Shown here piece after piece: positions 1 through 64,000 of a stretch of DNA of 64,000 nucleotides. The translations under genes and the position numbers were made by a program. Each line of letters opens with the position of its first letter. Within the stretch, counting starts at the first letter, position 1. The stretch covers positions 1-64,000 of the forward strand of contig NZ_LIPN01000031.1 in the NCBI RefSeq assembly GCF_001418325.1. The letters are read 5' to 3'. Source of the DNA: Streptomyces atriruber. Lineage in GTDB: Bacteria > Actinomycetota > Actinomycetes > Streptomycetales > Streptomycetaceae. A model generated the notes under the pieces. The model made no database searches and had not been told where the DNA came from. It was given only the letters and a program-made list of their open reading frames with translations.

Positions 1-789
1 CAGGCCCCGATGCCTCCCGGCTATGGTCAGCAGCCGCAGGCCCCGATGCCTCCCGGCTATGGTCAGCAGCCTCCGGGTGGTCAGTTCCCCGGACAGCCCG
101 CCGCCCCCCAGGGCGCGGCACCCCAGGGCGCCGGTGTGGCCGCGGCCCTCCAGAAGTACCGCGAGGCCCCCACGGGCCAGCGCTGGACGCAGCAGAACGA
201 GAAGCTCGTCCGCGTCGACCTGAGCGTCGCCGAGCAGCCGATCCTCGCCCGCCAGGGCAGCATGGTGCTCTACCAGGGCAAGGTGGAGTTCAGCTACAAG
301 GGCGCGGGCTTCGCGGGCCGCATCGTGGGCAACGCCACCGGCCAGGAGATGCAGCTGATGCGCTGCTCCGGCCGCGGTCAGGTCTTCCTCGCCGAGGAGG
401 CCACCCACCTGCACCCCATCGAACTCCAGGGTGACGCGATCTGTGTCTCCGCGGAGAACGTGCTCGCCTTCGACGAGTCCCTCCAGCACGAGGTGCGCAG
501 GATCGAGGGTCACGGGATCCCCGGCGGCGCGCTGTTCGTCATGCAGTTCCAGGGCACCGGCACGGTCGTCGTGAAGACCCACGGTGTGCCCGTCGTGCTG
601 CCCGTCACGCCGACGACGTTCGCGGACTGCCACGCCGTCGTCGCCTGGTCGGCCGCCGCTCAGGCGATCGTCTCCAGCCAGGTCCGGCTGCGCAGCAACG
701 CGTACGCGGGCTCCACGGGGGAGAGCGTGAACCTCCAGTTCCGTGGCGCGCCCGGCAATTTCATCGTCGTCCAGCCGTACGAGGTCTGA
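1..789 (+). CDS. AIM24 family protein, 5' end outside the window
   Basis: The frame is open from the first base, so the true start lies to the left; an internal ATG at position 10 is probably not the start because the Pro/Gly/Gln repeat already runs before it. The visible part opens with two copies of a 12-residue unit (QAPMPPGYGQQP) and a Pro/Gly/Ala linker of about 45 residues. The rest is a beta-rich AIM24 domain with the recurrent family pattern L-A-R-x-G-[SA]-M-V near residue 75, followed by short Gly-rich strands. AIM24 proteins were named for a yeast mitochondrial factor; the bacterial members have no established reaction. It is first of three adjacent paralogues in one direction, 11 bases before the next, so probably an operon. 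The low-complexity head suggests a tethering or phase-forming role, which is inference. Confidence 0.85.
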   Translation, partial: QAPMPPGYGQQPQAPMPPGYGQQPPGGQFPGQPAAPQGAAPQGAGVAAALQKYREAPTGQRWTQQNEKLVRVDLSVAEQPILARQGSMVLYQGKVEFSYKGAGFAGRIVGNATGQEMQLMRCSGRGQVFLAEEATHLHPIELQGDAICVSAENVLAFDESLQHEVRRIEGHGIPGGALFVMQFQGTGTVVVKTHGVPVVLPVTPTTFADCHAVVAWSAAAQAIVSSQVRLRSNAYAGSTGESVNLQFRGAPGNFIVVQPYEV

Positions 790-800
790 GGGAGCCCGTC

Positions 801-1481
801 ATGAATCAGCAGCTCGCGGGCTTTGCCCCCGCACCGGTCGCCGCCCGCATGGAGAACCACGGCCATCACATGGTCAAGGTGGCCATGCAGACCGGCAACG
901 ACCTCCTCGCGCGCGTGGGCTCGATGGTCGCCTACGAAGGGTTCGTGCAGTACGAGCCGAATCCGCCCGCCGTCCGTCAGGTCGCGCGCGAGTGGATGAC
1001 CGGTGAGGGCGCACCCCTGATGAAGTGCTCCGGAGACGGCCTCCTCTACCTCGCCGACTACGGAGCGGACGTCGTCCTGATCAACCTGGCGGGCGACTCC
1101 CTCTCGGTGAACGGCACCAATCTGCTCGCCTTCGACGCGTCCCTCCAGTGGGGCGTGGAGCGGGTGAAGGGCATGGCCAAGTTCGCCGGACAGGGCCTGT
1201 GGAACATCAAGATCTCCGGCCAGGGCTGGGTCGCGCTGACGTCCCGCGGCACGCCGATCGTCGTCGACTGCGGCCGCGGCGACGACGAGACGTACGTCGA
1301 CCCGGACGCCCTGATCGCCTGGTCCCCGAACCTCAAGGTGAAGGGCAAGCGCAGCTTCAAGGCCGGCTCCCTCATCGGGCGCGGCAGCGGCGAGGCCTAC
1401 CAGATGGGCTTCTCCGGAGAGGGCATCGTCGTCGTACAGCCCAGCGAGGACAGCACCGACCGCCTCCGAGCACGGGGCTGA
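801..1481 (+). CDS. AIM24 family protein
   Basis: A 226-residue protein made almost entirely of one AIM24 domain, with no signal peptide or membrane segment. The shared pattern is visible as LLARVGSMVAYEGFVQ near residue 35, then LMKCSGDGLLYLAD and a C-terminal GFSGEGIVVVQPSE that has close counterparts in both neighbours. The start ATG follows GAGGGAG at a good distance, and the gene begins 11 bases after its upstream paralogue. Biochemical function is unknown; the fold is expected to be a beta-solenoid-like single domain. Being the middle member of a three-gene tandem array suggests that the three products act together, possibly as a hetero-oligomer, but nothing in the sequence proves this. 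Confidence 0.88.
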   Translation: MNQQLAGFAPAPVAARMENHGHHMVKVAMQTGNDLLARVGSMVAYEGFVQYEPNPPAVRQVAREWMTGEGAPLMKCSGDGLLYLADYGADVVLINLAGDSLSVNGTNLLAFDASLQWGVERVKGMAKFAGQGLWNIKISGQGWVALTSRGTPIVVDCGRGDDETYVDPDALIAWSPNLKVKGKRSFKAGSLIGRGSGEAYQMGFSGEGIVVVQPSEDSTDRLRARG

Positions 1482-1497
1482 GGGGGAGCAACACACC

Positions 1498-2253
1498 ATG
1501 CAGAGCCCACTTTTCGCGCACGCCGAACAGCAGACCCAGGAGCGCTACTCCGTCCAGAACCCGCAGCTGCTGCGGGTCGCCCTGGAGGGGCACGACGACG
1601 TCCTGGCCCGCAAGGGCGCGATGGTCGCCTACCAGGGTCTGATCGAGTTCGACGCCGAGTACCAGAGCCGGGGCAACCAGCGGGCCCGCGCGCACACCGG
1701 CGAGGGCCTGGACCTGATGCGCTGCCACGGCCAGGGCACGGTCTACCTCGCCAACCTCGCCCAGTACATCCACGTGGTGGATGTGGAACAGGACGGGCTG
1801 ACCGTGGACAGCAGCTACGTCCTCGCGATGGACTCGTCGCTGACCCACCAGGTCATCGCCGTCGACAGCCAGTACGGCATCTCCGGCTCCGGCAAGTACC
1901 AGCTCAACATCAGCGGCCGCGGCAAGGTCGCCCTGATGACGTCGGGCCAGCCGCTGATGCTGCAGGTCACGCCGGAGCAGTACGTCAACGCGGACGCCGA
2001 CGCGATCGTCGCGTGGTCCAACGGGCTGCGCGTCCAGATGCAGGCCCAGACCCACTCCTCGGGCGTCTGGCGGCGCCGCGGCAACACCGGTGAGGGCTGG
2101 GAGCTCAGCTTCATGGGCCAGGGCTACGCGCTCGTCCAGCCGAGCGAGATGCTGCCGCCGCAGAACGTGAACATCGGGCAGGGGGCCCGGGCGCAGTTCG
2201 GAATGGGCCAGCAAGGTGCCCGGGGGCAGAACCAGGGCAACGTCTGGAGCTAG
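1498..2253 (+). CDS. AIM24 family protein
   Basis: Third AIM24 paralogue of the array, 251 residues. The domain spans about residues 15-220 and carries the family pattern VLARKGAMVAYQG near residue 40, LMRCHGQGTVYLAN near 75 and the closing GQGYALVQPSE near 210. It ends in a Gly/Gln/Asn-rich tail of about 35 residues (GMGQQGARGQNQGNVWS at the end), which mirrors the Gln/Gly-rich head of the first gene. The ATG lies 16 bases after the previous stop, with GGGGGAGC upstream. The function is not known. The complementary low-complexity ends on the outer two proteins and their absence from the middle one are the distinctive point of this set. Confidence 0.88.
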   Translation: MQSPLFAHAEQQTQERYSVQNPQLLRVALEGHDDVLARKGAMVAYQGLIEFDAEYQSRGNQRARAHTGEGLDLMRCHGQGTVYLANLAQYIHVVDVEQDGLTVDSSYVLAMDSSLTHQVIAVDSQYGISGSGKYQLNISGRGKVALMTSGQPLMLQVTPEQYVNADADAIVAWSNGLRVQMQAQTHSSGVWRRRGNTGEGWELSFMGQGYALVQPSEMLPPQNVNIGQGARAQFGMGQQGARGQNQGNVWS

Positions 2254-2359
2254 GCCCTGCCCGGGCAGGAGTGACCGAGGGGCGCGGAGATTCACTGCGG
2301 GCCGTATGTGGCTGGTCGCGCAGTTCCCCGCGCCCCTTCGGGGCGCCTCGAAGCGGTCT

Positions 2360-2884
2360 CTACAGGCGTGACTTCGTTGCCTCGACCAGTCGTACGACCG
2401 ACTCGTCGGCCACCCCCGCCACCTCGTCGTACGCGAACCAGCGCAGGTCCAGCGACTCGTCGCTGATCGCCTCGACCGCGTCGGAGGGGGCGAGCGCCGC
2501 GTACTGGACGTCGAGGTGCTGGGTGCACGGGCCCGGGATCGGGTGCCTGTCCAGGCGGACGGGGCCGCCCGCGAGGAGCGTGAGGCCCGGTACGCCGGAC
2601 TCCTCGGTGGCCTCACGCAGCGCGGCCGCGGCCAGCGTCGCGTCGCCCGGCTCGCAGTGGCCGCCCATCTGGAGCCACATCCGCAGCTTCTTGTGCAGGG
2701 TCAGCAGGACGCGCCCGCGGGACGGGTCGACCACCAGGGCGCTGGCCGTCACATGGCCGTCCGTGCAGGACTTCCACATGCCGTCCTGAGGGTGGGCGGC
2801 GAGATGGTCCAGGTAGTACTGGCGCAGCTCTTCCTGGTCCTCGTAGCCCTTAAGGACGAGGACGGTGTCGTCGTACAGGCTCAC
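2360..2884 (-). CDS. Nudix hydrolase
   Basis: Predicted 174-residue Nudix-fold hydrolase, the family that cleaves nucleoside diphosphates linked to another moiety. A Nudix-box-like segment GGHCEPGD followed by LREATEESG lies near residues 75-100; the spacing between the first acidic residue and the RE-x-x-EE core is one residue longer than the classic box, as in several actinobacterial Nudix proteins. The substrate cannot be read from the sequence. I place the start at a GTG whose bases overlap the TGA of the upstream metalloprotease gene (GTGA overlap), which implies translational coupling; a longer reading into that gene is not credible. The product begins VSLYDDTVLVLKGYEDQ. Confidence 0.85.
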   Translation of the reverse strand: MSLYDDTVLVLKGYEDQEELRQYYLDHLAAHPQDGMWKSCTDGHVTASALVVDPSRGRVLLTLHKKLRMWLQMGGHCEPGDATLAAAALREATEESGVPGLTLLAGGPVRLDRHPIPGPCTQHLDVQYAALAPSDAVEAISDESLDLRWFAYDEVAGVADESVVRLVEATKSRL

Positions 2885-4338
2885 TTGCCGTCGGTGTCCT
2901 TGCCCTCTTCGCCCTCGTCCTTGGTGAGGTCCGGCTTCGCGGAGCCGGAGCCCGCCGCCTCGCCGAGCATCTTGTCCAACTCGGAGAAGTCCAGCTGCTC
3001 GTGGTGCACGAAGCCGTCCGGGTCGTCCAGGTCGGAGGCCGTCGGCAGCATGTCCGGGTGCTCCCACAGGCCGTCGCGGCCGTCGACACCGCGCGCGTCC
3101 GTGAGCGAGGCCCACAGGCGCGAGGCGTCCCGCAGACGGCGCGGACGCAGCTCCAGGCCGATCAGCGTGGCGAACGTCTGCTCCGCGGGGCCACCCGTCG
3201 CACGGCGGCGGCGCAGCGTCTCACGAAGGGCGTCGGCGGACGTCAGACGCGGCTTGGCGGCGGCGTGGACCACCGCGTCCACCCAGCCCTCGACGAGCGC
3301 CAGAGCCGTCTCCAGACGGGCCAGAGCGGCCTTCTGGGCCGGGGTGTCCTCCGGCTGGAACATGCCCTGCTGGAGTGCTTCCTGCAGCTGCTCCGGGTTC
3401 TGCGGGTCGAGCTGGCCGACCACGTCCTCCAGCTTGGCCGTGTCGACCTTGATCCCGCGCGCGTACCCCTCGACGGCGCCGAACAGGTGCGAGCGCAGCC
3501 ACGGGACGTGGGAGAAGAGCCGCTGGTGGGCGGCCTCGCGCAGCGCCAGATAGAGCCGCACCTCGTTCTTGTCGACGCCCAGGTCCTTGCCGAAGGCCTC
3601 GATGTTCACCGGGAGCAGCGCGGCCTTGCCGGAGGGGCCGAGCGGCAGACCGATGTCGGTGGAGCCCACGACCTCGCCCGCGAGCACGCCCACGGCGTGG
3701 CCGATCTGCTGGCCGAACATGGCACCGCCCATGGAGCGCATCATGCCGATCAGCGGGCCCGCCATGGCCTGCATCTCCTCGGGCAGCACATCGCCCATGG
3801 CGAGGCCGACGCGCTCGGCGACCGGGTCGACGAGCTCCTTCCAGACCGGCAGGGTCGCCTCGACCCACTCGGCCCGGCTCCAGGCCACGGCCGTGCCGGA
3901 CCCGGACGGCAGCGACGTCGCGTCGTCCAGCCACAGGTCCGCCAGGCGCACGGCCTCCTCGACGGCGGAGCGCTCGGCCGGACCGACGCTGGCGTCCTTG
4001 GTGCCGTCCGCCGTGCCCTGGGACACGGTCTGGCGCGCGATGTCCTTGGCCATGTCCCAGTTCACCGGGCCGCCCTCGTACGAGAGCATCTGGCCCAGCT
4101 GCTGGAACGCGGCACCCAGGTCGTTCGGGTTCATCGAACCGAACATCGCGGCGAACGGGTTGTCACCGCCTCCGGGGCCGCCGGCCCCGGGGAAGCCCCC
4201 GAAACCGAACGGGTTCGCGGGCCCACCTGCGCCCTGGCCCCCGCGCTGTCCCTCTCCAGGGGATTCCTTCTTCTTGCCCTCGTCGCCGTCGTCCGGCTCC
4301 TCCGGCGGAAGGCCGAATCCGAATGGGGTGTCACTCAC
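2881..4338 (-). CDS. Zincin-like (DUF2342 family) metalloprotease
   Basis: A 485-residue protein of the actinobacterial zinc-dependent metalloprotease family related to Pfam Zincin_2. About 110 residues at the N terminus are low complexity (Pro, Gly, Glu, Phe; repeated NPFGFGGFPG-like stretches), and the helical catalytic part follows. The segment LREAAHQRLFSHVPWL contains an E-x-x-H core that is the probable degenerate HExxH zinc helix. No signal peptide is seen, so it is probably cytoplasmic. The GTG start sits 7 bases after GAGGAA; a more upstream ATG lacks a ribosome site. It overlaps the Nudix gene by four bases. The substrate is unknown; orthologues are described as F420-biosynthesis-associated hydrolases only by co-occurrence. 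Confidence 0.85.
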   Translation of the reverse strand: MSDTPFGFGLPPEEPDDGDEGKKKESPGEGQRGGQGAGGPANPFGFGGFPGAGGPGGGDNPFAAMFGSMNPNDLGAAFQQLGQMLSYEGGPVNWDMAKDIARQTVSQGTADGTKDASVGPAERSAVEEAVRLADLWLDDATSLPSGSGTAVAWSRAEWVEATLPVWKELVDPVAERVGLAMGDVLPEEMQAMAGPLIGMMRSMGGAMFGQQIGHAVGVLAGEVVGSTDIGLPLGPSGKAALLPVNIEAFGKDLGVDKNEVRLYLALREAAHQRLFSHVPWLRSHLFGAVEGYARGIKVDTAKLEDVVGQLDPQNPEQLQEALQQGMFQPEDTPAQKAALARLETALALVEGWVDAVVHAAAKPRLTSADALRETLRRRRATGGPAEQTFATLIGLELRPRRLRDASRLWASLTDARGVDGRDGLWEHPDMLPTASDLDDPDGFVHHEQLDFSELDKMLGEAAGSGSAKPDLTKDEGEEGKDTDGK

Positions 4339-4529
4339 GGGATTCCTCGGCTCGTCAGGCCGCCGGTTTCGTTCCGACGGCGGCTGCCCTACAACACCAC
4401 CCAGCGTAGACACCGTGACGGGATCGGGCCTCGGTGCTTCGCCGACTCATGGCCTGCGGCAGGATGGATGCCACCTGGTACGTACGCGTCATTCGCGTAC
4501 GTACTGAAGACAACCGCTGGAGACGCCCG

Positions 4530-5642
4530 GTGAGTTCCCCAGATCCACAGGTTCGCGCAGCGCGAAACCCGTCAACCCCGGCGCCCGTCCGGGGGCCCGT
4601 AGTCGCCGTCACCGGCGCCGCCTCCGGTGTGGGCGCGCTGCTGACCGAGCGCCTTGCCACGTCGGAGGCGATCAAGCAGGTCATTGCCATCGACGAGCGC
4701 AGGGGCGACTGCTCGCAGGCCCAGTGGCACATCCTGGACGTGCGGGACCCGGCCATCGCGGAGAAGCTGCGCGGTGCCGACGTCGTGGTGCACCTGGCGC
4801 TCGATCTCGACCTGGAGACCGACGCCGCGGCCCGCACCGCGTACAACGTGCGCGGCACCCAGACCGTCCTGACCGCTGCCGCTGCCGCGGGCGTCCACCG
4901 CGTCGTCCTGTGCACCTCGGCGATGGTCTACGGAGCGCTGCCCGACAACGAGCTGCCCCTCTCCGAAGACGCCGAGCTGCGCGCCACGGCCGAGGCCACC
5001 GGCGTCGGCGACCTCCTGGAGGTGGAGCGGCTCGCCCGCCGGGCGCCCCGCGCGCACCCCGGACTCAACGTCACCGTCGTACGGCCCGCGACGCTGGTCG
5101 GCGGCACGGACACGGCCCTCACGCGTTACTTCGAGTCGCCCCGGCTCCTGGTCGTCGCGGGCTCGCGGCCGGCCTGGCAGTTCTGCCACGTCGACGACCT
5201 GTGCAGCGCGCTGGAGCACGCAGTCCTTGAGAAGGTCGACGGCGAGCTGGCCGTCGGCTGCGAGGGCTGGCTGGAGCAGGAGGAGGTCGAGGAGCTCAGC
5301 GGGATCCGGCGCATGGAGCTGCCCTCGGCGGTCGCGCTCGGCGCCGCCGCCCGGCTGCACCGCATCGGCCTCACCCCGTCACCGGCCGGTGACCTGGCGT
5401 ACACGATGTACCCCTGGGTGGTCAGCGTCAGCAGGCTGCACGACGCCGGGTGGCGGCCGCAGTGGACCAACGAGGAAGTCCTCACGGAACTGCTGGAGGA
5501 GGTCTCCGGGCGGCGCACCGTGGCCGGTCGGCGGCTCGGCCGCAAGGACGCCACGGCCGCGGGCGCGGCGGGCGCGACGGTCGCCCTGCTGGGCGCGGCG
5601 GCGGTGGTGCGCAGGGCGCGGAAGGCCCGGCGGAGGATCTGA
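4530..5642 (+). CDS. NAD-dependent epimerase/SDR-like protein
   Basis: A 370-residue extended short-chain dehydrogenase/reductase-like protein. The Rossmann motif is TGAASGVG near residue 25, followed by an acidic residue at the end of strand 2 and the extended-SDR segment CTSAMVYG near residue 130. The YxxxK catalytic pair expected about 25 residues later is not present: the aligned stretch reads GVGDLLEVERLA. Binding of a dinucleotide is therefore likely, but classical epimerase or reductase chemistry is doubtful. A C-terminal Ala/Val-rich helix followed by RRARKARRRI could be a membrane anchor. The GTG start follows GGAGA by 7 bases and is divergent from the metalloprotease gene, with about 190 bases between them. 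Confidence 0.82.
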   Translation: MSSPDPQVRAARNPSTPAPVRGPVVAVTGAASGVGALLTERLATSEAIKQVIAIDERRGDCSQAQWHILDVRDPAIAEKLRGADVVVHLALDLDLETDAAARTAYNVRGTQTVLTAAAAAGVHRVVLCTSAMVYGALPDNELPLSEDAELRATAEATGVGDLLEVERLARRAPRAHPGLNVTVVRPATLVGGTDTALTRYFESPRLLVVAGSRPAWQFCHVDDLCSALEHAVLEKVDGELAVGCEGWLEQEEVEELSGIRRMELPSAVALGAAARLHRIGLTPSPAGDLAYTMYPWVVSVSRLHDAGWRPQWTNEEVLTELLEEVSGRRTVAGRRLGRKDATAAGAAGATVALLGAAAVVRRARKARRRI

Positions 5643-5784
5643 GGCGTGCGGCGCCCCGACCCCACCGGCGGCGGGTCCCGGCTGCGGCGTGCGGCCCGCC
5701 TGTAGGGAGCTCCAAGGGGGGACACGCGCGGGCCGGGGGAAAGGTCTATTCCGTGATGCGCGTGCCGTGCGGCACCATGGCCGC

Positions 5785-6249
5785 ATGGCACGCACCACGA
5801 TGGACCACCCCGGCGAGCAGGCCGCGCAGGACCCGATCCGCCTGCTCGCGATCCGTGACACCCCGCTCTCCCTGGACGAGGTCTTCCGGGCCGTCGGCGA
5901 CGACGCCGCGGGTGGCACGGCGCTCTTCGTGGGGACCGTGCGCAACCACGACGGCGGCGCGGACGTCGACGAGCTGGGGTACTCGACCCACCCCACCGCC
6001 GAGGCCGAGATGCGCCGGGTGGCCGAGAAGGTCGTCGCCGAGTATCCGGTGCGCGCCCTGGCCGCCGTGCACCGTATCGGGGACCTCGCCGTCGGGGACC
6101 TCGCGGTGGTCGTAGCCGTCTCCTGCCCGCACCGCGCGGAGGCCTTCGAAGCCTGCCGCAAGCTGATCGACGACCTCAAGCACGAGGTGCCGATCTGGAA
6201 GCACCAGCGCTTCTCCGACGGCAAGGAGGAGTGGGTCGGGGCCTGTTGA
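5785..6249 (+). CDS. moaE: Molybdopterin synthase catalytic subunit MoaE
   Basis: Large subunit of molybdopterin synthase, which inserts two sulfurs from the MoaD thiocarboxylate into precursor Z during molybdenum cofactor synthesis in the cytosol. The 154-residue product has the MoaE core from GGTALFVGTVRNH (about residue 45) to the catalytic-lysine region KHEVPIWKHQRFSDGKEEWV near the C terminus, where the two active-site lysines are found. Family proteins are about 150 residues, so it is complete. The ATG at this position gives MARTTMDHP; the next in-frame ATG is five codons on. No moaD or other molybdenum-cofactor gene is adjacent, so its sulfur-carrier partner must be encoded elsewhere. 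Confidence 0.93.
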   Translation: MARTTMDHPGEQAAQDPIRLLAIRDTPLSLDEVFRAVGDDAAGGTALFVGTVRNHDGGADVDELGYSTHPTAEAEMRRVAEKVVAEYPVRALAAVHRIGDLAVGDLAVVVAVSCPHRAEAFEACRKLIDDLKHEVPIWKHQRFSDGKEEWVGAC

Positions 6250-6289
6250 GACGAGGCCCGCCTCCTGGGGTGCGATTGACCCGTGCGGC

Positions 6290-6307
6290 TCCGGTTGCGT
6301 AACCGGA
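6290..6307 (+). terminator. Weak hairpin after moaE
   Basis: A 7-bp inverted repeat (TCCGGTT/AACCGGA) with loop GCGT lies 40 bases after the moaE stop. It is short and has no T-run, so its role as a terminator is uncertain. Confidence 0.35.
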
Positions 6308-6389
6308 CCCCTGCCGTGAGCGTTGACCATGCGGATGGTTAATCTGCTGATCTGTCAGTTGAGATGGCTCATGGGGTCGGGAGGTCGAC

Positions 6390-6560
6390 ATGGCATCACT
6401 CGCGTGGTTGCTGATTCCGCTCATGGCTGCCGTCGGTGCGGGGCTGTGGGGCAGCTGGGCCGCCCGCAACCGCAAGTCCGGACGGACCGGTGACGTCACC
6501 GAACTCAACGGCTACACCGCCTTCCGCGAGGCGATGGAGAAGTCCCACACAGGGACGTGA
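6390..6560 (+). CDS. Small single-pass membrane protein (56 aa)
   Basis: A short gene with a very good ribosome site (GGGAGG 6-7 bases before the ATG) and typical Streptomyces codon use. The 56-residue product starts MASLAWLLIPLMAAVGAGLW, a clear transmembrane helix, then a basic stretch (AARNRKSG) and a soluble tail of about 25 residues containing the segment ELNGYTAFREAME. The charge pattern places the tail on the cytoplasmic side. I do not recognise a named family, but a protein like this is common beside the PDZ-Lon protease gene in streptomycetes as I recall. It lies 81 bases upstream of that gene and could be co-transcribed with it. Confidence 0.8.
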   Translation: MASLAWLLIPLMAAVGAGLWGSWAARNRKSGRTGDVTELNGYTAFREAMEKSHTGT

Positions 6561-6641
6561 CGAGCCCGCGCGGGGACGTGACCTCCCCGTACGGCCCGGC
6601 CCCGGGGGTGCTCTCACAGGCAGGTCCCGTACTGTCGTTCC

Positions 6642-7733
6642 ATGCCACGCCGCACCGCGACGATGCTCGCCTCCACCTTGATGCTGATCGCGCTGCTCTG
6701 CGCCGGCGTCCTCATCAAAGTGCCGTACTCGGAGATGTCTCCCGGACCCACGGTGAACACCCTCGGCGACCACGACGGTGAGCCGGTGCTGCAGATCTCC
6801 GGACGCAAGACCTATCCCACGACCGGCCACCTCAACATGACGACGGTCAGGGTCACCAGCGCCGACTACAACATGAACCTGGCGGAGGCCGTCTACGGAT
6901 GGCTGGCCCACGACAACATCGTGGTGCCGCACGACACGCTCTACCCGAACGGCAAGACCGAGCAGCAGTCCTCCCAGGAGAACGCCGAGGAGTTCAGCCA
7001 GTCCCAGGAGAGCGCCAAGGTCGCGGCGCTCAGGCAGCTGGGCATCGAGGTGAAGTCCCAGGTCATCGTCTCCACCGTCTTCAAGGGGGATCCGGCGGAG
7101 GGCAAGCTGCACGCGGGCGACGTCATCAAGAAGGTGGACGGCAAGCCCGTCAAGGAGATGACGGACGTCTCGAAGCTCGTCACCCAGCGCAAGCCCGGCG
7201 AGCCCGTCACGTTCACGGTCGTCCCGGTGAAGGTCGCGGCAGCCGCCGAGAAGGCGGGCAAGGAGCCGACCGAGACCGAGGACATCAAGATCACGACGAA
7301 GGCCGCGGAGAACGACGCCGACCACGCGGTCGTCGGCATCAAGGCGGGCACCGACCACACGTTCCCGTTCACGATCGACATCAAGCTCGCCGACGTGGGC
7401 GGCCCCAGTGCCGGACTGATGTTCGCACTCGGAATCGTCGACAAGCTGACCCCGGACGACCTCACCGGCGGCAATTTCGTGGCTGGTACCGGCACCATCG
7501 AGGACGACGGCAAGGTCGGCCCGATCGGCGGCATCGAGATGAAGACCGTCGGCGCGCGCGAGAAGGGCGCCGAGTACTTCCTCACGCCGAAGGACAACTG
7601 CGCGGCAGCCTCGCGCGACGTTCCCGACGGCCTGCAGCTCGTCAAGGTGGACACCATCTCCGACGCCGTGAAGTCCCTGAAGAAGATCCGCAAGGGCGAC
7701 ACCGACGCCCTGCCGAAGTGCACCACGAGCTAG
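6642..7733 (+). CDS. Membrane-anchored PDZ-Lon-type serine protease (YlbL family)
   Basis: A 363-residue protein with one N-terminal membrane helix (about residues 8-26), a PDZ domain (about 135-200) and a C-terminal Lon-protease domain without an ATPase. The catalytic dyad is visible as Ser256 in DVGGPSAG and Lys301 in GGIEMKTVGA, 45 residues apart as in Lon. The arrangement matches the YlbL/Lon-like secreted proteases, in which the protease faces outward, tethered to the membrane. An insertion rich in Lys, Glu and Ala (about 197-222) separates the two domains. It is complete, with an ATG start. The natural substrate is not known for streptomycetes. Transcription ends at the shared hairpin downstream. 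Confidence 0.9.
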   Translation: MPRRTATMLASTLMLIALLCAGVLIKVPYSEMSPGPTVNTLGDHDGEPVLQISGRKTYPTTGHLNMTTVRVTSADYNMNLAEAVYGWLAHDNIVVPHDTLYPNGKTEQQSSQENAEEFSQSQESAKVAALRQLGIEVKSQVIVSTVFKGDPAEGKLHAGDVIKKVDGKPVKEMTDVSKLVTQRKPGEPVTFTVVPVKVAAAAEKAGKEPTETEDIKITTKAAENDADHAVVGIKAGTDHTFPFTIDIKLADVGGPSAGLMFALGIVDKLTPDDLTGGNFVAGTGTIEDDGKVGPIGGIEMKTVGAREKGAEYFLTPKDNCAAASRDVPDGLQLVKVDTISDAVKSLKKIRKGDTDALPKCTTS

Positions 7734-7742
7734 GACCGCTAC

Positions 7743-7778
7743 CGGCGGACGGCCCCGAAGCGGCGGACGGCCCCGAAA
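7743..7778. repeat. Tandem 18-bp duplication
   Basis: Two adjacent copies of an 18-bp unit (CGGCGGACGGCCCCGAAG) differing at one base lie just after the PDZ-Lon stop codon, ahead of the convergent terminator. They look like a recent slippage product and carry no evident function. Confidence 0.7.
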
Positions 7779-7783
7779 CAGCG

Positions 7784-7814
7784 GTACGCGGGTGGGGAAG
7801 CCCCACCCGCGTAC
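7784..7814. terminator. Convergent hairpin terminator
   Basis: A perfect 14-bp stem (GTACGCGGGTGGGG and its complement) with a 3-base loop sits between two convergent genes, 50 bases after the PDZ-Lon gene and 22 bases after the PPA1309 gene, so it can serve both directions. Confidence 0.85.
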
Positions 7815-7835
7815 TGAACGGAAGAAGACGTACCG

Positions 7836-8375
7836 CTAGGCGAACGTGGCCGCGAGCGCCTCGGCCAGGCCGGGCACCAGGTCGGAGCCGGTGAGGACCT
7901 CGGTCGGCGAGTCCTTCTCGCGCAGCCGCAGCGCGGACTCACGCGCACCGTCACGGAGCACCGCGACCGTCATGCGGACCTCCTGACGGTCCGGGTGCTC
8001 GGCCACCCACTTCGCGAGCTGCGCCTCCTTGAGGCCGTCCGGCACGGACGCCTCGGCGGACGGCGGCAGCATCAGGCGCTCCACGGTGAGGGCGCAGCCC
8101 GTCACCGCGTCCGGCCAGGCGATGGTGCCGAGGAATTCGTCCAGCGGCTTGTCCGCGGGAATCTCCTCCTGCTCGATGGGGGTGAAGCCGGCGTGCTCCA
8201 CGCCGTCGTCGAGGCCGAGCTGGGAGGCGAGGCCGGGTTCCTGGGTGCGCAGTCGCGCCGTGTCGACCAGCGCGAAGAGGCGGGCGGGCCGGTCCCAGCC
8301 GAGGCCGGATACGTACTCGTCGATCTCGAGGACCGCCCGAGTGAGGGGGCTCGCTGCCATGGGAGTGTTGGACAT
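7836..8375 (-). CDS. PPA1309 family protein
   Basis: A 179-residue cytoplasmic protein of the actinobacteria-restricted PPA1309 family, which has no assigned function. Recognisable family segments are LEIDEYVSGLGWDRPARLFALVDTA near residue 20, the central GFTPIEQEEIP, and WPDAVTGCALTVERLMLPP near 100. There is no signal peptide or membrane helix. I choose the ATG giving MSNTPMAAS, with GGCAGG upstream; a GTG two codons earlier is also possible. It is divergent from the large UPF0182 gene across about 135 bases, an arrangement that is conserved in streptomycetes as far as I recall. Confidence 0.85.
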   Translation of the reverse strand: MSNTPMAASPLTRAVLEIDEYVSGLGWDRPARLFALVDTARLRTQEPGLASQLGLDDGVEHAGFTPIEQEEIPADKPLDEFLGTIAWPDAVTGCALTVERLMLPPSAEASVPDGLKEAQLAKWVAEHPDRQEVRMTVAVLRDGARESALRLREKDSPTEVLTGSDLVPGLAEALAATFA

Positions 8376-8512
8376 GGTCACAATCCTGCCTCGTTAGTCC
8401 CGAGAAACGGGAACCGAGTAAAGCGTAGGTAAGTTGCATAGGTGTGGGTCCGCGATCTCCGGGGGCCTGACGGACCAACAGCGAATCAACAGCGAACTTC
8501 GAGGTGCGCACC

Positions 8513-11500
8513 TTGGCTTTCCAGATGCCGGACCGCGGCGGAGGCCCGACGGGGCCACGGATCAGAGTGGGCCGACCCTCCCGGCGGGTCCGGACCCTGC
8601 TCATGACACTGGGGGTGCTGGCCGTACTGGCCATGGCCTTCGTCATGTTCTCCGGGTTCTGGACGGACTGGCTCTGGTACCGGTCGGTCAATTACTCGTC
8701 GGTCTTCACGACGACCCTGTGGACCAAGATCGGCCTGTTCTTCGTCTTCGGCCTCCTCATGGCGGCCGCAGTCGGCGTGAACATCTGGCTGGCGCACCGG
8801 CTGCGCCCGCCGCTGAGCGCCATGTCGATGGAGCAGCAGAGCCTCGACCGGTACCGCATGGGCATCGCCCCGTACAAGAAGTGGCTGCTCATCGGGGTCA
8901 CCGCCCTGGTGGGGCTGATCGCGGGCGCATCCGCCGCGGGACAGTGGCGCACCTGGCTCCTGTGGGTCAACGGCGTGTCCTTCGGCCAGAAGGACCCGCA
9001 GTTCCACATGGACGTGTCGTTCTTCGCGTTCGACCTGCCCTGGTACCGCTTCCTGCTCGGCTTCGGCTTCGCGGCCACGGTGCTCTCCCTGGTCGCCGCC
9101 GCCCTGACGCACTACCTGTACGGCGGGCTGCGGATCACCAGCCCCGGCGCGCGCGCGACCGCCGCGGCCACCGGCCACCTCTCGGTGCTGCTCGGTGTCT
9201 TCGTGTCGCTCAAGGCCGTCGCGTACTGGCTCGACCGGTACGGCCTCGCGGTGAAGTCCAGCGACTTCAAGGCGACCGGTAACTGGACGGGCCTGCGGTA
9301 CGTCGACGCGAACGCGTACCTGCCGGCGAAGACGATCCTGTTCTGCATCGCCGTCATCTGCGCGATCCTCTTCTTCGCGACGCTCTGGCGGCGCACCTGG
9401 CAGCTGCCGGTGATCGGCTTCGGCCTGATGGTGCTCTCGGCGATCCTCATCGGCGGGCTCTACCCCGCGATCGTCCAGAAGTTCCAGGTCCAGCCGAACG
9501 AGCAGGCCAAGGAAGCCCCGTACATCGAGAAGAACATCGAGGCCACCCGCGACGCCTACGGCATCAACGGTGTGAAGCCCGAGGAGTACAAGGGCGCGGG
9601 CAAGGTCGACGAGGATCCGAAGAAGAAGCGCGAGAACGCGGACACGGCGGCCAACTACCGGCTGAACGACCCGAACATCGTCTCGCCGACCTTCCAGCAG
9701 CTGGAGCAGGAGCGCAGCTACTACCAGTTCCCGAAGACGCTGGACGTCGACCGCTACAACGGCCAGGACACCATCGTCGGCCTGCGCGAGATCGACGTGA
9801 ACAAGCTCGACAAGCGGAACTGGATCAACGACCACTTCGCCTACACGCACGGCTATGGAATGGTCGCCGCCAAGGGCACGGAGACGAAGAAGGGCTCCAA
9901 GGGAGCCCCGGCGTTCACCGAGTCCGGCCTGCCCACCAACGGCGAACTGGGTGAGTACGAGCAGCGGATCTACTACGGCGAGAAGACCAGCCAGTACTCG
10001 ATCGTGGGCGGGCCCCAGAAGGAGCTCGACTACGAGGAGAACGGCGGCGGTCAGAAGACGTACAGCTACAAGGGCGACAGCGGCGTCAACCTCTCCAACC
10101 CGATCAACCGCGCCGCGTACGCGGTGTCCTTCGGAGAGCCGCAGATCCTCTACTCCGGAGCCATCGGCGACGGGTCGCGGATCCTCTACAACCGCACCCC
10201 CAAGGAGCGCGTCGAGGCGGTCGCCCCCTGGCTGACCATCGACGGCGACGTCTATCCGACGGTGGTCGACGGCCGCATCCAGTGGGTGGTCGACGCCTAC
10301 ACGACGAGCAACGGCTATCCGTACGCCTCGCGGACGACGCTCGGCGACACCACGGCGGACTCCCTGTCGCAGGCCGACAGTCAGCGCACGGTGATCGCCC
10401 AGCAGAACCAGGTCAACTACATCCGGAACTCGGTGAAGGCGACCGTCGACGCGTACACCGGTGACGTCAAGCTCTACACCTGGGACGACAAGGACCCGGT
10501 CCTGAAGACCTGGAAGAAGGCGTTCCCGGGCACCGTGAAGGACAAGAGCGAGATCCCGCCGAAGCTGATGGACCACCTGCGCTATCCGCAGGACATGTTC
10601 AAGGTGCAGCGCGAACTGCTGACGAAGTACCACGTCACGGACCCCGGCCAGTTCTACAACGCGAGTGACGCCTGGCAGGTGCCGAACGACCCGACGAAGA
10701 AGGACGACAGTGCGGTCCCGCCGTACTACCTGTCCTTGAAGTCGCCGGGCCAGACGCAGCAACAGTTCTCGCTGACGACGACGTTCACCCCGAGCGAGCG
10801 GCCCAACCTACGGGCGTTCATGACGGTCGACGCCGATGCCAGAAGCAAGAACTACGGCAAGATGCAGCTGCTCAGAGTCCAGGGCGACGTCGACGGACCG
10901 GAGCAGGTGCAGAACAAGCTGAACTCCATGACGGAAGTCGGCAACTTCGTCCGTGACATGAAGGGCGCCGACTCCGACGTCCTCTACGGCAATCTGCTGA
11001 CCGTGCCACTGGACGACGGCTTCCTTTACGTCGAACCCGTCTACGTACAGGGACGCAAGTCGGCGTATCCCCTTCTGAAGAAGGTCGCTGTGTCGTACGG
11101 CACGGAGACCGCCTTCGCGGACACCCTCGGGGAGGGCCTCAACCAGGTCTTCAGTACGGAGGGGACCACCAAGCCACCGGGCGACCAGGACGGCGACGAG
11201 CCGACCAAGCCGCCGAAGTCGAACGACCCGACGGTGCAGGCCGCGCTCGACGACGCCCAGAAGGCGTTCGAGGACGGCGAGAAGGCCATGAAGGAAGGCG
11301 ACTGGAAGAAGTACGGCGAGGCGCAGGACCGCCTTCAGGAGGCCCTTGAGCGGGCCGAGGAGGCCTCGCAGAAGGCCGCCGCGAAGAGCGACAAGGGCGC
11401 CGACAAGAACGCCGACAAGGCCGCGGACAAGAGCGGAGACAAGGCCGCCGACAAGGACGCGGACAAGGAAGCAGGTCAGGAGGGGGACCAGACCGGCTAG
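8513..11500 (+). CDS. UPF0182 family large membrane protein
   Basis: A 995-residue member of UPF0182. The first third holds about seven membrane helices (first at about residues 27-47, last near 310-330), then a large domain of about 600 residues that should face outside the cell, and a Lys/Asp/Ala-rich tail. The soluble part carries long conserved stretches such as [19 protein letters not shown]. Function is unknown. The TTG start is preceded by GAGGTG at 6 bases and gives (M)[15 protein letters not shown]; a GTG nine bases earlier is the alternative, but it overlaps the ribosome site. The last 40 residues are a run of near repeats of DKxADK, absent from the conserved core. A tRNA gene follows. 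Confidence 0.9.
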
Positions 11501-11550
11501 CGGGCGGTCAGGCAGCCACCTCGCGCCGTGGTACGGTTTGGACACAACGG

Positions 11551-11624
11551 CGCGGGGTGGAGCAGCTCGGTAGCTCGCTGGGCTCATAACCCAGAGGTCG
11601 CAGGTTCAAATCCTGTCCCCGCTA
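11551..11624 (+). tRNA. Initiator tRNA-fMet (CAT), copy 1
   Basis: A full cloverleaf of 74 bases with anticodon CAT. The anticodon stem has three G:C pairs (GGG/CCC) and position 1 is an unpaired C opposite T72, the hallmarks of bacterial initiator tRNA. The T loop is GGTTCAAATCC. The CCA end is not encoded (CTG follows). A strong hairpin lies 9 bases downstream. A second identical gene is 2.2 kb away. Confidence 0.97.
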
Positions 11625-11633
11625 CTGCAAGGT

Positions 11634-11665
11634 GAAGGCCCGGATCCTTACGGATCCGGGCCTTC
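11634..11665 (+). terminator. Terminator after tRNA-fMet copy 1
   Basis: A perfect 14-bp stem (GAAGGCCCGGATCC and its complement) with loop TTAC starts 9 bases after the tRNA. There is no T-run, as is usual for streptomycete terminators. Confidence 0.88.
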
Positions 11666-11850
11666 GTCGTGTGTATCGGTGCCTGTCGTGTGCAGGTGTC
11701 CTATGCCAAGAAATGCGAACGGTGTTCAAGCGGGGGAGAGTTGAGGGATCTGTGTTTGACTTATCTCTCTGTGGGCATGTCGACAAAACGCTGAAGTGAC
11801 CTCACTGGCTGCGGTATACCAGATGTACCCAGGTTGCAGGTGGTGCGACG

Positions 11851-13689
11851 ATGGACGTTATGGGGGACAAGGCAACTCTGTTGGAGACAGGGCGGTTTGT
11901 GCAGCCGGCCGACCGGGAGGATCCCGGTACGGCCGCCGAGGAGATGCGCCACCGGCTGGCCGCCGAGGCCGGCGACGTGGACGCGATGAGCGTTCTCGGG
12001 AGCCTTCTGCTGCGCCGCGGTGATCTCGACGGTGCCGAATCTCTGCTGCGCGCGGCGACCGCCGAGGGCGACCGCGCCGCCGCCAACAACCTCGGAGTCC
12101 TCCTGCACCAGCGCGGGTACGCCGACGAGGCGGCAGGCTGGTGGCGGGTCGCCGCCGTCGCCGGGTCCGCCGCCGCCGCGCACGCGCTCGGACGGCACCA
12201 CCGCGAGCGCGGCGACGAGCCCGCCGCCGAGTACTGGCTGCGCCAGTCCGCCGAGCAGGGCCACACCCTCGGGGCGTACGCGCTCGCCGACCTCCTGGAG
12301 CACCGCGGCGACGTCGGCGCGGAGCGCTGGCTGCGGGCCGCCGCCGAGCGCGGCCACCGCGAGGCCGCCTACCGCCTGGCACGCGCGCTGGACCGGCGCG
12401 CCACCGCGGAGCGCACCGAACGGGCCGAGCGAGCCGGGGGCCCCGTGCGCCCGGACCGCGCCGACGACGCCGTGCGGTCGCCCGCCGACGAGGCCGAGCA
12501 GTGGTACCGCCAGGCGGCCGCCCGCGGTCACCGCAGGGCCGCGCTGCACCTCGGCGCGATCCTGGAGCGGCGCGGCGAGCTGAAGGAGGCCGGTCGCTGG
12601 TACCTCAACTCCGCCAAGGACGGGGAGTCCAGGGCGGCCTGCGCCCTCGGCTTCCTGCTCCGGGACGCGGGTGACGAGGAGAGCGCCGCCGTGTGGTGGC
12701 TCAAGGCCGCCCAGGATGGCGACGGGAACGCCGCGAACGCGCTGGGCGCGCTGCACGCCGAGCGCGGCGAGACGCAGACCGCCGAGCGCTGGTACCGCGC
12801 CGCCATGGACGCGGGCGACGTGAACGGCGCGTACAACCTCGGGCTGCTCTGCGCCGAGCAGGGCCGCACCGCGCACGCCGACCAGTGGTACCGCCGCGCC
12901 GCGTACGCCGGACACCGCGAGGCGGCCAACGCGCTCGCCGTGCTGCTGCTCCAGGGCGGCGACGCGGCCGGGGCCGAGCCGTGGTTCTCCAAGGCCGCGG
13001 AGGCGGGCAGCGTCGACGCCGCGTTCAACCTGGGAATCCTCTACGCGAGCCGGGGCGACGGGGCCGCGGCCCTGCGGTGGTACGAGCGGGCGGCGGCCGC
13101 CGGGCACACCGACGCCGCGCTCCAGGTCGGCACCGCGCGGCTGCGCGAGGGCGACGACCAGGAGGCCGAGCGGCACCTGCGGTGCGCGGCGGGCGGCGGC
13201 AGCGCCGAGGCGGCGTACCGCCTCGGGACGGTGCTCGACGCGCGGCGCCCCCCGGCGGGCCCGCCGGTCCTCGGCGAGCCCGCGGCGGAGAAGACGGAGT
13301 GCGAGGAGTGGTACGAGCGGGCGGCCGAGATGGGGCACCGCCGGGCGCAGGTCCGGGTCGGCATGCTCGCCTCGGCCCGCGGCGACGTCGTCGAGGCCGC
13401 GCGGTGGTACCGCAAGGCCGCTGAGGCGGGCAGCCGCAACGGCGCGTTCAACCTCGGGCTGCTGCTTGCCCGCGAGGGCAGCGAGCCGGAGGCCGCGCTC
13501 TGGTGGACCCGGGCCGCCGACGCTGGGCACGGGCGGGCCGCGCTCCGTCTCGCCCTGCTCTACGCCCGGCGCGGGCAGCTGGCGCAGGGGCAGCGGTGGG
13601 CGTCGCGGGCGGTCGACCTCGGTCCCGCGGAGGTCGCCGAGCGGGCGGGGCGGCTGCGCGAGGCCCTGCAGCAGGAGCTCACCGCGTAG
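11851..13689 (+). CDS. Sel1/TPR-repeat protein
   Basis: A 612-residue all-helical protein built from about fifteen Sel1-like repeats of roughly 36 residues, each with the pattern A-x-x-W-[YW]-x-x-A-A-x-x-G-x-x-x-A-x-x-x-L-G. Clear copies are EQWYRQAAARGHRRAALHLG and ARWYRKAAEAGSRNGAFNLG. Such repeats form a protein-binding superhelix; no enzymatic domain, signal peptide or membrane segment is present. Two loops (about residues 180-210 and 465-480) break the repeat rhythm. It is isolated between two initiator tRNA genes on the same strand. I start it at the ATG giving MDVMGDKAT; an ATG three codons later is equally possible. Its binding partner is unknown. Confidence 0.88.
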   Translation: MDVMGDKATLLETGRFVQPADREDPGTAAEEMRHRLAAEAGDVDAMSVLGSLLLRRGDLDGAESLLRAATAEGDRAAANNLGVLLHQRGYADEAAGWWRVAAVAGSAAAAHALGRHHRERGDEPAAEYWLRQSAEQGHTLGAYALADLLEHRGDVGAERWLRAAAERGHREAAYRLARALDRRATAERTERAERAGGPVRPDRADDAVRSPADEAEQWYRQAAARGHRRAALHLGAILERRGELKEAGRWYLNSAKDGESRAACALGFLLRDAGDEESAAVWWLKAAQDGDGNAANALGALHAERGETQTAERWYRAAMDAGDVNGAYNLGLLCAEQGRTAHADQWYRRAAYAGHREAANALAVLLLQGGDAAGAEPWFSKAAEAGSVDAAFNLGILYASRGDGAAALRWYERAAAAGHTDAALQVGTARLREGDDQEAERHLRCAAGGGSAEAAYRLGTVLDARRPPAGPPVLGEPAAEKTECEEWYERAAEMGHRRAQVRVGMLASARGDVVEAARWYRKAAEAGSRNGAFNLGLLLAREGSEPEAALWWTRAADAGHGRAALRLALLYARRGQLAQGQRWASRAVDLGPAEVAERAGRLREALQQELTA

Positions 13690-13739
13690 GCGCGGGCGGA
13701 CGCCTGCCGCGCGCTGTCCGGAGCCGGTGGGGAACGGAT

Positions 13740-13768
13740 TTGCGCTGGTCGTAGCGCTGACGTAGAGT
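13740..13768 (+). promoter_or_regulatory. Probable promoter of tRNA-fMet copy 2
   Basis: TTGCGC and TAGAGT are separated by 17 bases and lie just before the second tRNA gene, a good match to housekeeping -35 and -10 elements. Confidence 0.55.
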
Positions 13769-13780
13769 TGTGTTCACCGA

Positions 13781-13854
13781 CGCGGGGTGGAGCAGCTCGG
13801 TAGCTCGCTGGGCTCATAACCCAGAGGTCGCAGGTTCAAATCCTGTCCCCGCTA
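13781..13854 (+). tRNA. Initiator tRNA-fMet (CAT), copy 2
   Basis: Identical over all 74 bases (and three further bases, CTG) to the copy at 11551, with the same initiator features: C1/T72 mismatch and GGG/CCC anticodon stem. Identity stops abruptly on both sides, so only the tRNA unit is duplicated. CCA is not encoded. Confidence 0.97.
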
Positions 13855-13860
13855 CTGACG

Positions 13861-13898
13861 GTCGAGAGCCGGAAGCCGATTGGCTTCCGGCCCTCGAC
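13861..13898. terminator. Hairpin shared by tRNA and ABC operon ends
   Basis: A 17-bp stem with one mismatch and loop GATT begins 6 bases after the second tRNA and ends directly at the stop of the minus-strand substrate-binding-protein gene, so it can end both transcripts. Confidence 0.85.
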
Positions 13899-15068
13899 TC
13901 ATTTCCGGCCCTTCGCCGTTCCGTGGCCCCCCGCTGTTCTGTGGCCCACCGCTTCCTCGTACAGCGTGCGGTTCACGGCCTTGGACTCCGGCACCTCGTC
14001 GCCCTTCGAGACGCCCGCCGCGCGGTATGCCTCCTGCAGCCGGTCCGTCGTGCCCGCGCGTATCTCCCAGTCCATGCGGAGCGACGGCGTGGACAGCAGG
14101 ACCTGTTTGTCCGTGCTGATCAGCTTGGCGAGCTCCGTCGCGAAGCCCTCGTCGGCCTTGTAGTCGCCCGCGAAGTACGTGTTCACCGTCCTGATGTACG
14201 CGCGCAGCAGTGCGACGCCCGCGTCCGGGTCCTTCTTGAGGAGGTTGGGCCCGAAGAGGAGGCCGCCGAGCGGTTCGGCCTGCGGCTGGCCGCCCAGGAA
14301 CGCGAACCGCTTGTCGCCGTCGACCTTGCGCCACACCGGATCGAGCAGCCAGGCAGAGTCGGTGCCGCCGTTCTCGAGCGCGGTGAGGACGTCCGCCGAG
14401 CCGAGCTGCTGGAACTGGATCTCGTCGAGCCCGCCGCCGTGCTTCTTCAGCGCCTTGCCCATGGGGTACGCGATGACGGACCCCTTGCCGATCATCGTGC
14501 CGAGTTTGCGGCCCGCCATGGGGACGTGGTCCGCACTCTCGCCCTTCTTCAGCCGCACCCACAGGCCGCTCTTGGAACGGGGGTCGGGGGAGAAGTTGCC
14601 GGCCGTCCACTTGATGTCGAACCCGCTGGTGATGCCGTTCATCACGGCGGCCTCCGGGGCGGCCCACTGGGCGTCGATGTCGCCCTTGGCGAGGAGGGGG
14701 AGCGCATCGGGGGTGGGCAGCACCTTCAGGGCGACGTTCAGACCCTCCTTCTTGAACTCGCCCTTCTCCACGGCCATCTGGAGGGGCGCCGCGTATTCGG
14801 CGCTCAGGGTGCCGGTCGCGATCGTGAGGTCGCGCTTCTCGGGCAGCGGCCGGGGCGCCGGGGTGTCCGGGGCGCAGCGGGCCGGTGCGCGGTCGGGGTC
14901 GAGATCGGCGGGGTCGGTCCAGCTTCCCTTGCCGCAGCCCGCCACCGGGCTGACGGCGCGGGGCTTCGCGGGTTCGGCGGGCGGTGCGTCGTCCTCCTTC
15001 GCACAGCCCGCCGTCGCGAGCAGCGAGCCCGCCACGAGCAGCGCGAGGGTGGTGGTGCGGATACGCAT
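13899..15068 (-). CDS. ABC importer substrate-binding lipoprotein (nitrate/sulfonate/NMT1 type)
   Basis: A 389-residue secreted lipoprotein that should capture a small solute for the permease and ATPase encoded upstream. The signal peptide ends in the lipobox LLATAGC (Cys22), followed by a Pro/Ala/Asp-rich linker of about 50 residues. The binding domain resembles the SsuA/TauA/NMT1 group (TLSAEYAAPLQMAVEKGEF near residue 90; LAKGDIDAQWAAPEAAV near 130). The actual ligand (sulfonate, nitrate, pyrimidine or another) cannot be decided. The ATG follows GGGAGG and lies 23 bases after the permease stop, so the three genes form an operon. It ends on the shared terminator. Confidence 0.88.
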   Translation of the reverse strand: MRIRTTTLALLVAGSLLATAGCAKEDDAPPAEPAKPRAVSPVAGCGKGSWTDPADLDPDRAPARCAPDTPAPRPLPEKRDLTIATGTLSAEYAAPLQMAVEKGEFKKEGLNVALKVLPTPDALPLLAKGDIDAQWAAPEAAVMNGITSGFDIKWTAGNFSPDPRSKSGLWVRLKKGESADHVPMAGRKLGTMIGKGSVIAYPMGKALKKHGGGLDEIQFQQLGSADVLTALENGGTDSAWLLDPVWRKVDGDKRFAFLGGQPQAEPLGGLLFGPNLLKKDPDAGVALLRAYIRTVNTYFAGDYKADEGFATELAKLISTDKQVLLSTPSLRMDWEIRAGTTDRLQEAYRAAGVSKGDEVPESKAVNRTLYEEAVGHRTAGGHGTAKGRK

Positions 15069-15091
15069 GGGGCCTCCCGGGGGCAGGTGGG

Positions 15092-16006
15092 TCACGACTG
15101 GCTCCTGCCCCGGTCGCGCGGGGCCCATGGCGTGAGGAACCGGCCCGCGATCCGCACCAGTTCGGAGAAGACGACGCCGAGCACCGCGACGCACACGATG
15201 CCGACGAACATCACGTCGTTCTGGAAGAGCGCGCGCGAGTCGAAGATGAGGTGCCCGAGGCCGTCGGCCGCCGCGATCTGCTCCGAGGCGACGATCACGA
15301 GGACCGCGACCCCCGCCGCGATCCGCGCGCCGACCAGGACGGCGGGCAGGGACGCGGGCAGCAGTACGTGGCGGAACATCTGCCAGGGCGAGGCGCCGAA
15401 GACCTGGCCTGCGTCGCGGTGCCCGGAGGGTACTGCGAGGACCGCCGCCATCGTCGAGATCCAGACGAAGAAGAAGACCGTGGCGGCGACGAGCGCGATC
15501 TGCGGGCCCTCGCCGAGGCCGAACATGTTGAGGAAGACGGGGAGGAGCGCCAGCTTCGGGACGACGTACAGGGCGTCGAGCGTGGGCTCCAGGGCGGCTC
15601 GTACGACGGAGAGCGAGCCCATCAGGAGGCCGAGCGCGTAACCGGCGACCGTGCCGATCGCGTATCCGGCGAGCACGCGCTTCAGCGTGGCCCACACGTC
15701 CGGCCAGAGCTCGCCGTCGGCGGCCCGGTGCCAGCCGTCCTCCAGGATCGTCTGCGGCGCGGGATAGACGCGGTCGTCGATCCAGCCCTGGACGGCGGCC
15801 AGTTGCCACAGCAGGATCAGGGCGACGGGCACGCCCACGGCGAGCGAAAGCTCCAGGGCGCGGCGGCGGCGATGGGTGCGGACGGGGTGCAGTTCCTGCG
15901 GGCCCGGTCTTCTGACCAGCAGGTCCTCCCGGGAGGCGTCCCCCGAGGCGTCGCGATCTCCCGAGGCGCCCCGCGGGGCGGGGCTCTTGCCGGTGGTGGT
16001 GGTCAT
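15092..16006 (-). CDS. ABC importer permease (SsuC/TauC type)
   Basis: A 304-residue inner-membrane permease with about six helices. After a hydrophilic head of about 50 residues the first helix starts at LSLAVGVPVALILLWQL, and the binding-protein-dependent transport fold ends with a helix containing FVGIVCVAVLGVVFS. The EAA-type loop that contacts the ATPase reads ASPWQMFRHVLLPASLPAVL. The ATG overlaps the ATPase stop codon as ATGA, showing translational coupling. It belongs with the ATPase upstream and the lipoprotein downstream as one importer of the nitrate/sulfonate/taurine class. Confidence 0.9.
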   Translation of the reverse strand: MTTTTGKSPAPRGASGDRDASGDASREDLLVRRPGPQELHPVRTHRRRRALELSLAVGVPVALILLWQLAAVQGWIDDRVYPAPQTILEDGWHRAADGELWPDVWATLKRVLAGYAIGTVAGYALGLLMGSLSVVRAALEPTLDALYVVPKLALLPVFLNMFGLGEGPQIALVAATVFFFVWISTMAAVLAVPSGHRDAGQVFGASPWQMFRHVLLPASLPAVLVGARIAAGVAVLVIVASEQIAAADGLGHLIFDSRALFQNDVMFVGIVCVAVLGVVFSELVRIAGRFLTPWAPRDRGRSQS

Positions 16007-16797
16007 GCCGCCGCCTCCGTGCCGACCTCGGCCCGCAGCAGCTCCCACAGTTCGCTCTTCAGCGCGGTGAACTCGGGGGCCGTCCGGACCTGCCCGCTGC
16101 GGGGCCGCGGGAACGGCGGGCGGCGCTCGGCTATGAAGCGGCCGGGCCTGGCGGACATCACCAGGACGCGGTCGCCCAGGACGATCGCCTCTTCGAGGCT
16201 GTGCGTGATGAACAGGGTGGTGGTCCGGGTGGTCTGGGTGAGGGTGAGGAGCTCATCCTGGAGGATGGTGCGGAGCTGGGCGTCGAGGGCCGCGAAGGGC
16301 TCATCCATCAGGAGGATCTCGGGCTCCACCGCCAAGGCGCGGGCGATCGCGACGCGCTGGCGCATGCCGCCGGAGAGGGCGGCGGGGTAGGCCCCGGCGA
16401 ACTCCGCGAGGCCCATGCGGGTCAGCCAGTCCTTGGCCCGGGCGTCGGCCTCCTTGCGGGGGACGCGCTGGATGTCCAGGCCGAACCGCACGTTGGCCTG
16501 CACGGTCTTCCAGTCGTAGATGCCGTAGTCCTGGAAGATCATCGCGACCGGCCGCCGGGCGGCCGTGCGGATGCTCAGCTCGCCGGAGCTGGGGCGCAGC
16601 AGGCCCGCGGCGATGCGCAGCAGGGTCGACTTTCCGCAGCCCGAGGGGCCGACGACGCAGGTGAACTCGCCGGGGGCGATGTCCAGGTCGACGGGGCCGA
16701 GGGCGTGCACGGCTGCCGAGGCCCGGCCGAAGGTTCTGGTCACTGCGCGGGCACGGAGTTTGGGGTGGGGCGGGTTCGGCGGGTGCGGATCTTCCAC
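16003..16797 (-). CDS. ABC importer ATPase (SsuB/TauB type)
   Basis: A 264-residue ATPase that energises the adjacent permease. Walker A is GPSGCGKST near residue 55, the Q-loop is IFQDYGIYDW, the signature is LSGGMRQRVAIARAL near 145, Walker B is ILLMDEPFAALD and the switch His is in FITHSLEEA. The sequence pattern is that of nitrate/sulfonate/taurine transporters. The GTG start has AAGGAGAA four bases ahead. It is first in a three-gene operon and is separated from the Fur-family gene by a strong terminator. No sulfur- or nitrogen-related regulator binding site is evident upstream. Confidence 0.9.
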   Translation of the reverse strand: MEDPHPPNPPHPKLRARAVTRTFGRASAAVHALGPVDLDIAPGEFTCVVGPSGCGKSTLLRIAAGLLRPSSGELSIRTAARRPVAMIFQDYGIYDWKTVQANVRFGLDIQRVPRKEADARAKDWLTRMGLAEFAGAYPAALSGGMRQRVAIARALAVEPEILLMDEPFAALDAQLRTILQDELLTLTQTTRTTTLFITHSLEEAIVLGDRVLVMSARPGRFIAERRPPFPRPRSGQVRTAPEFTALKSELWELLRAEVGTEAAA

Positions 16798-16888
16798 GGC
16801 TTCTCCTTGCGGAGGGCAGGCGGATGTCGGGCGCAGCAGAGAATATGACGGGCCGTCAGATCATGGAAGAGGTGTGCCGCCGCTCGCG

Positions 16889-16934
16889 GCATGAAGGGGC
16901 CCGGCACCGTTCTCGGTGCCGGGCCCCTTCATGC
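16889..16934 (-). terminator. Terminator of the Fur-family gene
   Basis: A perfect 21-bp stem (from GCATGAAGGGGCCCGGCACC) with a TTCT loop lies 33 bases after the stop of the minus-strand Fur-family gene. It is one of the strongest hairpins of the window. Confidence 0.9.
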
Positions 16935-16966
16935 CGTACGGAAGTGATCGCGGTACGGAAAAGCGC

Positions 16967-17383
16967 TTACGCGGCCGCGCAGTTCGGGCATACGCCCCGG
17001 TACGTGACCTCGACGCCCTCGACCGTGAAGCCGAAGCGCTCCGAGTCGGGGAGGCTCGCCAGCGGGTTGCCGGTCGGGTGCACGTCGCGGATCGCGCCGC
17101 AGCGGGCGCAGACCAGGTGCTGGTGGGGGCGGTGCGCGTTCGGGTCGTACCGCTTGGCGCGGCGGTCGGTCGAGACTTCGAGGATCTCGCCGAGGGTCAC
17201 CAGCTCGCCCAGGGTGTTGTAGACGGTCGCCCGGGAGATCTCGGGCAGCTTGTCCGCGGCGCGGGCGTGCACCTCGTCCGCCGTGAGGTGGACGTGGTCC
17301 CCGTCGAGGACCTCGGCCACGACTCGCCGCTGCGCCGTCATGCGCCAGCCACGTCCGCGCAGTCGTTCCAACAGGTCACTCAT
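16967..17383 (-). CDS. Fur-family repressor (PerR/CatR-like)
   Basis: A 138-residue Fur-superfamily regulator divergent from a catalase gene, the arrangement of peroxide-sensing CatR/PerR proteins. The winged helix includes EISRATVYNTLGELV (about 48-62). Structural zinc is bound by two CxxC pairs (Cys92/Cys95 and Cys132/Cys135), and the regulatory metal site lies around His84, His87 and His89. In the peroxide sensors, iron-catalysed histidine oxidation releases DNA; here that role is inferred from the neighbouring catalase. The ATG start is followed by MSDLLERLRGRGWRMT. The 125-base divergent spacer holds GACTT/AAGTC palindromes that could be its operator and allow autoregulation. Confidence 0.88.
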   Translation of the reverse strand: MSDLLERLRGRGWRMTAQRRVVAEVLDGDHVHLTADEVHARAADKLPEISRATVYNTLGELVTLGEILEVSTDRRAKRYDPNAHRPHQHLVCARCGAIRDVHPTGNPLASLPDSERFGFTVEGVEVTYRGVCPNCAAA

Positions 17384-17444
17384 ATAAGCCAGCCTAACAG
17401 GCGGGGGACCTAAGTCCCGAACGGGTGTGACTTTGGATGCTCAC

Positions 17445-17472
17445 TTGACTTAGACAAAGTCCATCGTAGGAT
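17445..17472 (+). promoter_or_regulatory. Catalase promoter with overlapping palindromic operator
   Basis: TTGACT (17445-17450) and TAGGAT (17467-17472), spaced by 16 bases, form a good housekeeping promoter 37 bases before the catalase start. The palindrome GACTT-AGACA-AAGTC (17447-17461) overlaps the -35 element, a position suited to repression by the divergent Fur-family protein. A related GACTTAGG is found on the opposite strand at about 17409-17416. Confidence 0.6.
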
Positions 17473-17508
17473 CGAGTACGGCAAACGCCAAGGACAGGAC
17501 TTGCAGGT

Positions 17509-18978
17509 ATGACGCAGGAGGCGCACGTGACGCAGGGACCGCTCACCACGGAGGCCGGCGCGCCGGTCGCCGACAACCAGAACAGCGAGACCGCTGGTGC
17601 CGGCGGTCCGGTCCTGGTGCAGGACCAGGCGCTGCTGGAGAAGCTCGCCCACTTCAACCGCGAGCGGATCCCGGAGCGGATCGTCCACGCGCGCGGCGCC
17701 GGTGCGTACGGTACCTTCACCCTCACCCGGGACGTCTCGCAGTGGACGCGGGCCAAGTTCCTCTCCGAGGTCGGCAAGCAGACCGAGACGTTCCTGCGCT
17801 TCTCCACCGTGGCCGGCAACCTCGGCTCGGCCGACGCCGTGCGCGACCCGCGCGGCTTCGCGCTGAAGTTCTACACGGAGGAGGGGAACTACGACCTGGT
17901 CGGGAACAACACCCCCGTCTTCTTCATCAAGGACGCCATCAAGTTCCCCGACTTCATCCACACGCAGAAGCGCGACCCGTACACCGGCTCGCAGGAAGCC
18001 GACAACGTGTGGGACTTCTGGGGTCTGAGCCCCGAGTCCACGCACCAGGTGACCTGGCTCTTCGGTGACCGCGGCATCCCGGCGACGCTGCGGCACATGA
18101 ACGGGTACGGCTCGCACACGTACCAGTGGAACAACGAGGCCGGCGAGGTCTTCTGGGTCAAGTACCACTTCAAGACCGACCAGGGCATCAAGAACCTCAC
18201 CCAGGCCGAGGCCGACAAGCTCGCCGGTGAGGACCCCGACTCCCACCAGCGCGACCTGCGCGAGGCCATCGAGCGCGGCGAGTTCCCGTCCTGGACCGTG
18301 CAGGTGCAGATCATGCCGGCGGCCGAGGCGGCCGAGTACCGCTTCAACCCGTTCGACCTCACCAAGGTGTGGCCGCACGAGGACTACCCGCCGATCGAGA
18401 TCGGCAAGCTGGAGCTCAACCGCAACCCGGAGAACATCTTCGCCGAGGTCGAGCAGAGCATCTTCTCGCCCGCGCACTTCGTGCCCGGCATCGGCCCGTC
18501 CCCGGACAAGATGCTCCAGGGCCGCCTCTTCGCCTACGGAGACGCCCACCGCTACCGCGTCGGCATCAACGCCGACCACCTGCCGGTGAACCGCCCGCAC
18601 GCCACCGAGGCGCGCACCAACTCCCGCGACGGCTACCTGTACGACGGCCGCCACAAGGGCGCGAAGAACTACGAGCCGAACAGCTTCGGCGGCCCGTTCC
18701 AGACGGACCGGCCGCTGTGGCAGTCCGTCCCGGTCACGGGCGGCACCGGCAACCATGAGGCGCCCTCGCACGCCGAGGACAGCGACTTCGTGCAGGCGGG
18801 CACCCTCTACCGCCTGATGTCGGAGGACGAGAAGGGCCGCCTGGTCGAGAACCTGGCGGGCTTCATCTCCAAGGTCTCGCGCGACGACATCGCGGAGCGC
18901 GCGATCAACAACTTCCGTCAGGCCGACGGTGACTTCGGCAAGCGGCTGGAGGCCGCGGTCCAGGCCCTGCGCGGCTGA
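17509..18978 (+). CDS. Monofunctional heme catalase
   Basis: A 489-residue clade-3 (small-subunit) catalase that converts hydrogen peroxide to water and oxygen. The active-site segment [18 protein letters not shown] puts the distal His at residue 60, and [14 protein letters not shown] gives the heme-ligand Tyr at residue 343. Length is that of small-subunit catalases, and there is no C-terminal flavodoxin-like domain. The ATG gives [10 protein letters not shown]; a GTG six codons later could also start. It is divergent from a Fur-family gene, which implies peroxide-inducible expression. Transcription stops at a hairpin shared with the CBS gene. In S. coelicolor the similarly arranged vegetative catalase is CatA, but I cannot assign orthology with certainty. 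Confidence 0.93.
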
Positions 18979-19001
18979 CCAGCACCACTTGTCGTAGGAG
19001 A

Positions 19002-19037
19002 GCGGCGGGCCGGTTCCCTCTGGGGCCGGCCCGCCGC
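19002..19037. terminator. Convergent hairpin terminator
   Basis: A 12-bp stem (GCGGCGGGCCGG and its complement) with a 12-base loop sits between the convergent catalase and CBS genes, only 65 bases apart. Confidence 0.8.
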
Positions 19038-19043
19038 CGCGTC

Positions 19044-19448
19044 TCACCCCGCCATCGTGGTGACCGCCGCGCGCCGTGCCGGAGCCCAGCAGCGGATGAT
19101 GTCGCGGACGGAGACGATGCCTGCCGGTTCGTCGCGGTCCATGACGACCAGGTGCCGGAAGCCGCCGTGCGCCATGGCGTCGGCGGCGTCCTCCAGCGTC
19201 CAGGCCGGGGTGGCGAAGACGACCTCGGTCGTCGTGTGGGTGCCCGCCGTCTCCAGGTCCGGGTTCTGCCCGAGGCCCAGGGAGTTGAGGATGTCGCGCT
19301 CGGTGAGGATGCCGAGGCCGCAGGTGTCGGGGTCCAGGACGACGGCGGCGCCGACGCGGCGGGCCGCCATCAGCCGGGCCGCCTGCCGAAGGGTGTGGGT
19401 GGGGCCGATGGTGAGGACCACCGAGCTCATGGCGTCGCGGACGAGCAT
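19044..19448 (-). CDS. Stand-alone CBS-domain pair protein
   Basis: A 134-residue protein consisting of a CBS pair: the first begins MLVRDAMSSVVLTIGPTHTLRQAARLMA and ends GILTERDIL, the second ends RHLVVMDRDEPAGIVSVRDII. CBS pairs bind adenosine nucleotides and act as energy sensors; no effector domain is attached. Proteins of this kind are abundant in streptomycetes and their partners are unknown. The upstream 200 bases contain short repeats (TTCACAAG twice) but no clear promoter. It ends at the terminator shared with the catalase gene. Confidence 0.87.
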   Translation of the reverse strand: MLVRDAMSSVVLTIGPTHTLRQAARLMAARRVGAAVVLDPDTCGLGILTERDILNSLGLGQNPDLETAGTHTTTEVVFATPAWTLEDAADAMAHGGFRHLVVMDRDEPAGIVSVRDIIRCWAPARRAAVTTMAG

Positions 19449-19624
19449 GGGCGTGAGCCACCTCCTTGGTGAAACCGAGGCCTCCCGGTGGGCGAAGGAT
19501 TGCCTCCGCTACCTTGCTGGAGAACGGATTCACAAGTTCACAAGTGGGGGGACTCATAGAGTCGCAGCCCTGCAGGGGGCCAGCAAGGGGGCGCGTGCGG
19601 TCAGTTCGGGTCCGGCGCCTTTTT

Positions 19625-19646
19625 GACGGATCTCCGACGGATCTCC
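19625..19646. repeat. Tandem 11-bp repeat
   Basis: Two exact adjacent copies of GACGGATCTCC lie just downstream of hisN in the 220-base gap before the CBS gene. No function is evident. Confidence 0.6.
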
Positions 19647-19669
19647 GCGGGGAGACCGCCGGAAGTGTC

Positions 19670-20470
19670 CTAGTAGCGCTGGTTCAGATAGCCCAGCAGT
19701 TCGTCGTGGAGCAGTCCGTTCGACGCTGCCGCGTTGCCGCTGTGGGGGCCGGGCCTGCCGTCGAGGCCGGTGAAGGAGCCGCCCGCCTCCGCCACCACGA
19801 TCGCCGTCGCCGCCATGTCCCAGAGCGAGAGCTCTGGCTCCGCGCAGATGTCGACCGAGCCCTCGGCGACCATCATGTACGGCCAGAAGTCTCCGTAGCC
19901 CCGCGTGCGCCAGACCGCCCGCGTGAGGTCCAGGAAGCCGTCGAGGCGGCCCTGCTCCTCCCAGCCGGAGAGCGAGGAGTACGCCAGCGAGGCGTCCGAG
20001 AGCCGCGAGACCTTGGAGACCTGCAGCCGCGTCGCCGAGGTGAGGGAACGGCCCGTGTAGGCACCGGCGCCCTTCGCCGCCCACCAGCGGCGGCCGAGCG
20101 CGGGCGCCGAGACGACGCCCACCACCGGCTGGTAGCCGCCCTCGCCCGCCTCGGTCAGGGAGATGAGGGTGGCCCACACCGGGACCCCGCGGACGTAGTT
20201 CTTGGTGCCGTCGATCGGGTCGATCACCCAGCGGCGCGGTCCGGTGCCCTCGACGCCGTACTCCTCGCCGAGGATCGCGTCGCGCGGCCTGGCCCGCTGA
20301 AGGTTGCCACGGATCAGCTCCTCGGCGGCCTTGTCGGCCTCGCTCACCGGCGTCATGTCCGGCTTGGTCTCGACCTTCAGGTCGAGGGCCTTGAACCGGT
20401 CCATGGTCGCGGCGTCGGCGGCGTCCGCGAGGACGTGGGCGAGACGCAGATCATCGTGGTAGTCGGGCAT
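19670..20470 (-). CDS. hisN: Histidinol-phosphatase (inositol-monophosphatase type)
   Basis: A 266-residue metal-dependent phosphatase of the inositol-monophosphatase superfamily. Metal ligands are in LGEEYG (Glu69/Glu70) and [15 protein letters not shown] (Asp84, Asp87), with the closing motif LSLWDMAA near residue 213. I recall that the S. coelicolor orthologue from this neighbourhood (SCO5208) was shown to be the missing histidinol-phosphate phosphatase of histidine biosynthesis, so HisN is the best call; other IMPase substrates are possible. The ATG gives [19 protein letters not shown]; upstream in-frame starts have no ribosome site. No other his gene is nearby. Confidence 0.88.
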
Positions 20471-20619
20471 GGAAGAACAGTATCGATCTCGATCGACGCG
20501 ATCCACAGCGCCGTGTCGCCCACCCCTCGTTGACATGCTCGACATGCTGCCGGAGCTATTGACAGTGCTGCCGAGCGCGTCAACTCTGGCACGGGAGCCG
20601 CTCTGACCCGGAGGCGACG

Positions 20620-21225
20620 ATGCCTGCAGCACGGGAATCCTTATTGGACGCGGCGTACACGGCGCTCGCACGACGGCCGTGGCCCGGCGTCCGCATGGTC
20701 GATGTGGCGGCCGCCGCCGGGGTGTCCCGGCAGACCCTCTACAACGAGTTCGGCAGCAAGGACGGCCTCGCCCGCGCCCTGCTGCGGCGCGAGACCGACG
20801 GCTATCTGCACGGCGTCGAACGCGCCCTGGCCGAGGAGCGCGAGCCCGCCGACCGGCTGGCCGCCGTGGCCGCGTGGACGGTGGGCTCCGCCCGCACCAA
20901 CGTGCTCGTGCGCGCCGCCCTCACCGGCTGCTGGAGCGAGCGGCTGCCCGCGCCGAGCCGGGCCGCCGGATCCACCTCCTCGGTGCCCGCACAGCGCCGC
21001 GCGGACGCGGGGGTGCCCTCGGCGGGGGAGCTCCTCGCCCTCGTACGGGACCGGACGGTGCTCGCCCTCGGCGGCCGGGGCCGGGTCAGGGACCCCGACC
21101 TCGCCCGCGCCTGCGAGAGCGCCGTCCGCCTAGCCCTGTCCTACGTCGTCGCGCCCGCCGGGAACGGCGACGACCCCGCGGAACTGGTCCGCGGGGCCAT
21201 CGGGCGCTGGGTGGCCGCCAAGTAG
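20620..21225 (+). CDS. TetR-family regulator
   Basis: A 201-residue TetR-type regulator. The helix-turn-helix is at about residues 25-45 ([20 protein letters not shown]), followed by a KDGLARALL helix, and the ligand-binding half is Ala-rich. The ATG follows GGAGGCGACG at suitable spacing. It is divergent from hisN and convergent with the SMR transporter gene 31 bases beyond, so either could be a target but neither arrangement is diagnostic. No clear palindrome was found in the 150-base spacer. The inducer is unknown. Confidence 0.85.
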
Positions 21226-21256
21226 GCGTACGCCCGGAGGCGCACGTCCGGGTGGC

Positions 21257-21580
21257 TCAGTGCGCGGAGCCGGACAGCTGCAGTCCGATCACTCCGACGA
21301 TGACCAAGGAGATCGAGACGAGCTTGAGCGTGGAGACCAGGTCACCGAGGAAGATCATGCCGTAGATGGCGGTGCCCGCCGCTCCGATGCCCGTCCAGAC
21401 CGCGTACGCGGGCCCCACGTCCAGCTTCCGCAGCGCGAGCGTCAGCAGGCCGAAGCTGCCGAGGGCGAAGCAGGCGAACGCGATCGTGGGCCAGAGCCTG
21501 GTGAAGCCGTGCGACAGCTTCAGACAGACCGCGAAGCCGGTCTCGAGGATCCCCGCGACGATGACCAGCAGCCACGCCAT
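21257..21580 (-). CDS. SMR-family transporter, SugE/Gdx-like
   Basis: A 107-residue small multidrug resistance protein with four membrane helices. The essential glutamate is Glu13 (VAGILETGFAVCLKLSHGFTRLWP). Helices 2 to 4 match SugE closely, including LDVGPAYAVWTGIGAAGTAIYG. The SugE/Gdx subgroup exports guanidinium, whereas other SMR proteins export quaternary ammonium compounds. The Trp that usually follows the glutamate by three in Gdx proteins is Phe here, so the exact substrate is uncertain. I looked for a guanidine riboswitch upstream and found none. The ATG follows GGGAGGCAAGGAC. It lies 111 bases upstream of nothing else on its strand but after rsgA's end. Confidence 0.88.
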   Translation of the reverse strand: MAWLLVIVAGILETGFAVCLKLSHGFTRLWPTIAFACFALGSFGLLTLALRKLDVGPAYAVWTGIGAAGTAIYGMIFLGDLVSTLKLVSISLVIVGVIGLQLSGSAH

Positions 21581-21691
21581 GTCCTTGCCTCCCGTACTCG
21601 CCCACGTCCCGAGGCCGCTTCGTCTGGCTTGAATCCGGCTTGGTGCGATTATGCATTTACCTTTGCCGTCGCGGCGCAAACAACGAAGAGG

Positions 21692-22702
21692 TCAGTCGCC
21701 CTCGCGTCGCTCCCGCGTTGCCAGCAGCCTGCGCAGCGAGTACAGGCGGGACGGATCCGCGTGCCCGTCGGCCACCCAGGCGTCCAGCGCACAGTCCTTC
21801 TCGTCGTGGCTGCAGCCGCGCGGGCACTCGACCGTCCCCGGCTCCAGGTCGGGGAAGGCGAGGATGACGCGGGACGGATCCACGTGGTTGAGGCCGAACG
21901 AACGAACGCCGGGAGTGTCGATCACCCAGCCCTCGGAGCCCTCCAGGGGGAGCGCGAGGGCGGAGGTGGTGGTGTGCCTGCCGCGTCCCGTGACCGCGTT
22001 GACGTGCCCGGTCGTACGCCGCCGCTCCTCCGGGACCAGCGCGTTGACCAGCGTCGTCTTGCCGACCCCGGAGTGCCCGACGAAGGCGGTGACCTTGCCG
22101 TCGAGCAGTTCGTGGACGCGCGCGAGCTCGGCGCCGTCGGTGAATTCCTCGCGGCTGGTGACGACATAGGGGATGTCGAGTGAGGCGTACGTCTCCAGGA
22201 GCTTGTCGGCGGAGGCCAGGTCCGACTTGGTGAGTACGAGGATCGGCTCCAGACCGCCGTCGTACGCCGCCACGACGCACCGGTCGATCAGCCGCGGGCG
22301 CGGCTCGGGGTCGGCGAGGGCGGTGACGATGGCCAGCTGGTCGGCGTTGGCGACGACCACCCGCTCGTACGGGTCGTCGTCGTCGGCGGTGCGCCGCAGG
22401 ACGGAGGTGCGCTCCGAGATCCGCACGATGCGCGCGAGTGTGTCCTTCTTGCCGGACAGATCCCCGACGACCGCGACCCTGTCGCCCACCACGGCGGCCT
22501 TGCGGCCCAGCTCGCGGGCCTTCATCGCCATCACGATCCGGTCGTCGACCAGGACCGTGAGCCGGCCCCGGTCGACGGTGAGGACCATGCCCTCGGCCGC
22601 GTCCTCGTGCTTGGGCCTGATGTGGGTGCGGGGGCGGTTGCCCTTGCGGTTGGGGCGGACGCGGATGTCGTCCTCGTCGGGGTTCTTGCCGTAGCGGCGC
22701 AT
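21692..22702 (-). CDS. rsgA: Ribosome small-subunit-dependent GTPase RsgA
   Basis: A 336-residue circularly permuted GTPase that assists late 30S subunit maturation. The permuted motif order is visible: G4 TKSD at 158-161 precedes G1 GHSGVGKT at 209-216, and G3 DTPG is at 262-265. An OB fold precedes the GTPase (about 35-105) and the C-terminal zinc site is Cys293, Cys297, His299 and Cys304. The N-terminal 35 residues are basic. The ATG lies 17 bases after the stop of aroA, so the two genes form an operon, a linkage that is common in actinobacteria. Confidence 0.95.
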   Translation of the reverse strand: MRRYGKNPDEDDIRVRPNRKGNRPRTHIRPKHEDAAEGMVLTVDRGRLTVLVDDRIVMAMKARELGRKAAVVGDRVAVVGDLSGKKDTLARIVRISERTSVLRRTADDDDPYERVVVANADQLAIVTALADPEPRPRLIDRCVVAAYDGGLEPILVLTKSDLASADKLLETYASLDIPYVVTSREEFTDGAELARVHELLDGKVTAFVGHSGVGKTTLVNALVPEERRRTTGHVNAVTGRGRHTTTSALALPLEGSEGWVIDTPGVRSFGLNHVDPSRVILAFPDLEPGTVECPRGCSHDEKDCALDAWVADGHADPSRLYSLRRLLATRERREGD

Positions 22703-22719
22703 GGTTCTCGATCCGCCCG

Positions 22720-24066
22720 TCAGTTCCCGAGCATTCCGGTCCAGAGCTCGGGGAAGTCCGGGAGCGTCTTCGCCGTCGTCGCGACGTTCTCGATCTGCAC
22801 GCCGTCCACCGCGAGGCCGATGATCGCGCCCGCGGTCGCCATGCGGTGGTCGTCGTACGTGTGGAAGATGCCGCCGTGCAGCCTGCGGGGCCGGATGTGC
22901 AGGCCGTCCGCGGTCTCGGTGACGTCACCGCCCAGCTCGTTGATCTCCTTGGTGAGCGCGGCGAGCCGGTCCGTCTCGTGCAGGCGCAGATGGGCCACGC
23001 CGCGCAGCGTCGAGGGGGAGTCGGCGAGGGCCGCGACCGCCGCGATGCCGGGGGTGAGCTCGCCGACCTCGCTCAGGTCCACGTCGATGCCGTGGACCGA
23101 GCCCGAGCCGGTGAACACCAGGCCCTGCTCGGTCAGCTCGCAGGAGCCGCCCATCTCGGTGAAGATCTCGCGCAGCGCGTCGCCGGGCTGCGTGGTGTGC
23201 GCGGGCCAGTCGGGGATCGTGACCGTGCCGCCCGTGATCAGGGCGGCGGCGAGGAACGGCTGGGCGTTCGACAGGTCGGGCTCGACGGTCAGATCACGGC
23301 CGAGCAGGGCGCCGGGGGCGACCCGCCACACGTTCGGCTCGCCGCCCGCCTCGGGGGTGTCCACCTGGGCGCCGACCGAGCGCAGCATGTCGACGGTCAT
23401 CCGGATGTGCGGCATGGACGGCAGGGGGCCGCCCACGTGCCGGACCTCCACGCCCTGGTTGAAGCCCGGACCCGAGAGCAGCAGGGCGCTCACGAACTGG
23501 GAGGACGACGAGGCGTCGATCTCGACCCGGCCGCCCTCCAGGGCGCCGCAGCCGTGCACGGTCAGCGGCAGCGCGCCGGGGCTGCCGTGGGTGTCGTCGA
23601 TGCGGGCGCCGAGCACGCGCAGCGCGTCGATGACGCCGTGCAGGGGGCGCTCGTACGAACGGGGGTCGCCGTCGAAGTGGATGGGGCCGTCGGCGAGGGC
23701 GGCGACCGGCGGCAGGAAGCGCATGACCGTGCCGGCGTTGCCGACGTCGACCGTGGCCGGGCCGTGCAGGCCCGAGGGGATCACGCGCCACGCCTCGCCG
23801 GTGCCGTTCCCACCGCCAGCGACGGAGGAGCTGGACGACACGGTCTCCTCGATGCCGACGCCCATCGCGCGCAGGGCGCCCGCCATCAGCAGCGTGTCAC
23901 GGGAGCGCAGCGGGCGGCGCAGCCAGCCGGGCTCGGCGGCCAGCGCGGCCAGGACCAGCGCCCGGTTGGTGACCGATTTCGAACCGGGGACGTGGACCGT
24001 CGCGGTGACGGCTCCGCTTGCGTGCGGGGCGGGCCAGAGGGCGGTGTGCGCCGGGGTTTCGGTCAT
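22720..24066 (-). CDS. aroA: 3-phosphoshikimate 1-carboxyvinyltransferase (EPSP synthase)
   Basis: A 448-residue enzyme that transfers the enolpyruvyl group of PEP to shikimate 3-phosphate, step six of the shikimate pathway. Substrate-binding motifs are [19 protein letters not shown] near residue 27 and [12 protein letters not shown] near 113, and the catalytic loop [13 protein letters not shown] lies near 370. A short insertion ([15 protein letters not shown]) sits after the first domain crossing. The GNAGT-x-x-R motif is of the glyphosate-sensitive type. It is complete with an ATG start, is followed by rsgA after 17 bases, and has a 32-base gap to the M50 protease gene upstream-side neighbour's stop. 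Confidence 0.95.
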
Positions 24067-24098
24067 GCCCTCACTTTAGTGGCTGGCAGGGACGCCGC

Positions 24099-24833
24099 TC
24101 AGACGTCGAGGAGCCAGCGGGCCCCTCCCATCAGGGAACAGAGCGAGACGGCGTGAAAGAGGAAGAGCCACATGCCCGCCGGGACGTGCGTGAGCCGCGA
24201 GAGCTGGTCCGCGTCCGAGTCGCCCGCGCCCCCGCGCCTGCGCTTGGACTGCAGCTCGAAGGCGGGACGTACGCCTCCCAGGAGCAGGAACCACACCACC
24301 GCGTACGCGAACGCCGCCTGCACATCGGTGTCGGCGAGCCAGGAGACGACCAGGAACGTGCCGCCGGTGAGGATCACCGTCAGGGCGCCGTACGCGTTGC
24401 GGATCATCACCAGCATCACTACGAGCAGGGCGGTCGCGATCCACAGGAACGCCGTGATGCGCCCCGAGGCGAGCAGCGCCGCGCCGCCGAGGCCCAGGAG
24501 CGGGGGCGCGGTGTAGCCCGCGGCCGCGGTGAGGATCATGCCGAGCCCGGTGGGCTTGCCGCGCGAGACGGTCAGGCCCGAGGTGTCCGAGTGCAGCCGG
24601 ATGCCGTCGAGGCGGCGCCCGGTGAGCAGGGCGACCAGGCCGTGGCCGCCCTCGTGCGCGATGGTGATGGCGTTGCGGGCGAGGCGCCATATGTTGTGCG
24701 GGACGACGACCGCCAGCGCGACGACGCCCGCCGCGATCACCAGCCACTGCTCGGGCGCGGCCTGCGTGCCGAAGACGCGGTCCCAGAGGTCGGTCAGGCT
24801 GGCGTTGGCGGTGCTTTCCATTCCGTGGGCCAT
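24099..24833 (-). CDS. M50-family membrane metalloprotease
   Basis: A 244-residue integral-membrane protein with about six helices. The zinc motif HEGGH (His60, Glu61, His64) lies at the start of the second helix (ARNAITIAHEGGHGLVALLTG). The compact, PDZ-less build resembles the SpoIVFB-like or DUF-type M50B peptidases. A second motif corresponding to the distal Asp ligand is not clear to me, so proteolytic activity should not be taken for granted. Two ATG codons (24833 and 24821) are possible starts. It is divergent from the SRAP gene with only 49 bases between them. Confidence 0.82.
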   Translation of the reverse strand: MAHGMESTANASLTDLWDRVFGTQAAPEQWLVIAAGVVALAVVVPHNIWRLARNAITIAHEGGHGLVALLTGRRLDGIRLHSDTSGLTVSRGKPTGLGMILTAAAGYTAPPLLGLGGAALLASGRITAFLWIATALLVVMLVMIRNAYGALTVILTGGTFLVVSWLADTDVQAAFAYAVVWFLLLGGVRPAFELQSKRRRGGAGDSDADQLSRLTHVPAGMWLFLFHAVSLCSLMGGARWLLDV

Positions 24834-24882
24834 TGTCTGGACCGGCTCCTCTGGTTGTACGGGGTCTGGCAGTCTGGCACGT

Positions 24883-25698
24883 ATGTGCGGACGGTATGCA
24901 TCCAGTCGTGGGCCCGAGGACCTTGCGGGAGTCTTCGAGATCGAGAAGTGGGATTCCGCGGAGGCCTTGGCTCCCGATTTCAACGTGGCGCCGACGAAAG
25001 AGGTCTACGCGGTCCTCGACCGTCCCCTGAAAGACGCCGAGGACCGGTCTCCGGTTCGCCAGCTGCGCACGCTGAAGTGGGGACTCGTGCCCTCCTGGGC
25101 CAAGACGCCCGAGGGCGGCGCGCGGATGATCAACGCCCGCGCGGAGACCGTCCACGAGAAGCCCGCCTACCGCCGCGCCTTCACCTCCCGCCGCTGTGTC
25201 ATCCCGGCCGACGGCTATTACGAGTGGGTGACCGCCCCCGAGGAGCGGCAGCTGGAGGTCGAGGGCAAGAAGAAGCGGCCGCGCAAGCAGCCCTACTTCG
25301 TGACGCCCGCCGACGGCTCGGTCTTCGCCATGGCGGGGCTCTACGAATTCTGGCGGGACAAGACCCTGCCCGACGAGCACCCCCTCGCCTGGTGGGTGAC
25401 GTGCACGGTGATCACCACGGAGGCGGAGACCACGCCCCTCGCGGTCGCCCCCGACGAGGGCCCCGGCACGCTCGCGGAGATCCACCCGCGCATGCCGCTC
25501 ATGCTGACGCAGGACCGCTGGGACGCCTGGCTCGACCCGTCCCGCACCGACGTCGAGGACCTGCGCGGCCTCCTGGAGCCGCCGCCGCACGGACTGATGC
25601 GGGCCTACCCGGTGTCCACCGCCGTCAGCAACGTGCGCAACAACGGCCCGGAGCTCCTGAAGGAGCTGGAGGGTCCCGAAGAAGGCACGCTCTTCTGA
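24883..25698 (+). CDS. SRAP-domain DNA-protein crosslink protein (YedK/HMCES family)
   Basis: A 271-residue SOS-response-associated peptidase-like protein. Cys2, exposed after removal of Met1 (MCGRYAS), forms the covalent thiazolidine link to abasic sites in single-stranded DNA in characterised members. Other conserved residues are Asn34 in FNVAPT, Asn84 in MINARAET, Glu114 in GYYEW and the His in AEIHPRMP. An extra Lys/Arg-rich loop (EGKKKRPRKQ) sits after GYYEW. The ATG is fixed by the required Cys2. It is divergent from the M50 gene and 12 bases upstream of an alpha/beta hydrolase gene, so these two may be co-transcribed. Confidence 0.93.
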   Translation: MCGRYASSRGPEDLAGVFEIEKWDSAEALAPDFNVAPTKEVYAVLDRPLKDAEDRSPVRQLRTLKWGLVPSWAKTPEGGARMINARAETVHEKPAYRRAFTSRRCVIPADGYYEWVTAPEERQLEVEGKKKRPRKQPYFVTPADGSVFAMAGLYEFWRDKTLPDEHPLAWWVTCTVITTEAETTPLAVAPDEGPGTLAEIHPRMPLMLTQDRWDAWLDPSRTDVEDLRGLLEPPPHGLMRAYPVSTAVSNVRNNGPELLKELEGPEEGTLF

Positions 25699-25710
25699 CA
25701 CCCTGCTCGG

Positions 25711-26367
25711 ATGACCAAGAGCGCCGTGACCAAGAGCGAGATCGTCGAGACGGACGCCGGTGAGGCGCGGATCACCTGGCACCCGGCCCCCGGCGGCAGC
25801 GCCCGCCTGCTGCTCGCCGTCAGCCACGGCGCCGGTGGCGGCATCGAGGCCCGCGACCTCCGGGCCATCGCCGCCGAGCTGCCCGCGCACGGCGTGAGCG
25901 TCGCCCTCGTGGAGCAGCCCTGGCGCGTCGCGGGCAAGAAGCTCGCGCCCGCGCCGAAGACGCTGGACACCGGGTGGCGCGGCATCTGGCCCGCGCTGGA
26001 GAAGAAGGGGCTCCCGGTGATCTCGGGCGGCCGCAGCGCGGGCGCCCGCGTCGCCTGCCGCACGGCCACCGAGCTGGGCGCCGCCGCCGTGCTCGCCCTC
26101 AGCTTTCCGCTGCACCCGCCCGGCAAGCCCGAGAAGTCCCGCGCCGACGAGCTGCTCGGGGCGGGCGTGCCCACCCTCGTCGTGCAGGGCGGCAACGACC
26201 CCTTCGGGAAGCCCGCCGAGTTCCCCGAGGGGGCGTACGACCTGGTGGAGATCCCGTTCGGCGACCACGGGTTCGCCGTGCCCAAGCGCGCGGACATCGG
26301 GCAGGACGAGGCAGTGAAGCGCATCACGGACGGGGTCGCCCGGTGGACGGGAATGTTGGGCGGGTGA
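25711..26367 (+). CDS. Alpha/beta hydrolase (KANL3/Tex30-like)
   Basis: A 218-residue single-domain alpha/beta hydrolase. The oxyanion segment is AVSHGAGGGIEARDL near residue 36, the nucleophile elbow is SGGRSAGARVA near 107, and a C-terminal acid and His pair is seen as GGNDPFGKP and GDHGFAVPK. The family includes dienelactone-hydrolase-like and Tex30/KANL3 proteins of unknown substrate. It starts 12 bases after the SRAP stop; a GTG nearby is also possible. Its final codons overlap a SigR-type promoter that reads into sigR, so transcription from here may also pass into sigR. Confidence 0.82.
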   Translation: MTKSAVTKSEIVETDAGEARITWHPAPGGSARLLLAVSHGAGGGIEARDLRAIAAELPAHGVSVALVEQPWRVAGKKLAPAPKTLDTGWRGIWPALEKKGLPVISGGRSAGARVACRTATELGAAAVLALSFPLHPPGKPEKSRADELLGAGVPTLVVQGGNDPFGKPAEFPEGAYDLVEIPFGDHGFAVPKRADIGQDEAVKRITDGVARWTGMLGG

Positions 26368-26375
26368 CGTCTGTT
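26349..26375 (+). promoter_or_regulatory. SigR-type promoter of sigR
   Basis: GGGAAT (26349-26354) and GTT (26373-26375) are separated by exactly 18 bases, the consensus recognised by SigR itself. It overlaps the end of the hydrolase gene and lies 59 bases before the upstream ATG of sigR, so it would make the transcript for the long isoform in an autoregulatory loop, as described for S. coelicolor. Confidence 0.8.
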
Positions 26376-26598
26376 GTGGCGGACAGACGGTAAACGCCGT
26401 CGGTAGCTGTTCGTACGAGAGGGAGTCCGCCGCATGGGTTCGACCATCTGCCCGAACCGCTCCAGCGCCTCTGACCTGGAGTGGACGGTGCTGAGCGCAC
26501 CCAAAACCGCATCTATTCGGGCGGCGCGGGGTACGGGTCGTCGTCTATCCTCCGATTCGAGTGGGGCTGCTTTCGGCCTCACCACGTCGTTGGAGGAG

Positions 26599-27282
26599 GT
26601 GGGTCCGGTCACTGGGACCGACGCAGGGACCGAGCACGGTCAGGCGGAGCAGCCCCGAGAGAGTTCGGAGAAGTCCGAGACGGCCGCGGAGCGCACGGCC
26701 CGCTTCGAGCGGGACGCGCTGACGTTCCTCGACCAGATGTACTCGGCGGCGCTGCGCATGACGCGCAACCCGGCGGACGCGGAGGACCTGGTGCAGGAGA
26801 CCTACGCGAAGGCGTACGCGTCGTTCCACCAGTTCCGCGAGGGCACCAACCTCAAGGCCTGGCTGTACCGCATCCTCACGAACACGTTCATCAACTCGTA
26901 CCGCAAGAAGCAGCGCGAGCCCCAGCGCAGTGCCGCCGAGGAGATCGAGGACTGGCAGCTGGCGCGTGCCGAGTCGCACATGTCCACCGGTCTGCGCTCG
27001 GCCGAGTCGCAGGCGCTGGACCACCTGCCCGACACGGATGTGAAGCGGGCGCTGCAGGCGATCCCCGAGGAATTCCGCATCGCCGTCTATTTGGCGGACG
27101 TAGAGGGCTTTGCGTACAAGGAGATCGCGGACATTATGGGGACACCCATCGGTACGGTGATGTCCCGACTGCACCGGGGCCGTCGCCAACTGCGCGGCAT
27201 GCTGGAGGACTACGCCCGTGAGCGCGGGCTCGTCCCGGCGGGTGCCGGGGAGTCGAACGGAACGAAAGGCTCGGGCTCATGA
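26599..27282 (+). CDS. sigR: ECF sigma factor SigR (thiol-oxidative stress)
   Basis: RNA polymerase sigma factor that switches on the disulfide-stress regulon when RsrA releases it. From this GTG the product is 227 residues, the length known for S. coelicolor SigR. Region 2 runs from about residue 35 ([28 protein letters not shown] split over helices) and region 4 ends in the recognition helix around [16 protein letters not shown]. An in-frame ATG at 26434 with GAGGGAG upstream adds exactly 55 residues, corresponding to the unstable isoform reported in S. coelicolor. GGAGGAG abuts this GTG, an unusually short spacing. The stop overlaps rsrA as ATGA. Confidence 0.95.
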
Positions 27283-27590
27283 GCTGCGAGGAGCCGCACG
27301 AGACTGACTGCAGTGAAGTCCTGGACCATCTCTATGAGTTCCTTGACCACGAGATGCCGGACAGCGACTGCACCAAGTTCGAGACGCACTTCGAGGAGTG
27401 CTCTCCGTGCCTGGAGAAGTACGGCCTCGAGCAGGCGGTCAAGAAGCTGGTGAAGCGGTGCTGCGGTCAGGACGACGTCCCCGTCGACCTGCGGGCCAAG
27501 GTGATGGGCCGCATCGACCTCATCCGCTCCGGGCAGGCCGTGCCCGAGCAGGACATCACGCAGGACACCACGGCCGCCTCGGACGCCTGA
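27279..27590 (+). CDS. rsrA: Zinc redox anti-sigma factor RsrA
   Basis: A 103-residue zinc-binding anti-sigma factor that holds SigR inactive in reducing conditions and lets it go when its cysteines form disulfides. All seven cysteines known in S. coelicolor are in place: Cys3, Cys11, Cys31, Cys41, Cys44, Cys61 and Cys62. The ZAS motif is His37-x3-Cys41-x2-Cys44 ([13 protein letters not shown]), and Cys11 is the expected fourth ligand. The ATG overlaps the sigR stop, which couples the two proteins in amount. The C-terminal 25 residues are acidic and unstructured. Confidence 0.96.
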
Positions 27591-27719
27591 GCACCTCACT
27601 CGGGCTCCGCGCGGCCCGTTCTCCCCTCTCGTCACTCGAACGTGCTAATTAACGGCAGCCGGGCGCTGGCAGGGAGTGTCCCGTTCTAGTCTCCGGACCG
27701 GAACGGGGAGGAGAACTCC

Positions 27720-29063
27720 ATGCGGTCGGTGCCGGTACGGGCCCGCGTCTACATCCTGTGCGTCGCCCTGGCCGGCGTGGCCTGCGCCGCGCCCGCCCCC
27801 GGCGCGCACCCCTCGTGGCCGGCCGTCGCGTTCCTCGCCGTCCTCTACGCGGGGTGCGAGCAGATCACCCGCTGCCGCCTGGTCGGCCGCCGCATCCCGC
27901 GCGGCTTCGGCACCTTCTTTCCCGTCCTGCTCGCCGGAGTGTTCCTGCTGCCGCCCTCGGCCGCCGCGCTCGTCGCGGTGCCCGGCGCGCTGCTCGCCCG
28001 CGTCGACCGGCACCCCCGGTGGGTGCGCCGCATCTGGCGCGCCGCCCAACTCGCCCTGGCCGCCTGGGCGTCGGCGCGCGTGTTCGTCGCGCTCGGCGGC
28101 CCGGCGGCCACCTCGGGGCCCGATTTCCCGTACGTGCTCGGGCCCGCCGGAGCCGCCGTGCTCGCCTTCTCCGCCGTGCTCACCGTGCTGGACGGCGGCG
28201 TCCTCGTGACCGCCGAACGCGTCCCCGTACGGACCGCCTGGCGGGGGCTCTTCGCGCGCTCGCTCGCGCCCGTCACCGTGCACGGACTCGCCGGTCTGAT
28301 GATGGCGGTGCTCTGGACCAGTCCGTACGGCCCCACCTCCGCCCTGCTCGTGCTCCTGCCGATGGGCGTCTCCTGCTGGGCCTTCGCGCAGTACCACCGC
28401 GAGCGGGCCGCCCACCAGGCCACCATCCGGGCGCTCGTCCAGGCCGTCGACATCAAGGACAAGTACACCCGCGGCCACAGCGAGCGCGTCGGCCGCGCCT
28501 CCGTGCTGATCGCGCGCGAGCTGGGCATGGACGACGAGCGCGTCGAGGTGCTCCGGTTCGCCGGGATCCTGCACGACGTCGGCAAACTCGGGGTGCCCAC
28601 CCGGCTGTTGCAGAAGGACGGGCCGCTGACGCCCGAGGAGCGGCGCATCATCGAGCTGCACCCCGAGTACGGCCACGAGATGGTGCGCGGCATCGGGTTC
28701 CTGGGCGAGGCGCGAGCGGCGATCCTGCACCACCACGAGCGGATCGACGGCAGCGGATACCCCTACGGACTCACGGGGCCGCAGATCCCGGAGTGCGCGC
28801 GGGTGGTGGCGGTCGCCGACGCCTTCGACGCCATGACGTCCACGCGGTCCTACCGGCGGGCCCGGCCCGTCGAGGTGGCCGTGGCCGAGCTCAACCGGTG
28901 CGCGGGCGCGCAGTTCGACCCCGAGATGGTCGGGGCACTGGCCCGCGCCCTCGACCGGTACGGATGGCACCCCGAGGTCACCGCGGACGTGCCGGACCAG
29001 GGCACGGCCGTGCCGTCCTCAGCCCTGCCCGCACCCGCGGCGGCCCGTCCGGCGGCCCGGTGA
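27720..29063 (+). CDS. Membrane HD-GYP-domain protein
   Basis: A 447-residue protein with an N-terminal hydrophobic region of about six helices (residues 8-225) and a C-terminal HD-GYP phosphohydrolase domain. Metal-binding motifs are complete: HSERVG, HDVGKLG, HHERIDGSGYPYGL, with the downstream VADAFDAMTS. HD-GYP domains degrade cyclic di-GMP or related dinucleotides, so this is a probable membrane sensor with phosphodiesterase output. The ATG follows GGAGGAG. The gene ends in a GTGA overlap with a second HD protein of similar build. No DNA-binding partner is encoded nearby. Confidence 0.9.
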   Translation: MRSVPVRARVYILCVALAGVACAAPAPGAHPSWPAVAFLAVLYAGCEQITRCRLVGRRIPRGFGTFFPVLLAGVFLLPPSAAALVAVPGALLARVDRHPRWVRRIWRAAQLALAAWASARVFVALGGPAATSGPDFPYVLGPAGAAVLAFSAVLTVLDGGVLVTAERVPVRTAWRGLFARSLAPVTVHGLAGLMMAVLWTSPYGPTSALLVLLPMGVSCWAFAQYHRERAAHQATIRALVQAVDIKDKYTRGHSERVGRASVLIARELGMDDERVEVLRFAGILHDVGKLGVPTRLLQKDGPLTPEERRIIELHPEYGHEMVRGIGFLGEARAAILHHHERIDGSGYPYGLTGPQIPECARVVAVADAFDAMTSTRSYRRARPVEVAVAELNRCAGAQFDPEMVGALARALDRYGWHPEVTADVPDQGTAVPSSALPAPAAARPAAR

Positions 29064-30331
29064 GGGCCCCGTCGCGCCTGCCCGCCGCGTTCGCCTGCCT
29101 GGCCGGACTGCTCGCCCTCGCCTCCCTCGTCTGGACCCTCTGGCACGGCATCACCGAAGGCCGGGCCGCCCTCGCCTTCGGCGTCCTGATCACTCTCGGT
29201 GAGCTGGCCCGGTGGGGGAGCGGAGGGGACAGGGAGCCCGCGCCGCTCGGTGCCGCGGGAGCCCTCGCGTACGCCCTGCTGGGCGAGAACTCGGGGCAGG
29301 CCACGCACCACGGGGTGCTGCAGGTGCTCGCCGTGGTCGTCGCGGCGGCCCTCGTCGGAGCGGTGCCGAACGTGGCACTCGGCCGGGGCCCCACGCTCGA
29401 CCACATGGCGCGGCGCGTACTGACCGTCGGGTTCGCCGCCGCCTGCTTCCAACCCCTGTACAACTCCGGGAAGTTCGGCGAGTGGGTGGGGCACGGGCCG
29501 TACTTCGCGCTCGTCATCGTCGCCCTGCTCGTCCTCACCGCGCTCTGCGACGCCGTCCTCGCCGCCGTGACGGCGCACGCCCGCACCCGGTGGCCGTTCG
29601 GGCCGCTGCTGCGGGAGGAGCTGCGGGCGATGCTCGGCATCGGCTCCGCCGTCTGCGCGAGCGGCGCCGTGATGGCGCTCGCGGTGGCCGTGGCGGGGCT
29701 GTGGGCACTGCCCGTGTTCAGCCTCCCGCTGCTGCTCACCCAGCTGTCCTTCCGGCGGTACGCGGCGGTCCGGGCGACCTACCGGCAGACCATCGCCTCG
29801 CTGGCCAGGGCCACCGAGATCGCCGGATACACCCCGCAGGGCCACGCGCACCGCGTGGCCGGGCTGAGCCGGGCCGTGGGGCGTGACCTCGGTCTCGGTG
29901 AGTCGGACCTCACCGTCCTGGAGCACGCGGCGCTCATGCACGACATCGGCCAGCTCTCCCTGGTCGACCCCGTCCCCGCGGGCGCCACCGCCGCGCTTTC
30001 CGAGGCGGAACAGCGCCGAATAGCCCTGCTCGGCGGCGCCGTCGTCCGCCAGACCGGGGTGGACGCCGCCGTCGCCGTGGTCGTGGAGCGGCAGGCCGAC
30101 CCGTACCGCGAACAGCCGCTCATCGCACGTATTGTGCGGACGGCGAACGCGTACGACGAGATGGCGCGGGGAGAAGGACCCTCAGGGGCGCTGGGCGGCC
30201 CGCTCAAGGCCCTGGAGAGGCTCCGCCTGGCGACGGGCCACGACTACCAGCCGGAAGTCGTGGAGTCCCTGGCGAGGGTCCTGTCGAGGGACGGCCTCAC
30301 CCATGGCCTTACCTCGCGTCCCGCTGGGTAA
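29060..30331 (+). CDS. Membrane HD-domain protein, degenerate HD-GYP
   Basis: A 423-residue paralogue of the preceding protein: about eight membrane helices to residue 240, then an HD domain. AHRVAGLSRAVG and HDIGQLSLVDP align with the first two motifs, but the GYP region is lost: where the neighbour has HHERIDGSGYPYG this protein reads VVERQADPYREQPL, and the metal-binding His pair is missing. It is probably a non-catalytic or regulatory partner of the first gene. GTG start overlapping the upstream stop indicates coupled translation and perhaps a heterodimer. Confidence 0.85.
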   Translation: MRAPSRLPAAFACLAGLLALASLVWTLWHGITEGRAALAFGVLITLGELARWGSGGDREPAPLGAAGALAYALLGENSGQATHHGVLQVLAVVVAAALVGAVPNVALGRGPTLDHMARRVLTVGFAAACFQPLYNSGKFGEWVGHGPYFALVIVALLVLTALCDAVLAAVTAHARTRWPFGPLLREELRAMLGIGSAVCASGAVMALAVAVAGLWALPVFSLPLLLTQLSFRRYAAVRATYRQTIASLARATEIAGYTPQGHAHRVAGLSRAVGRDLGLGESDLTVLEHAALMHDIGQLSLVDPVPAGATAALSEAEQRRIALLGGAVVRQTGVDAAVAVVVERQADPYREQPLIARIVRTANAYDEMARGEGPSGALGGPLKALERLRLATGHDYQPEVVESLARVLSRDGLTHGLTSRPAG

Positions 30332-30452
30332 CCCATGGGTAATGAGCGGCCGTCCGACCGTCCGTGGTTGGATGCGAAGAAGACAGGAAAAGGGGCGCAC
30401 GGGGGTACGGCCCCCGGCGCTGCGCCCCGACGAGAAGCGACCTACGGAAATC

Positions 30453-31460
30453 GTGGCAGGCGGGAATCAGGCGGGAATCGTGAGGATCTTCGGCAAGGGA
30501 CGGCACCGGCCCTCCGCCTCATGGCGGCAGGCGACCGACCGCGCGTTCACGCTGATCGGCGACGGCCGGTACGAGGACGCGGGGGCCCTGCTCACGCGCG
30601 CGGCGGATCTCGAACCCTGGCTGTCCGAGTCCTGGTTCAACCTGGCCCTGCTGCACAAGTTCCGGCACGACTGGGAGCAGGCGCGCGCCGCCGGGCTGCG
30701 CGCCGTCGCGCTCCTGGACCGCTCCGCCGGCGCCCCCGACTGGTGGAACGTCGGCATCGCGGCGACCGCCCTGCAGGACTGGCCCCTGGCCCGCCGCGCC
30801 TGGCAGGCGTACGGCCTGCGGGTGCCCGGCGGTGTGGCCGCCTCCGGCGAGCCCACGGGCATGGAGCTCGGCAGCGCGGCCGTGCGGCTCTCCCCGGAGG
30901 GCGAGGCCGAGGTCGTCTGGGGCCGCAGGCTGGACCCGGCCCGCATGGAGGTCCTGTCCATTCCGCTGCCCTCCTCCGGGCGCCGCTGGGGCGAGGTCGT
31001 GCTGCACGACGGCGTCCCGCACGGCGAGCGGACGACGGGGGACGGGCACTCGTACCCCGTCTTCGACGAGATCGAGCTGTGGGCGCCCTCACCCGTGCCG
31101 ACCTGGGTGGTCCTCCTGGAGGCCGCCACCGAGGACGACAGGGACGCCCTGGAGCGGCTCGCGGCCGACGCGGGCTTCGCCGCCGAGGACTGGTCGTCCT
31201 CCGTGCGGCTGCTGTGCCGGATGTGCTCGGAGTCCCGCATGCCGAGCGACGAGGGCGACGGGGAACACCTCGATCCGCACGACCACAGCGAGCCCGGTCA
31301 CCCCGGCCCGCTCGGCCACCGCAGCCCGGGAGCGCTCTGGGTGCCGGAGCGCGAGTGCGGTCTCGCGGCGCCCGCGGCCCTGGTCCGCGGCCTCCTGGAC
31401 GGCTGGGTGGCGGACAGCCCGGATTCCCGGGACTGGCGGGATCTCGAAGAGGTCTGCTGA
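30453..31460 (+). CDS. TPR-repeat protein
   Basis: A protein of about 335 residues with two or three TPR-like helical pairs near the N terminus (for example SWFNLALLHKFRHDWEQARAAGLRAV, split here as SWFNLALLHKF and DWEQARAAGLR) and a C-terminal domain without a recognised family, containing a His/Asp-rich stretch (DPHDHSEPGHPGPLGH) near residue 275 and scattered cysteines. It has no signal peptide. The start is uncertain: GTG codons at 30453 and 30480 and an ATG at 30342 are all in frame; none has a strong ribosome site. It is followed after 63 bases by peptide deformylase. Confidence 0.78.
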   Translation: MAGGNQAGIVRIFGKGRHRPSASWRQATDRAFTLIGDGRYEDAGALLTRAADLEPWLSESWFNLALLHKFRHDWEQARAAGLRAVALLDRSAGAPDWWNVGIAATALQDWPLARRAWQAYGLRVPGGVAASGEPTGMELGSAAVRLSPEGEAEVVWGRRLDPARMEVLSIPLPSSGRRWGEVVLHDGVPHGERTTGDGHSYPVFDEIELWAPSPVPTWVVLLEAATEDDRDALERLAADAGFAAEDWSSSVRLLCRMCSESRMPSDEGDGEHLDPHDHSEPGHPGPLGHRSPGALWVPERECGLAAPAALVRGLLDGWVADSPDSRDWRDLEEVC

Positions 31461-31523
31461 CACTTCGCCGTAGGCTGTACCGGCACAAACTCTTGAGGGT
31501 TCCAAGGAAGGCGTACGGCGGAC

Positions 31524-32174
31524 ATGGCGCAGGACACTGAGCAGCAGTACTCGAACGGGGTGCTCCCCGTCGACGACGAGGGCTTCGTCATCGACACCGA
31601 GAACTGCGAGGAGCGGGAGACGGCCTACCGCGAGCGCGGCACGTCCCGGCCGATCACGGTCGTCGGCAACCCCGTGCTGCACAAGGAGTGCAAGGACGTC
31701 ACGGCCTTCGACGACGAGCTGGCCAAGCTGGTCGACGACATGTTCGCGACCCAGCGCGTCGCGCAGGGCGTGGGCGTGGCCGCCAACCAGGTCGGCGTCG
31801 ACCTCAAGGTCTTCGTCTACGACTGCATGGACGACGACGGCGTGCGCCACGTCGGAGTGATCTGCAACCCGGTGCTCCAGGACCTGCCCGCCGACAAGCG
31901 CCGCCTGGACGACTCGGGCGAGGGCTGCCTCTCGGTCCCGACCGCGTACGCCCCGCTGGCCCGCCCGGACTACGCCGAGGTGACCGGCCAGGACACCGAG
32001 GGCAACCCCATCAAGGTGCGCGGCTCCGGCTACTTCGCGCGCTGCCTGCAGCACGAGACGGACCACCTGCACGGGTACCTGTACATCGACCGCCTCTCCA
32101 AGAGGGAGCGCAAGGACGCACTGCGGCAGATGGAAGAGGGCACCCCGCGCTACCCCGTGGTGGCCAACGACTGA
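31524..32174 (+). CDS. def: Peptide deformylase
   Basis: A 216-residue metal hydrolase that removes the formyl group from nascent proteins. The three family motifs are present: [11 protein letters not shown] (GxGxAAxQ), EGCLSVP and QHETDHLHG (HExxH). The N terminus has an extra 35-40 residues, acidic, compared with E. coli deformylase, as is usual in actinobacterial forms. It is complete, with an ATG start, and a strong hairpin follows 38 bases after the stop. Streptomycetes often have several def genes, so this may not be the only one. Confidence 0.94.
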
Positions 32175-32211
32175 CCTCCGCGGCGCCTGAGCGGCGCGGG
32201 AACCGCGTGAC

Positions 32212-32260
32212 GCGAGCGGCCCCTGGTACAGGAACTCTCTCCTGACCAGGGGCCGTTCGC
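32212..32260 (+). terminator. Terminator after def
   Basis: A 16-bp stem with one G-T wobble position (core CGGCCCCTGGT/ACCAGGGGCCG) and a 17-base loop. It separates def from the terpene synthase gene. Confidence 0.85.
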
Positions 32261-32476
32261 ATGACCGCTCGCCTGTGCGAGCAAATCAAGCTGTCAGTGA
32301 TCCATATTCAGTCACGTACGGGGATGTTCTCGGCACTGGGGGGTAGTGAATGGCGCAAATCTGTTCCCTGAACGGTCAGTTGTGGTGCTGAATGGAAAGC
32401 GCGGGGATACGCAACGGCGCGCGCCCGGCACGGCGGGAGGGGCGCGTGTCCTCAGGCGGCTGAAAGGGGTTTGTTC
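32261..32476 (+). other. Leader region of the terpene synthase gene
   Basis: About 215 bases with no gene, noticeably less GC-rich than the surroundings near 32280-32320. It should contain the promoter of the terpene-P450 operon; CATATT near 32301 could be a -10 element, but no convincing -35 partner or known operator was found. Confidence 0.4.
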
Positions 32477-33601
32477 GTGCGTGCATATTCCGGGAGCACT
32501 TCACAGACACATCCGCACACGCGGCCACGTTCACCGGCGGTATCCGTACCGCCGGCACTGGCCGTTCCCATGATCGAAGCAGCGTTCCCTCGCCGACTGC
32601 ATCCGTATTGGCCAAAGCTTCAGGAGAAGTCCAGGACCTGGCTGCGCGAAATGCGGCTGATGCCCCCGGACAAGGTCGAGCGGTACGCGGACAGCCTCTG
32701 CTACACGGATCTGGTGGCGGGCTACTACATTGGCGCGCCGGACGCGTTGCTGACCGCGATAGCGGACCTCAGCAGCTGGTTCTTCGCGTGGGACGACCGG
32801 CACGACCGGGACTCGGTGCACGACAGGGCGGCACAGTGGCGGCGGCTGTGCCGGGGCCTGCACGGCACCCTCAACGAGCCCCGGCAGTACCTGCACCACA
32901 AGGACCCGTTGGTGGCGGGCTTCGCGGACTGCGTGCTGCGCCTGTACTCCTTCCTCGGTCCCAGCTGGAACGCCAGGTTCGCCCGGCACTTCCACCCGGT
33001 GATCGACGCGTACGACCAGGAGTTCCGAAACCGGCGCTGCGGCACCGTGCCGACGGTCGAGGCGTACATAGAGCTGCGCCGGCTCACGTTCGCGCACTGG
33101 GCGTGGATCGACCTCCTGGAGCCCACCGCGCGGTACGAGCTGCCGGACCCGGTGCGCAAGCACCCCGCGTACCGTCGTGCGGCACGGGCGACCCAGGACT
33201 TCTCGGCCTGGTACAACGACCTGTGCTCGCTCCCGAAAGAACTCGCGGGAGACGAACTGCACAATCTCGGAATCAGTCTCATCCAGCACGAGGGAATGAC
33301 GCTCGAAGAGGCCGTACGGGAAGTGCACAGGCGCGTCACTGATTGCGTCATGGAATTCATGCAGGCGGAACGGGAAGTCCTGCAATTCGCCGATGAATTG
33401 GCGGACGCGAGTGAGCGGGACGGGGAACTCGCGGACGCGGTGAAATCGTGCGTCTTCAACATGCGGAACTGGTTCTCTTCCGTTTACTGGTTCCATCACG
33501 AATCCGGACGCTATCGGGTGGACAGCTGGGACGACAGGTCCATGCCCCCCTATGTGACGGAAGAAGCCCTGGCGGAAAACGAACTGGTAGGTGAGGAATG
33601 A
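32477..33601 (+). CDS. epi-Isozizaene synthase (sesquiterpene cyclase)
   Basis: A 374-residue class I terpene synthase that should cyclise farnesyl diphosphate to epi-isozizaene, the first step to albaflavenone. Metal-binding motifs match the S. coelicolor enzyme: DDRHD at residues 106-110 (FFAWDDRHDRD) and the NSE triad NDLCSLPKE at 247-255. Further strong similarity runs through KHPAYRRAA and the C-terminal WFSSVYWFHHESGRY. The GTG start follows AGGGG by 8 bases; a TTG two codons earlier is less likely. The stop overlaps the P450 gene as ATGA, so the pair is translationally coupled. Product identity is inferred from similarity recalled, not measured. Confidence 0.92.
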   Translation: MRAYSGSTSQTHPHTRPRSPAVSVPPALAVPMIEAAFPRRLHPYWPKLQEKSRTWLREMRLMPPDKVERYADSLCYTDLVAGYYIGAPDALLTAIADLSSWFFAWDDRHDRDSVHDRAAQWRRLCRGLHGTLNEPRQYLHHKDPLVAGFADCVLRLYSFLGPSWNARFARHFHPVIDAYDQEFRNRRCGTVPTVEAYIELRRLTFAHWAWIDLLEPTARYELPDPVRKHPAYRRAARATQDFSAWYNDLCSLPKELAGDELHNLGISLIQHEGMTLEEAVREVHRRVTDCVMEFMQAEREVLQFADELADASERDGELADAVKSCVFNMRNWFSSVYWFHHESGRYRVDSWDDRSMPPYVTEEALAENELVGEE

Positions 33602-34974
33602 GCGTCGAATCCGCAATACCCGCTCCCCCCGCGTCGGGCCCCGATCCGTTGCGTACCCCGCCTGTCGTCCGCGGTGGCGCCCCGTTGCTCGGCCACGCAT
33701 GGAACCTGGTGCGTGATCCGCTCGGATTCCTCTCCGCGCTGCGCGACCATGGGGATCTCGTCCGGATCAGGCTGGGACCCAGGACGGCGTACGTGGTGTG
33801 CGACCCGGAGCTGGTCGGCGCCCTCCTGAAGAACCCCGAGTACGTCGTCGGCGGGCCGCTCTGGGACACCCTGGAGGTGCTCCTCGGCAAGGGCGTGGCG
33901 ACCAGCAACGGCAAGCTGCACCGGCGCCAGCGCCGCATGATGCAGCCCGCGTTCAGGCCGGAGCGGATCGCCGACTACGCCAAGGTGATGGAGGAGGAGG
34001 CCCGCGCCACGGCGGGCCGCTGGCGGCCGGGCGCCACGGTCGACGTGAGCGCCGAGATGTTCCGCACGGCCGTGCGCATCGTCTCGCGCTCGCTCCTGGA
34101 GGTCGACTCGATAGGGGACAAGGCGGACCGGATCGCCGACTCGCTGCACACCGTCTTCGACGGCCTCTACCGCCGGATGGTGCTCTCGGTCGGCCCGCTC
34201 CACCGCGTGCCGACCCCCGCCAACCGGCGGTTCGAGAGCGCGCTGGCCGATCTGCACGCGCTCGTCGACGAGATCGTCGCCGAGCGCCGGGCGGCCGGCC
34301 CCGGCGGGCCCGATGATCTCCTCGCCGAATTGCTGCGGGCCAGGGACGAATCAGGGGAGCCGATAGCCGACCAGGAGATCCACGACAACGTGGTTTCGCT
34401 CGTCGTGGCGGGTGCGGAGAATGTGGCGTCGACGCTGGCCTGGACGTTCCATCTGATGACCGAACACCCGGACCAGGAAAGGCGGTTGGTTGAAGAGGTA
34501 AATTCCGTCGCCCCGGGTCGCGCGATCACATTCGCCGATCTCAAGGACCTGCCGCACCTCCGCAATGTCGTCACGGAGGCGATGCGCATACGGCCGGCCG
34601 CTTGGATATTCACGCGCCGGTCCGTGGCCGAAACCGATCTGGGCGGCTATCGCATTCCGGCGGGCGCCGACATCGTCTACAGCGTGTACGCGATGCAGCG
34701 CGACCCGCGTTCCTTCGAGCGGAACCTGGAGTTCGACCCCGACCGGTGGAATCCGGAACGGGCAGCTGACGTACCGGAGTTCGCGATGATGCCGTTCAGC
34801 GTGGGCAACAGGAAGTGCCCCGGCGACCACTTCAGCCTGGCCGAACTCGCCCTGATCCTCGGGACGGTGGCCCCGAAGTGGCGCCTGGAGCGCGTCGCGG
34901 AGACCGACGCCAGCACCCAGGTCGGCATCACCCTGCACCCCAAGCGGCTCGTCCTGCGGGCCACGCCGCGCTGA
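33598..34974 (+). CDS. Cytochrome P450 of the CYP170A (albaflavenone synthase) type
   Basis: A 458-residue P450 expected to oxidise epi-isozizaene twice to albaflavenone. Heme-binding loop PFSVGNRKCPGDHFS has Cys407 as the ligand, and the ExxR motif is Glu327-Arg330. The I-helix reads AGAENVAST (271-279): the usual Thr of AGx[DE]T is Asn275, an uncommon change at the proton-relay position. The DDLLAELLRARDESGEP stretch from Asp239 aligns with the region implicated in the second, farnesene-synthase, activity of S. coelicolor CYP170A1. Redox partners are not encoded here. ATGA overlap with the cyclase gene. Confidence 0.92.
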   Translation: MSVESAIPAPPASGPDPLRTPPVVRGGAPLLGHAWNLVRDPLGFLSALRDHGDLVRIRLGPRTAYVVCDPELVGALLKNPEYVVGGPLWDTLEVLLGKGVATSNGKLHRRQRRMMQPAFRPERIADYAKVMEEEARATAGRWRPGATVDVSAEMFRTAVRIVSRSLLEVDSIGDKADRIADSLHTVFDGLYRRMVLSVGPLHRVPTPANRRFESALADLHALVDEIVAERRAAGPGGPDDLLAELLRARDESGEPIADQEIHDNVVSLVVAGAENVASTLAWTFHLMTEHPDQERRLVEEVNSVAPGRAITFADLKDLPHLRNVVTEAMRIRPAAWIFTRRSVAETDLGGYRIPAGADIVYSVYAMQRDPRSFERNLEFDPDRWNPERAADVPEFAMMPFSVGNRKCPGDHFSLAELALILGTVAPKWRLERVAETDASTQVGITLHPKRLVLRATPR

Positions 34975-34982
34975 CCCGCCAA

Positions 34983-35020
34983 GGTGCCCGCCCCCGTCCG
35001 GCAGAACGGGAGCGGGCACC
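34983..35020. terminator. Convergent terminator
   Basis: A 15-bp stem with one mismatch (GGTGCCCGCCCCCGT) and an 8-base loop between the convergent P450 and nrdB genes, which are only 67 bases apart. Confidence 0.85.
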
Positions 35021-35041
35021 TGGGGCGCGTCCGGAACGCGT

Positions 35042-36064
35042 CTAGAACTCGTCGTCGAACGAGACCGAGCCCTCCACCGCGACCTGGTACGCCGAGGGCC
35101 GCCGCTCGAAGAAGTTGGTCAGCTCCTGGACGCCCTGCAGCTCCATGAAGGAGAACGGGTTCTCCGAGCCGTAGACCGGCGCGAAGCCGAGGCGCTGCAG
35201 ACGCTGGTCGGCGACGCACTGCAGGTACTCGCGCATCGAGTCGGTGTTCATGCCGGGCAGGCCGTCACCGCACAGGTCGCGGGCGAACTGCAGCTCGGCC
35301 TCGACGGCCTCCTTCAGCATGTCGGTGACCTGTTGCTGGAGCGCGTCGTCGAAGAGCTCGGGCTCCTCCTTGCGGACCGTGTCCACCACGTCGAAGGCGA
35401 AGCTCATGTGCATCGTCTCGTCGCGGAACACCCAGTTGGTGCCGGTGGCCAGGCCGTGCAGCAGGCCGCGGCTGCGGAACCAGTACACGTACGCGAAGGC
35501 ACCGTAGAAGAAGAGCCCCTCGATGCACGCGGCGAAGCAGATGAGGTTGAGCAGGAAGCGACGGCGGTCGGCCTGCGTCTCCAGACGCTCCAGCTTCTCG
35601 ACCGAGTCCATCCACTTGAAGCAGAACTCGGCCTTCTCGCGGATGGAGGGGATCTCCTCGACCGCGTCGAAGGCCGCCGCGCGGTCCTCCGGGTCGGGCA
35701 GATAGGTGTCGAGCAGCGTCAGATAGAACTGGACGTGCACGGCCTCCTCGAAGAGCTGACGGCTCAGGTACAGCCGCGCCTCGGGGGAGTTGATGTGCTT
35801 GTAGAGCGTCAGCACCAGGTTGTTGGAGACGATCGAGTCGCCGGTCGCGAAGAACGCGACGAGCCGCCCGATCATGTGCTGCTCACCGGGGCTGAGCTTG
35901 GCGAGGTCGGCGACGTCCGAGTGGAGGTCGACCTCCTCGACGGTCCAGGTGTTCTTGATCGCGTCCCGGTAGCGCTCGTAGAAGTCGGGGTAGCGCATGG
36001 GGCGCAGGGTCAGCTCGAAGCCCGGGTCGAGGAGGTTCTTCTCGCTGTTCGTGGTGGAGCTCAT
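35042..36064 (-). CDS. nrdB: Class Ia ribonucleotide reductase, beta subunit
   Basis: A 340-residue R2 protein that houses the di-iron tyrosyl radical needed by NrdA. The core motif FEEAVHVQFY supplies iron ligands Glu107 and His110 and the radical Tyr114, so it is a tyrosyl-radical (not NrdF-type or Tyr-less) enzyme; further ligands lie in FRDETMHMSF. The C terminus (VEGSVSFDDEF) is the peptide that docks on NrdA. The ATG shares one base with the nrdA stop (TAATG). The gene is last in its transcription unit, next to a bidirectional terminator; no nrdS-like gene follows. Confidence 0.94.
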   Translation of the reverse strand: MSSTTNSEKNLLDPGFELTLRPMRYPDFYERYRDAIKNTWTVEEVDLHSDVADLAKLSPGEQHMIGRLVAFFATGDSIVSNNLVLTLYKHINSPEARLYLSRQLFEEAVHVQFYLTLLDTYLPDPEDRAAAFDAVEEIPSIREKAEFCFKWMDSVEKLERLETQADRRRFLLNLICFAACIEGLFFYGAFAYVYWFRSRGLLHGLATGTNWVFRDETMHMSFAFDVVDTVRKEEPELFDDALQQQVTDMLKEAVEAELQFARDLCGDGLPGMNTDSMREYLQCVADQRLQRLGFAPVYGSENPFSFMELQGVQELTNFFERRPSAYQVAVEGSVSFDDEF

Positions 36065-38490
36065 TACTGGCAGGCCTCGCAGGACTCGGGGTTTTCCAGG
36101 GAGCAGGCGACGGCGTCGGGGTCGGCGACCTGCTGGGGGACGGGGGCCGCGGCGGTGGTGTTCGAGCCGCCGGCCGCGCGGGCGATGCGCGTCGCGGGGC
36201 GCGAGCGCAGGTAGTACGTGGTCTTCAGGCCGCGCTGCCAGGCGTACGCGTACATCGAGGAGAGCTTGCCGATGGTCGGCGTCTCCAGGAAGAGGTTGAG
36301 CGACTGCGCCTGGTCGAGGAAGGGGGTGCGGTCGGCGGCCATGTCGATCAGGCCGCGCTGCGGGATCTCCCACGCCGTGCGGTACAGCGCACGGACCTCC
36401 GCGGGCACCCAGTCGAAGCCCTGCACCGAGCCGTTGGACTCGCGCAGCGCCTCACGGGTCTTCGCGTCCCACAGGCCGTGCCGCTTCAACTCCTCCACCA
36501 GGTAGGAGTTGACCTGGAGGAACTCGCCGGACAGCGTCTCGCGCTTGAAGAGGTTGGAGACCTGCGGCTCGATGCACTCGTAGACACCCGCGATGGACGC
36601 GATGGTCGCGGTCGGCGCGATGGCCAGCAGCAGGGAGTTGCGCATGCCGGTGGCGGCGATACGTTCCCGCAGCGCCGCCCAGCGCTCGGGCCAGGTCAGC
36701 TCCACGCCGTAGTGGTCGGGGTGCAGCACGCCGCGCGCGGTGCGGGTCTTCTCCCAGGCGGGCAGGGGCCCGTTGCGCTCGGCGAGGTCGGCGGACGCCT
36801 CGTACGACGCGAGCATGATGCGCTCGGCGATGCGCGTCGAAAGGGCGCGCGCCTCCGGGGAGTCGAAGGCCAGCTTGAGCTGGAAGAAGACGTCCTGGAG
36901 GCCCATCGCGCCGAGGCCCACGGGGCGCCACTTGGCGTTGGAGCGCCCGGCCTGCTCGGTCGGGTAGAAGTTGATGTCGACGACGCGGTCGAGGAAGGTG
37001 ACCGCGGTGCGGACGGTGTCGTCGAGCCGCTCCCAGTCGATGTCCTGGGCGGCCGGGTCGACGAAGGCACCGAGGTTCACCGAGCCGAGGTTGCAGACGG
37101 CCGTCTCCCCGTCGTCCGTCACCTCCAGGATCTCCGTGCAGAGGTTGGAGGAGTGCACGGTGTGGCCGGGCTCCGCCGTCTGGTTGGCGGTGCGGTTGGC
37201 GGCGTCCTTGAAGGTCATCCAGCCGTTGCCGGTCTGCGCCAGGGTGCGCATCATGCGGCCGTACAGGTCCCGGGCCGACATGGTCTTCTTGGCGAGCCCG
37301 GCGGCCTCGGCCTTGCGGTAGGCGGCGTCGAACTCCTCGCCCCACAGGTCGACGAGGTCGGGCACGTCGGCCGGCGAGAACAGCGACCAGTCCTGGTCGG
37401 CGGCGACGCGGCGCATGAACTCGTCGGGGATCCAGTGCGCGAGGTTGAGGTTGTGCGTGCGGCGCGCGTCCTCACCGGTGTTGTCGCGCAGCTCCAGGAA
37501 CTCCTCGATGTCGGAGTGCCAGGTCTCCAGATAGACCGCGGCCGCGCCCTTGCGGCGCCCGCCCTGGTTCACGGCGGCGACGGAGGCGTCCAGGGTCTTC
37601 AGGAACGGCACGATGCCGTTGGAGTGCCCGTTCGTGCCGCGGATCAGGGAGCCGCGGGAGCGGATGCGGGAGTAGGAGAGCCCGATGCCGCCCGCGTGCT
37701 TGGAGAGCCGCGCGACCTGGTGGTAGCGGTCGTAGATGGAGTCGAGCTCGTCCAGCGGGGAGTCGAGGAGGTAGCAGGACGACATCTGCGGGTGCCGGGT
37801 GCCGGAGTTGAAGAGGGTCGGCGAGGACGGCAGGTAGTCCAGGCGGCTCATCAGGCCGTACAGCGCGGCGACTTCGTCGACGGCGCGGGCGCTCACCGTC
37901 TCTGCATCAGGCACAGTCTCGGCGAGACCGCTCGCCACGCGCAGCATGAAGTGCTGCGGGGTCTCGATGACCTGGCGGGTGATCGGGTGGCGCAGCAGGT
38001 AGCGGCTGTGCAGGGTGCGCAGGCCGAAGTAGCCGAAGCGGAAGTCGGCGCCGTCGGCGAGCGCGGTGTCCACGAGCGCGTCGAGCCGGGCCGCGTGGGC
38101 GCTCACGAAGTCGGCGGTGCGGTCGGCGATCAGGCCCTCGCGGTGGCCGACGACGATCGACTCGGTGAAGGAGCGCACGCCCTGGGAGGCGGCCTCGGCG
38201 GCGATGGAGAGGGTGAGCAGCCTGGCCGCGAGCTTCGAGTACGCGGGGTCCTCGGAGATGAGCCCCGCGGCCGCCTCGGTCGCGAGGGTCCGCAGCTCCG
38301 CCTCGTCGGCCCTGGCCGAACGGCCGCGCAGCGCGGCGGCGGCGACCCGGCCGGGGTCGGCGTCGGGGAGGTCGGCGGTGAGGTCGGTCAGGGTGCGCAG
38401 CAGTGCGGTCCCTGGCCCGTCGGTACCCGCAGTGCTGTCGGTGGGCTGCGGTGCCCGCGCTGACGCAGGTTCGGCAGGCGCGATGGTCAC
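36064..38490 (-). CDS. nrdA: Class Ia ribonucleotide reductase, alpha subunit
   Basis: An 808-residue R1 protein that reduces ribonucleoside diphosphates. Core features are NLCTEILEVTDDGETAVCNLGSVNL (split: NLCTEI and CNLGSVNL) with the active-site cysteines, and the redox-active C-terminal pair in ENPESCEACQ. The sequence before the first core helix (ISEDPAYSKLAARLL) is too short and lacks the charged pattern of an ATP-cone, so overall-activity inhibition by dATP is probably absent. The GTG start follows GAGGGAGAG; upstream in-frame codons fall inside the riboswitch leader. It heads the nrdAB operon. Confidence 0.94.
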   Translation of the reverse strand: MTIAPAEPASARAPQPTDSTAGTDGPGTALLRTLTDLTADLPDADPGRVAAAALRGRSARADEAELRTLATEAAAGLISEDPAYSKLAARLLTLSIAAEAASQGVRSFTESIVVGHREGLIADRTADFVSAHAARLDALVDTALADGADFRFGYFGLRTLHSRYLLRHPITRQVIETPQHFMLRVASGLAETVPDAETVSARAVDEVAALYGLMSRLDYLPSSPTLFNSGTRHPQMSSCYLLDSPLDELDSIYDRYHQVARLSKHAGGIGLSYSRIRSRGSLIRGTNGHSNGIVPFLKTLDASVAAVNQGGRRKGAAAVYLETWHSDIEEFLELRDNTGEDARRTHNLNLAHWIPDEFMRRVAADQDWSLFSPADVPDLVDLWGEEFDAAYRKAEAAGLAKKTMSARDLYGRMMRTLAQTGNGWMTFKDAANRTANQTAEPGHTVHSSNLCTEILEVTDDGETAVCNLGSVNLGAFVDPAAQDIDWERLDDTVRTAVTFLDRVVDINFYPTEQAGRSNAKWRPVGLGAMGLQDVFFQLKLAFDSPEARALSTRIAERIMLASYEASADLAERNGPLPAWEKTRTARGVLHPDHYGVELTWPERWAALRERIAATGMRNSLLLAIAPTATIASIAGVYECIEPQVSNLFKRETLSGEFLQVNSYLVEELKRHGLWDAKTREALRESNGSVQGFDWVPAEVRALYRTAWEIPQRGLIDMAADRTPFLDQAQSLNLFLETPTIGKLSSMYAYAWQRGLKTTYYLRSRPATRIARAAGGSNTTAAAPVPQQVADPDAVACSLENPESCEACQ

Positions 38491-38627
38491 GTGGAGCTCT
38501 CCCTCGCTCGGCTCTGGGCCTGGGGGAGGGGATGGCACACACGGGCGCACCCGGGCAGGGCGGCGTACCGCGTCCACCGGCCCATTCCACGAGGCCCGGA
38601 CGGTCGGCACCCGGATCGGACGACACG
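38491..38627 (-). promoter_or_regulatory. Leader between riboswitch and nrdA
   Basis: The 137 bases between the aptamer and the nrdA start have no gene. They are G/C-rich with several possible short helices near the ribosome site (GAGGGAGAG), so they are the probable expression platform; I cannot tell attenuation from translational control. Confidence 0.5.
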
Positions 38628-38745
38628 GGTGCACTGCCGGCAGGTCTTCGGACTCCGCGTACGACAAATGCGTACACGTCTACCGTTGCGGGACAGTTCC
38701 GGACTTGCACCGGATTCCCCTGCGGCGACAGCGAGCACGAGCATA
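38628..38745 (-). promoter_or_regulatory. Cobalamin riboswitch upstream of nrdAB
   Basis: Read on the minus strand, the leader contains the conserved aptamer core GGGAATCCGGTGCAAGTCC (about 38719-38701), then CTGTCCCGCAACGGTA, and the B12 box AGTCCGAAGACCTGCCGGC (38654-38636). This is the adenosylcobalamin aptamer. In S. coelicolor a B12 riboswitch turns off nrdABS so that the cobalamin-dependent class II reductase is used when B12 is available; the same logic is expected here. Outer boundaries are approximate. Confidence 0.92.
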
Positions 38746-38755
38746 CATCTTGTGT
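38740..38755 (-). promoter_or_regulatory. NrdR-like box 1
   Basis: ACACAAGATGTATGCT (minus strand) resembles the 16-bp NrdR box. A 14-bp identical core (ACATCTTGTGTCGG on the plus strand) recurs 31 bp away, about three helical turns, the spacing typical of tandem NrdR boxes. Confidence 0.72.
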
Positions 38756-38770
38756 CGGCTCACTGAAGCA

Positions 38771-38786
38771 GGCCCACATCTTGTGT
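38771..38786 (-). promoter_or_regulatory. NrdR-like box 2
   Basis: ACACAAGATGTGGGCC (minus strand), the second copy of the tandem pair upstream of the riboswitch. It places NrdR repression at the nrdAB promoter. No nrdR gene is in the window. Confidence 0.7.
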
Positions 38787-38800
38787 CGGATCGCAGGGGT

Positions 38801-38844
38801 GTACGACGAAGGGCCGCCGGGAAGCCGGCGGCCCTTCGTCGTAC
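38801..38844 (-). terminator. Terminator of the MctP-like gene
   Basis: A perfect 20-bp stem starting GTACGACGAAGGGCCGCCGG with loop GAAG lies 38 bases after the symporter stop and isolates it from the nrdAB promoter, which fires away from it. Confidence 0.9.
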
Positions 38845-38881
38845 ACGGCCTCGTGCGCCGCGTCGTGCGGCAGGGGTCGGC

Positions 38882-40510
38882 TCAGTGGCCGGAGCCCGCC
38901 GTCGCCTTCGGCAGTTCCTCCATGACGCCGGGGTCGCCGGCGTCCGCGGTGTAGTCCTCCGGGGACGTCTCGTCGATGCCCTCAGGGGCCTTCAGCGCCT
39001 TCAGGACGAAGGTGAGGACCACGGTCACGACCACGTTCAGGACGAACGCGGTGAGGCCGATGTAGCCGATCTCACCGATGCCGGGGATATCGTCGGACGA
39101 GCCGCCGAAGTGCTTCTGCGTCGGCGACGCGACGCCGTACGCGGCGACCGTGCCGTAGACCATGCCGACCGCCCAGCCCGCGAGCAGCGCCCAGCGGTGG
39201 AACCACCGCGTGAACAGGCCGCCGACCAGGGCGGGCATCGTCTGCAGGATCCAGATGCCGCCGAGCAGCTGGAAGTTGATCGCGACCGTCTTGTCCATGG
39301 TGAGGACGAAGGCGAGCGCGCCCACCTTCACCAGGAGCGAGACCAGCTTGGAGACCTTGAACTCCTGTGCGGGTGTCGCGTCCGGCTTGAGGAAGTCCTT
39401 GTAGATGTTCCTCGTGAAGAGGTTCGCGGCCGCGATCGACATGATGGCCGCGGGCACGAGCGCGCCGATGCCGATGGCGGCGAAGGCGACGCCGGTGAAC
39501 CAGTCGGGGAACATGTTCTCGAACAGCTGCGGGATCGCCAGCTGGCCGTTCTCGACCTTGACCCCGGCCGCGATCGCCATGAAACCGAGCAGCGCGAGCA
39601 GGCCCAGCATCAACGAGTAGAGCGGCAGGATCGTGGTGTTGCGGCGGATCACGTCACGGCTCTTGGAGGAGAGCGTCGCCGTGATGGAGTGCGGATACAT
39701 GAAGAGCGCGAGCGCGGAGCCGAGCGCGAGCGTGGCGTAGGTCCACTGCCCGGCCTCGCCCGGCGCGAGGCCCGCGACGGGCTTGCCCGCCGCGTCGTTC
39801 GCCGCCGAGAACTTCTCGTTCGCCGCCTGGAAGATCTCGTCGAAGCCGCCGAGCTTGATCGGGATGTAGATGATCGCGACGGCGATGACGAGGTAGATCA
39901 GACCGTCCTTCACGAACGCGATCAGCGCGGGCGCGCGCAGCCCCGACGAGTAGGTGTACGCGGCGAGCACCGCGAACGCGATCAGCAGCGGCAGGTCCTT
40001 GATGAACCAGTTGGTGTCGGGCCCGCCGCCGATCCCCATGACGTCGAGGACGGCCTGGATGCCGACGAGCTGGAGCGCGATGTACGGCATCGTGGCGAGG
40101 ATGCCGGTGACGGCGACCGCCAGCGAGAGGCTCTTGGAGCCGAAGCGCCCGCGCACGAAGTCGGAGGTGGTCACATAGCCGTGTTTGTGCGAGACCGACC
40201 ACAGGCGGGGCAGGAAGGTGAAGATCAGGGGATAGACGAGGATCGTGTACGGCACGGCGAAGAAGCCGGCCGCGCCCGCCGCGTAGATCGCCGCGGGGAC
40301 GGCCACGAACGTGTAAGCGGTGTAGAGGTCGCCGCCGAGCAGGAACCAGGTGACCCAGGTGCCGAACGAACGGCCGCCGAGGCCCCATTCGTCCAGGCTC
40401 TCCTCGTTCTCCGCCTTGCGCCAGCGGGCGGCCAGGAAGCCCATGACCGTGACGGCGACGAAGAAGAAGACGAAGACCGCGAGGGCGACGCCGTTGACTC
40501 CGTCGTTCAT
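38882..40510 (-). CDS. Monocarboxylate/solute:sodium symporter (MctP/ActP-like)
   Basis: A 542-residue sodium:solute symporter with about thirteen helices. The opening GGRSFGTWVTWFLLGGDLYTAYTF and the central PHSITATLSSKSRDVIRRN are typical of the acetate/pyruvate/lactate branch (ActP, MctP, MctC). Substrates are therefore probably short monocarboxylates; the exact ones are not readable. The ATG overlaps the stop of the DUF3311 gene as ATGA. A pairing of a DUF3311 or DUF485 small protein with this symporter type is general. Confidence 0.88.
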   Translation of the reverse strand: MNDGVNGVALAVFVFFFVAVTVMGFLAARWRKAENEESLDEWGLGGRSFGTWVTWFLLGGDLYTAYTFVAVPAAIYAAGAAGFFAVPYTILVYPLIFTFLPRLWSVSHKHGYVTTSDFVRGRFGSKSLSLAVAVTGILATMPYIALQLVGIQAVLDVMGIGGGPDTNWFIKDLPLLIAFAVLAAYTYSSGLRAPALIAFVKDGLIYLVIAVAIIYIPIKLGGFDEIFQAANEKFSAANDAAGKPVAGLAPGEAGQWTYATLALGSALALFMYPHSITATLSSKSRDVIRRNTTILPLYSLMLGLLALLGFMAIAAGVKVENGQLAIPQLFENMFPDWFTGVAFAAIGIGALVPAAIMSIAAANLFTRNIYKDFLKPDATPAQEFKVSKLVSLLVKVGALAFVLTMDKTVAINFQLLGGIWILQTMPALVGGLFTRWFHRWALLAGWAVGMVYGTVAAYGVASPTQKHFGGSSDDIPGIGEIGYIGLTAFVLNVVVTVVLTFVLKALKAPEGIDETSPEDYTADAGDPGVMEELPKATAGSGH

Positions 40511-40758
40511 GACCGCGCCCCTTCCTTGCGGGCGCGCTGGTCACGCTGCCACAGCTTGTACGCGATCATCGTGAGCGCCGTCGAGATGAGCACCCAGAGC
40601 ATCTGGTACCAGTAGAAGAACGGGATGCCGATGAAGGTCGGATCCACCTTCGCGTACGAGCTCACCCAGAGCATTGCCACGAAGGGCGCGACAAGGCAGG
40701 CTGCGATGACCACACGGACCGGTGTGACCACCGGTCTCACTTCAGGCGCATCTGACAT
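40507..40758 (-). CDS. DUF3311 small membrane protein
   Basis: An 83-residue protein with two membrane helices (VRVVIAACLVAPFVAMLWV and PFFYWYQMLWVLISTALTMI) and a basic cytoplasmic tail ending RARKEGARS. It is the usual small partner encoded before MctP-like symporters. The ATG (MSDAPEVRP) follows GGAG by 7 bases; a GTG seven codons earlier is an alternative. It is coupled to the symporter by an ATGA overlap. Its role, perhaps assembly or stability of the symporter, is not established. Confidence 0.87.
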   Translation of the reverse strand: MSDAPEVRPVVTPVRVVIAACLVAPFVAMLWVSSYAKVDPTFIGIPFFYWYQMLWVLISTALTMIAYKLWQRDQRARKEGARS

Positions 40759-40868
40759 ATCGCGGCTCCGTTCCCTCACTTATCCCATGCTTAACGTGCG
40801 GGAAATCTAAGCCACAGTCTCGCTGTATGGAACCCCTGTCCGGATAACGGACGTGACGAGTTGCCTGT

Positions 40869-41066
40869 TCAGCAGCAGCGGAACCCCTGGCGGGGGTCTG
40901 ACTCCTCCCGCTCTGTCCGCATGCGTTCAAATGCGCGGCGGCTGGGAACAGTTGCCGCCGGATGTTCCTTCCGTACGTGCGCCACGTACCGCTCGTACGC
41001 CGACTCGTCGGTCAGCTCGCGGACGTACCAGCGCATCCAGCGCATCCCGCGCAGCACCCAGGTCAT
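40869..41066 (-). CDS. YbdD/YjiX-like small protein, CstA partner
   Basis: A 65-residue protein of the YbdD/YjiX family, which accompanies CstA/BtsT pyruvate transporters. The core reads RWYVRELTDESAYERYVAHVRKEHP, and it ends in GFRCC. Its ATG overlaps the cstA stop (ATGA), so it is made together with the transporter. A gap of 110 bases separates it from the DUF3311 gene downstream, so the two carboxylate systems may be separate transcripts. YbdD-type proteins are needed for CstA activity in E. coli as I recall. Confidence 0.88.
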   Translation of the reverse strand: MTWVLRGMRWMRWYVRELTDESAYERYVAHVRKEHPAATVPSRRAFERMRTEREESDPRQGFRCC

Positions 41067-43201
41067 GGCGCCACCTCCCGCCGTTCTTCCCGCCTCTCCT
41101 CCTCCTTCTCCTCCCGGGTCGCGAAGAGCCCGGCCGGAGCGGTCAACTTCGACTCCACGTACGGCGCTTCGCTCAGCCGCGAGGCACCGGGGTCGCGGAC
41201 GTGCCGGACGCACACCCGTGCCGCGTCCGCGATCACGACGACGATGAGCAGGGCGAGCGCCGCCGAAAGGACGCCGTCCACCGTGGAGTTGGTGACGACG
41301 GTGTGCATGTCGTCCATGGTCTTGGCGGGCGGCAGGATCTTGCCCTCGTCGATCGCGTCCCGGTAGTTCGCGCGCTGCTGGAAGAAGCCGACGCGCGGGT
41401 CGTCGGAGAACACCTTCTGCCAGCTCGCGGTGAGCGTCACCGTCGCGTCCCAGACGAGCGGAATGCCCGTGATCCAGGCCCACTTGAGCCGTCCGGACTT
41501 GACGAGCAGCGTGGTGCAGACGGCGAGGGCGACGGCGGCGAGGAGCTGGTTGGCGATGCCGAAGATCGGGAAGAGCTGGTTGATCCCGCCGAGCGGCTCG
41601 TGCACGCCCACCCACAGGAAGTAGCCCCACAGGCCCGTGACGACGGCGCTGGTGAACACGAGCCCCGGCTTCCAGCTCATCTTCTTGAAGGGCTTGTAGA
41701 CGTTCCCCAGCATGTCCTGCAGCATGAAGCGGCCCACGCGCGTGCCCGCGTCGAGCGCGGTCAGGATGAACAGCGCCTCGAACATGATCGCGAAGTGGTA
41801 CCAGAAGGCCCGCAGCGAGCCGCCGGTGACCTTCGAGAAGATCTCCGAGACGCCGACCGCGAGCGTGGGCGCGCCGCCGGTGCGCGAGAGCAGCGAGGAC
41901 TCCTCGACGCGCTCGGCGGCCTGCGCCAGGTCGGCCGGGGAGATGGAGTACCCGAACCCGGCGACGGCCTTCGACGCCTCCTGAACGGTGTCGCCGATGA
42001 CTCCGGCGGGCGCGTTCATCGCGAAGTACAGCCCGGGGTCGATGATCGATGCCGCGACGAGCGCCATCACCGCGACGGACGACTCCATCAGCATGGAGCC
42101 GTAGCCGATCATCCGGACCTGTGTCTCCTTCTGGATCATCTTCGGCGTCGTGCCCGAGGAGATCAGCGCGTGGAAGCCGGACAGGGCGCCGCAGGCGATG
42201 GTGATGAAGACGAAGGGGAAGAGCGAGCCCGCGAAGACCGGCCCGTCGCCGCGCGAGGCGAAGTCGGTCACCGGGTCCATCTTCAGCGTCGGCAGGGTGA
42301 CGACGACGCCGACCGCGAGCAGCACGATGGTGCCGATCTTCATGAACGTGGAGAGGTAGTCGCGGGGCGCGAGGAGCATCCACACCGGCAGGATCGAGGC
42401 GATGAATCCGTACGCCACCAGCCAGATGACCAGCGTCGAGGGCGCGAGCGTGAAGGTGTCCGCGAGGGAGGACTCGGCGACCCAGCGCCCGCCGACGAGC
42501 GCGAGCAGCAGCAGCGCGATGCCGATCAGCGAGACCTCGCTGACCCGGCCGGGCCGCAGCACCCGCAGGTAGAAGCCCATCAGCAGCGCGATCGGGATGG
42601 TCATCGCGATGGAGAAGGTGCCCCACGGGGACTCGGCGAGCGCGTTGACGACGACCAGCGCCAGCACCCCGAGCAGGATGATCATGATGGCGAAGGTGGC
42701 GAGCAGCGCGGCCGCCCCGCCGAACGGGCCGATCTCCTCGCGCGCCATCTGCCCGAGCGACTTGCCGTCGCGCCGCGTCGAGAAGAACAGCACGACCATG
42801 TCCTGCACGGCGCCCGCGAAGATCACGCCCGCGATGATCCAGATCGTGCCGGGCAGATAGCCCATCTGGGCCGCGAGGACCGGCCCCACCAGCGGTCCCG
42901 CGCCCGCGATCGCCGCGAAGTGGTGACCGAGCAGCACCCGGCGGTCGGTCGGGTGGAAGTCGATCCCGTTGTCGAGCCGCTCGGCCGGGGTGGCCCGTTT
43001 CCTGTCGACCTTCAGGACCTTGTACGCGATGAACTTGGAGTAGAAGCGGTACGCGACGGCGTACGAGCCGAGGGCCGCCGCCACCATCCAGGCGGCCGAG
43101 ACCTCCTCGTCGCGCGCGAGGGCCAGGACGGTCCAGCCCGCGGCGCCGACCAGCGCGACGAGGGACCAGATGACGATGGATCGGGGATTCGCTCTGCGCA
43201 C
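41063..43201 (-). CDS. cstA: CstA-family pyruvate/peptide transporter
   Basis: A 712-residue integral-membrane protein with about sixteen helices. The family signature RRVLLGHHFAAIAGAGPLVGPVLAAQMGYLPG (here read in parts from about residue 75) and the segment YPGTIWIIAG-like GTIWIIAGVIFAGAVQDMVVLF are intact, as is CGALSGFHALISSGTTPKM. CstA is induced on carbon starvation and transports pyruvate and perhaps peptides. The GTG start follows GGGAGGACGACCC. It lies 100 bases downstream of dasR on the same strand, with a small hairpin between them. Confidence 0.92.
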   Translation of the reverse strand: MRRANPRSIVIWSLVALVGAAGWTVLALARDEEVSAAWMVAAALGSYAVAYRFYSKFIAYKVLKVDRKRATPAERLDNGIDFHPTDRRVLLGHHFAAIAGAGPLVGPVLAAQMGYLPGTIWIIAGVIFAGAVQDMVVLFFSTRRDGKSLGQMAREEIGPFGGAAALLATFAIMIILLGVLALVVVNALAESPWGTFSIAMTIPIALLMGFYLRVLRPGRVSEVSLIGIALLLLALVGGRWVAESSLADTFTLAPSTLVIWLVAYGFIASILPVWMLLAPRDYLSTFMKIGTIVLLAVGVVVTLPTLKMDPVTDFASRGDGPVFAGSLFPFVFITIACGALSGFHALISSGTTPKMIQKETQVRMIGYGSMLMESSVAVMALVAASIIDPGLYFAMNAPAGVIGDTVQEASKAVAGFGYSISPADLAQAAERVEESSLLSRTGGAPTLAVGVSEIFSKVTGGSLRAFWYHFAIMFEALFILTALDAGTRVGRFMLQDMLGNVYKPFKKMSWKPGLVFTSAVVTGLWGYFLWVGVHEPLGGINQLFPIFGIANQLLAAVALAVCTTLLVKSGRLKWAWITGIPLVWDATVTLTASWQKVFSDDPRVGFFQQRANYRDAIDEGKILPPAKTMDDMHTVVTNSTVDGVLSAALALLIVVVIADAARVCVRHVRDPGASRLSEAPYVESKLTAPAGLFATREEKEEERREERREVAP

Positions 43202-43300
43202 CGGGTCGTCCTCCCGTTCACCATGCGATGAGATTCATCGTGCGATGACGGGAGGACCGTAGAGCAGCGCGGTTGGCCCGCGCCAGACCTCGGACGGTTG

Positions 43301-44182
<882 letters not shown>

Positions 44183-44240
44183 TCAGGTGTCGGTCCGATA
44201 ACGGAGGCGACAGCCCTTCTTATACACCCTTGACACCCCT

Positions 44241-44256
44241 AAAGGTCTAGGCCAAG
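44241..44256 (+). promoter_or_regulatory. Weak DasR-box-like site
   Basis: AAAGGTCTAGGCCAAG shares the GGTCTAG core and CCA with the DasR consensus but is imperfect at the edges. It lies 9 bases before the clear box and directly after a TTGACA hexamer at 44230-44235. Confidence 0.4.
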
Positions 44257-44264
44257 CTCCCCGT

Positions 44265-44280
44265 ACTGGTCTACACCATT
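44265..44280 (+). promoter_or_regulatory. DasR box (dre) upstream of dasA
   Basis: ACTGGTCTACACCATT matches the 16-bp DasR-responsive element ACTGGTCTAGACCACT at 13 positions with both half-sites intact. It lies about 90 bases before the dasA start. Confidence 0.88.
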
Positions 44281-44369
44281 AAAGACCAGGTTCCAGTCCC
44301 ACGGGCAGATCTCGGTCCATTTGGTCGCTGCGGGTGGGGGGTTGACTGGCATCCCTTGAGGAGGGTGAC

Positions 44370-45644
44370 GTGAAGCGCAAGCTCATTGCGGCCATCGGTG
44401 TCGCGGGCATGTTGGTCTCGGTCGCGGCCTGCGGCAGTGACGACGACGACAAGAAGGCCGGGGGAGCCGACAGCTTCAAGGGTGAGACCCTGACGCTCTG
44501 GGCGATGGACGGTTCGACGCCCGACAAGTGGCAGAAGGACGTCACGGCCGCCTTCGAGAAGAAGACCGGCGCGAAGCTGAAGTTCGAAGTCCAGCAGTGG
44601 AACGGTATCCAGCAGAAGCTGACCACCGCCCTCTCCGAGGAGAACCCGCCGGACGTCTTCGAGATCGGCAACACCCAGACCGCCGCGTACGCCAAGACCG
44701 GCGGCCTCGCCGAGCTCGGCGACCTCAAGGAGTCGATCGGCGCCGACTGGACCGAGTCGATGAACAAGGCCTCGGTCATCGACGGCAAGCAGTACGCCGC
44801 CCCGTGGTTCGTCCTCAACCGCGTCGTGATCTACAACAAGAAGATCTGGGCCGAAGCCGGCATCAAGGACACCCCCAAGACCCGCGAAGAGTTCCTCAAG
44901 GACCTCAAGCAGATCGGCGCGAAGACCGACGCCGAGCCGCTCTACATGCCGGGCCAGTTCTGGTACCACTTCGTCGGCCTGACCATCGGTGAGGGCGCCG
45001 AGCTGGTCAAGAAGGACGGCGACAAGTACGTCTCCAACCTGGGCGACCCGAAGGTCTCCAAGGCCATGAAGACGTACCAGGAGTTCCAGAAGCTCTCCAA
45101 GGCCCCCAAGAACAAGGACGAGGCCACGCCGCAGCAGGGCGAGGTCTTCGGCAAGGGCAAGACCGGCGCGATGATCGCCATGCCGTGGGAGGCCGCGCTG
45201 GCCATCAAGACCGACAAGAAGATCGAGAAGGACATCGGCTACTTCACGATCCCGGGCGCCACGGCGGACAAGCCCGAGGGCGTCTTCCTCGGCGGCTCCA
45301 ACCTCGCCATCGCCGCGACCAGCAAGAAGCAGGAGCTCGCCAAGGAGTTCCTGAAGATCGCGCTGTCCGACAAGTTCGAGGGTCAGTTCGCCAAGGAAGG
45401 CGGCGTGATCCCGAACAAGGAGTCCCTCAGCTCCTCCCTCGCGGGCAACCCGGCCGCCAAGGCCATGACGCCGGCCACCCCCGGCGGCGGCATCACCCCG
45501 CTGATCCCGGAGTGGGGCGCGGTCGAGAACCCGCCGAACCCGATCAAGAACTACATGACCGCGGTGCTCAACGGTAAGTCGCCCGCCGACGCCGCCAAGC
45601 AGGTCGAGGGCGAGCTCAACAAGCGCCTGTCGCAGAAGCAGTAA
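44370..45644 (+). CDS. dasA: DasA, N,N'-diacetylchitobiose-binding lipoprotein
   Basis: A 424-residue extracytoplasmic sugar-binding lipoprotein of the CUT1 family; in S. coelicolor it binds chitobiose and chitin oligomers. The lipobox is SVAAC with Cys21, followed by an Asp-rich linker and a binding domain with conserved NPPDVFEIGNTQ and GQFWYHFVGLTIGEGAELV-type segments (here parts of about 190-215). The GTG start follows GAGGAGG. A DasR box upstream and dasBC downstream complete the system. A hairpin immediately follows the gene, which should make dasA transcripts more abundant than those of the permeases. Confidence 0.95.
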   Translation: MKRKLIAAIGVAGMLVSVAACGSDDDDKKAGGADSFKGETLTLWAMDGSTPDKWQKDVTAAFEKKTGAKLKFEVQQWNGIQQKLTTALSEENPPDVFEIGNTQTAAYAKTGGLAELGDLKESIGADWTESMNKASVIDGKQYAAPWFVLNRVVIYNKKIWAEAGIKDTPKTREEFLKDLKQIGAKTDAEPLYMPGQFWYHFVGLTIGEGAELVKKDGDKYVSNLGDPKVSKAMKTYQEFQKLSKAPKNKDEATPQQGEVFGKGKTGAMIAMPWEAALAIKTDKKIEKDIGYFTIPGATADKPEGVFLGGSNLAIAATSKKQELAKEFLKIALSDKFEGQFAKEGGVIPNKESLSSSLAGNPAAKAMTPATPGGGITPLIPEWGAVENPPNPIKNYMTAVLNGKSPADAAKQVEGELNKRLSQKQ

Positions 45645-45658
45645 AGACGCGTCCTCTT

Positions 45659-45697
45659 GCCGGGGGCGGCGGGTGACGTGACCCCGCTGCCCCCGGC
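45659..45697 (+). terminator. Hairpin between dasA and dasB (attenuator)
   Basis: A 16-bp stem with one mismatch and one bulge (GCCGGGGGCGGCGGGT and its partner) starts 15 bases after dasA. The 178-base dasA-dasB gap suggests partial termination that favours the binding protein. Confidence 0.75.
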
Positions 45698-45821
45698 GTA
45701 CCCATGAGATCTCCGCGTTCTCCGCGCCTCGGCGCCCCTCCGCGCCGGCCTCGGCGTTCTCGGCGCTGACCCCGGCGTTCTACCGCGCTGGACACAGCGC
45801 TTCGCGTTGCCCACGAAAGAG

Positions 45822-46820
45822 ATGGCGAGCATGACCGTGCAGAAGACCGAACGGCCGCCCTCCGGCCCGACGGAGGTGCAGACACCGGACGGCGGGCCAC
45901 TACCGGACGGCCCGCACGACCGCTCAGGACGTCTCGCCGGCCTGACGCCCTATCTGCTCCTGACCCCCGCGATCATCGCCACCCTGCTGCTGCTCGGCTG
46001 GCCACTGGTCAACAACGGGATCCTGTCGTTCCAGAACCTCAACATGAGGCAGTTCATTCTGCACCTCACGGAGTGGAACGGAATCGACAACTACAAGGAG
46101 GTCCTCACCGGCGAGGACTTCTGGCGGGTCACCGGCCGCTCGGTCGCCTTCACCGCCGTCAACGTCGTGCTGATCATGGTCCTCGGCACGATGGTGGGAC
46201 TCCTGCTGGCACGCCTCGGCCGGAAGATGCGCACCTTCCTCCTGCTCGGCCTCGTGCTCGCCTGGGCGATGCCCGTCGTCGCGGCGAGCACGGTCTACCA
46301 GTGGCTGTTCGCGCAGCGCTTCGGCGTCATCAACTGGGTGCTCGCGAAGATCGGCTTCGACTCGATGGCCGAGCACGACTGGCTCGCCACGCAGTACTCG
46401 ACCTTCTTCGTCGTCCTGCTGCTGATCGTCTGGATGTCCATCCCGTTCGTGGCGATCAACCTGTACGCCGCCACGACCACCATTCCCAAGGAGCTGTACG
46501 AGGCCGCGGCCCTGGACGGCGCCGGTGCCTGGAAGCAGTTCACCCAGGTGACGCTGCCGTATCTGCGGCCCTTCCTCTACGCCACGACGTTCCTGGAGAT
46601 CATCTGGGTCTTCAAGGCGTTCGTGCAGGTCTTCACGATCAACGAGGGCGGCCCGGACCGGCTCACCGAGATCCTGCCCGTCTACGCCTACATCGAGGGC
46701 ATGGGCAACCAGCACTTCGGCATGGGGGCCGCGATCGCGCTGCTCACCATCGTCATCCTGCTCGCCATCACCTCGTTCTATCTGCGGATCGTGCTCAAGC
46801 AAGAGGAGGACGAGCTGTGA
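45822..46820 (+). CDS. dasB: DasB, chitobiose ABC permease 1
   Basis: A 332-residue CUT1-type permease with six helices; the first is LTPYLLLTPAIIATLLLLGWPLV in part. The EAA loop reads IPKELYEAAALDGAGAWKQF, which docks to the ATPase. It imports N,N'-diacetylchitobiose with DasA and DasC. An N-terminal hydrophilic stretch of about 40 residues precedes the first helix. The start could also be the ATG at 45831. It overlaps dasC as GTGA. No ATPase gene is present here; in streptomycetes the shared ATPase MsiK powers this transporter. Confidence 0.94.
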   Translation: MASMTVQKTERPPSGPTEVQTPDGGPLPDGPHDRSGRLAGLTPYLLLTPAIIATLLLLGWPLVNNGILSFQNLNMRQFILHLTEWNGIDNYKEVLTGEDFWRVTGRSVAFTAVNVVLIMVLGTMVGLLLARLGRKMRTFLLLGLVLAWAMPVVAASTVYQWLFAQRFGVINWVLAKIGFDSMAEHDWLATQYSTFFVVLLLIVWMSIPFVAINLYAATTTIPKELYEAAALDGAGAWKQFTQVTLPYLRPFLYATTFLEIIWVFKAFVQVFTINEGGPDRLTEILPVYAYIEGMGNQHFGMGAAIALLTIVILLAITSFYLRIVLKQEEDEL

Positions 46821-47647
46821 AGCGCTCGCTGATGGGCCGTCTGTGGCCCAACCTGGTCGCTGTCGTCATCTTCGTGTTCTGCGTCTTCCCCGTGTACTGG
46901 ATGTTCGCGACGGCCTTCAAGCCGACCGGCGACATCATCGCCGAGGACCCGGTCTGGTTCCCGACCGACGCCACCCTGGAGCACTTCAAGAAGGCGATCG
47001 ACGCCGACCACTTCTGGACCATGGTCGGCAACTCGATCACCGTCACGATCCTTGCGGTGCTCTTCTCGCTCATCATCGGCGTGACCGCCGCGTTCGCCCT
47101 CGCGCGCATGCGCTTCAAGGGCCGCCGCGGCTTCATCATCGGCTTCATGCTCGCCCAGATGGCGCCCTGGGAAGTCATGGTCATCGCGATCTACATCATC
47201 GTGCGCGACGCGGACATGCTGAACAGCCTGATCCCGCTGACCCTCTTCTACATGGTGATGATCCTGCCCTTCACCCTCCTCACGCTGCGCGGCTTCGTCG
47301 CCGCCGTGCCCAGGGAGCTGGAGGAGTCCGCCATGGTCGACGGCTGCACCCGCATGCAGGCCTTCCGCCGGGTGATCCTGCCGCTGCTCGCGCCGGGCCT
47401 GATGTCGACCTCGCTCTTCGGCTTCATCACCGCCTGGAACGAGTTCCCGCTGGCCCTCGTGCTCAACAAGGAAGCGGACGCCAAGACCCTGCCGATCTGG
47501 CTCTCCAGCTTCCAGACCGCCTTCGGCGACGACTGGGGTGCCACCATGGCGGCCGCCTCCCTCTTCGCCATCCCGATCCTGATCCTCTTCGTCTTCCTGC
47601 AGCGCAGGGCCGTCAGCGGCCTGACCGACGGCGCAGTGAAGGGATAA
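46817..47647 (+). CDS. dasC: DasC, chitobiose ABC permease 2
   Basis: A 276-residue second permease of the importer, with six helices and the EAA loop VPRELEESAMVDGCTRMQAF. The partner of DasB. The GTG start overlaps the dasB stop. A downstream GH3 enzyme begins 8 bases after its stop, so it continues the operon. Confidence 0.94.
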   Translation: MKRSLMGRLWPNLVAVVIFVFCVFPVYWMFATAFKPTGDIIAEDPVWFPTDATLEHFKKAIDADHFWTMVGNSITVTILAVLFSLIIGVTAAFALARMRFKGRRGFIIGFMLAQMAPWEVMVIAIYIIVRDADMLNSLIPLTLFYMVMILPFTLLTLRGFVAAVPRELEESAMVDGCTRMQAFRRVILPLLAPGLMSTSLFGFITAWNEFPLALVLNKEADAKTLPIWLSSFQTAFGDDWGATMAAASLFAIPILILFVFLQRRAVSGLTDGAVKG

Positions 47648-47655
47648 CTCCGCAC

Positions 47656-49161
47656 ATGACGACTCTCACGCACGCCGGTGACACGCTCACCCGCAACGCC
47701 CTCGCCGTCCTGCAGCCCGGCTTCGACGGCACCACCACCGCACCGGACTGGCTGCGCCGCCGGATCGGCGAAGGCCTCGCCTCCGTCAGCCTGTTCGGCC
47801 GCAACGTGCAGACCGCGGAGCAGGTCGCCGCGCTCACCGCACAGCTGCGCGCCGAACGCGACGACCTGCTGATCGCCATCGACGAGGAGAGCGGCGACGT
47901 CACCCGCCTCGAGGTGCGCACCGGCTCCTCCTACCCGGGCAACCACGCGCTCGGCGCCGTCGACGACCCCGCACTGACCCGCGAGGTCGCCGCCGACCTG
48001 GGCCGCCGCCTGGCCGCCTGCGGCATCAACTTCAACTGGGCGCCGTCGGCCGACGTCAACGCCAACCCGGACAACCCGGTCATCGGCGTACGCTCCTTCG
48101 GCTCGGACCCCGACCTGGTGGCCCGGCACACCGCCGCCTACGTCGAGGGCATGCAGTCGTCGGGCGTCGCCACCTCCGCCAAGCACTTCCCGGGGCACGG
48201 CGACACGGCGATCGACTCGCACCACTCCGTGCCGGTCATCGACGTCGACCGGGACATCCTCAACTCCCGTGACCTGGCGCCGTTCCGCGCGGCGCTCGGC
48301 GCGGGCACACGGGCCGTGATGAGCGCCCACGTCCTGGCCCCGGCCCTGGACCCGGACAACCCCGGAACGCTCTCGCGCCGCATCCTGACCGGCCTGCTCC
48401 GCGAGGAGTTCGGCTACGAGGGACTCATCGTCACCGACGGCATGGACATGCAGGCCATCGCCGGTACGTACGGCTTCGAGCGCGGCTGCGTCCTCGCCAT
48501 CGCCGCCGGCGCAGACGCGATCTGCACGGGTGGCGGCCCCTCGGACGAGGGGACCGTGCTGCGCCTCCGGGACGCCTTCGTCGCTGCGGTGCGCTCGGGC
48601 GAGCTGCCCGAGGAGCGGCTCGCCGACGCGGCCGACCGCGTGCGGTCGCTCGCGGGCTGGGCCGTGGCGTCGCGGGGGCCGGGCGCGGCCGAGCACGCGG
48701 GGGGCGCGCCCGACACCGGGATCGGTCTGGTCGCGGCCCGCCGCGCGCTGACGGTCACCCGTGGCGAGACGTACGCGGCGCCGCTGACCTCGGCGCCCTA
48801 CGTGGCCACCTTCAGCCCGCTCCCGAACATCGCCGTCGGCAACGAGACCCCCTGGGGTGTCACCGCCGAACTGGAGCGCCGCTTCCCCGGCACCGAGTCG
48901 GCCACGTACTCCGGCGAGGGCTCGGGCAGCCAGGCCCTCGCGGCGGCGGGCACCCGCCGCATCGTGGCCGTGGTCCGCGACGCGCACCGCCACGCATGGA
49001 TGGCCGAGGCCGTGCAGACCCTCGTGGCGGCCCGTCCCGACACGGTCGTGGTGGAGATGGGCGTCCCCCAGTCCGCCCCGACCGGCGCCCTCCACATCGC
49101 GACGCGCGGTGCAGCGCGGGTGTGCGGCGAGGCGGCGGCAGAGGTCATCGTCGCGGGCTGA
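47656..49161 (+). CDS. GH3 beta-N-acetylglucosaminidase (NagZ type)
   Basis: A 501-residue glycoside hydrolase family 3 enzyme. The NagZ hallmark KHFPGHGDTAIDSHHSVPV begins at Lys176, with the His/Asp general acid pair in this loop, and the nucleophile is probably Asp261 in VTDGMDM. It should cut N,N'-diacetylchitobiose imported by DasABC into GlcNAc; a C-terminal domain of about 170 residues beyond the barrel is present. No signal peptide, so it acts inside the cell. Position directly after dasC supports the role. It might instead act on muropeptides, as NagZ does in Gram-negatives. Confidence 0.93.
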   Translation: MTTLTHAGDTLTRNALAVLQPGFDGTTTAPDWLRRRIGEGLASVSLFGRNVQTAEQVAALTAQLRAERDDLLIAIDEESGDVTRLEVRTGSSYPGNHALGAVDDPALTREVAADLGRRLAACGINFNWAPSADVNANPDNPVIGVRSFGSDPDLVARHTAAYVEGMQSSGVATSAKHFPGHGDTAIDSHHSVPVIDVDRDILNSRDLAPFRAALGAGTRAVMSAHVLAPALDPDNPGTLSRRILTGLLREEFGYEGLIVTDGMDMQAIAGTYGFERGCVLAIAAGADAICTGGGPSDEGTVLRLRDAFVAAVRSGELPEERLADAADRVRSLAGWAVASRGPGAAEHAGGAPDTGIGLVAARRALTVTRGETYAAPLTSAPYVATFSPLPNIAVGNETPWGVTAELERRFPGTESATYSGEGSGSQALAAAGTRRIVAVVRDAHRHAWMAEAVQTLVAARPDTVVVEMGVPQSAPTGALHIATRGAARVCGEAAAEVIVAG

Positions 49162-49194
49162 CCCGCCCACCACGCACAGAGCCCGGACCAGCGA

Positions 49195-49223
49195 AAGGGG
49201 CGCCCCGACCGGGGGCGCCCCTT
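49195..49223. terminator. Convergent terminator
   Basis: A perfect 12-bp stem (AAGGGGCGCCCC) with a short loop between the convergent das operon and nagB. Confidence 0.82.
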
Positions 49224-49309
49224 CTCACTTGTTCGAACTCGCCGACGCGAGCTCGTCGGCGCGGACTCGCTTGCGCGGGCTTGCCTGTGCAGGCCCGCGC
49301 AGGCCGCTT

Positions 49310-50095
49310 CTACAGACCCTGCCAGTCCGGCTTGTTCGCGTACGTGTGCCGGAAGTAGTCCGCGAGCTTCAGCTTCGACGCGGCGGCCTCGTCCACGACG
49401 ACCGTGGCGTGCGGGTGCAGCTGCAGCGCGGAGGCGGGCACGACCGAGGCGACCGGCCCCTCCACCGTCGCGGCCACCGCATCCGCCTTGCCCTCACCCG
49501 TGGCGAGCAGCACCAGGTGCCGCGCCTCCAGGATCGTCCCGATGCCCTGGGTGATGACGTGGTGGGGGACCTGCTCGATGTCCCCGTCGAAGAAGCGCGC
49601 GTTGTCCACCCGCGTCTGCTCGGTCAGCGTCTTGATGCGCGTACGGGAAGCGATCGACGAGCACGGTTCGTTGAACCCGATGTGCCCGTCCGTGCCGATC
49701 CCGAGCAGCTGGAGGTCGACACCCCCGGCCTCGGCGAGCGCCTTGTCGTACGCCACGCACGCCGCCTGCACGTCCTCGGCGCTGCCGTCCGGACCCATGA
49801 AGGAGGCCTCGCTCAGCCCGAGCGGCTCCACGACCTCACGGAGGACCACGGAGCGGTACGACTCGGGGTGCCCGGCGGGCAGCCCCACGTACTCGTCGAG
49901 CTGGCAGATGCGCGCCCGCGAGGCATCCACGGAACCGGCCGCGACCTTGGCCGCCAGCGCTTCGTAGATGGGCAGCGGGGTGGAGCCGGTGGCGACACCG
50001 AGCAGGGCGTCAGGCTTACGGCGCACCAGGGCGGCCATGGCCTCCGCGATGAGCTCGCCGCCTGCCGTGGCGTCCGGGACGATGACAACTTCCAC
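49310..50095 (-). CDS. nagB: Glucosamine-6-phosphate deaminase
   Basis: A 261-residue enzyme that turns glucosamine-6-phosphate into fructose-6-phosphate and ammonia, feeding chitin sugars into glycolysis. Family motifs are VATGSTPLPIYE, CQLDEYVGL with the catalytic Asp, and GIGTDGHIGFNEP. It lacks the C-terminal allosteric extension of E. coli NagB, as in Gram-positive forms. The GTG start has AGG in GGCAGGCCCAGC ahead. A DasR box lies 39-54 bases upstream. nagA is not present in the window. Confidence 0.95.
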   Translation of the reverse strand: MEVVIVPDATAGGELIAEAMAALVRRKPDALLGVATGSTPLPIYEALAAKVAAGSVDASRARICQLDEYVGLPAGHPESYRSVVLREVVEPLGLSEASFMGPDGSAEDVQAACVAYDKALAEAGGVDLQLLGIGTDGHIGFNEPCSSIASRTRIKTLTEQTRVDNARFFDGDIEQVPHHVITQGIGTILEARHLVLLATGEGKADAVAATVEGPVASVVPASALQLHPHATVVVDEAAASKLKLADYFRHTYANKPDWQGL

Positions 50096-50133
50096 GCTGG
50101 GCCTGCCGATCTGGAGAGGGGCTCAAGAGTGTT

Positions 50134-50149
50134 GGTGGTATAGACCAAT
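50134..50149 (-). promoter_or_regulatory. DasR box upstream of nagB
   Basis: On the minus strand ATTGGTCTATACCACC matches the DasR consensus ACTGGTCTAGACCACT at 13 of 16 positions, with both GGTC/ACCA half-sites. It is placed to repress nagB. Confidence 0.87.
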
Positions 50150-50283
50150 CTAGCAGAGCTGCGCCGCCGGAACAGCAGTGCTGCGTCGCCAGAACGGCCG
50201 ATTCCTCCGCTCTCCGATCCATGCTCGGCTCTCGCCCCCGCCTCCGCCCGTCGAACCGTGCCCGGCGGCCTCGAAGCGCCCGG

Positions 50284-51078
50284 TCACACGCCCAACAGCG
50301 ACCCTCCCGTCGCGTCGATGTACTGCCCGGTGATCCATCGCGCGTCCTCCGAGGCCACGAAGGAGACGATGTCCGCCACGTCGGCGGGCTCGCCTATCCG
50401 GTCGAAGGTCGAATACCCCGCCATCTGTGAGCGCTGGGCCTCGGGGATCCCGTCCATCATCTCGGTCCGGATGATGCCCGGCGCGACGGCGTTGACCGTG
50501 ATCCCGCGGGGGCCGAGCTCCTGCGCCAGTGTGTGCGTCAGCACGTTCACCGCGCCCTTCGTCATCGAATACGCCACGGTGACCGGGAAGGCGATGCGCG
50601 TGACGCCCGACGAGATGTTGATGATCCGGCCGCCGTCGCGCAGTCGGCCGAGTCCCTTCTGGACGACGAAGAACAGGGCCTTCGCATTGACCGCGAACAC
50701 GCGGTCGTAATCCGCCTCCTCGACCTCTCCCACGTGGCTGTACAGGCCGATGCCGGCGTTGTTCACCAGGATGTCCAGGCCGTCCGCGTGCCGGTCGAAC
50801 TCCGTCCAGAACGCCTCGGCGTCTCCGGGCGCCCCCAGCTCCGCCCCGAACGCGAAGGCGGAGCCGCCCGCCGCCTCGATCGCCGCCACCGTCTCCTTCG
50901 CGGCGACCTCATTGCTGCCGTAGTGCACGGCGACGCGGGCTCCGTCCCGCCCCAGCCGCTCGGCGATGCCCCGCCCGATACCCCGGCTCCCGCCCGTGAC
51001 CAGTGCCGTCTTCCCCGCGAGCCGGCCCGTGCCTGCACTCGTGTCCGTGCCGATGCCCGCGCTCGTGACTGCATCCAT
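50284..51078 (-). CDS. Classical SDR-family oxidoreductase
   Basis: A 264-residue classical short-chain dehydrogenase/reductase. The cofactor motif is TGGSRGIG near residue 30, the structural NNAG is near 107, the catalytic Ser is in NISSGVTR, and YSMTK supplies Tyr and Lys. Substrate unknown; the fold and HYGS after strand 2 suggest NADPH. It has a 15-20-residue Gly/Thr/Ala-rich head. It is divergent from a TetR-family gene with two matching palindromes in the spacer, so the regulator probably represses it. Confidence 0.9.
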   Translation of the reverse strand: MDAVTSAGIGTDTSAGTGRLAGKTALVTGGSRGIGRGIAERLGRDGARVAVHYGSNEVAAKETVAAIEAAGGSAFAFGAELGAPGDAEAFWTEFDRHADGLDILVNNAGIGLYSHVGEVEEADYDRVFAVNAKALFFVVQKGLGRLRDGGRIINISSGVTRIAFPVTVAYSMTKGAVNVLTHTLAQELGPRGITVNAVAPGIIRTEMMDGIPEAQRSQMAGYSTFDRIGEPADVADIVSFVASEDARWITGQYIDATGGSLLGV

Positions 51079-51099
51079 GTCGGACGCCCCCTCTTTCTC

Positions 51100-51111
51100 T
51101 AGTGGTCGCTA
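51100..51111. promoter_or_regulatory. Putative TetR operator, site 1
   Basis: Imperfect palindrome TAGTG-GT-CGCTA, inside a longer TTTCTCTAGTGGTCGCTACA. Its centre is 48 bp from a second copy. It lies where the SDR promoter should be. Confidence 0.6.
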
Positions 51112-51147
51112 CAGAAAGAACGCTACCCCACCCCCGCGCTCTTTTTC

Positions 51148-51159
51148 TAGTGCCCGCTA
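51148..51159. promoter_or_regulatory. Putative TetR operator, site 2
   Basis: TAGTG-CC-CGCTA, second copy of the palindrome, flanked by the same TTTCTAG-type sequence. It overlaps TATACA, a likely -10 of the TetR gene 14 bases before its ATG, which suggests autoregulation. Confidence 0.6.
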
Positions 51160-51172
51160 TACAATTCACTCC

Positions 51173-51790
51173 ATGGCGACGAAACAGCGCGGGCGCCCCC
51201 GCTCCTTCGACCGCGAGACGGCCCTCGAACAGGCGATCCGCACGTTCTGGGAGAACGGGTACGAGGGGACGTCCGTCTCCGACCTCACCCGCGTCATGGG
51301 CATCGGGGCCCCGAGCCTGTATGCCGCCTTCGGTGACAAGCGCACCCTCTTCGACGAGGTCGTCGTGCGGTACGGAGCGACCCACGGAGTCTTCAGCGCC
51401 CGCGCCTTCGACGAGGAGCCGACCGCCCGCGCCGCCGTGTCGCGGATGCTGCACGAGGCCGCGGCCGAGTTCACCGACCCCACCCACCCCCGCGGCTGCC
51501 TCGTCATCACCGCGGCCACCAACTGCACGACGCCGGAGGTGGAAAAGGCCCTGCGGGACCGTCGGAACGCGAACGTGGCGCTCATCGAGTCCCGCATCCG
51601 CGCATCCGTCGCGGCGGGGGAGCTGCCCGACCGCACCGACCCCGCCGCCCTCGCCCGTTACACGGGAGCGGTCTTCCAGGGGATGTCGCAACAGGCCAGG
51701 GACGGCGCCACCAGGGAGGATCTGGAGGCGGTGGCCGATCTCGCCATGACGGCCTGGCCGCAGGGCCGGCCGACCGGGAGCGAGGTCTGA
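51173..51790 (+). CDS. TetR-family regulator (AcrR/SDR type)
   Basis: A 205-residue regulator starting MATKQRGRPRSFDRETALEQA. The helix-turn-helix is EGTSVSDLTRVMGIGAPSLYAAFGDKRTLF at about 27-56. The C-terminal half contains Cys-rich segments (RGCLVITAATNCTT) near residue 104. It resembles regulators that control a divergent oxidoreductase in response to a small electrophile or aromatic compound. The divergent spacer has two matched palindromes. The inducer is unknown. Confidence 0.9.
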   Translation: MATKQRGRPRSFDRETALEQAIRTFWENGYEGTSVSDLTRVMGIGAPSLYAAFGDKRTLFDEVVVRYGATHGVFSARAFDEEPTARAAVSRMLHEAAAEFTDPTHPRGCLVITAATNCTTPEVEKALRDRRNANVALIESRIRASVAAGELPDRTDPAALARYTGAVFQGMSQQARDGATREDLEAVADLAMTAWPQGRPTGSEV

Positions 51791-52127
51791 CCTCCGGCGT
51801 CGCAGGCCTGGCCGCAGGTCGGAAGATGTCGGCTCCGAATGTCGGAGAAAGAGACAACAACAAACATCTGCAGACGCATAGACATGGGAGAATGGTCTAG
51901 TCCACAATGCGTGGGTAAAGCCTCCGCTCTTCCCGCACAGGAGAGCGGATCGAGGAACCGGCGCTCTCTGCCCTGACCGCGTCGGATCCTCAAGATCGGC
52001 TGTCCAGTACCGCACATTCTGGCGGCCGATGCACCTGAAGGGCTGCGGTGCCGTGGGCGGGCTGAGGGTCCCGCCCTGGCGCCGCGGCTCGACGGGAGCC
52101 GCCGGACGCGAAAGGTACGCTCCACAC
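51791..52127 (+). other. Intergenic leader with DasR-like site
   Basis: 337 bases without a gene between the TetR and sensor-kinase genes. It is AT-richer around 51841-51910 (GAGACAACAACAAACATC and similar), where a promoter is likely. A DasR-box-like palindrome lies at 51891-51906. The last 100 bases before the kinase are GC-rich and featureless. Confidence 0.5.
51891..51906 (+). promoter_or_regulatory. DasR-box-like site before the sensor kinase
   Basis: AATGGTCTAGTCCACA matches the DasR consensus ACTGGTCTAGACCACT at 13 of 16 positions, as good as the nagB and dasA boxes. It is 222 bases before the kinase start. Binding is not proven. Confidence 0.55.
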
Positions 52128-53603
52128 GTGCCCTCCATGAACGACCTCGTCCGCCAGCACACCGCTCTCGGTGACTCCGATCTCGAGTGGCTGCATCTGC
52201 TGGTCTCGGAGTGGCAGCTGCTCTCCGACCTCTCCTTCGCCGACCTGGTGCTCTGGGTGCCCACGCTCGACGGCACCCGCTATGTCTCCGTGGCGCAGAT
52301 GCGGCCCAACACCGGCCCCACCTCCTACCAGGACGACATGGTCGGCCACCTCGTCCCGCGCGGCCGCCGCCCTCTCCTCGACGCGGCCCTGGACGAGGGG
52401 CGCATCGTGCGCGAGGGCGACCCGGAGTGGCGCGAAGAGGTTCCGGTGCGCGTCGAGTCCATCCCCGTACGCAGGGAAGGACGGGTCCTCGGCGTCATCG
52501 CCCGCAACACGAACCTGCTGACGGTCCGCACTCCTTCGCGGCTTGAGCTGACCTACCTCCAGTCGGCGTCCGACCTGGCGCAGATGATCGCCGCCGGGTC
52601 GTTCCCGTTCCCGGGGCAGCAGGTCGACATGGACGCCTCCCCGCGCGTGGGTGACGGTCTGCTGCGGCTCGACGCGGACGGCGTCGTGCAGTACGCGTCG
52701 CCGAACGCGCTCTCCGCGTACCACCGCCTCGGTCTCGCCTCCGACCTCGTGGGGCACCATCTGGGCCGGGCGACGGCCGAACTCGCCCCGTCCCGCGGCC
52801 CGGTGGACGAGGCGCTGGCCAAGGTCGCCAGCGGCTGGGCGCCGCGCGAGTTCGAGATCGAGGGCGGCGACGGAGTGATCCAGCTGCGCGCGATCCCGCT
52901 CAAGCCCAAGGGGCCGCGCATCGGTTCGCTCGTGCTCCTGCGGGACGTGACCGAACTGCGCCGCCGCGAGCGGGAGTTGATCACCAAGGACGCGACCATC
53001 CGGGAGATCCACCACCGGGTGAAGAACAACCTCCAGACGGTCGCCGCGCTGTTGCGGCTGCAGGCCCGGCGCATCGACTCCGCCAAGGGCCGCGAGGCGC
53101 TGGAAGAGGCCGTGCGGCGCGTGGGCTCCATCGCCATCGTCCACGAGACGCTCTCCCAGAACCTGGACGAGCGCGTGGAGTTCGACGAGATCGCCGACCG
53201 GGTGCTCGCGATGGTCGCCGAGATCTCGCCCGGCAAGGTGACGGGCCGGCGCACCGGCCGCTTCGGGATCCTGGACGCCGAGGTCGCGACGCCGCTGTCG
53301 ATGGTGCTCACGGAGATCCTGCAGAACGCCCTGGAGCACGGTTTCCGCGAGGGGGACACCGGCACGGTCGAGGTGTCGGCGGTGCGCGGCGGCACCACCA
53401 AGGAGGCACGGCTGCTGATCACCGTCCAGGACGACGGGATCGGGCTGCCCGATGACTTCGACCCGCACCGCTCCGGCAACCTCGGCCTGCAGATCGTCCG
53501 CACCCTCGTCGAGGGCGAGCTGAGCGGCACCTTCGACATGGTCCGGGCACCGGAGCGCGGCACGCAGGTCCTCCTGGACATCCCGGTCCGCGGCGACAAG
53601 TAG
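52128..53603 (+). CDS. PdtaS-type sensor histidine kinase
   Basis: A 491-residue soluble sensor kinase without membrane helices. An N-terminal GAF-like domain (about 1-150), a PAS domain (about 180-280), a HisKA_2 dimerisation helix with the phospho-acceptor His295 in REIHHRVKNNLQ, and an HATPase_c domain (TEILQNALEHGF, DDGIGLP) follow in order. The same layout defines mycobacterial PdtaS, which phosphorylates the RNA-binding ANTAR regulator PdtaR to prevent transcription termination. No response regulator gene is adjacent. The GTG giving (M)PSMNDLVRQHT is chosen; ATG at 52137 is possible. Confidence 0.9.
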   Translation: MPSMNDLVRQHTALGDSDLEWLHLLVSEWQLLSDLSFADLVLWVPTLDGTRYVSVAQMRPNTGPTSYQDDMVGHLVPRGRRPLLDAALDEGRIVREGDPEWREEVPVRVESIPVRREGRVLGVIARNTNLLTVRTPSRLELTYLQSASDLAQMIAAGSFPFPGQQVDMDASPRVGDGLLRLDADGVVQYASPNALSAYHRLGLASDLVGHHLGRATAELAPSRGPVDEALAKVASGWAPREFEIEGGDGVIQLRAIPLKPKGPRIGSLVLLRDVTELRRRERELITKDATIREIHHRVKNNLQTVAALLRLQARRIDSAKGREALEEAVRRVGSIAIVHETLSQNLDERVEFDEIADRVLAMVAEISPGKVTGRRTGRFGILDAEVATPLSMVLTEILQNALEHGFREGDTGTVEVSAVRGGTTKEARLLITVQDDGIGLPDDFDPHRSGNLGLQIVRTLVEGELSGTFDMVRAPERGTQVLLDIPVRGDK

Positions 53604-53650
53604 CGGTCGGCAGGCAGCGGTAGCGGGGGCAAACAGGCGAAAGCGGAAAG

Positions 53651-53688
53651 CAGTGAGCCCCGGACCGATTGGTCCGGGGCTCACTGCT
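53651..53688. terminator. Convergent terminator
   Basis: A perfect 17-bp stem (GCAGTGAGCCCCGGACC) with loop GATT between the convergent sensor-kinase and wblE genes. Confidence 0.88.
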
Positions 53689-53794
53689 CACGTTGCGTTG
53701 CGCATCGGGGGTACTGCGCGGCTGCGGCTCGGGGGCGGGAGTTGCGTACGCGCTGTACGCGCCGCCAAGCTCAGGCTCGTGGGGGGTGTGGGCG

Positions 53795-54052
53795 TCAGGC
53801 GCTGGCCTGGCGTGCACGGTTGCGAGCGGCGCGGCGCTTCATTGCGCGGCGCTCGTCCTCACTGAGGCCACCCCAGACGCCGGAGTCCTGGCCGGACTCG
53901 AGCGCCCACTGCAGGCACTGCTCCATGACGGGGCAGCGGCGGCAGACGGCCTTGGCTTCCTCGATCTGCAGCAGCGCAGGACCGGTGTTGCCGATGGGGA
54001 AGAAGAGCTCGGGGTCTTCCTCGCGGCAAACGGCGTTGTGACGCCAGTCCAT
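53795..54052 (-). CDS. wblE: WhiB-family iron-sulfur regulator WblE
   Basis: An 85-residue WhiB-like protein. Four cysteines ligate a [4Fe-4S] cluster: Cys9, Cys37, Cys40 and Cys46 (AVCRRCPVMEQC). The GVWGG turn and the basic tail MKRRAARNRARQ are typical. Position next to the PdtaS-type kinase matches S. coelicolor wblE (SCO5240), from memory. WhiB1-type proteins bind the major sigma factor and are essential in mycobacteria. The ATG is followed by DWRHNAVCREEDPELFF. A 316-base leader upstream is unusually long. Confidence 0.94.
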   Translation of the reverse strand: MDWRHNAVCREEDPELFFPIGNTGPALLQIEEAKAVCRRCPVMEQCLQWALESGQDSGVWGGLSEDERRAMKRRAARNRARQASA

Positions 54053-54096
54053 GGCTGCTACCTCTCCTTGGTATTACATGCAGGTTGCTTGTGAAT

Positions 54097-54110
54097 GTGA
54101 ACGCTTTCAC
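54097..54110. promoter_or_regulatory. 14-bp palindrome before wblE
   Basis: GTGAA-CGCT-TTCAC, five-base arms, 45 bases before the wblE start; it looks like a dimeric regulator site, but no known family is assigned. Confidence 0.4.
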
Positions 54111-54328
54111 GAATCCCCCCGCACGGGAAGGGCCGACGCCCAGTTGCCTGGTGTGGACCTGTGGTGGAGGAGGGGTTCTGGCTCTCTGTGGGGCCGATGT
54201 TGCGGGCCGTCCCGATCGCCATGTAGAGATTCGCAAACCTCGGCGGCGGATACAACCCCTTCAGGAAAGTTTTTTTTGATTCCTCAGTGTCGGCTGGGTC
54301 ACAGCCGTACTTCTATGGGGTGGACCCT

Positions 54329-54361
54329 GGCCTAAACGTTCGAGTGAAAGGACTTTAGGCC
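54329..54361 (-). terminator. Terminator of the lipid-kinase gene
   Basis: GGCCTAAA/TTTAGGCC stem of 8 bp with a long 17-base loop, just after the stop of the minus-strand kinase gene. Confidence 0.6.
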
Positions 54362-54368
54362 CTTCCAC

Positions 54369-55337
54369 TCACACAATCACACGCAGTGCACGGCGTACGC
54401 CTGTGAACGTCACGCTCGTCCGTAGCCCCAAGTGGTCACCGTCCATCTGGAGGGGCAGCGGAACCTTTGAATGCAAGGTGAAGTCTGTGAGGTCGTGGAG
54501 CGTAACTGCGTGCTTACCGTGCGGTCCTCGCTCCGGCGTGGACGTCAGGAGCTGGGTGCCGTAACGGGCCACCGCGGCCGTGGAGAGCTTCTTCAGTCCC
54601 AGCACGTCCAGAGCCGTGTCGAAAGAGGCCTGCGGAGATGCGTACAGCGGGCGATTGCCCAGGTAGGAGTACGGAGAGGTGTTGCAGACTATCGACATCA
54701 CCAGGTCGGTCACCGGGTCCTCGCCGGGCCGCTCCAGGGTGATCATTCCGTGCCTGCGGTGGGGCTCGTCGATGAACTGACGCAGCACCTGGCGCACATA
54801 CAGGGCGTGCGTCGAGCGCCGACCGAGCTCGCGCTGCTGTTCGACCCTGCCCACCACGCCGCCGTCGAAGCCCAGACCCGCGCAGAACGTGAACCAGCGC
54901 GATGGCACGGCCTCGTCCTCCGTGCCCGGCGTACCGCCCGCGATGCCCAGCCCCACCGTGCGCTCACTGCCCTCGCGCAGGGCGTCCAGCAGGGCGCCGG
55001 TGGCCTCCACGGCGTCGTTGGGCAGCCCCAGGGCGCGCGCGAAGACGTTGGTGGAGCCGCCGGGGACGACGGCGAGGCGGGGGAGGCGGTCCGGGTCGGG
55101 GCCGTGGTGCAGCAGGCCGTTGACGACCTCGTTGACGGTGCCGTCGCCGCCGAGGGCGACGACCAGCTCGATGTCCTTGCTCTCCGCGGCCTGCCGGCCG
55201 AGGTCCCTGGCGTGCCCGCGGTACTCGGTGGTGACCGCGTCGAGCTTCATCTCGCTCGCCAGTGCGTGGACCAGCACATCACGCGTACGCGCACTGGTGG
55301 TGGTTGCCGCCGGGTTGACCACGAGAAGTGCACGCAT
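54369..55337 (-). CDS. Diacylglycerol kinase-like lipid kinase
   Basis: A 322-residue member of the DagK/YegS lipid-kinase family. The ATP-binding motif is ALGGDGTVNEVVNGL near residue 62, with GGSTNVFARALGLP after it. The C-terminal beta sandwich ends HLGLRTSVTFTGVRRALRVIV. It may phosphorylate diacylglycerol or a ceramide-like lipid; substrate is inferred only. ATG start MRALLVVNPAA. It is divergent from a small membrane protein gene with 80 bases between. Confidence 0.9.
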   Translation of the reverse strand: MRALLVVNPAATTTSARTRDVLVHALASEMKLDAVTTEYRGHARDLGRQAAESKDIELVVALGGDGTVNEVVNGLLHHGPDPDRLPRLAVVPGGSTNVFARALGLPNDAVEATGALLDALREGSERTVGLGIAGGTPGTEDEAVPSRWFTFCAGLGFDGGVVGRVEQQRELGRRSTHALYVRQVLRQFIDEPHRRHGMITLERPGEDPVTDLVMSIVCNTSPYSYLGNRPLYASPQASFDTALDVLGLKKLSTAAVARYGTQLLTSTPERGPHGKHAVTLHDLTDFTLHSKVPLPLQMDGDHLGLRTSVTFTGVRRALRVIV

Positions 55338-55417
55338 GCGAAGCAGACTACCTAGCGCTCTTTACACGGCCTAGACCGAGGTGCCGGGGCGGACGCGCCC
55401 GGAGCTACCCTGCTGGG

Positions 55418-55876
55418 GTGAGTACTGAGCGGAAAACCACCCCCGAAGCCCCGGAGTCGCCCGAGTCGGGCCCGCGACCCGCGCGGGTGACCGCCGCCGC
55501 GGCCCTGGTCGCGCTGGAGGGCCTCGCCCTCCTCGCCGGGGGCGTGTACATGCTCGCGCTGGGCATCTCGGGATCGCCCGACGACGCCAAGCAGGCCTGG
55601 ACGGGTGGCATCACGCTGATGGTCCTCGCCCTGCTCCCGCTGCTCGCCGCCCGCGGACTGCTGAAGCTGCGCCGGTGGAGCCGCGGTCCCGCGATCATCA
55701 CGCAGATCATGGCGCTTCCGGTGGCCTGGCAGATGCTGCAGGCCAACAGTGCGGCGATCCCGGCCGGCATCGTCCTCGCGATCTGCGCGGTCGTCTCGCT
55801 CGTCCTCCTGATCAATCCGGCGACGACCGAGGCCCTCGGCATCCAGGGCCCCGGCAACGTCCAGGATCAGAAGTAG
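55418..55876 (+). CDS. Four-helix small membrane protein
   Basis: A 152-residue protein with a Pro/Glu-rich cytoplasmic head (about 25 residues) and four predicted membrane helices: AAALVALEGLALLAGGVYML, GGITLMVLALLPLLAARGLL, a segment around AIITQIMALPVAWQML, and IVLAICAVVSLVLLI. I do not recognise a function. It occurs in this position in other streptomycetes from memory. The GTG start is inferred from the hydrophilic head; the ribosome site is weak. It ends 62 bases before the sigH stop. Confidence 0.78.
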   Translation: MSTERKTTPEAPESPESGPRPARVTAAAALVALEGLALLAGGVYMLALGISGSPDDAKQAWTGGITLMVLALLPLLAARGLLKLRRWSRGPAIITQIMALPVAWQMLQANSAAIPAGIVLAICAVVSLVLLINPATTEALGIQGPGNVQDQK

Positions 55877-55937
55877 CGGGATCAGGAGTGGCGCGATCGA
55901 AGTAGTGCGACTCGGGAAAAGTCGCTACGGAGAGTGA

Positions 55938-56879
55938 TCACTCCTCGACGAGGAGCTTCTCCCGCAGCTGCGCCAGCGTGCGTGCCAGCAGCCGGGAGAC
56001 GTGCATCTGGGAGATGCCGACCTCCTGCGCGATCTGCGACTGGGTCATGTTGCCGAAGAAACGCAGCAGCAGGATGCGCTTCTCGCGCGGCGGCAGGTCC
56101 TCCAGGAGGGGCTTGAGCGACTCGCGGTACTCGACGCCCTCCAGGGCCTCGTCCTCGGCGCCCAGGGTGTCCGCGACGGCCGGGGACTCGTCGTCCGTGT
56201 CCGGGACGTCCAGGGACAGCGTGGAGTACGCGTTGGCGGACTCCAGGCCTTCCAGGACCTCCTCTTCGGAGATGGCCAGTTTCTCGGCCAGCTCGTGCAC
56301 GGTGGGGGAGCGGCCGTGCAACTGGGACAGCTCGGCCGTCGCCGTCGTCAGCGCGAGACGCAGCTCCTGCAGGCGCCGCGGGACGCGGACCGCCCACCCC
56401 TTGTCGCGGAAGTGCCGCTTGATCTCGCCGACGACCGTCGGGGTCGCGTACGTGGAGAACTCCACGCCGCGCTCCGGGTCGAAGCGGTCCACGGACTTGA
56501 TCAGGCCGATCGTGGCGACCTGGGTGAGGTCGTCCAGCGGCTCGCCGCGGTTGCGGAAGCGGCGGGCCAGGTGCTCGACGAGCGGCAGATGCATGCGGAC
56601 CAGCTGGTTGCGCAGCTCCGCGTACTCCCGACTGCCGCCGTCCAGGGTGCGCAGCTCGATGAACATCGCGCGTGCGCCGCTGCGGTCCTGCGGATCGTGC
56701 CGACCGTGCTCGCTCATGTTTCCCGCCCGTCGCCCGCCGCCCCGGCCGGAGAGCTCCTCGAGCTCGTCCCTGGCGGTCGGCTCTGCCTGCTCCGACACAT
56801 CGGCCACCTTCAGCGGACCCGACCGGTCCGGCTCCTCCGGGTGCGGTTTCGCCTGCTGTTCGGGGATTCCGGTGGTCAT
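55938..56879 (-). CDS. sigH: SigB-like stress sigma factor SigH
   Basis: A 313-residue SigF/SigB-family sigma factor for osmotic stress and development. Region 2 is RDKGWAVRVPRRLQE-preceded by LRNQLVRMHLPLVEHLARRF, region 3 contains SPTVHELAEKLAISEEEVLE and region 4 ends QIAQEVGISQMHVSRLLARTL. I use the ATG giving MTTGIPEQQ. A downstream ATG (MSEHGRHDP) could make a shorter form. The same frame is open without stop back to 57395, through all of ushX; in S. coelicolor long SigH isoforms were reported. It follows the anti-sigma gene ushX by 80 bases. Confidence 0.92.
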   Translation of the reverse strand: MTTGIPEQQAKPHPEEPDRSGPLKVADVSEQAEPTARDELEELSGRGGGRRAGNMSEHGRHDPQDRSGARAMFIELRTLDGGSREYAELRNQLVRMHLPLVEHLARRFRNRGEPLDDLTQVATIGLIKSVDRFDPERGVEFSTYATPTVVGEIKRHFRDKGWAVRVPRRLQELRLALTTATAELSQLHGRSPTVHELAEKLAISEEEVLEGLESANAYSTLSLDVPDTDDESPAVADTLGAEDEALEGVEYRESLKPLLEDLPPREKRILLLRFFGNMTQSQIAQEVGISQMHVSRLLARTLAQLREKLLVEE

Positions 56880-56959
56880 ACGGCGCAACCCCTCCCTGCC
56901 GTCGGCGGGCAGACCTCGTGTGCCGCGCTCTTCGTCCCGCACCGGCCCGTCCCCGTCCC

Positions 56960-57373
56960 TCACGCCGGCCCGGGTCCCGCGCCGCGCTTCTTGTAGAGGC
57001 TGATCGAGACGGTGTTGTCCTCGGCGACGGTCGAGTCCACCTGGCCCGCGAGGGCCGACAGCACCGTCCAGGCGAAGGTGTCCCGCTCCGGGGCCCGGCC
57101 GTCGGTCGTGGGCGCCGAAACCGTCACCTCCAACGAGTCGTCGACGAGGCGGAAGACGCAGCTGAGCACCGAGCCGGGCACGGCCTGCTGGAGCAGGATC
57201 GCGCAGGCCTCGTCGACCGCGATGCGGAGGTCCTCGATCTCGTCGAGAGTGAAGTCCAAACGCGCTGCGAGGCCGGCCGTCGCCGTCCGCAGCACCGACA
57301 GGTAGGCACCCGCAGCCGGAAGGCGGACCTCCACGAAGTCCTGATTCCCGGGCTCGCCTGCGATCTGGGACAC
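56960..57373 (-). CDS. ushX: RsbW-like anti-sigma factor (UshX/PrsH)
   Basis: A 137-residue GHKL-fold protein that should bind and inhibit SigH. The first strand is VEVRLPAAGAYLSVLRTATAG, and the ATP-lid region is SLYKKRG at the C terminus. The N-box reads AVDEACAILLQQ; the Mg-binding Asn of kinases such as RsbW is Ile here, which argues against protein-kinase activity. The GTG start has GGAGG at 5 bases. The gene pair order anti-sigma then sigma is that of rsbW-sigB. No anti-anti-sigma gene is adjacent. Confidence 0.9.
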   Translation of the reverse strand: MSQIAGEPGNQDFVEVRLPAAGAYLSVLRTATAGLAARLDFTLDEIEDLRIAVDEACAILLQQAVPGSVLSCVFRLVDDSLEVTVSAPTTDGRAPERDTFAWTVLSALAGQVDSTVAEDNTVSISLYKKRGAGPGPA

Positions 57374-57530
57374 CCTCACCTCCAAGGTGGTACAAGCACT
57401 TTCGGGGTTCCGGAGCCGCCGTCCAGCGGCGGTCCGGGCTGCGTCACACGGGTAACGCCCCACGTCGTTCTGCGGTGACGCTACCGCGCTCCCCAGCTCC
57501 GTGTCCCGGGGACCCCGGCCTGATGCTGTC

Positions 57531-57551
57531 ACTCATAGTAAGCCTATGAGT
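57531..57551. promoter_or_regulatory. Palindrome upstream of ushX-sigH
   Basis: ACTCATAG-TAAGC-CTATGAGT, perfect 8-base arms. It lies 158 bases before ushX and 70 bases after the UBP-finger stop, so it could be an operator of the stress operon or a terminator of the other gene. Confidence 0.45.
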
Positions 57552-57620
57552 ACGGACAGTGGCTAGGGGTCGCGCAGGCCCAATTGGAAAGAACGGGCGC
57601 CGGGTTGACGTACCCAAACG

Positions 57621-57881
57621 TCAGACGATCGAACCGTCCACGAAGCACCATCGCCAGCTCTCGCCCGGCTCGAAGGTCCTCATCACAGGGTGTGAGCTCT
57701 CCCTGAAATGTGCCGTCGCGTGCTGGAAAGGGGAAGAGTCGCAACAGCCCACGTGCCCGCACTCCAGACACAGCCGCAACTGGACGGGGTGGCTGCCGGC
57801 GGCCTGGCACTCGAGACACGTTTCGCTCAGCGGGGGCACCTCGGGGTGCGGCAGCGCTGCGACGTGCGGGCACTCGTTCAT
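57621..57881 (-). CDS. UBP-type zinc-finger protein
   Basis: An 86-residue protein that is a single UBP-type zinc finger. Ligands are in ETCLECQAAGSHPVQLRLCLECGHVGCCD (read in parts) followed by HATAHFRESSHPV. Bacterial stand-alone UBP fingers are frequent in actinobacteria and their role is unknown; eukaryotic ones bind the ubiquitin C terminus. The ATG gives MNECPHVAALPHPE. It is divergent from the antiporter gene with 46 bases between. Confidence 0.88.
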   Translation of the reverse strand: MNECPHVAALPHPEVPPLSETCLECQAAGSHPVQLRLCLECGHVGCCDSSPFQHATAHFRESSHPVMRTFEPGESWRWCFVDGSIV

Positions 57882-57927
57882 GATTGCCAGGTTACGACGG
57901 GAACACGGAGGGTGGAGGGGTCTGCCG

Positions 57928-59526
57928 ATGGATGCATTGCCGCTGGTGGGACTGATCGCGGCGAGCGCCGCGGTGGCAGGGGCGGCGCGCAGGACCCCGG
58001 TGCCGGCGCCGCTGCTCCTGGTCGGTGTCGGGCTCATCGCCGCGTACCTGCCGGGCGTGCCCGACTACCACCTCGACCCGCACATCGTGCTGCCGCTGAT
58101 CCTGCCCCCGCTGCTGCACACGGCCGCCCTGGAGAGCTCCTACCTGGACCTGCGGGCCAACGTCAGGCCCGTCGCGCTCCTCTCGGTCGGTTACGTTCTG
58201 TTCGCCACGGTCGCCGTCGGATGGCTCGCGTACCTGCTCATTCCCGACCTGCCGCTGCCCGCCGCGCTCGTCCTCGGTGCCGTGATCGCGCCACCGGACG
58301 CGGTCGCCGCGACCGCCATCGCGCGCAAGGTGGGTCTCCCCTCGCGGATCACCACGATCCTGCAGGGCGAGTCCCTGGTGAACGACGCGACCGCGATCAC
58401 CGCCTACAAAGTGGCCATCGCGGCGGCGGTCGGCGAGGGCGCGAGCTGGTCGGGAGGCGTCCGGGAGTTCCTGGTGGCGGCGGTCGGCGGCGTCGGCGTC
58501 GGACTGCTGATCATGGTGCCGATCCACTGGCTGCGCACCCACCTGAAGGAGGCGATGCTGCAGAACACGCTGTCCCTGCTCATCCCCTTCGTCGCGTACG
58601 CCGCCGCGGAACAGGTCGGCGCCTCCGGAGTGCTCGCCGTGGTCGTCGTCGCGCTGTACCTGGGCCACCGCTCCTGGCAGGTCGACTTCGAGACGCGGCT
58701 GCAGGAGGCCGCGGTGTGGAAGGTCGTCGCGTTCATCCTGGAGTCGGCGGTCTTCGCACTGATCGGGCTGCAGCTGCCCGTCGTGCTCAAGGGGCTCGGC
58801 GAATACAGCGTGGCGCAGGCCGTCTGGTACGCGTTCGGGGTCTTCGTCTTCGTCGTCGTGGCGCGCTTCGTGTGGTCGTATCCGGCGACGTACCTGCCGC
58901 GCGGGCTCTCGGCGCGGATCAAGGAGCGCGAGGCCGACATGGACTGGCGGCGGCCGCTGATCGTCAGCTGGGCCGGCATGCGGGGCGTGGTCTCGCTGGC
59001 CATCGCCTTCTCGATCCCGCTCGTCACGGACGACGGCGAGCCGTTCCCCGCGCGCAATCTTGTCCTGTTTCTGACGTTCACCACGGTGATCGGAACGCTC
59101 GTCGTGCAGGGGCTCTCGCTGCCGTGGCTGATCCGCGTCCTGAAACTGCCGGGCCGTGACGCGCAGGCCCAGACGCTCGCCGAGGCGCAGGCGCAGAACG
59201 CCGCCTCGCAGGCCGCGGAGGCCCGGGTGGAGGAACTCATGCAGGACGAGCGCAACCGCCTGCCACAGCCCCTCCAGGACCGTCTGCGCACGGTCCTGGA
59301 GCGCCGCCGCAACTCCGTGTGGGAGCGGCTCGGTCAGGCCAACCCGGTAACGGGGGAGTCGGCGGACGACACCTACCGGCGCCTCGCGCGCGAGGCGATC
59401 GCCGCGGAGCGCGAGGTGTTCGTGAGGATGCGGGACGAGCGGCGCATCGACGACGAGATGATGCGGACGCTGCTGCGCAAGCTCGACCTGGAGGAGGCGG
59501 CCGCCCACCGCGAGATCGAGGACTGA
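57928..59526 (+). CDS. Na+/H+ antiporter (CPA1, NhaP/YjcE type)
   Basis: A 532-residue cation:proton antiporter with about twelve helices. The ion-binding motif is in APPDAVAATAIA, and GESLVNDATAI is the paired motif in the next helix. WAGMRGVVSLAIAF lies near 350. About 150 residues of a charged, helical cytoplasmic tail follow the last membrane helix. The ATG follows GGAGG at 10 bases. It probably exports Na+ in exchange for protons; direction is inferred. Its stop is only 5 bases from that of the convergent PLP enzyme. Confidence 0.9.
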   Translation: MDALPLVGLIAASAAVAGAARRTPVPAPLLLVGVGLIAAYLPGVPDYHLDPHIVLPLILPPLLHTAALESSYLDLRANVRPVALLSVGYVLFATVAVGWLAYLLIPDLPLPAALVLGAVIAPPDAVAATAIARKVGLPSRITTILQGESLVNDATAITAYKVAIAAAVGEGASWSGGVREFLVAAVGGVGVGLLIMVPIHWLRTHLKEAMLQNTLSLLIPFVAYAAAEQVGASGVLAVVVVALYLGHRSWQVDFETRLQEAAVWKVVAFILESAVFALIGLQLPVVLKGLGEYSVAQAVWYAFGVFVFVVVARFVWSYPATYLPRGLSARIKEREADMDWRRPLIVSWAGMRGVVSLAIAFSIPLVTDDGEPFPARNLVLFLTFTTVIGTLVVQGLSLPWLIRVLKLPGRDAQAQTLAEAQAQNAASQAAEARVEELMQDERNRLPQPLQDRLRTVLERRRNSVWERLGQANPVTGESADDTYRRLAREAIAAEREVFVRMRDERRIDDEMMRTLLRKLDLEEAAAHREIED

Positions 59527-59531
59527 GGCGG

Positions 59532-60482
59532 CTACCGGCCGGAGGGCGGCGGTGCGGGGGTGTCGCGCGTGCCGGTGATCACCGCGGTGAGGCGGGTGCC
59601 GGGGCGGAAAACGCCCTCTTCGCAGAGGACGGTCAGGGCGTACAGGAGCTTGGCGACGTAGAGGTGTTCCACCAGGAGGCCGGTCGAGGGCTCGTGGCGG
59701 TACTCGAAGTCCTCGGCGAAGGCGATGAGTTCCGGCGGGGTGCGGGCGTAACCGCCCCAGTGGAAGCGCTCGTCCAGGCGCCAGTTGGCGGTCGGTTCGC
59801 CGAACGTCCGCCGTTGCAGGGTGGCTATGTCGTCGCCCAGGAAGCCGCCTTTGAGGACCGGTATGCCGAGGGCCCGCAGGTCCGGGCCGAGGCCCGCGGC
59901 GAGGCCCGCGAGGGTGCCGCCGGTGCCGCACGCCACGGCCGCCACGTCGGTGTGCCCGCGCAGCTCCTCGCCCAGGGCCGTGCAGCCCCGCACGGCAAGG
60001 GGGTTGCTGCCGCCCTCCGGGATCACGTACGCGTCCCGGCAGCCCGTCTCGTGCTGGAGCGCGGCCAGCGTCCCGGGCTCGGCCTTGCTCCGGTACGTCG
60101 ACCGGTCGACGAAGTGCAGGCGCATGCCGTCGGCCGCGCAGCGGGCCAGCGAGGGGTTCAGCGGGCGCCCGGCGAGTTCGTCGCCGCGGACGACGCCGAC
60201 CGTGGCGAGGCCCAGGAGACGGCCTGCCGCGGCGGTGGCGCGCAGGTGGTTGGAGTAGGCGCCGCCGAACGTGAGCAGGGTGTCGTGGCCCGCGTCGGCG
60301 GCCTCCCGCAGGTTCAGGACGAGCTTGCGGTACTTGTTGCCCGGCAGGTCCGGGTGGATCAGGTCGTCCCGCTTGAGCGACAGCTCCACGCCATGACGGC
60401 CGAAACGGTCGTCGTCCACGCGCTGCAGCGGCGAGGGCAGCCGCGGGCGCGGTGCGAGCGGGGCGGGCGGGGTGTGGTGCAC
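59532..60482 (-). CDS. ACC deaminase/D-cysteine desulfhydrase-family PLP enzyme
   Basis: A 316-residue fold-type II PLP enzyme. The Schiff-base Lys is in DLPGNKYRKL near residue 49, the following FGGAYSNHLRATAAAG contains substrate-binding residues, and CGTGGTLAGL is the phosphate loop. The family includes ACC deaminase and D-cysteine desulfhydrase; the substrate cannot be separated by reading. The GTG start comes 10 bases after the stop of the amidase gene, so they share a transcript. It is shorter than typical ACC deaminases. Confidence 0.88.
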   Translation of the reverse strand: MHHTPPAPLAPRPRLPSPLQRVDDDRFGRHGVELSLKRDDLIHPDLPGNKYRKLVLNLREAADAGHDTLLTFGGAYSNHLRATAAAGRLLGLATVGVVRGDELAGRPLNPSLARCAADGMRLHFVDRSTYRSKAEPGTLAALQHETGCRDAYVIPEGGSNPLAVRGCTALGEELRGHTDVAAVACGTGGTLAGLAAGLGPDLRALGIPVLKGGFLGDDIATLQRRTFGEPTANWRLDERFHWGGYARTPPELIAFAEDFEYRHEPSTGLLVEHLYVAKLLYALTVLCEEGVFRPGTRLTAVITGTRDTPAPPPSGR

Positions 60483-60492
60483 CCCGCCATTG

Positions 60493-61083
60493 TCACTTGA
60501 GGCGCTCCTCGATGCGGTCCCGCATCGAGTCCATGGTGAAGCCGCGAGGGTCGACCTTGCCCGGCTGCCACTCCAGGTGGCCGATCACCGAACGCTCCGT
60601 CCAGCCGTGGTGACGGCAGATCGCCGCCGACACCTTCTCGATGGCCTCCAGCTGCTCTTCGGGCCACGGGTCCTCGCCGTCGCCGAGGTTCTCGCACTCG
60701 AAGCCGTAGAAGTGGCGGTTGCCGTCGGTGTTCGCCTCGTTGTCCGGGGGCAGGCGCTTCTCCGCGATGACCGCGCGGAGCACGTCGTCGTCGCCGAGGC
60801 CCGCGTGGTTGGCGCGGCCGTACCCGACGAGGTGGACGCGGCCGTCCTTGGTGATGACGCCGTGGCAGAGCGGCCCGGGGAGCGAGGCGAAGCCGTCGCG
60901 GCAGATCTCCACCGTGCGCTCGCTGCCCTTCGTCACGGTGTGGTGGATCACCACGCCGTGAACGGGGCCCCAGGGGCCTTTGTGGTTGCGGTTGTGGTGC
61001 TCCCAGTCGCCGACTTCGACGACGGTCACGCCTTCGTCCCGCAGGATGTCGATGAACCGGCCTGCGGACATGGGTGGGGCCAT
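60493..61083 (-). CDS. N-acetylmuramoyl-L-alanine amidase (PGRP/amidase_2 fold)
   Basis: A 196-residue peptidoglycan amidase domain. Zinc ligands are in GVVIHHTVT and GHLEWQPGKVDPRGF. The layout GPWGPVHGVVIHHT resembles phage endolysins of the PGRP type. No signal peptide and no cell-wall-binding repeat is seen. It might need a holin or nonclassical release, or act in the cytosol on recycled peptidoglycan. Starting ATG gives MAPPMSAGRF. It is possibly a domesticated phage gene; surroundings are not phage-like. Confidence 0.87.
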   Translation of the reverse strand: MAPPMSAGRFIDILRDEGVTVVEVGDWEHHNRNHKGPWGPVHGVVIHHTVTKGSERTVEICRDGFASLPGPLCHGVITKDGRVHLVGYGRANHAGLGDDDVLRAVIAEKRLPPDNEANTDGNRHFYGFECENLGDGEDPWPEEQLEAIEKVSAAICRHHGWTERSVIGHLEWQPGKVDPRGFTMDSMRDRIEERLK

Positions 61084-61222
61084 GACCGTCTCCTTTGCAA
61101 GGCGCGACGGCCGCCGGTCGCGGGCCGTCTCGTACGCCCTGCTTGTACCGGAACTCCGGTGCCCGGACCAGCCATTCGGAAGCGATCCGTGGCCTGTTCG
61201 GGCACCGTGCGAGCCGATCCGG

Positions 61223-61459
61223 TCAATTGCCGTGCAGGAAACCGTCCCCGTGGGCCGCGACGTGGGACTCCAGGTCCTGCAGCGCCTGCTGGGTCGCCTG
61301 CGAGGAGCCGGTGCCCCGGCGCTCGGCGTAGTACGCCGCGCCGAGCTTCTTCAGGAGGGCGTCGCCCGCGCGCTTCTCCTGGACCTCGTCGATCTTCTGC
61401 TTGCCCTGGGTGAGGCCCCGCTGGGCCTGCTCTTTGGCGCGATCCAGGAAGCCTGCCAT
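61223..61459 (-). CDS. Small helical protein (78 aa)
   Basis: A 78-residue, highly charged helical protein beginning MAGFLDRAKEQAQRGLTQ. The first 30 residues are amphipathic, as in late-embryogenesis or stress-type helices. No membrane segment. The family occurs widely in streptomycetes, role unknown. The ATG follows AGGAGAG. It is separated by 75 bases from the large gene upstream and 139 bases from the amidase. Confidence 0.85.
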   Translation of the reverse strand: MAGFLDRAKEQAQRGLTQGKQKIDEVQEKRAGDALLKKLGAAYYAERRGTGSSQATQQALQDLESHVAAHGDGFLHGN

Positions 61460-61534
61460 TGCTCTCTCCTGCCGGTTGGTGCGGTGATCGGTATCGGGTT
61501 CAACGGTTGTGCGGATCTTGTGGTTCCCCGGGGG

Positions 61535-64000
61535 CTAGGCGGTCAGCTTGCGCATCAGGCGCACTCCCTGGGACGGCTTCATGTGCGGGAGGTAGGCCTT
61601 GCCGATCGCCCGCGTGATGCTCGGCAGGGCCGCCGGGTCCGGGTAGCACATGTACATGGGCCGGTACTCGGGCTGGAACTTCGCCTTGAAGTTGAGCAGC
61701 GACCGGAAGCCGTAGACCGGCTCCAGGGTGCGGCCCGCGTGGTCGAGGAGGCGCTGCAGCGCGGCGGGCGGCTCGCCGGTGTCGGAGCGGGCGAGCGGCG
61801 CTCCGGAGAGGCTGAGGAACTGCGCGCCCTCCTCCTTGAAGCCGAGTGCCGCGGACGCGATCAGGAACTCCATGGAGCCGCGGAACCCGTCGGAGCGGCG
61901 CCGCATGAAGTCCAGGGTCCAGCCGACCGGCCGGGCCGCCACCCCGTCGACGGCCTCTCCCTCCGCCGCCTGCGCGGAGTCCCCGTACACCGGCATCCAG
62001 CTCGTGATGCCGTGCACGGTGCGGTCCTCGTCGACCGCGAGGAGACAGCGAACGTGCGGGTCGTCGAGTTCGTCCAGGCCGCCGAGCGTGAAGCCCATCT
62101 CGGGGAGCCCCTTGTCGGCGACCCACTCCTCGGAGATCGAGCGGATCTGGTCGGTGAGCGCGATCGGCGCCTTCGGGAAGACGTGCCACTCCGCCGTGAT
62201 GCCCTCCTTCTTGGCCTTGTTCAGGGCGGTGCGGACGTCCTGCCACTTCTTGCCCGTGAAGGCCAGCTCCGGGAGAGGGACGACCGTGTCCTCGGCGACC
62301 TGCACCGAGCTCCAGCCCAGCGTGTCCGTGCGCGCCTTGGTGTCGGCCGTCACGCTGTAGAAGCAGGGCGTCCAGCCGCGCCGGTCGCAGTACGCGGCGA
62401 AACCGTCGATCGCGTCCCCGCGCGCGGACGGCTCCCCGAAGGGATCGCCCGTGGTGAGCGCGACCGTCGAATGCACGCGGTAGGCGACCGCCGCCCGGCC
62501 GTCCGCCGAGAACCAGTAGTGGTTGCCCGGCCACGTCGTCAGATACGAGAGCGTGGCGCCCCCGTGCGCGGCGAGCAGGGCACGCGCGCGTGCGGCGGCG
62601 TCGGGGTCCGGGTGCAGCATGGGCCGCCGGAACGCCACGAAGAGGGCGATCAGGGAGACCACCCAGAAGAGCATCCCGCAGTACTCGTAAAGCGCCAGGG
62701 CGGTGCCGCCGACCGGCACGGGCGCCTGGCCCTGGAAGAAGAACGGCTCGTAACTCGGCGGCAGGAACTGTGTCGGCAGGCCCGCGACCAGCTTGGGGAA
62801 CGTCGCGTCGGGCGTGTACTGGTCGCGCACCGCGTACCCGATGCCCACGTACGCGACACAGGCCAGCAGCAGCGCGCCGCCGACGACCCCCGCCAGCCGC
62901 GTCACGGTGGTGCGCGGGAGTCCCTGCGCGAAGAGCCGCCGGGTGAGGAGGAGCAGCACCAGGACGAGCAGCGGGAGCAGCATCTGCTCGACGACCGCCT
63001 GGATCATCGCCGCCTTCTGGTCGGCCAGGCCGCTGCCCTCCAGGACGTACCGGTCCGGGTGCGAGGCGATGTCGCTCAGCAGGTACGCCATGAGCCCGAG
63101 CCACACCAGCTGCGCGGCCACCGTGATCCGCCAGGACGCCCGCAGCCCGCGCCGCAGCCCCTCGGCGAGCACGAGCAGCAGCAGCGGGATCGCGATCCCC
63201 ATGAGCATCGCGGGAGAGCCGTAGAAGTGGTCCTGGGCGTGGACGCGGGCGCAGTCGGAGCTGCCGGCGTCGACGCAGGCGTCCGCGATGTCCTGCGGAC
63301 TCGGCCCGCCGGAGACGTACAGATCGAGGACGTTGAACGGGCCGAGCGAGTCCTTGTAGAGGGTCGCGACGAGCGGGCCGACGGCGGAGGCGGCCACCAC
63401 CAGGGCCACCAGGACCCGCCCCTCGGCGTGCGAGGCGTGCGGCACCCGCATGCGGTGCGTGTCCCCGTGCGCGAGGGCGCCGAGCCCCAGGCCCACCACG
63501 ACACCGGCCAGGCGCAGCACCCCCTGCAGGTGTCCGACGTACAGCACGAGCATCAGCGGGAACACGATCAGGCCCAGCTGGAGCCTGCGCCGCCACAGGG
63601 CGTCGAGGCGGTAGCTGAGGAAGGCGCCGACGGCGCAGGCGCCGATGCCGGGCGTCGCCGTCAGGTTCCGCGAGAGGTCGTTCAGCCAGTCCTCGCCGGC
63701 CAGCGCGCCGAGCTTCACGATCCCGGTGCCGAGCAGCGCCCCCAGCACCTGGCCGAGGAACAGGACGACGGCCGTCAGCAGGGAGCCCATGCGCTGCTCG
63801 GCGGCCGCGCCCAGGAGCAGCAACAGCAGCGTGGAGCCGATGTAGTTGCCGATCCCCGGGCACCACAGCATCGAGGTGAGAGGGGTCCACCAGCGGCCGT
63901 CGGCGAGCGCGGGCACGCCCACGCCGATGTCGTTCAGGAGCGTGCCGGACGGCCCGGCGCCGAGGCTCCCGGTGAAGGCGCCGACGGCCCACAGCGCGAC
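61535..64000 (-). CDS. MprF-like phosphatidylglycerol aminoacyltransferase, 5' end outside the window
   Basis: An open frame that runs through the right edge; about 820 residues are visible. The N-terminal membrane region has about ten helices, the first six like a rhomboid fold (LTSMLWCPGIGNYIGSTLLLL, FLGQVLGALLGTGIV). The C-terminal part (from about DPDAAARARALLAAHGGATLSYL) is a DUF2156 dual-GNAT domain of the MprF type (GFTLGGLDELDD, then MEFLIASAALGFKEEGAQFLSLSGAPLA in part). It should transfer an amino acid from charged tRNA to phosphatidylglycerol and move the product; no aminoacyl-tRNA synthetase domain is in the visible part. The 3' neighbour follows by 75 bases. Confidence 0.88.
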   Translation of the reverse strand, partial: VALWAVGAFTGSLGAGPSGTLLNDIGVGVPALADGRWWTPLTSMLWCPGIGNYIGSTLLLLLLGAAAEQRMGSLLTAVVLFLGQVLGALLGTGIVKLGALAGEDWLNDLSRNLTATPGIGACAVGAFLSYRLDALWRRRLQLGLIVFPLMLVLYVGHLQGVLRLAGVVVGLGLGALAHGDTHRMRVPHASHAEGRVLVALVVAASAVGPLVATLYKDSLGPFNVLDLYVSGGPSPQDIADACVDAGSSDCARVHAQDHFYGSPAMLMGIAIPLLLLVLAEGLRRGLRASWRITVAAQLVWLGLMAYLLSDIASHPDRYVLEGSGLADQKAAMIQAVVEQMLLPLLVLVLLLLTRRLFAQGLPRTTVTRLAGVVGGALLLACVAYVGIGYAVRDQYTPDATFPKLVAGLPTQFLPPSYEPFFFQGQAPVPVGGTALALYEYCGMLFWVVSLIALFVAFRRPMLHPDPDAAARARALLAAHGGATLSYLTTWPGNHYWFSADGRAAVAYRVHSTVALTTGDPFGEPSARGDAIDGFAAYCDRRGWTPCFYSVTADTKARTDTLGWSSVQVAEDTVVPLPELAFTGKKWQDVRTALNKAKKEGITAEWHVFPKAPIALTDQIRSISEEWVADKGLPEMGFTLGGLDELDDPHVRCLLAVDEDRTVHGITSWMPVYGDSAQAAEGEAVDGVAARPVGWTLDFMRRRSDGFRGSMEFLIASAALGFKEEGAQFLSLSGAPLARSDTGEPPAALQRLLDHAGRTLEPVYGFRSLLNFKAKFQPEYRPMYMCYPDPAALPSITRAIGKAYLPHMKPSQGVRLMRKLTA

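Follow-up and report, generated by a model that had tools for sequence, protein, structure and literature searches.

The class Ia ribonucleotide reductase operon nrdAB in the stretch of Streptomyces DNA analysed here (64,000 nucleotides, below called the window) is very probably governed by two stacked off-controls, the repressor NrdR at a pair of promoter boxes and a B12 riboswitch in the leader. Double control of nrdAB was the core of the original prediction, and both of its layers, the box pair and a match to the Rfam Cobalamin family (RF00174), are present and conserved in position. The system is established Streptomyces biology, and the window holds a known arrangement in another strain, in which a nucleotide-sensing repressor and a cofactor-sensing RNA are joined in a way that would supply the B12-independent enzyme only on need. 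What is new, to our knowledge and within our searches, is the loss of a conserved G at position 13 (G13) of the proximal NrdR box across the Streptomycetaceae, together with the comparison of compact and long aptamers at one orthologous place. The open literature, outside which the original S. coelicolor papers lie and whose silence is weak evidence, yielded no mention of the G13 change or of a class-II-like nrdA aptamer.

We hold with middling confidence that two changes occurred at this locus in the Streptomycetaceae: the -10 element came to occupy the inner half of the proximal box, which cost the box its G13 and weakened NrdR, and in 12 of 14 genera with a class Ia nrdA a long class I aptamer, the ancestral form, was reduced in situ to a class-II-like one, keeping P1 at +1 and the hairpins H1 and H2. 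If this is true, nrdAB exemplifies in nature how a class II cobalamin riboswitch can derive from class I through loss of peripheral domains. The long-to-compact series would provide natural variants for probing the role of the peripheral domains of cobalamin riboswitches, and the loss of G13 in nearly the whole family offers a testable explanation for the somewhat weaker NrdR binding reported at S. coelicolor nrdAB.

The box pair, the promoter and the aptamer

The window lies on one contig (C235) of an 8.9-Mb assembly of 703 contigs, and its features are collected in Table 1. Its NrdA is up to 90% identical to those of 80 Streptomyces relatives; its nrdB product reached 266.8 bits against its best family, under the curated cut-off of 309, with an over-long frame as the query.

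Table 1. Features of the nrdAB locus and its control region in the window
Feature	Position	Strand	Remarks
nrdA	36067..38490	(-)	class Ia ribonucleotide reductase alpha subunit, 808 aa; GTG start at 38490; TIGR02506, 735 bits
nrdB	35042..36064	(-)	beta subunit, 340 aa; best family PRK07209.1
mctP	38882-40510		upstream of nrdA; from protein family search
Distal NrdR box	38771..38786	(-)	ACACAAGATGTGGGCC; C4 and G13 both kept
Proximal NrdR box	38740..38755	(-)	ACACAAGATGTATGCT; T replaces G13; 31 bp from the distal box
-10 hexamer TATGCT	38740..38745	(-)	inside the proximal box (box positions 11-16); invariant in 79 of 79 relatives
Predicted transcription start (+1)	38733	(-)	7 nt past the -10 hexamer, from whose position it is inferred; first base of P1
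Rfam Cobalamin (RF00174) match	38622..38744	(-)	45.9 bits, gathering threshold 31.5; E 2.5e-8; model positions 1-189
AdoCbl-II (RF01689) match	38634..38731	(-)	38.1 bits, cut-off 36.5
Paired aptamer	38632-38733	(-)	P1 formed by 38726-38733 with 38632-38639
Hairpin H1	38607..38632	(-)	directly after P1; fold z -3.86 against shuffles
Hairpin H2	38571..38602	(-)	conserved loop UCGYGG; candidate L13 partner of L5
Shine-Dalgarno region of nrdA	38498..38507	(-)	GCGAGGGAGA; from sequence; conserved in relatives

The identical 14-bp pair that had been noticed upstream of the aptamer is exact: the minus strand bears CCGACACAAGATGT at 38745-38758 and again, 31 bp away, at 38776-38789, and this 14-mer has no further match in the window even with 2 mismatches allowed (0.25 expected; at least two in 3 of 100 shuffles). 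In the whole assembly there are exactly two copies of the 11-mer ACACAAGATGT, both of them here, and none of its reversed control pattern. Box pairs were scored with weights of our own on the NrdR consensus. The pair scores 22.7, a value that 1000 dinucleotide shuffles of the upstream 400 bp never reach (maximum 21.0) and that no other place in the 64 kb approaches to within 0.5; the generic 16-bp consensus alone is not significant in the window, with 1 match at 3 mismatches and 0.37 expected. The geometry is that of an NrdR operator, two boxes whose centres are separated by a whole number of helix turns (31 bp; 15-bp spacer), and NrdR requires two boxes and binds most tightly with spacers of 15-17 bp (PMC12051234). 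All 79 Streptomyces relatives (loci L012-L091 without L053, which has too little upstream sequence) carry the pair, as do 25 of 26 leaders from other families at our own threshold of 20.5, two of the 25 scoring 20.7, and eight Streptomycetaceae loci that fell below the pair threshold in one scan. The spacing of 31 or 32 bp, the pair and the -10 hexamer are conserved across relatives.

Transcription is expected to start near 38733 because the invariant TATGCT fits the Streptomyces -10 pattern TANNNT (PMC8079986, PMC8780764); no -35 element was recognised, and a consensus sigma-70 scan gave no promoter. In the original prediction one box overlapped the start of the aptamer, an arrangement that does not survive a closer look: P1 begins 7 bases past the last base of the proximal box (38740), and the Rfam match begins at 38744 only through 8 unpaired flanking model positions. 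Since it is this unpaired flank that reaches 38744, what the box overlaps is the promoter rather than the folded RNA, and with the start site placed by the hexamer it most likely lies outside the transcript.

The aptamer passes the covariance-model search that had been proposed as a check (Table 1), and its core and B12 box are there as predicted; it is not complete, stretches of 23 and 53 model positions being cut to 3 and 8 nt. The only other RF01689 match in the genome is sub-threshold (28.1 bits, contig C104). The names of the arms are our own assignment. Judged from its sequence by the criteria quoted in PMC11260477, the aptamer is class-II-like: it has neither the P8-P12 peripheral extension nor the P2 arm of class I, it carries the GGAA of class IIb in J3/4 (as GGGGAA), and J6/3, read by eye, has AGUCCGA and not the UCU of class IIb.

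For covariation we aligned 66 of the 118 remaining compact leaders, the window included, after leaving out L138 and L164-L170 and losing L075, L149 and L180 to a motif filter. In this alignment G14-G16 and A18-A19 of J3/4 are invariant and G17 nearly so. Over P1, P3, P5 and H1, 95.5% of 1493 cells are paired against 92.0% in shuffles, and there are 58 double changes against 18.3, each value reached by 0 of 500 shuffles; further pair types in the aptamer and H1 structure do not rise above shuffles (215 of 500 reach the count), and the whole leader is no more stable than shuffles (z -0.69).

The two hairpins that follow the aptamer are backed in different ways, H1 by covariation and H2 mainly by conservation of sequence. 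All 6 counted pairs of H1 changed on both sides, and 90% and 75% of cells are paired in its two parts. H2 was handled outside the column alignment because for part of the Streptomycetaceae that alignment shifts it by one base; its loop motif is found in 121 of 122 compact leaders, and in the window H2 alone folds no better than shuffles (z -0.58). Among other families and the genera with long aptamers, 26 of 33 tails pass a loose criterion for an H2-like hairpin against 150 of 660 shuffled ones (the match in L174 is a different hairpin, and that in L108 is doubtful), and none of the seven tails of L164-L170 does. The arms of these hairpins are paired in 115 of 130 cells, a value reached by 0 of 1000 permutations, an excess that is partly selection since the tails were picked for paired arms.

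Loss of G13 and the compact aptamer across the Streptomycetaceae

The distal box keeps C4 and G13 in all 79 Streptomyces relatives. The proximal box has an equally invariant C4, but all 79 have T at position 13, as do 42 of 42 other family leaders whose aptamer is compact and 7 of 7 whose aptamer is long, so that the count for the family is 128 of 129 Streptomycetaceae leaders plus the window. The sole exception (L171, genome G008) stands before a divergent nrdA of 47% identity. In other families 25 of 26 proximal boxes have G13, the exception being L119, which lacks a recognisable pair; a -10-like hexamer lies inside the proximal box in 24 of these 26 leaders and is there compatible with G13.

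By our own mapping, C4 and G13 match base pairs 9/18 and 40/49, highly conserved GC pairs of PMC9110341. On nrdRJ DNA, inverting the conserved GC pairs cost NrdR binding about 50-fold or more, and the affinity of S. coelicolor NrdR is somewhat lower for nrdAB DNA than for nrdRJ DNA (both PMC9110341). NrdR may bind weakly in the Streptomycetaceae because the proximal box lacks the conserved G13, and weaker NrdR control of nrdAB may thus be predicted for the family.

The compact aptamer, 91-137 nt long with a middle value of 103 in the 66 aligned leaders, occurs in the rest of the Streptomyces leaders and in 42 leaders from elsewhere in the family, and by genus code in 12 of the 14 genera with a class Ia nrdA. 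Eight loci of the same genus (L093-L099, L102) were left out of the analysis. All 13 Streptomyces loci run against Rfam (of 80) gave a match, one of them best to AdoCbl-II, and 39 of the 42 leaders from elsewhere in the family have a hit to RF00174 or AdoCbl-II with E no higher than 0.01, the misses at that level being L131, L135 and L138; L128 misses the cut-off by 0.3 bits. Matches are longer, at 187-276 nt against 123, in two genera (L164-L170, 7 leaders), in L171 and in 25 of 26 other-family leaders. Outside the genus there were 30 class-Ia-like matches, and the 26 leaders read from them form the other-family set; 25 of these carry an Rfam cobalamin riboswitch, the exception not being the leader without a pair.

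Several single loci depart from the general picture. L171 combines its divergent nrdA and G13 with a long aptamer of 74.4 bits, and L142 (G023), of the same genus code, has a compact one; in L171 the whole module has perhaps been replaced. L119 (G167) has a cobalamin riboswitch of 102.5 bits before nrdA and no recognisable NrdR pair, and L123 (G164) has the pair and no riboswitch match at the gathering threshold; the two control layers may have been lost separately in these two. In L165 (G029) the nrdA riboswitch scores 43.3 bits and no nrdJ passes the family cut-off, in an assembly 96% complete where a gap is possible. Apparent insertions in the aptamer were seen by eye in L138 near the P5 arm and in L164, L165 and L168 before the GGGAA core.

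Control logic and the mode of the off state

The two layers would work in series. With plentiful dATP, an NrdR tetramer would occupy the two boxes three helix turns apart and RNA polymerase would be shut out, because the proximal box contains the -10 element. A transcript that escapes would start at about +1 with P1 of the compact aptamer, and on binding of adenosylcobalamin nrdA expression would be turned off, since the B12-dependent NrdJ can then take over. The net effect would be that the class Ia enzyme is made only when both dNTPs and B12 are short. The one nrdR found lies on another contig (C468) beside nrdJ and has its own box pair, 31 bp apart, upstream (a score reached by 0 of 1000 shuffles). 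The presence of nrdJ and class Ia NrdA together is expected if B12 decides which enzyme is made; a full-score nrdJ was found in 60 of 61 family genomes and a class Ia NrdA in 58 of 61. Between nrdR and nrdJ there is also an nrdJ RNA motif (RF03034, 75.2 bits, L179 522-604).

How the riboswitch would turn nrdA off can be read in two ways, which may also act together. Early termination of transcription, by an intrinsic site without a T tail or by Rho, we judge about as probable as its opposite. Much P. acnes nrdAB transcription appears to stop before the first gene (PMC3848588), and premature termination has been suggested at a different cobalamin riboswitch, one of S. griseus (PMC8914203); against such a mode, 38400-38950 contains no T-tailed terminator or terminator-like site.

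Concealment of the ribosome site as the main mode, in the manner of M. tuberculosis metE, falls slightly short of an even balance. Here the L13 loop of H2 would meet L5, and a pyrimidine-rich linker would act as an anti-site freed or trapped by H2. The metE precedent (PMC11260477) favours this, as does the conservation of the H2 loop with its GG, which like the UCC of L5 is invariant in the 66 leaders, and seven leaders from two genera in which no H2 was recognised (L164-L170) have CUCGCGAGGAG on the ribosome site itself; the same stretch, however, also occurs in several leaders that do bear H2 (e.g. L105, L110), and what has been published on S. coelicolor and P. acnes refers to transcription and premature termination (PMC4991794, PMC3848588). 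Contacts between L5 and L13 are known from other riboswitches. The sequences here fit a putative kissing contact; covariation between L5 and the H2 loop was discarded as support, as both hardly vary and the third base of L5 varies without matching changes in the H2 loop. Pairing energies of the linker barely exceed those of shuffles, with mean z of -0.42 for the ribosome site and -0.39 for H2 over 119 leaders (two leaders without a start found and one without H2 being excluded), -0.94 for the ribosome site in the 39 leaders that do not belong to the set of 80, and +0.7 and +0.4 respectively in the window. We keep anti-ribosome-site pairing, as judged by modelled energy, only as a working hypothesis.

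It is improbable that the compact aptamer is a decayed relic which no longer senses B12, leaving NrdR as the sole working control. Rfam scores are low in this lineage (31-65 bits where matched, against 62-110 in other families), three of the 42 family leaders are unmatched and two peripheral stretches are nearly gone, all as decay would have it; yet much of the core and the B12 box is invariant over the 66 leaders, the stems covary, the window passes the second cobalamin family as well, and S. coelicolor nrdABS is reportedly regulated through a B12 riboswitch (PMC4991794, citing Borovok 2006). A short upstream frame (NTG GGC CGG ... ending GTGA on nrdA) that couples translation as in M. tuberculosis ppe2 is very improbable and was rejected because the frame is not conserved: the window's 32-codon frame does end with a TGA overlapping the nrdA GTG, and NTGGGCCGG is present in 67 of 80 leaders, but of these 67 frames just 20 terminate at the start of nrdA, 14 are closed earlier and 33 continue in a different frame; among the 13 other leaders six, including S. 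griseus (L065), lack a start codon at that place.

Related systems and neighbouring genes

The parallel with S. coelicolor that had been drawn is borne out in the literature, with NrdR binding to two-box nrdAB DNA (PMC9110341) and a B12 riboswitch at nrdABS (PMC4991794, citing Borovok 2006). The nrdABS operon of that species (SCO5226-5224) resembles the window's in its two-box promoter, its leader riboswitch and an nrdRJ located elsewhere (PMC9110341, PMC4991794). It differs in that the window's operon lacks the AraC-like nrdS that there follows nrdA and nrdB, and in that the upstream gene is the co-transcribed SCO5227 in S. coelicolor (PMC4991794) and mctP in the window. In S. coelicolor, SenR is a third regulator, with reported binding close to the riboswitch on the upstream side of nrdA (PMC4991794). 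Of 80 Streptomyces loci, 51 have an nrdS-like gene in the vicinity of nrdA, and 3 of the other 29 are truncated; elsewhere the window's assembly yielded no close copy, its best protein being 51% identical. After nrdB, with no nrdS between, comes a convergent cytochrome P450 gene of the albaflavenone monooxygenase family (33598-34974).

Propionibacterium acnes nrdAB likewise has an nrd-box over the promoter, an annotated cobalamin riboswitch and apparent early termination; a single box is reported there, whereas the window has two (PMC3848588). Two riboswitches of M. tuberculosis share parts of the architecture (PMC11260477): the ppe2 switch, a class IIb variant, in the absence of P8-P12, a fused P1-P3 arm, GGAA in J3/4 and a J6/3 without UCU, and the class I metE switch in a downstream hairpin with L13. 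The window differs from both in that the gene controlled is nrdA, the platform hairpins H1 and H2 are different and the upstream frame is not conserved.

Between mctP and the nrdA promoter, at 38799-38846, there is a perfect 22-bp inverted repeat with a 4-nt loop (-49.1 kcal/mol, z -11.9), which is perhaps a T-less terminator or an insulator; two matches to mir-6536 (28.3 and 26.8 bits, cut-off 100) are this long hairpin and were discarded. Elsewhere in the window are a match to the sRNA scr5239 at 51921-52082 (124.7 bits) and two tRNA genes, at 11551-11624 and 13781-13854, which have equal scores and the same aligned sequence, with a CAT anticodon read by eye.
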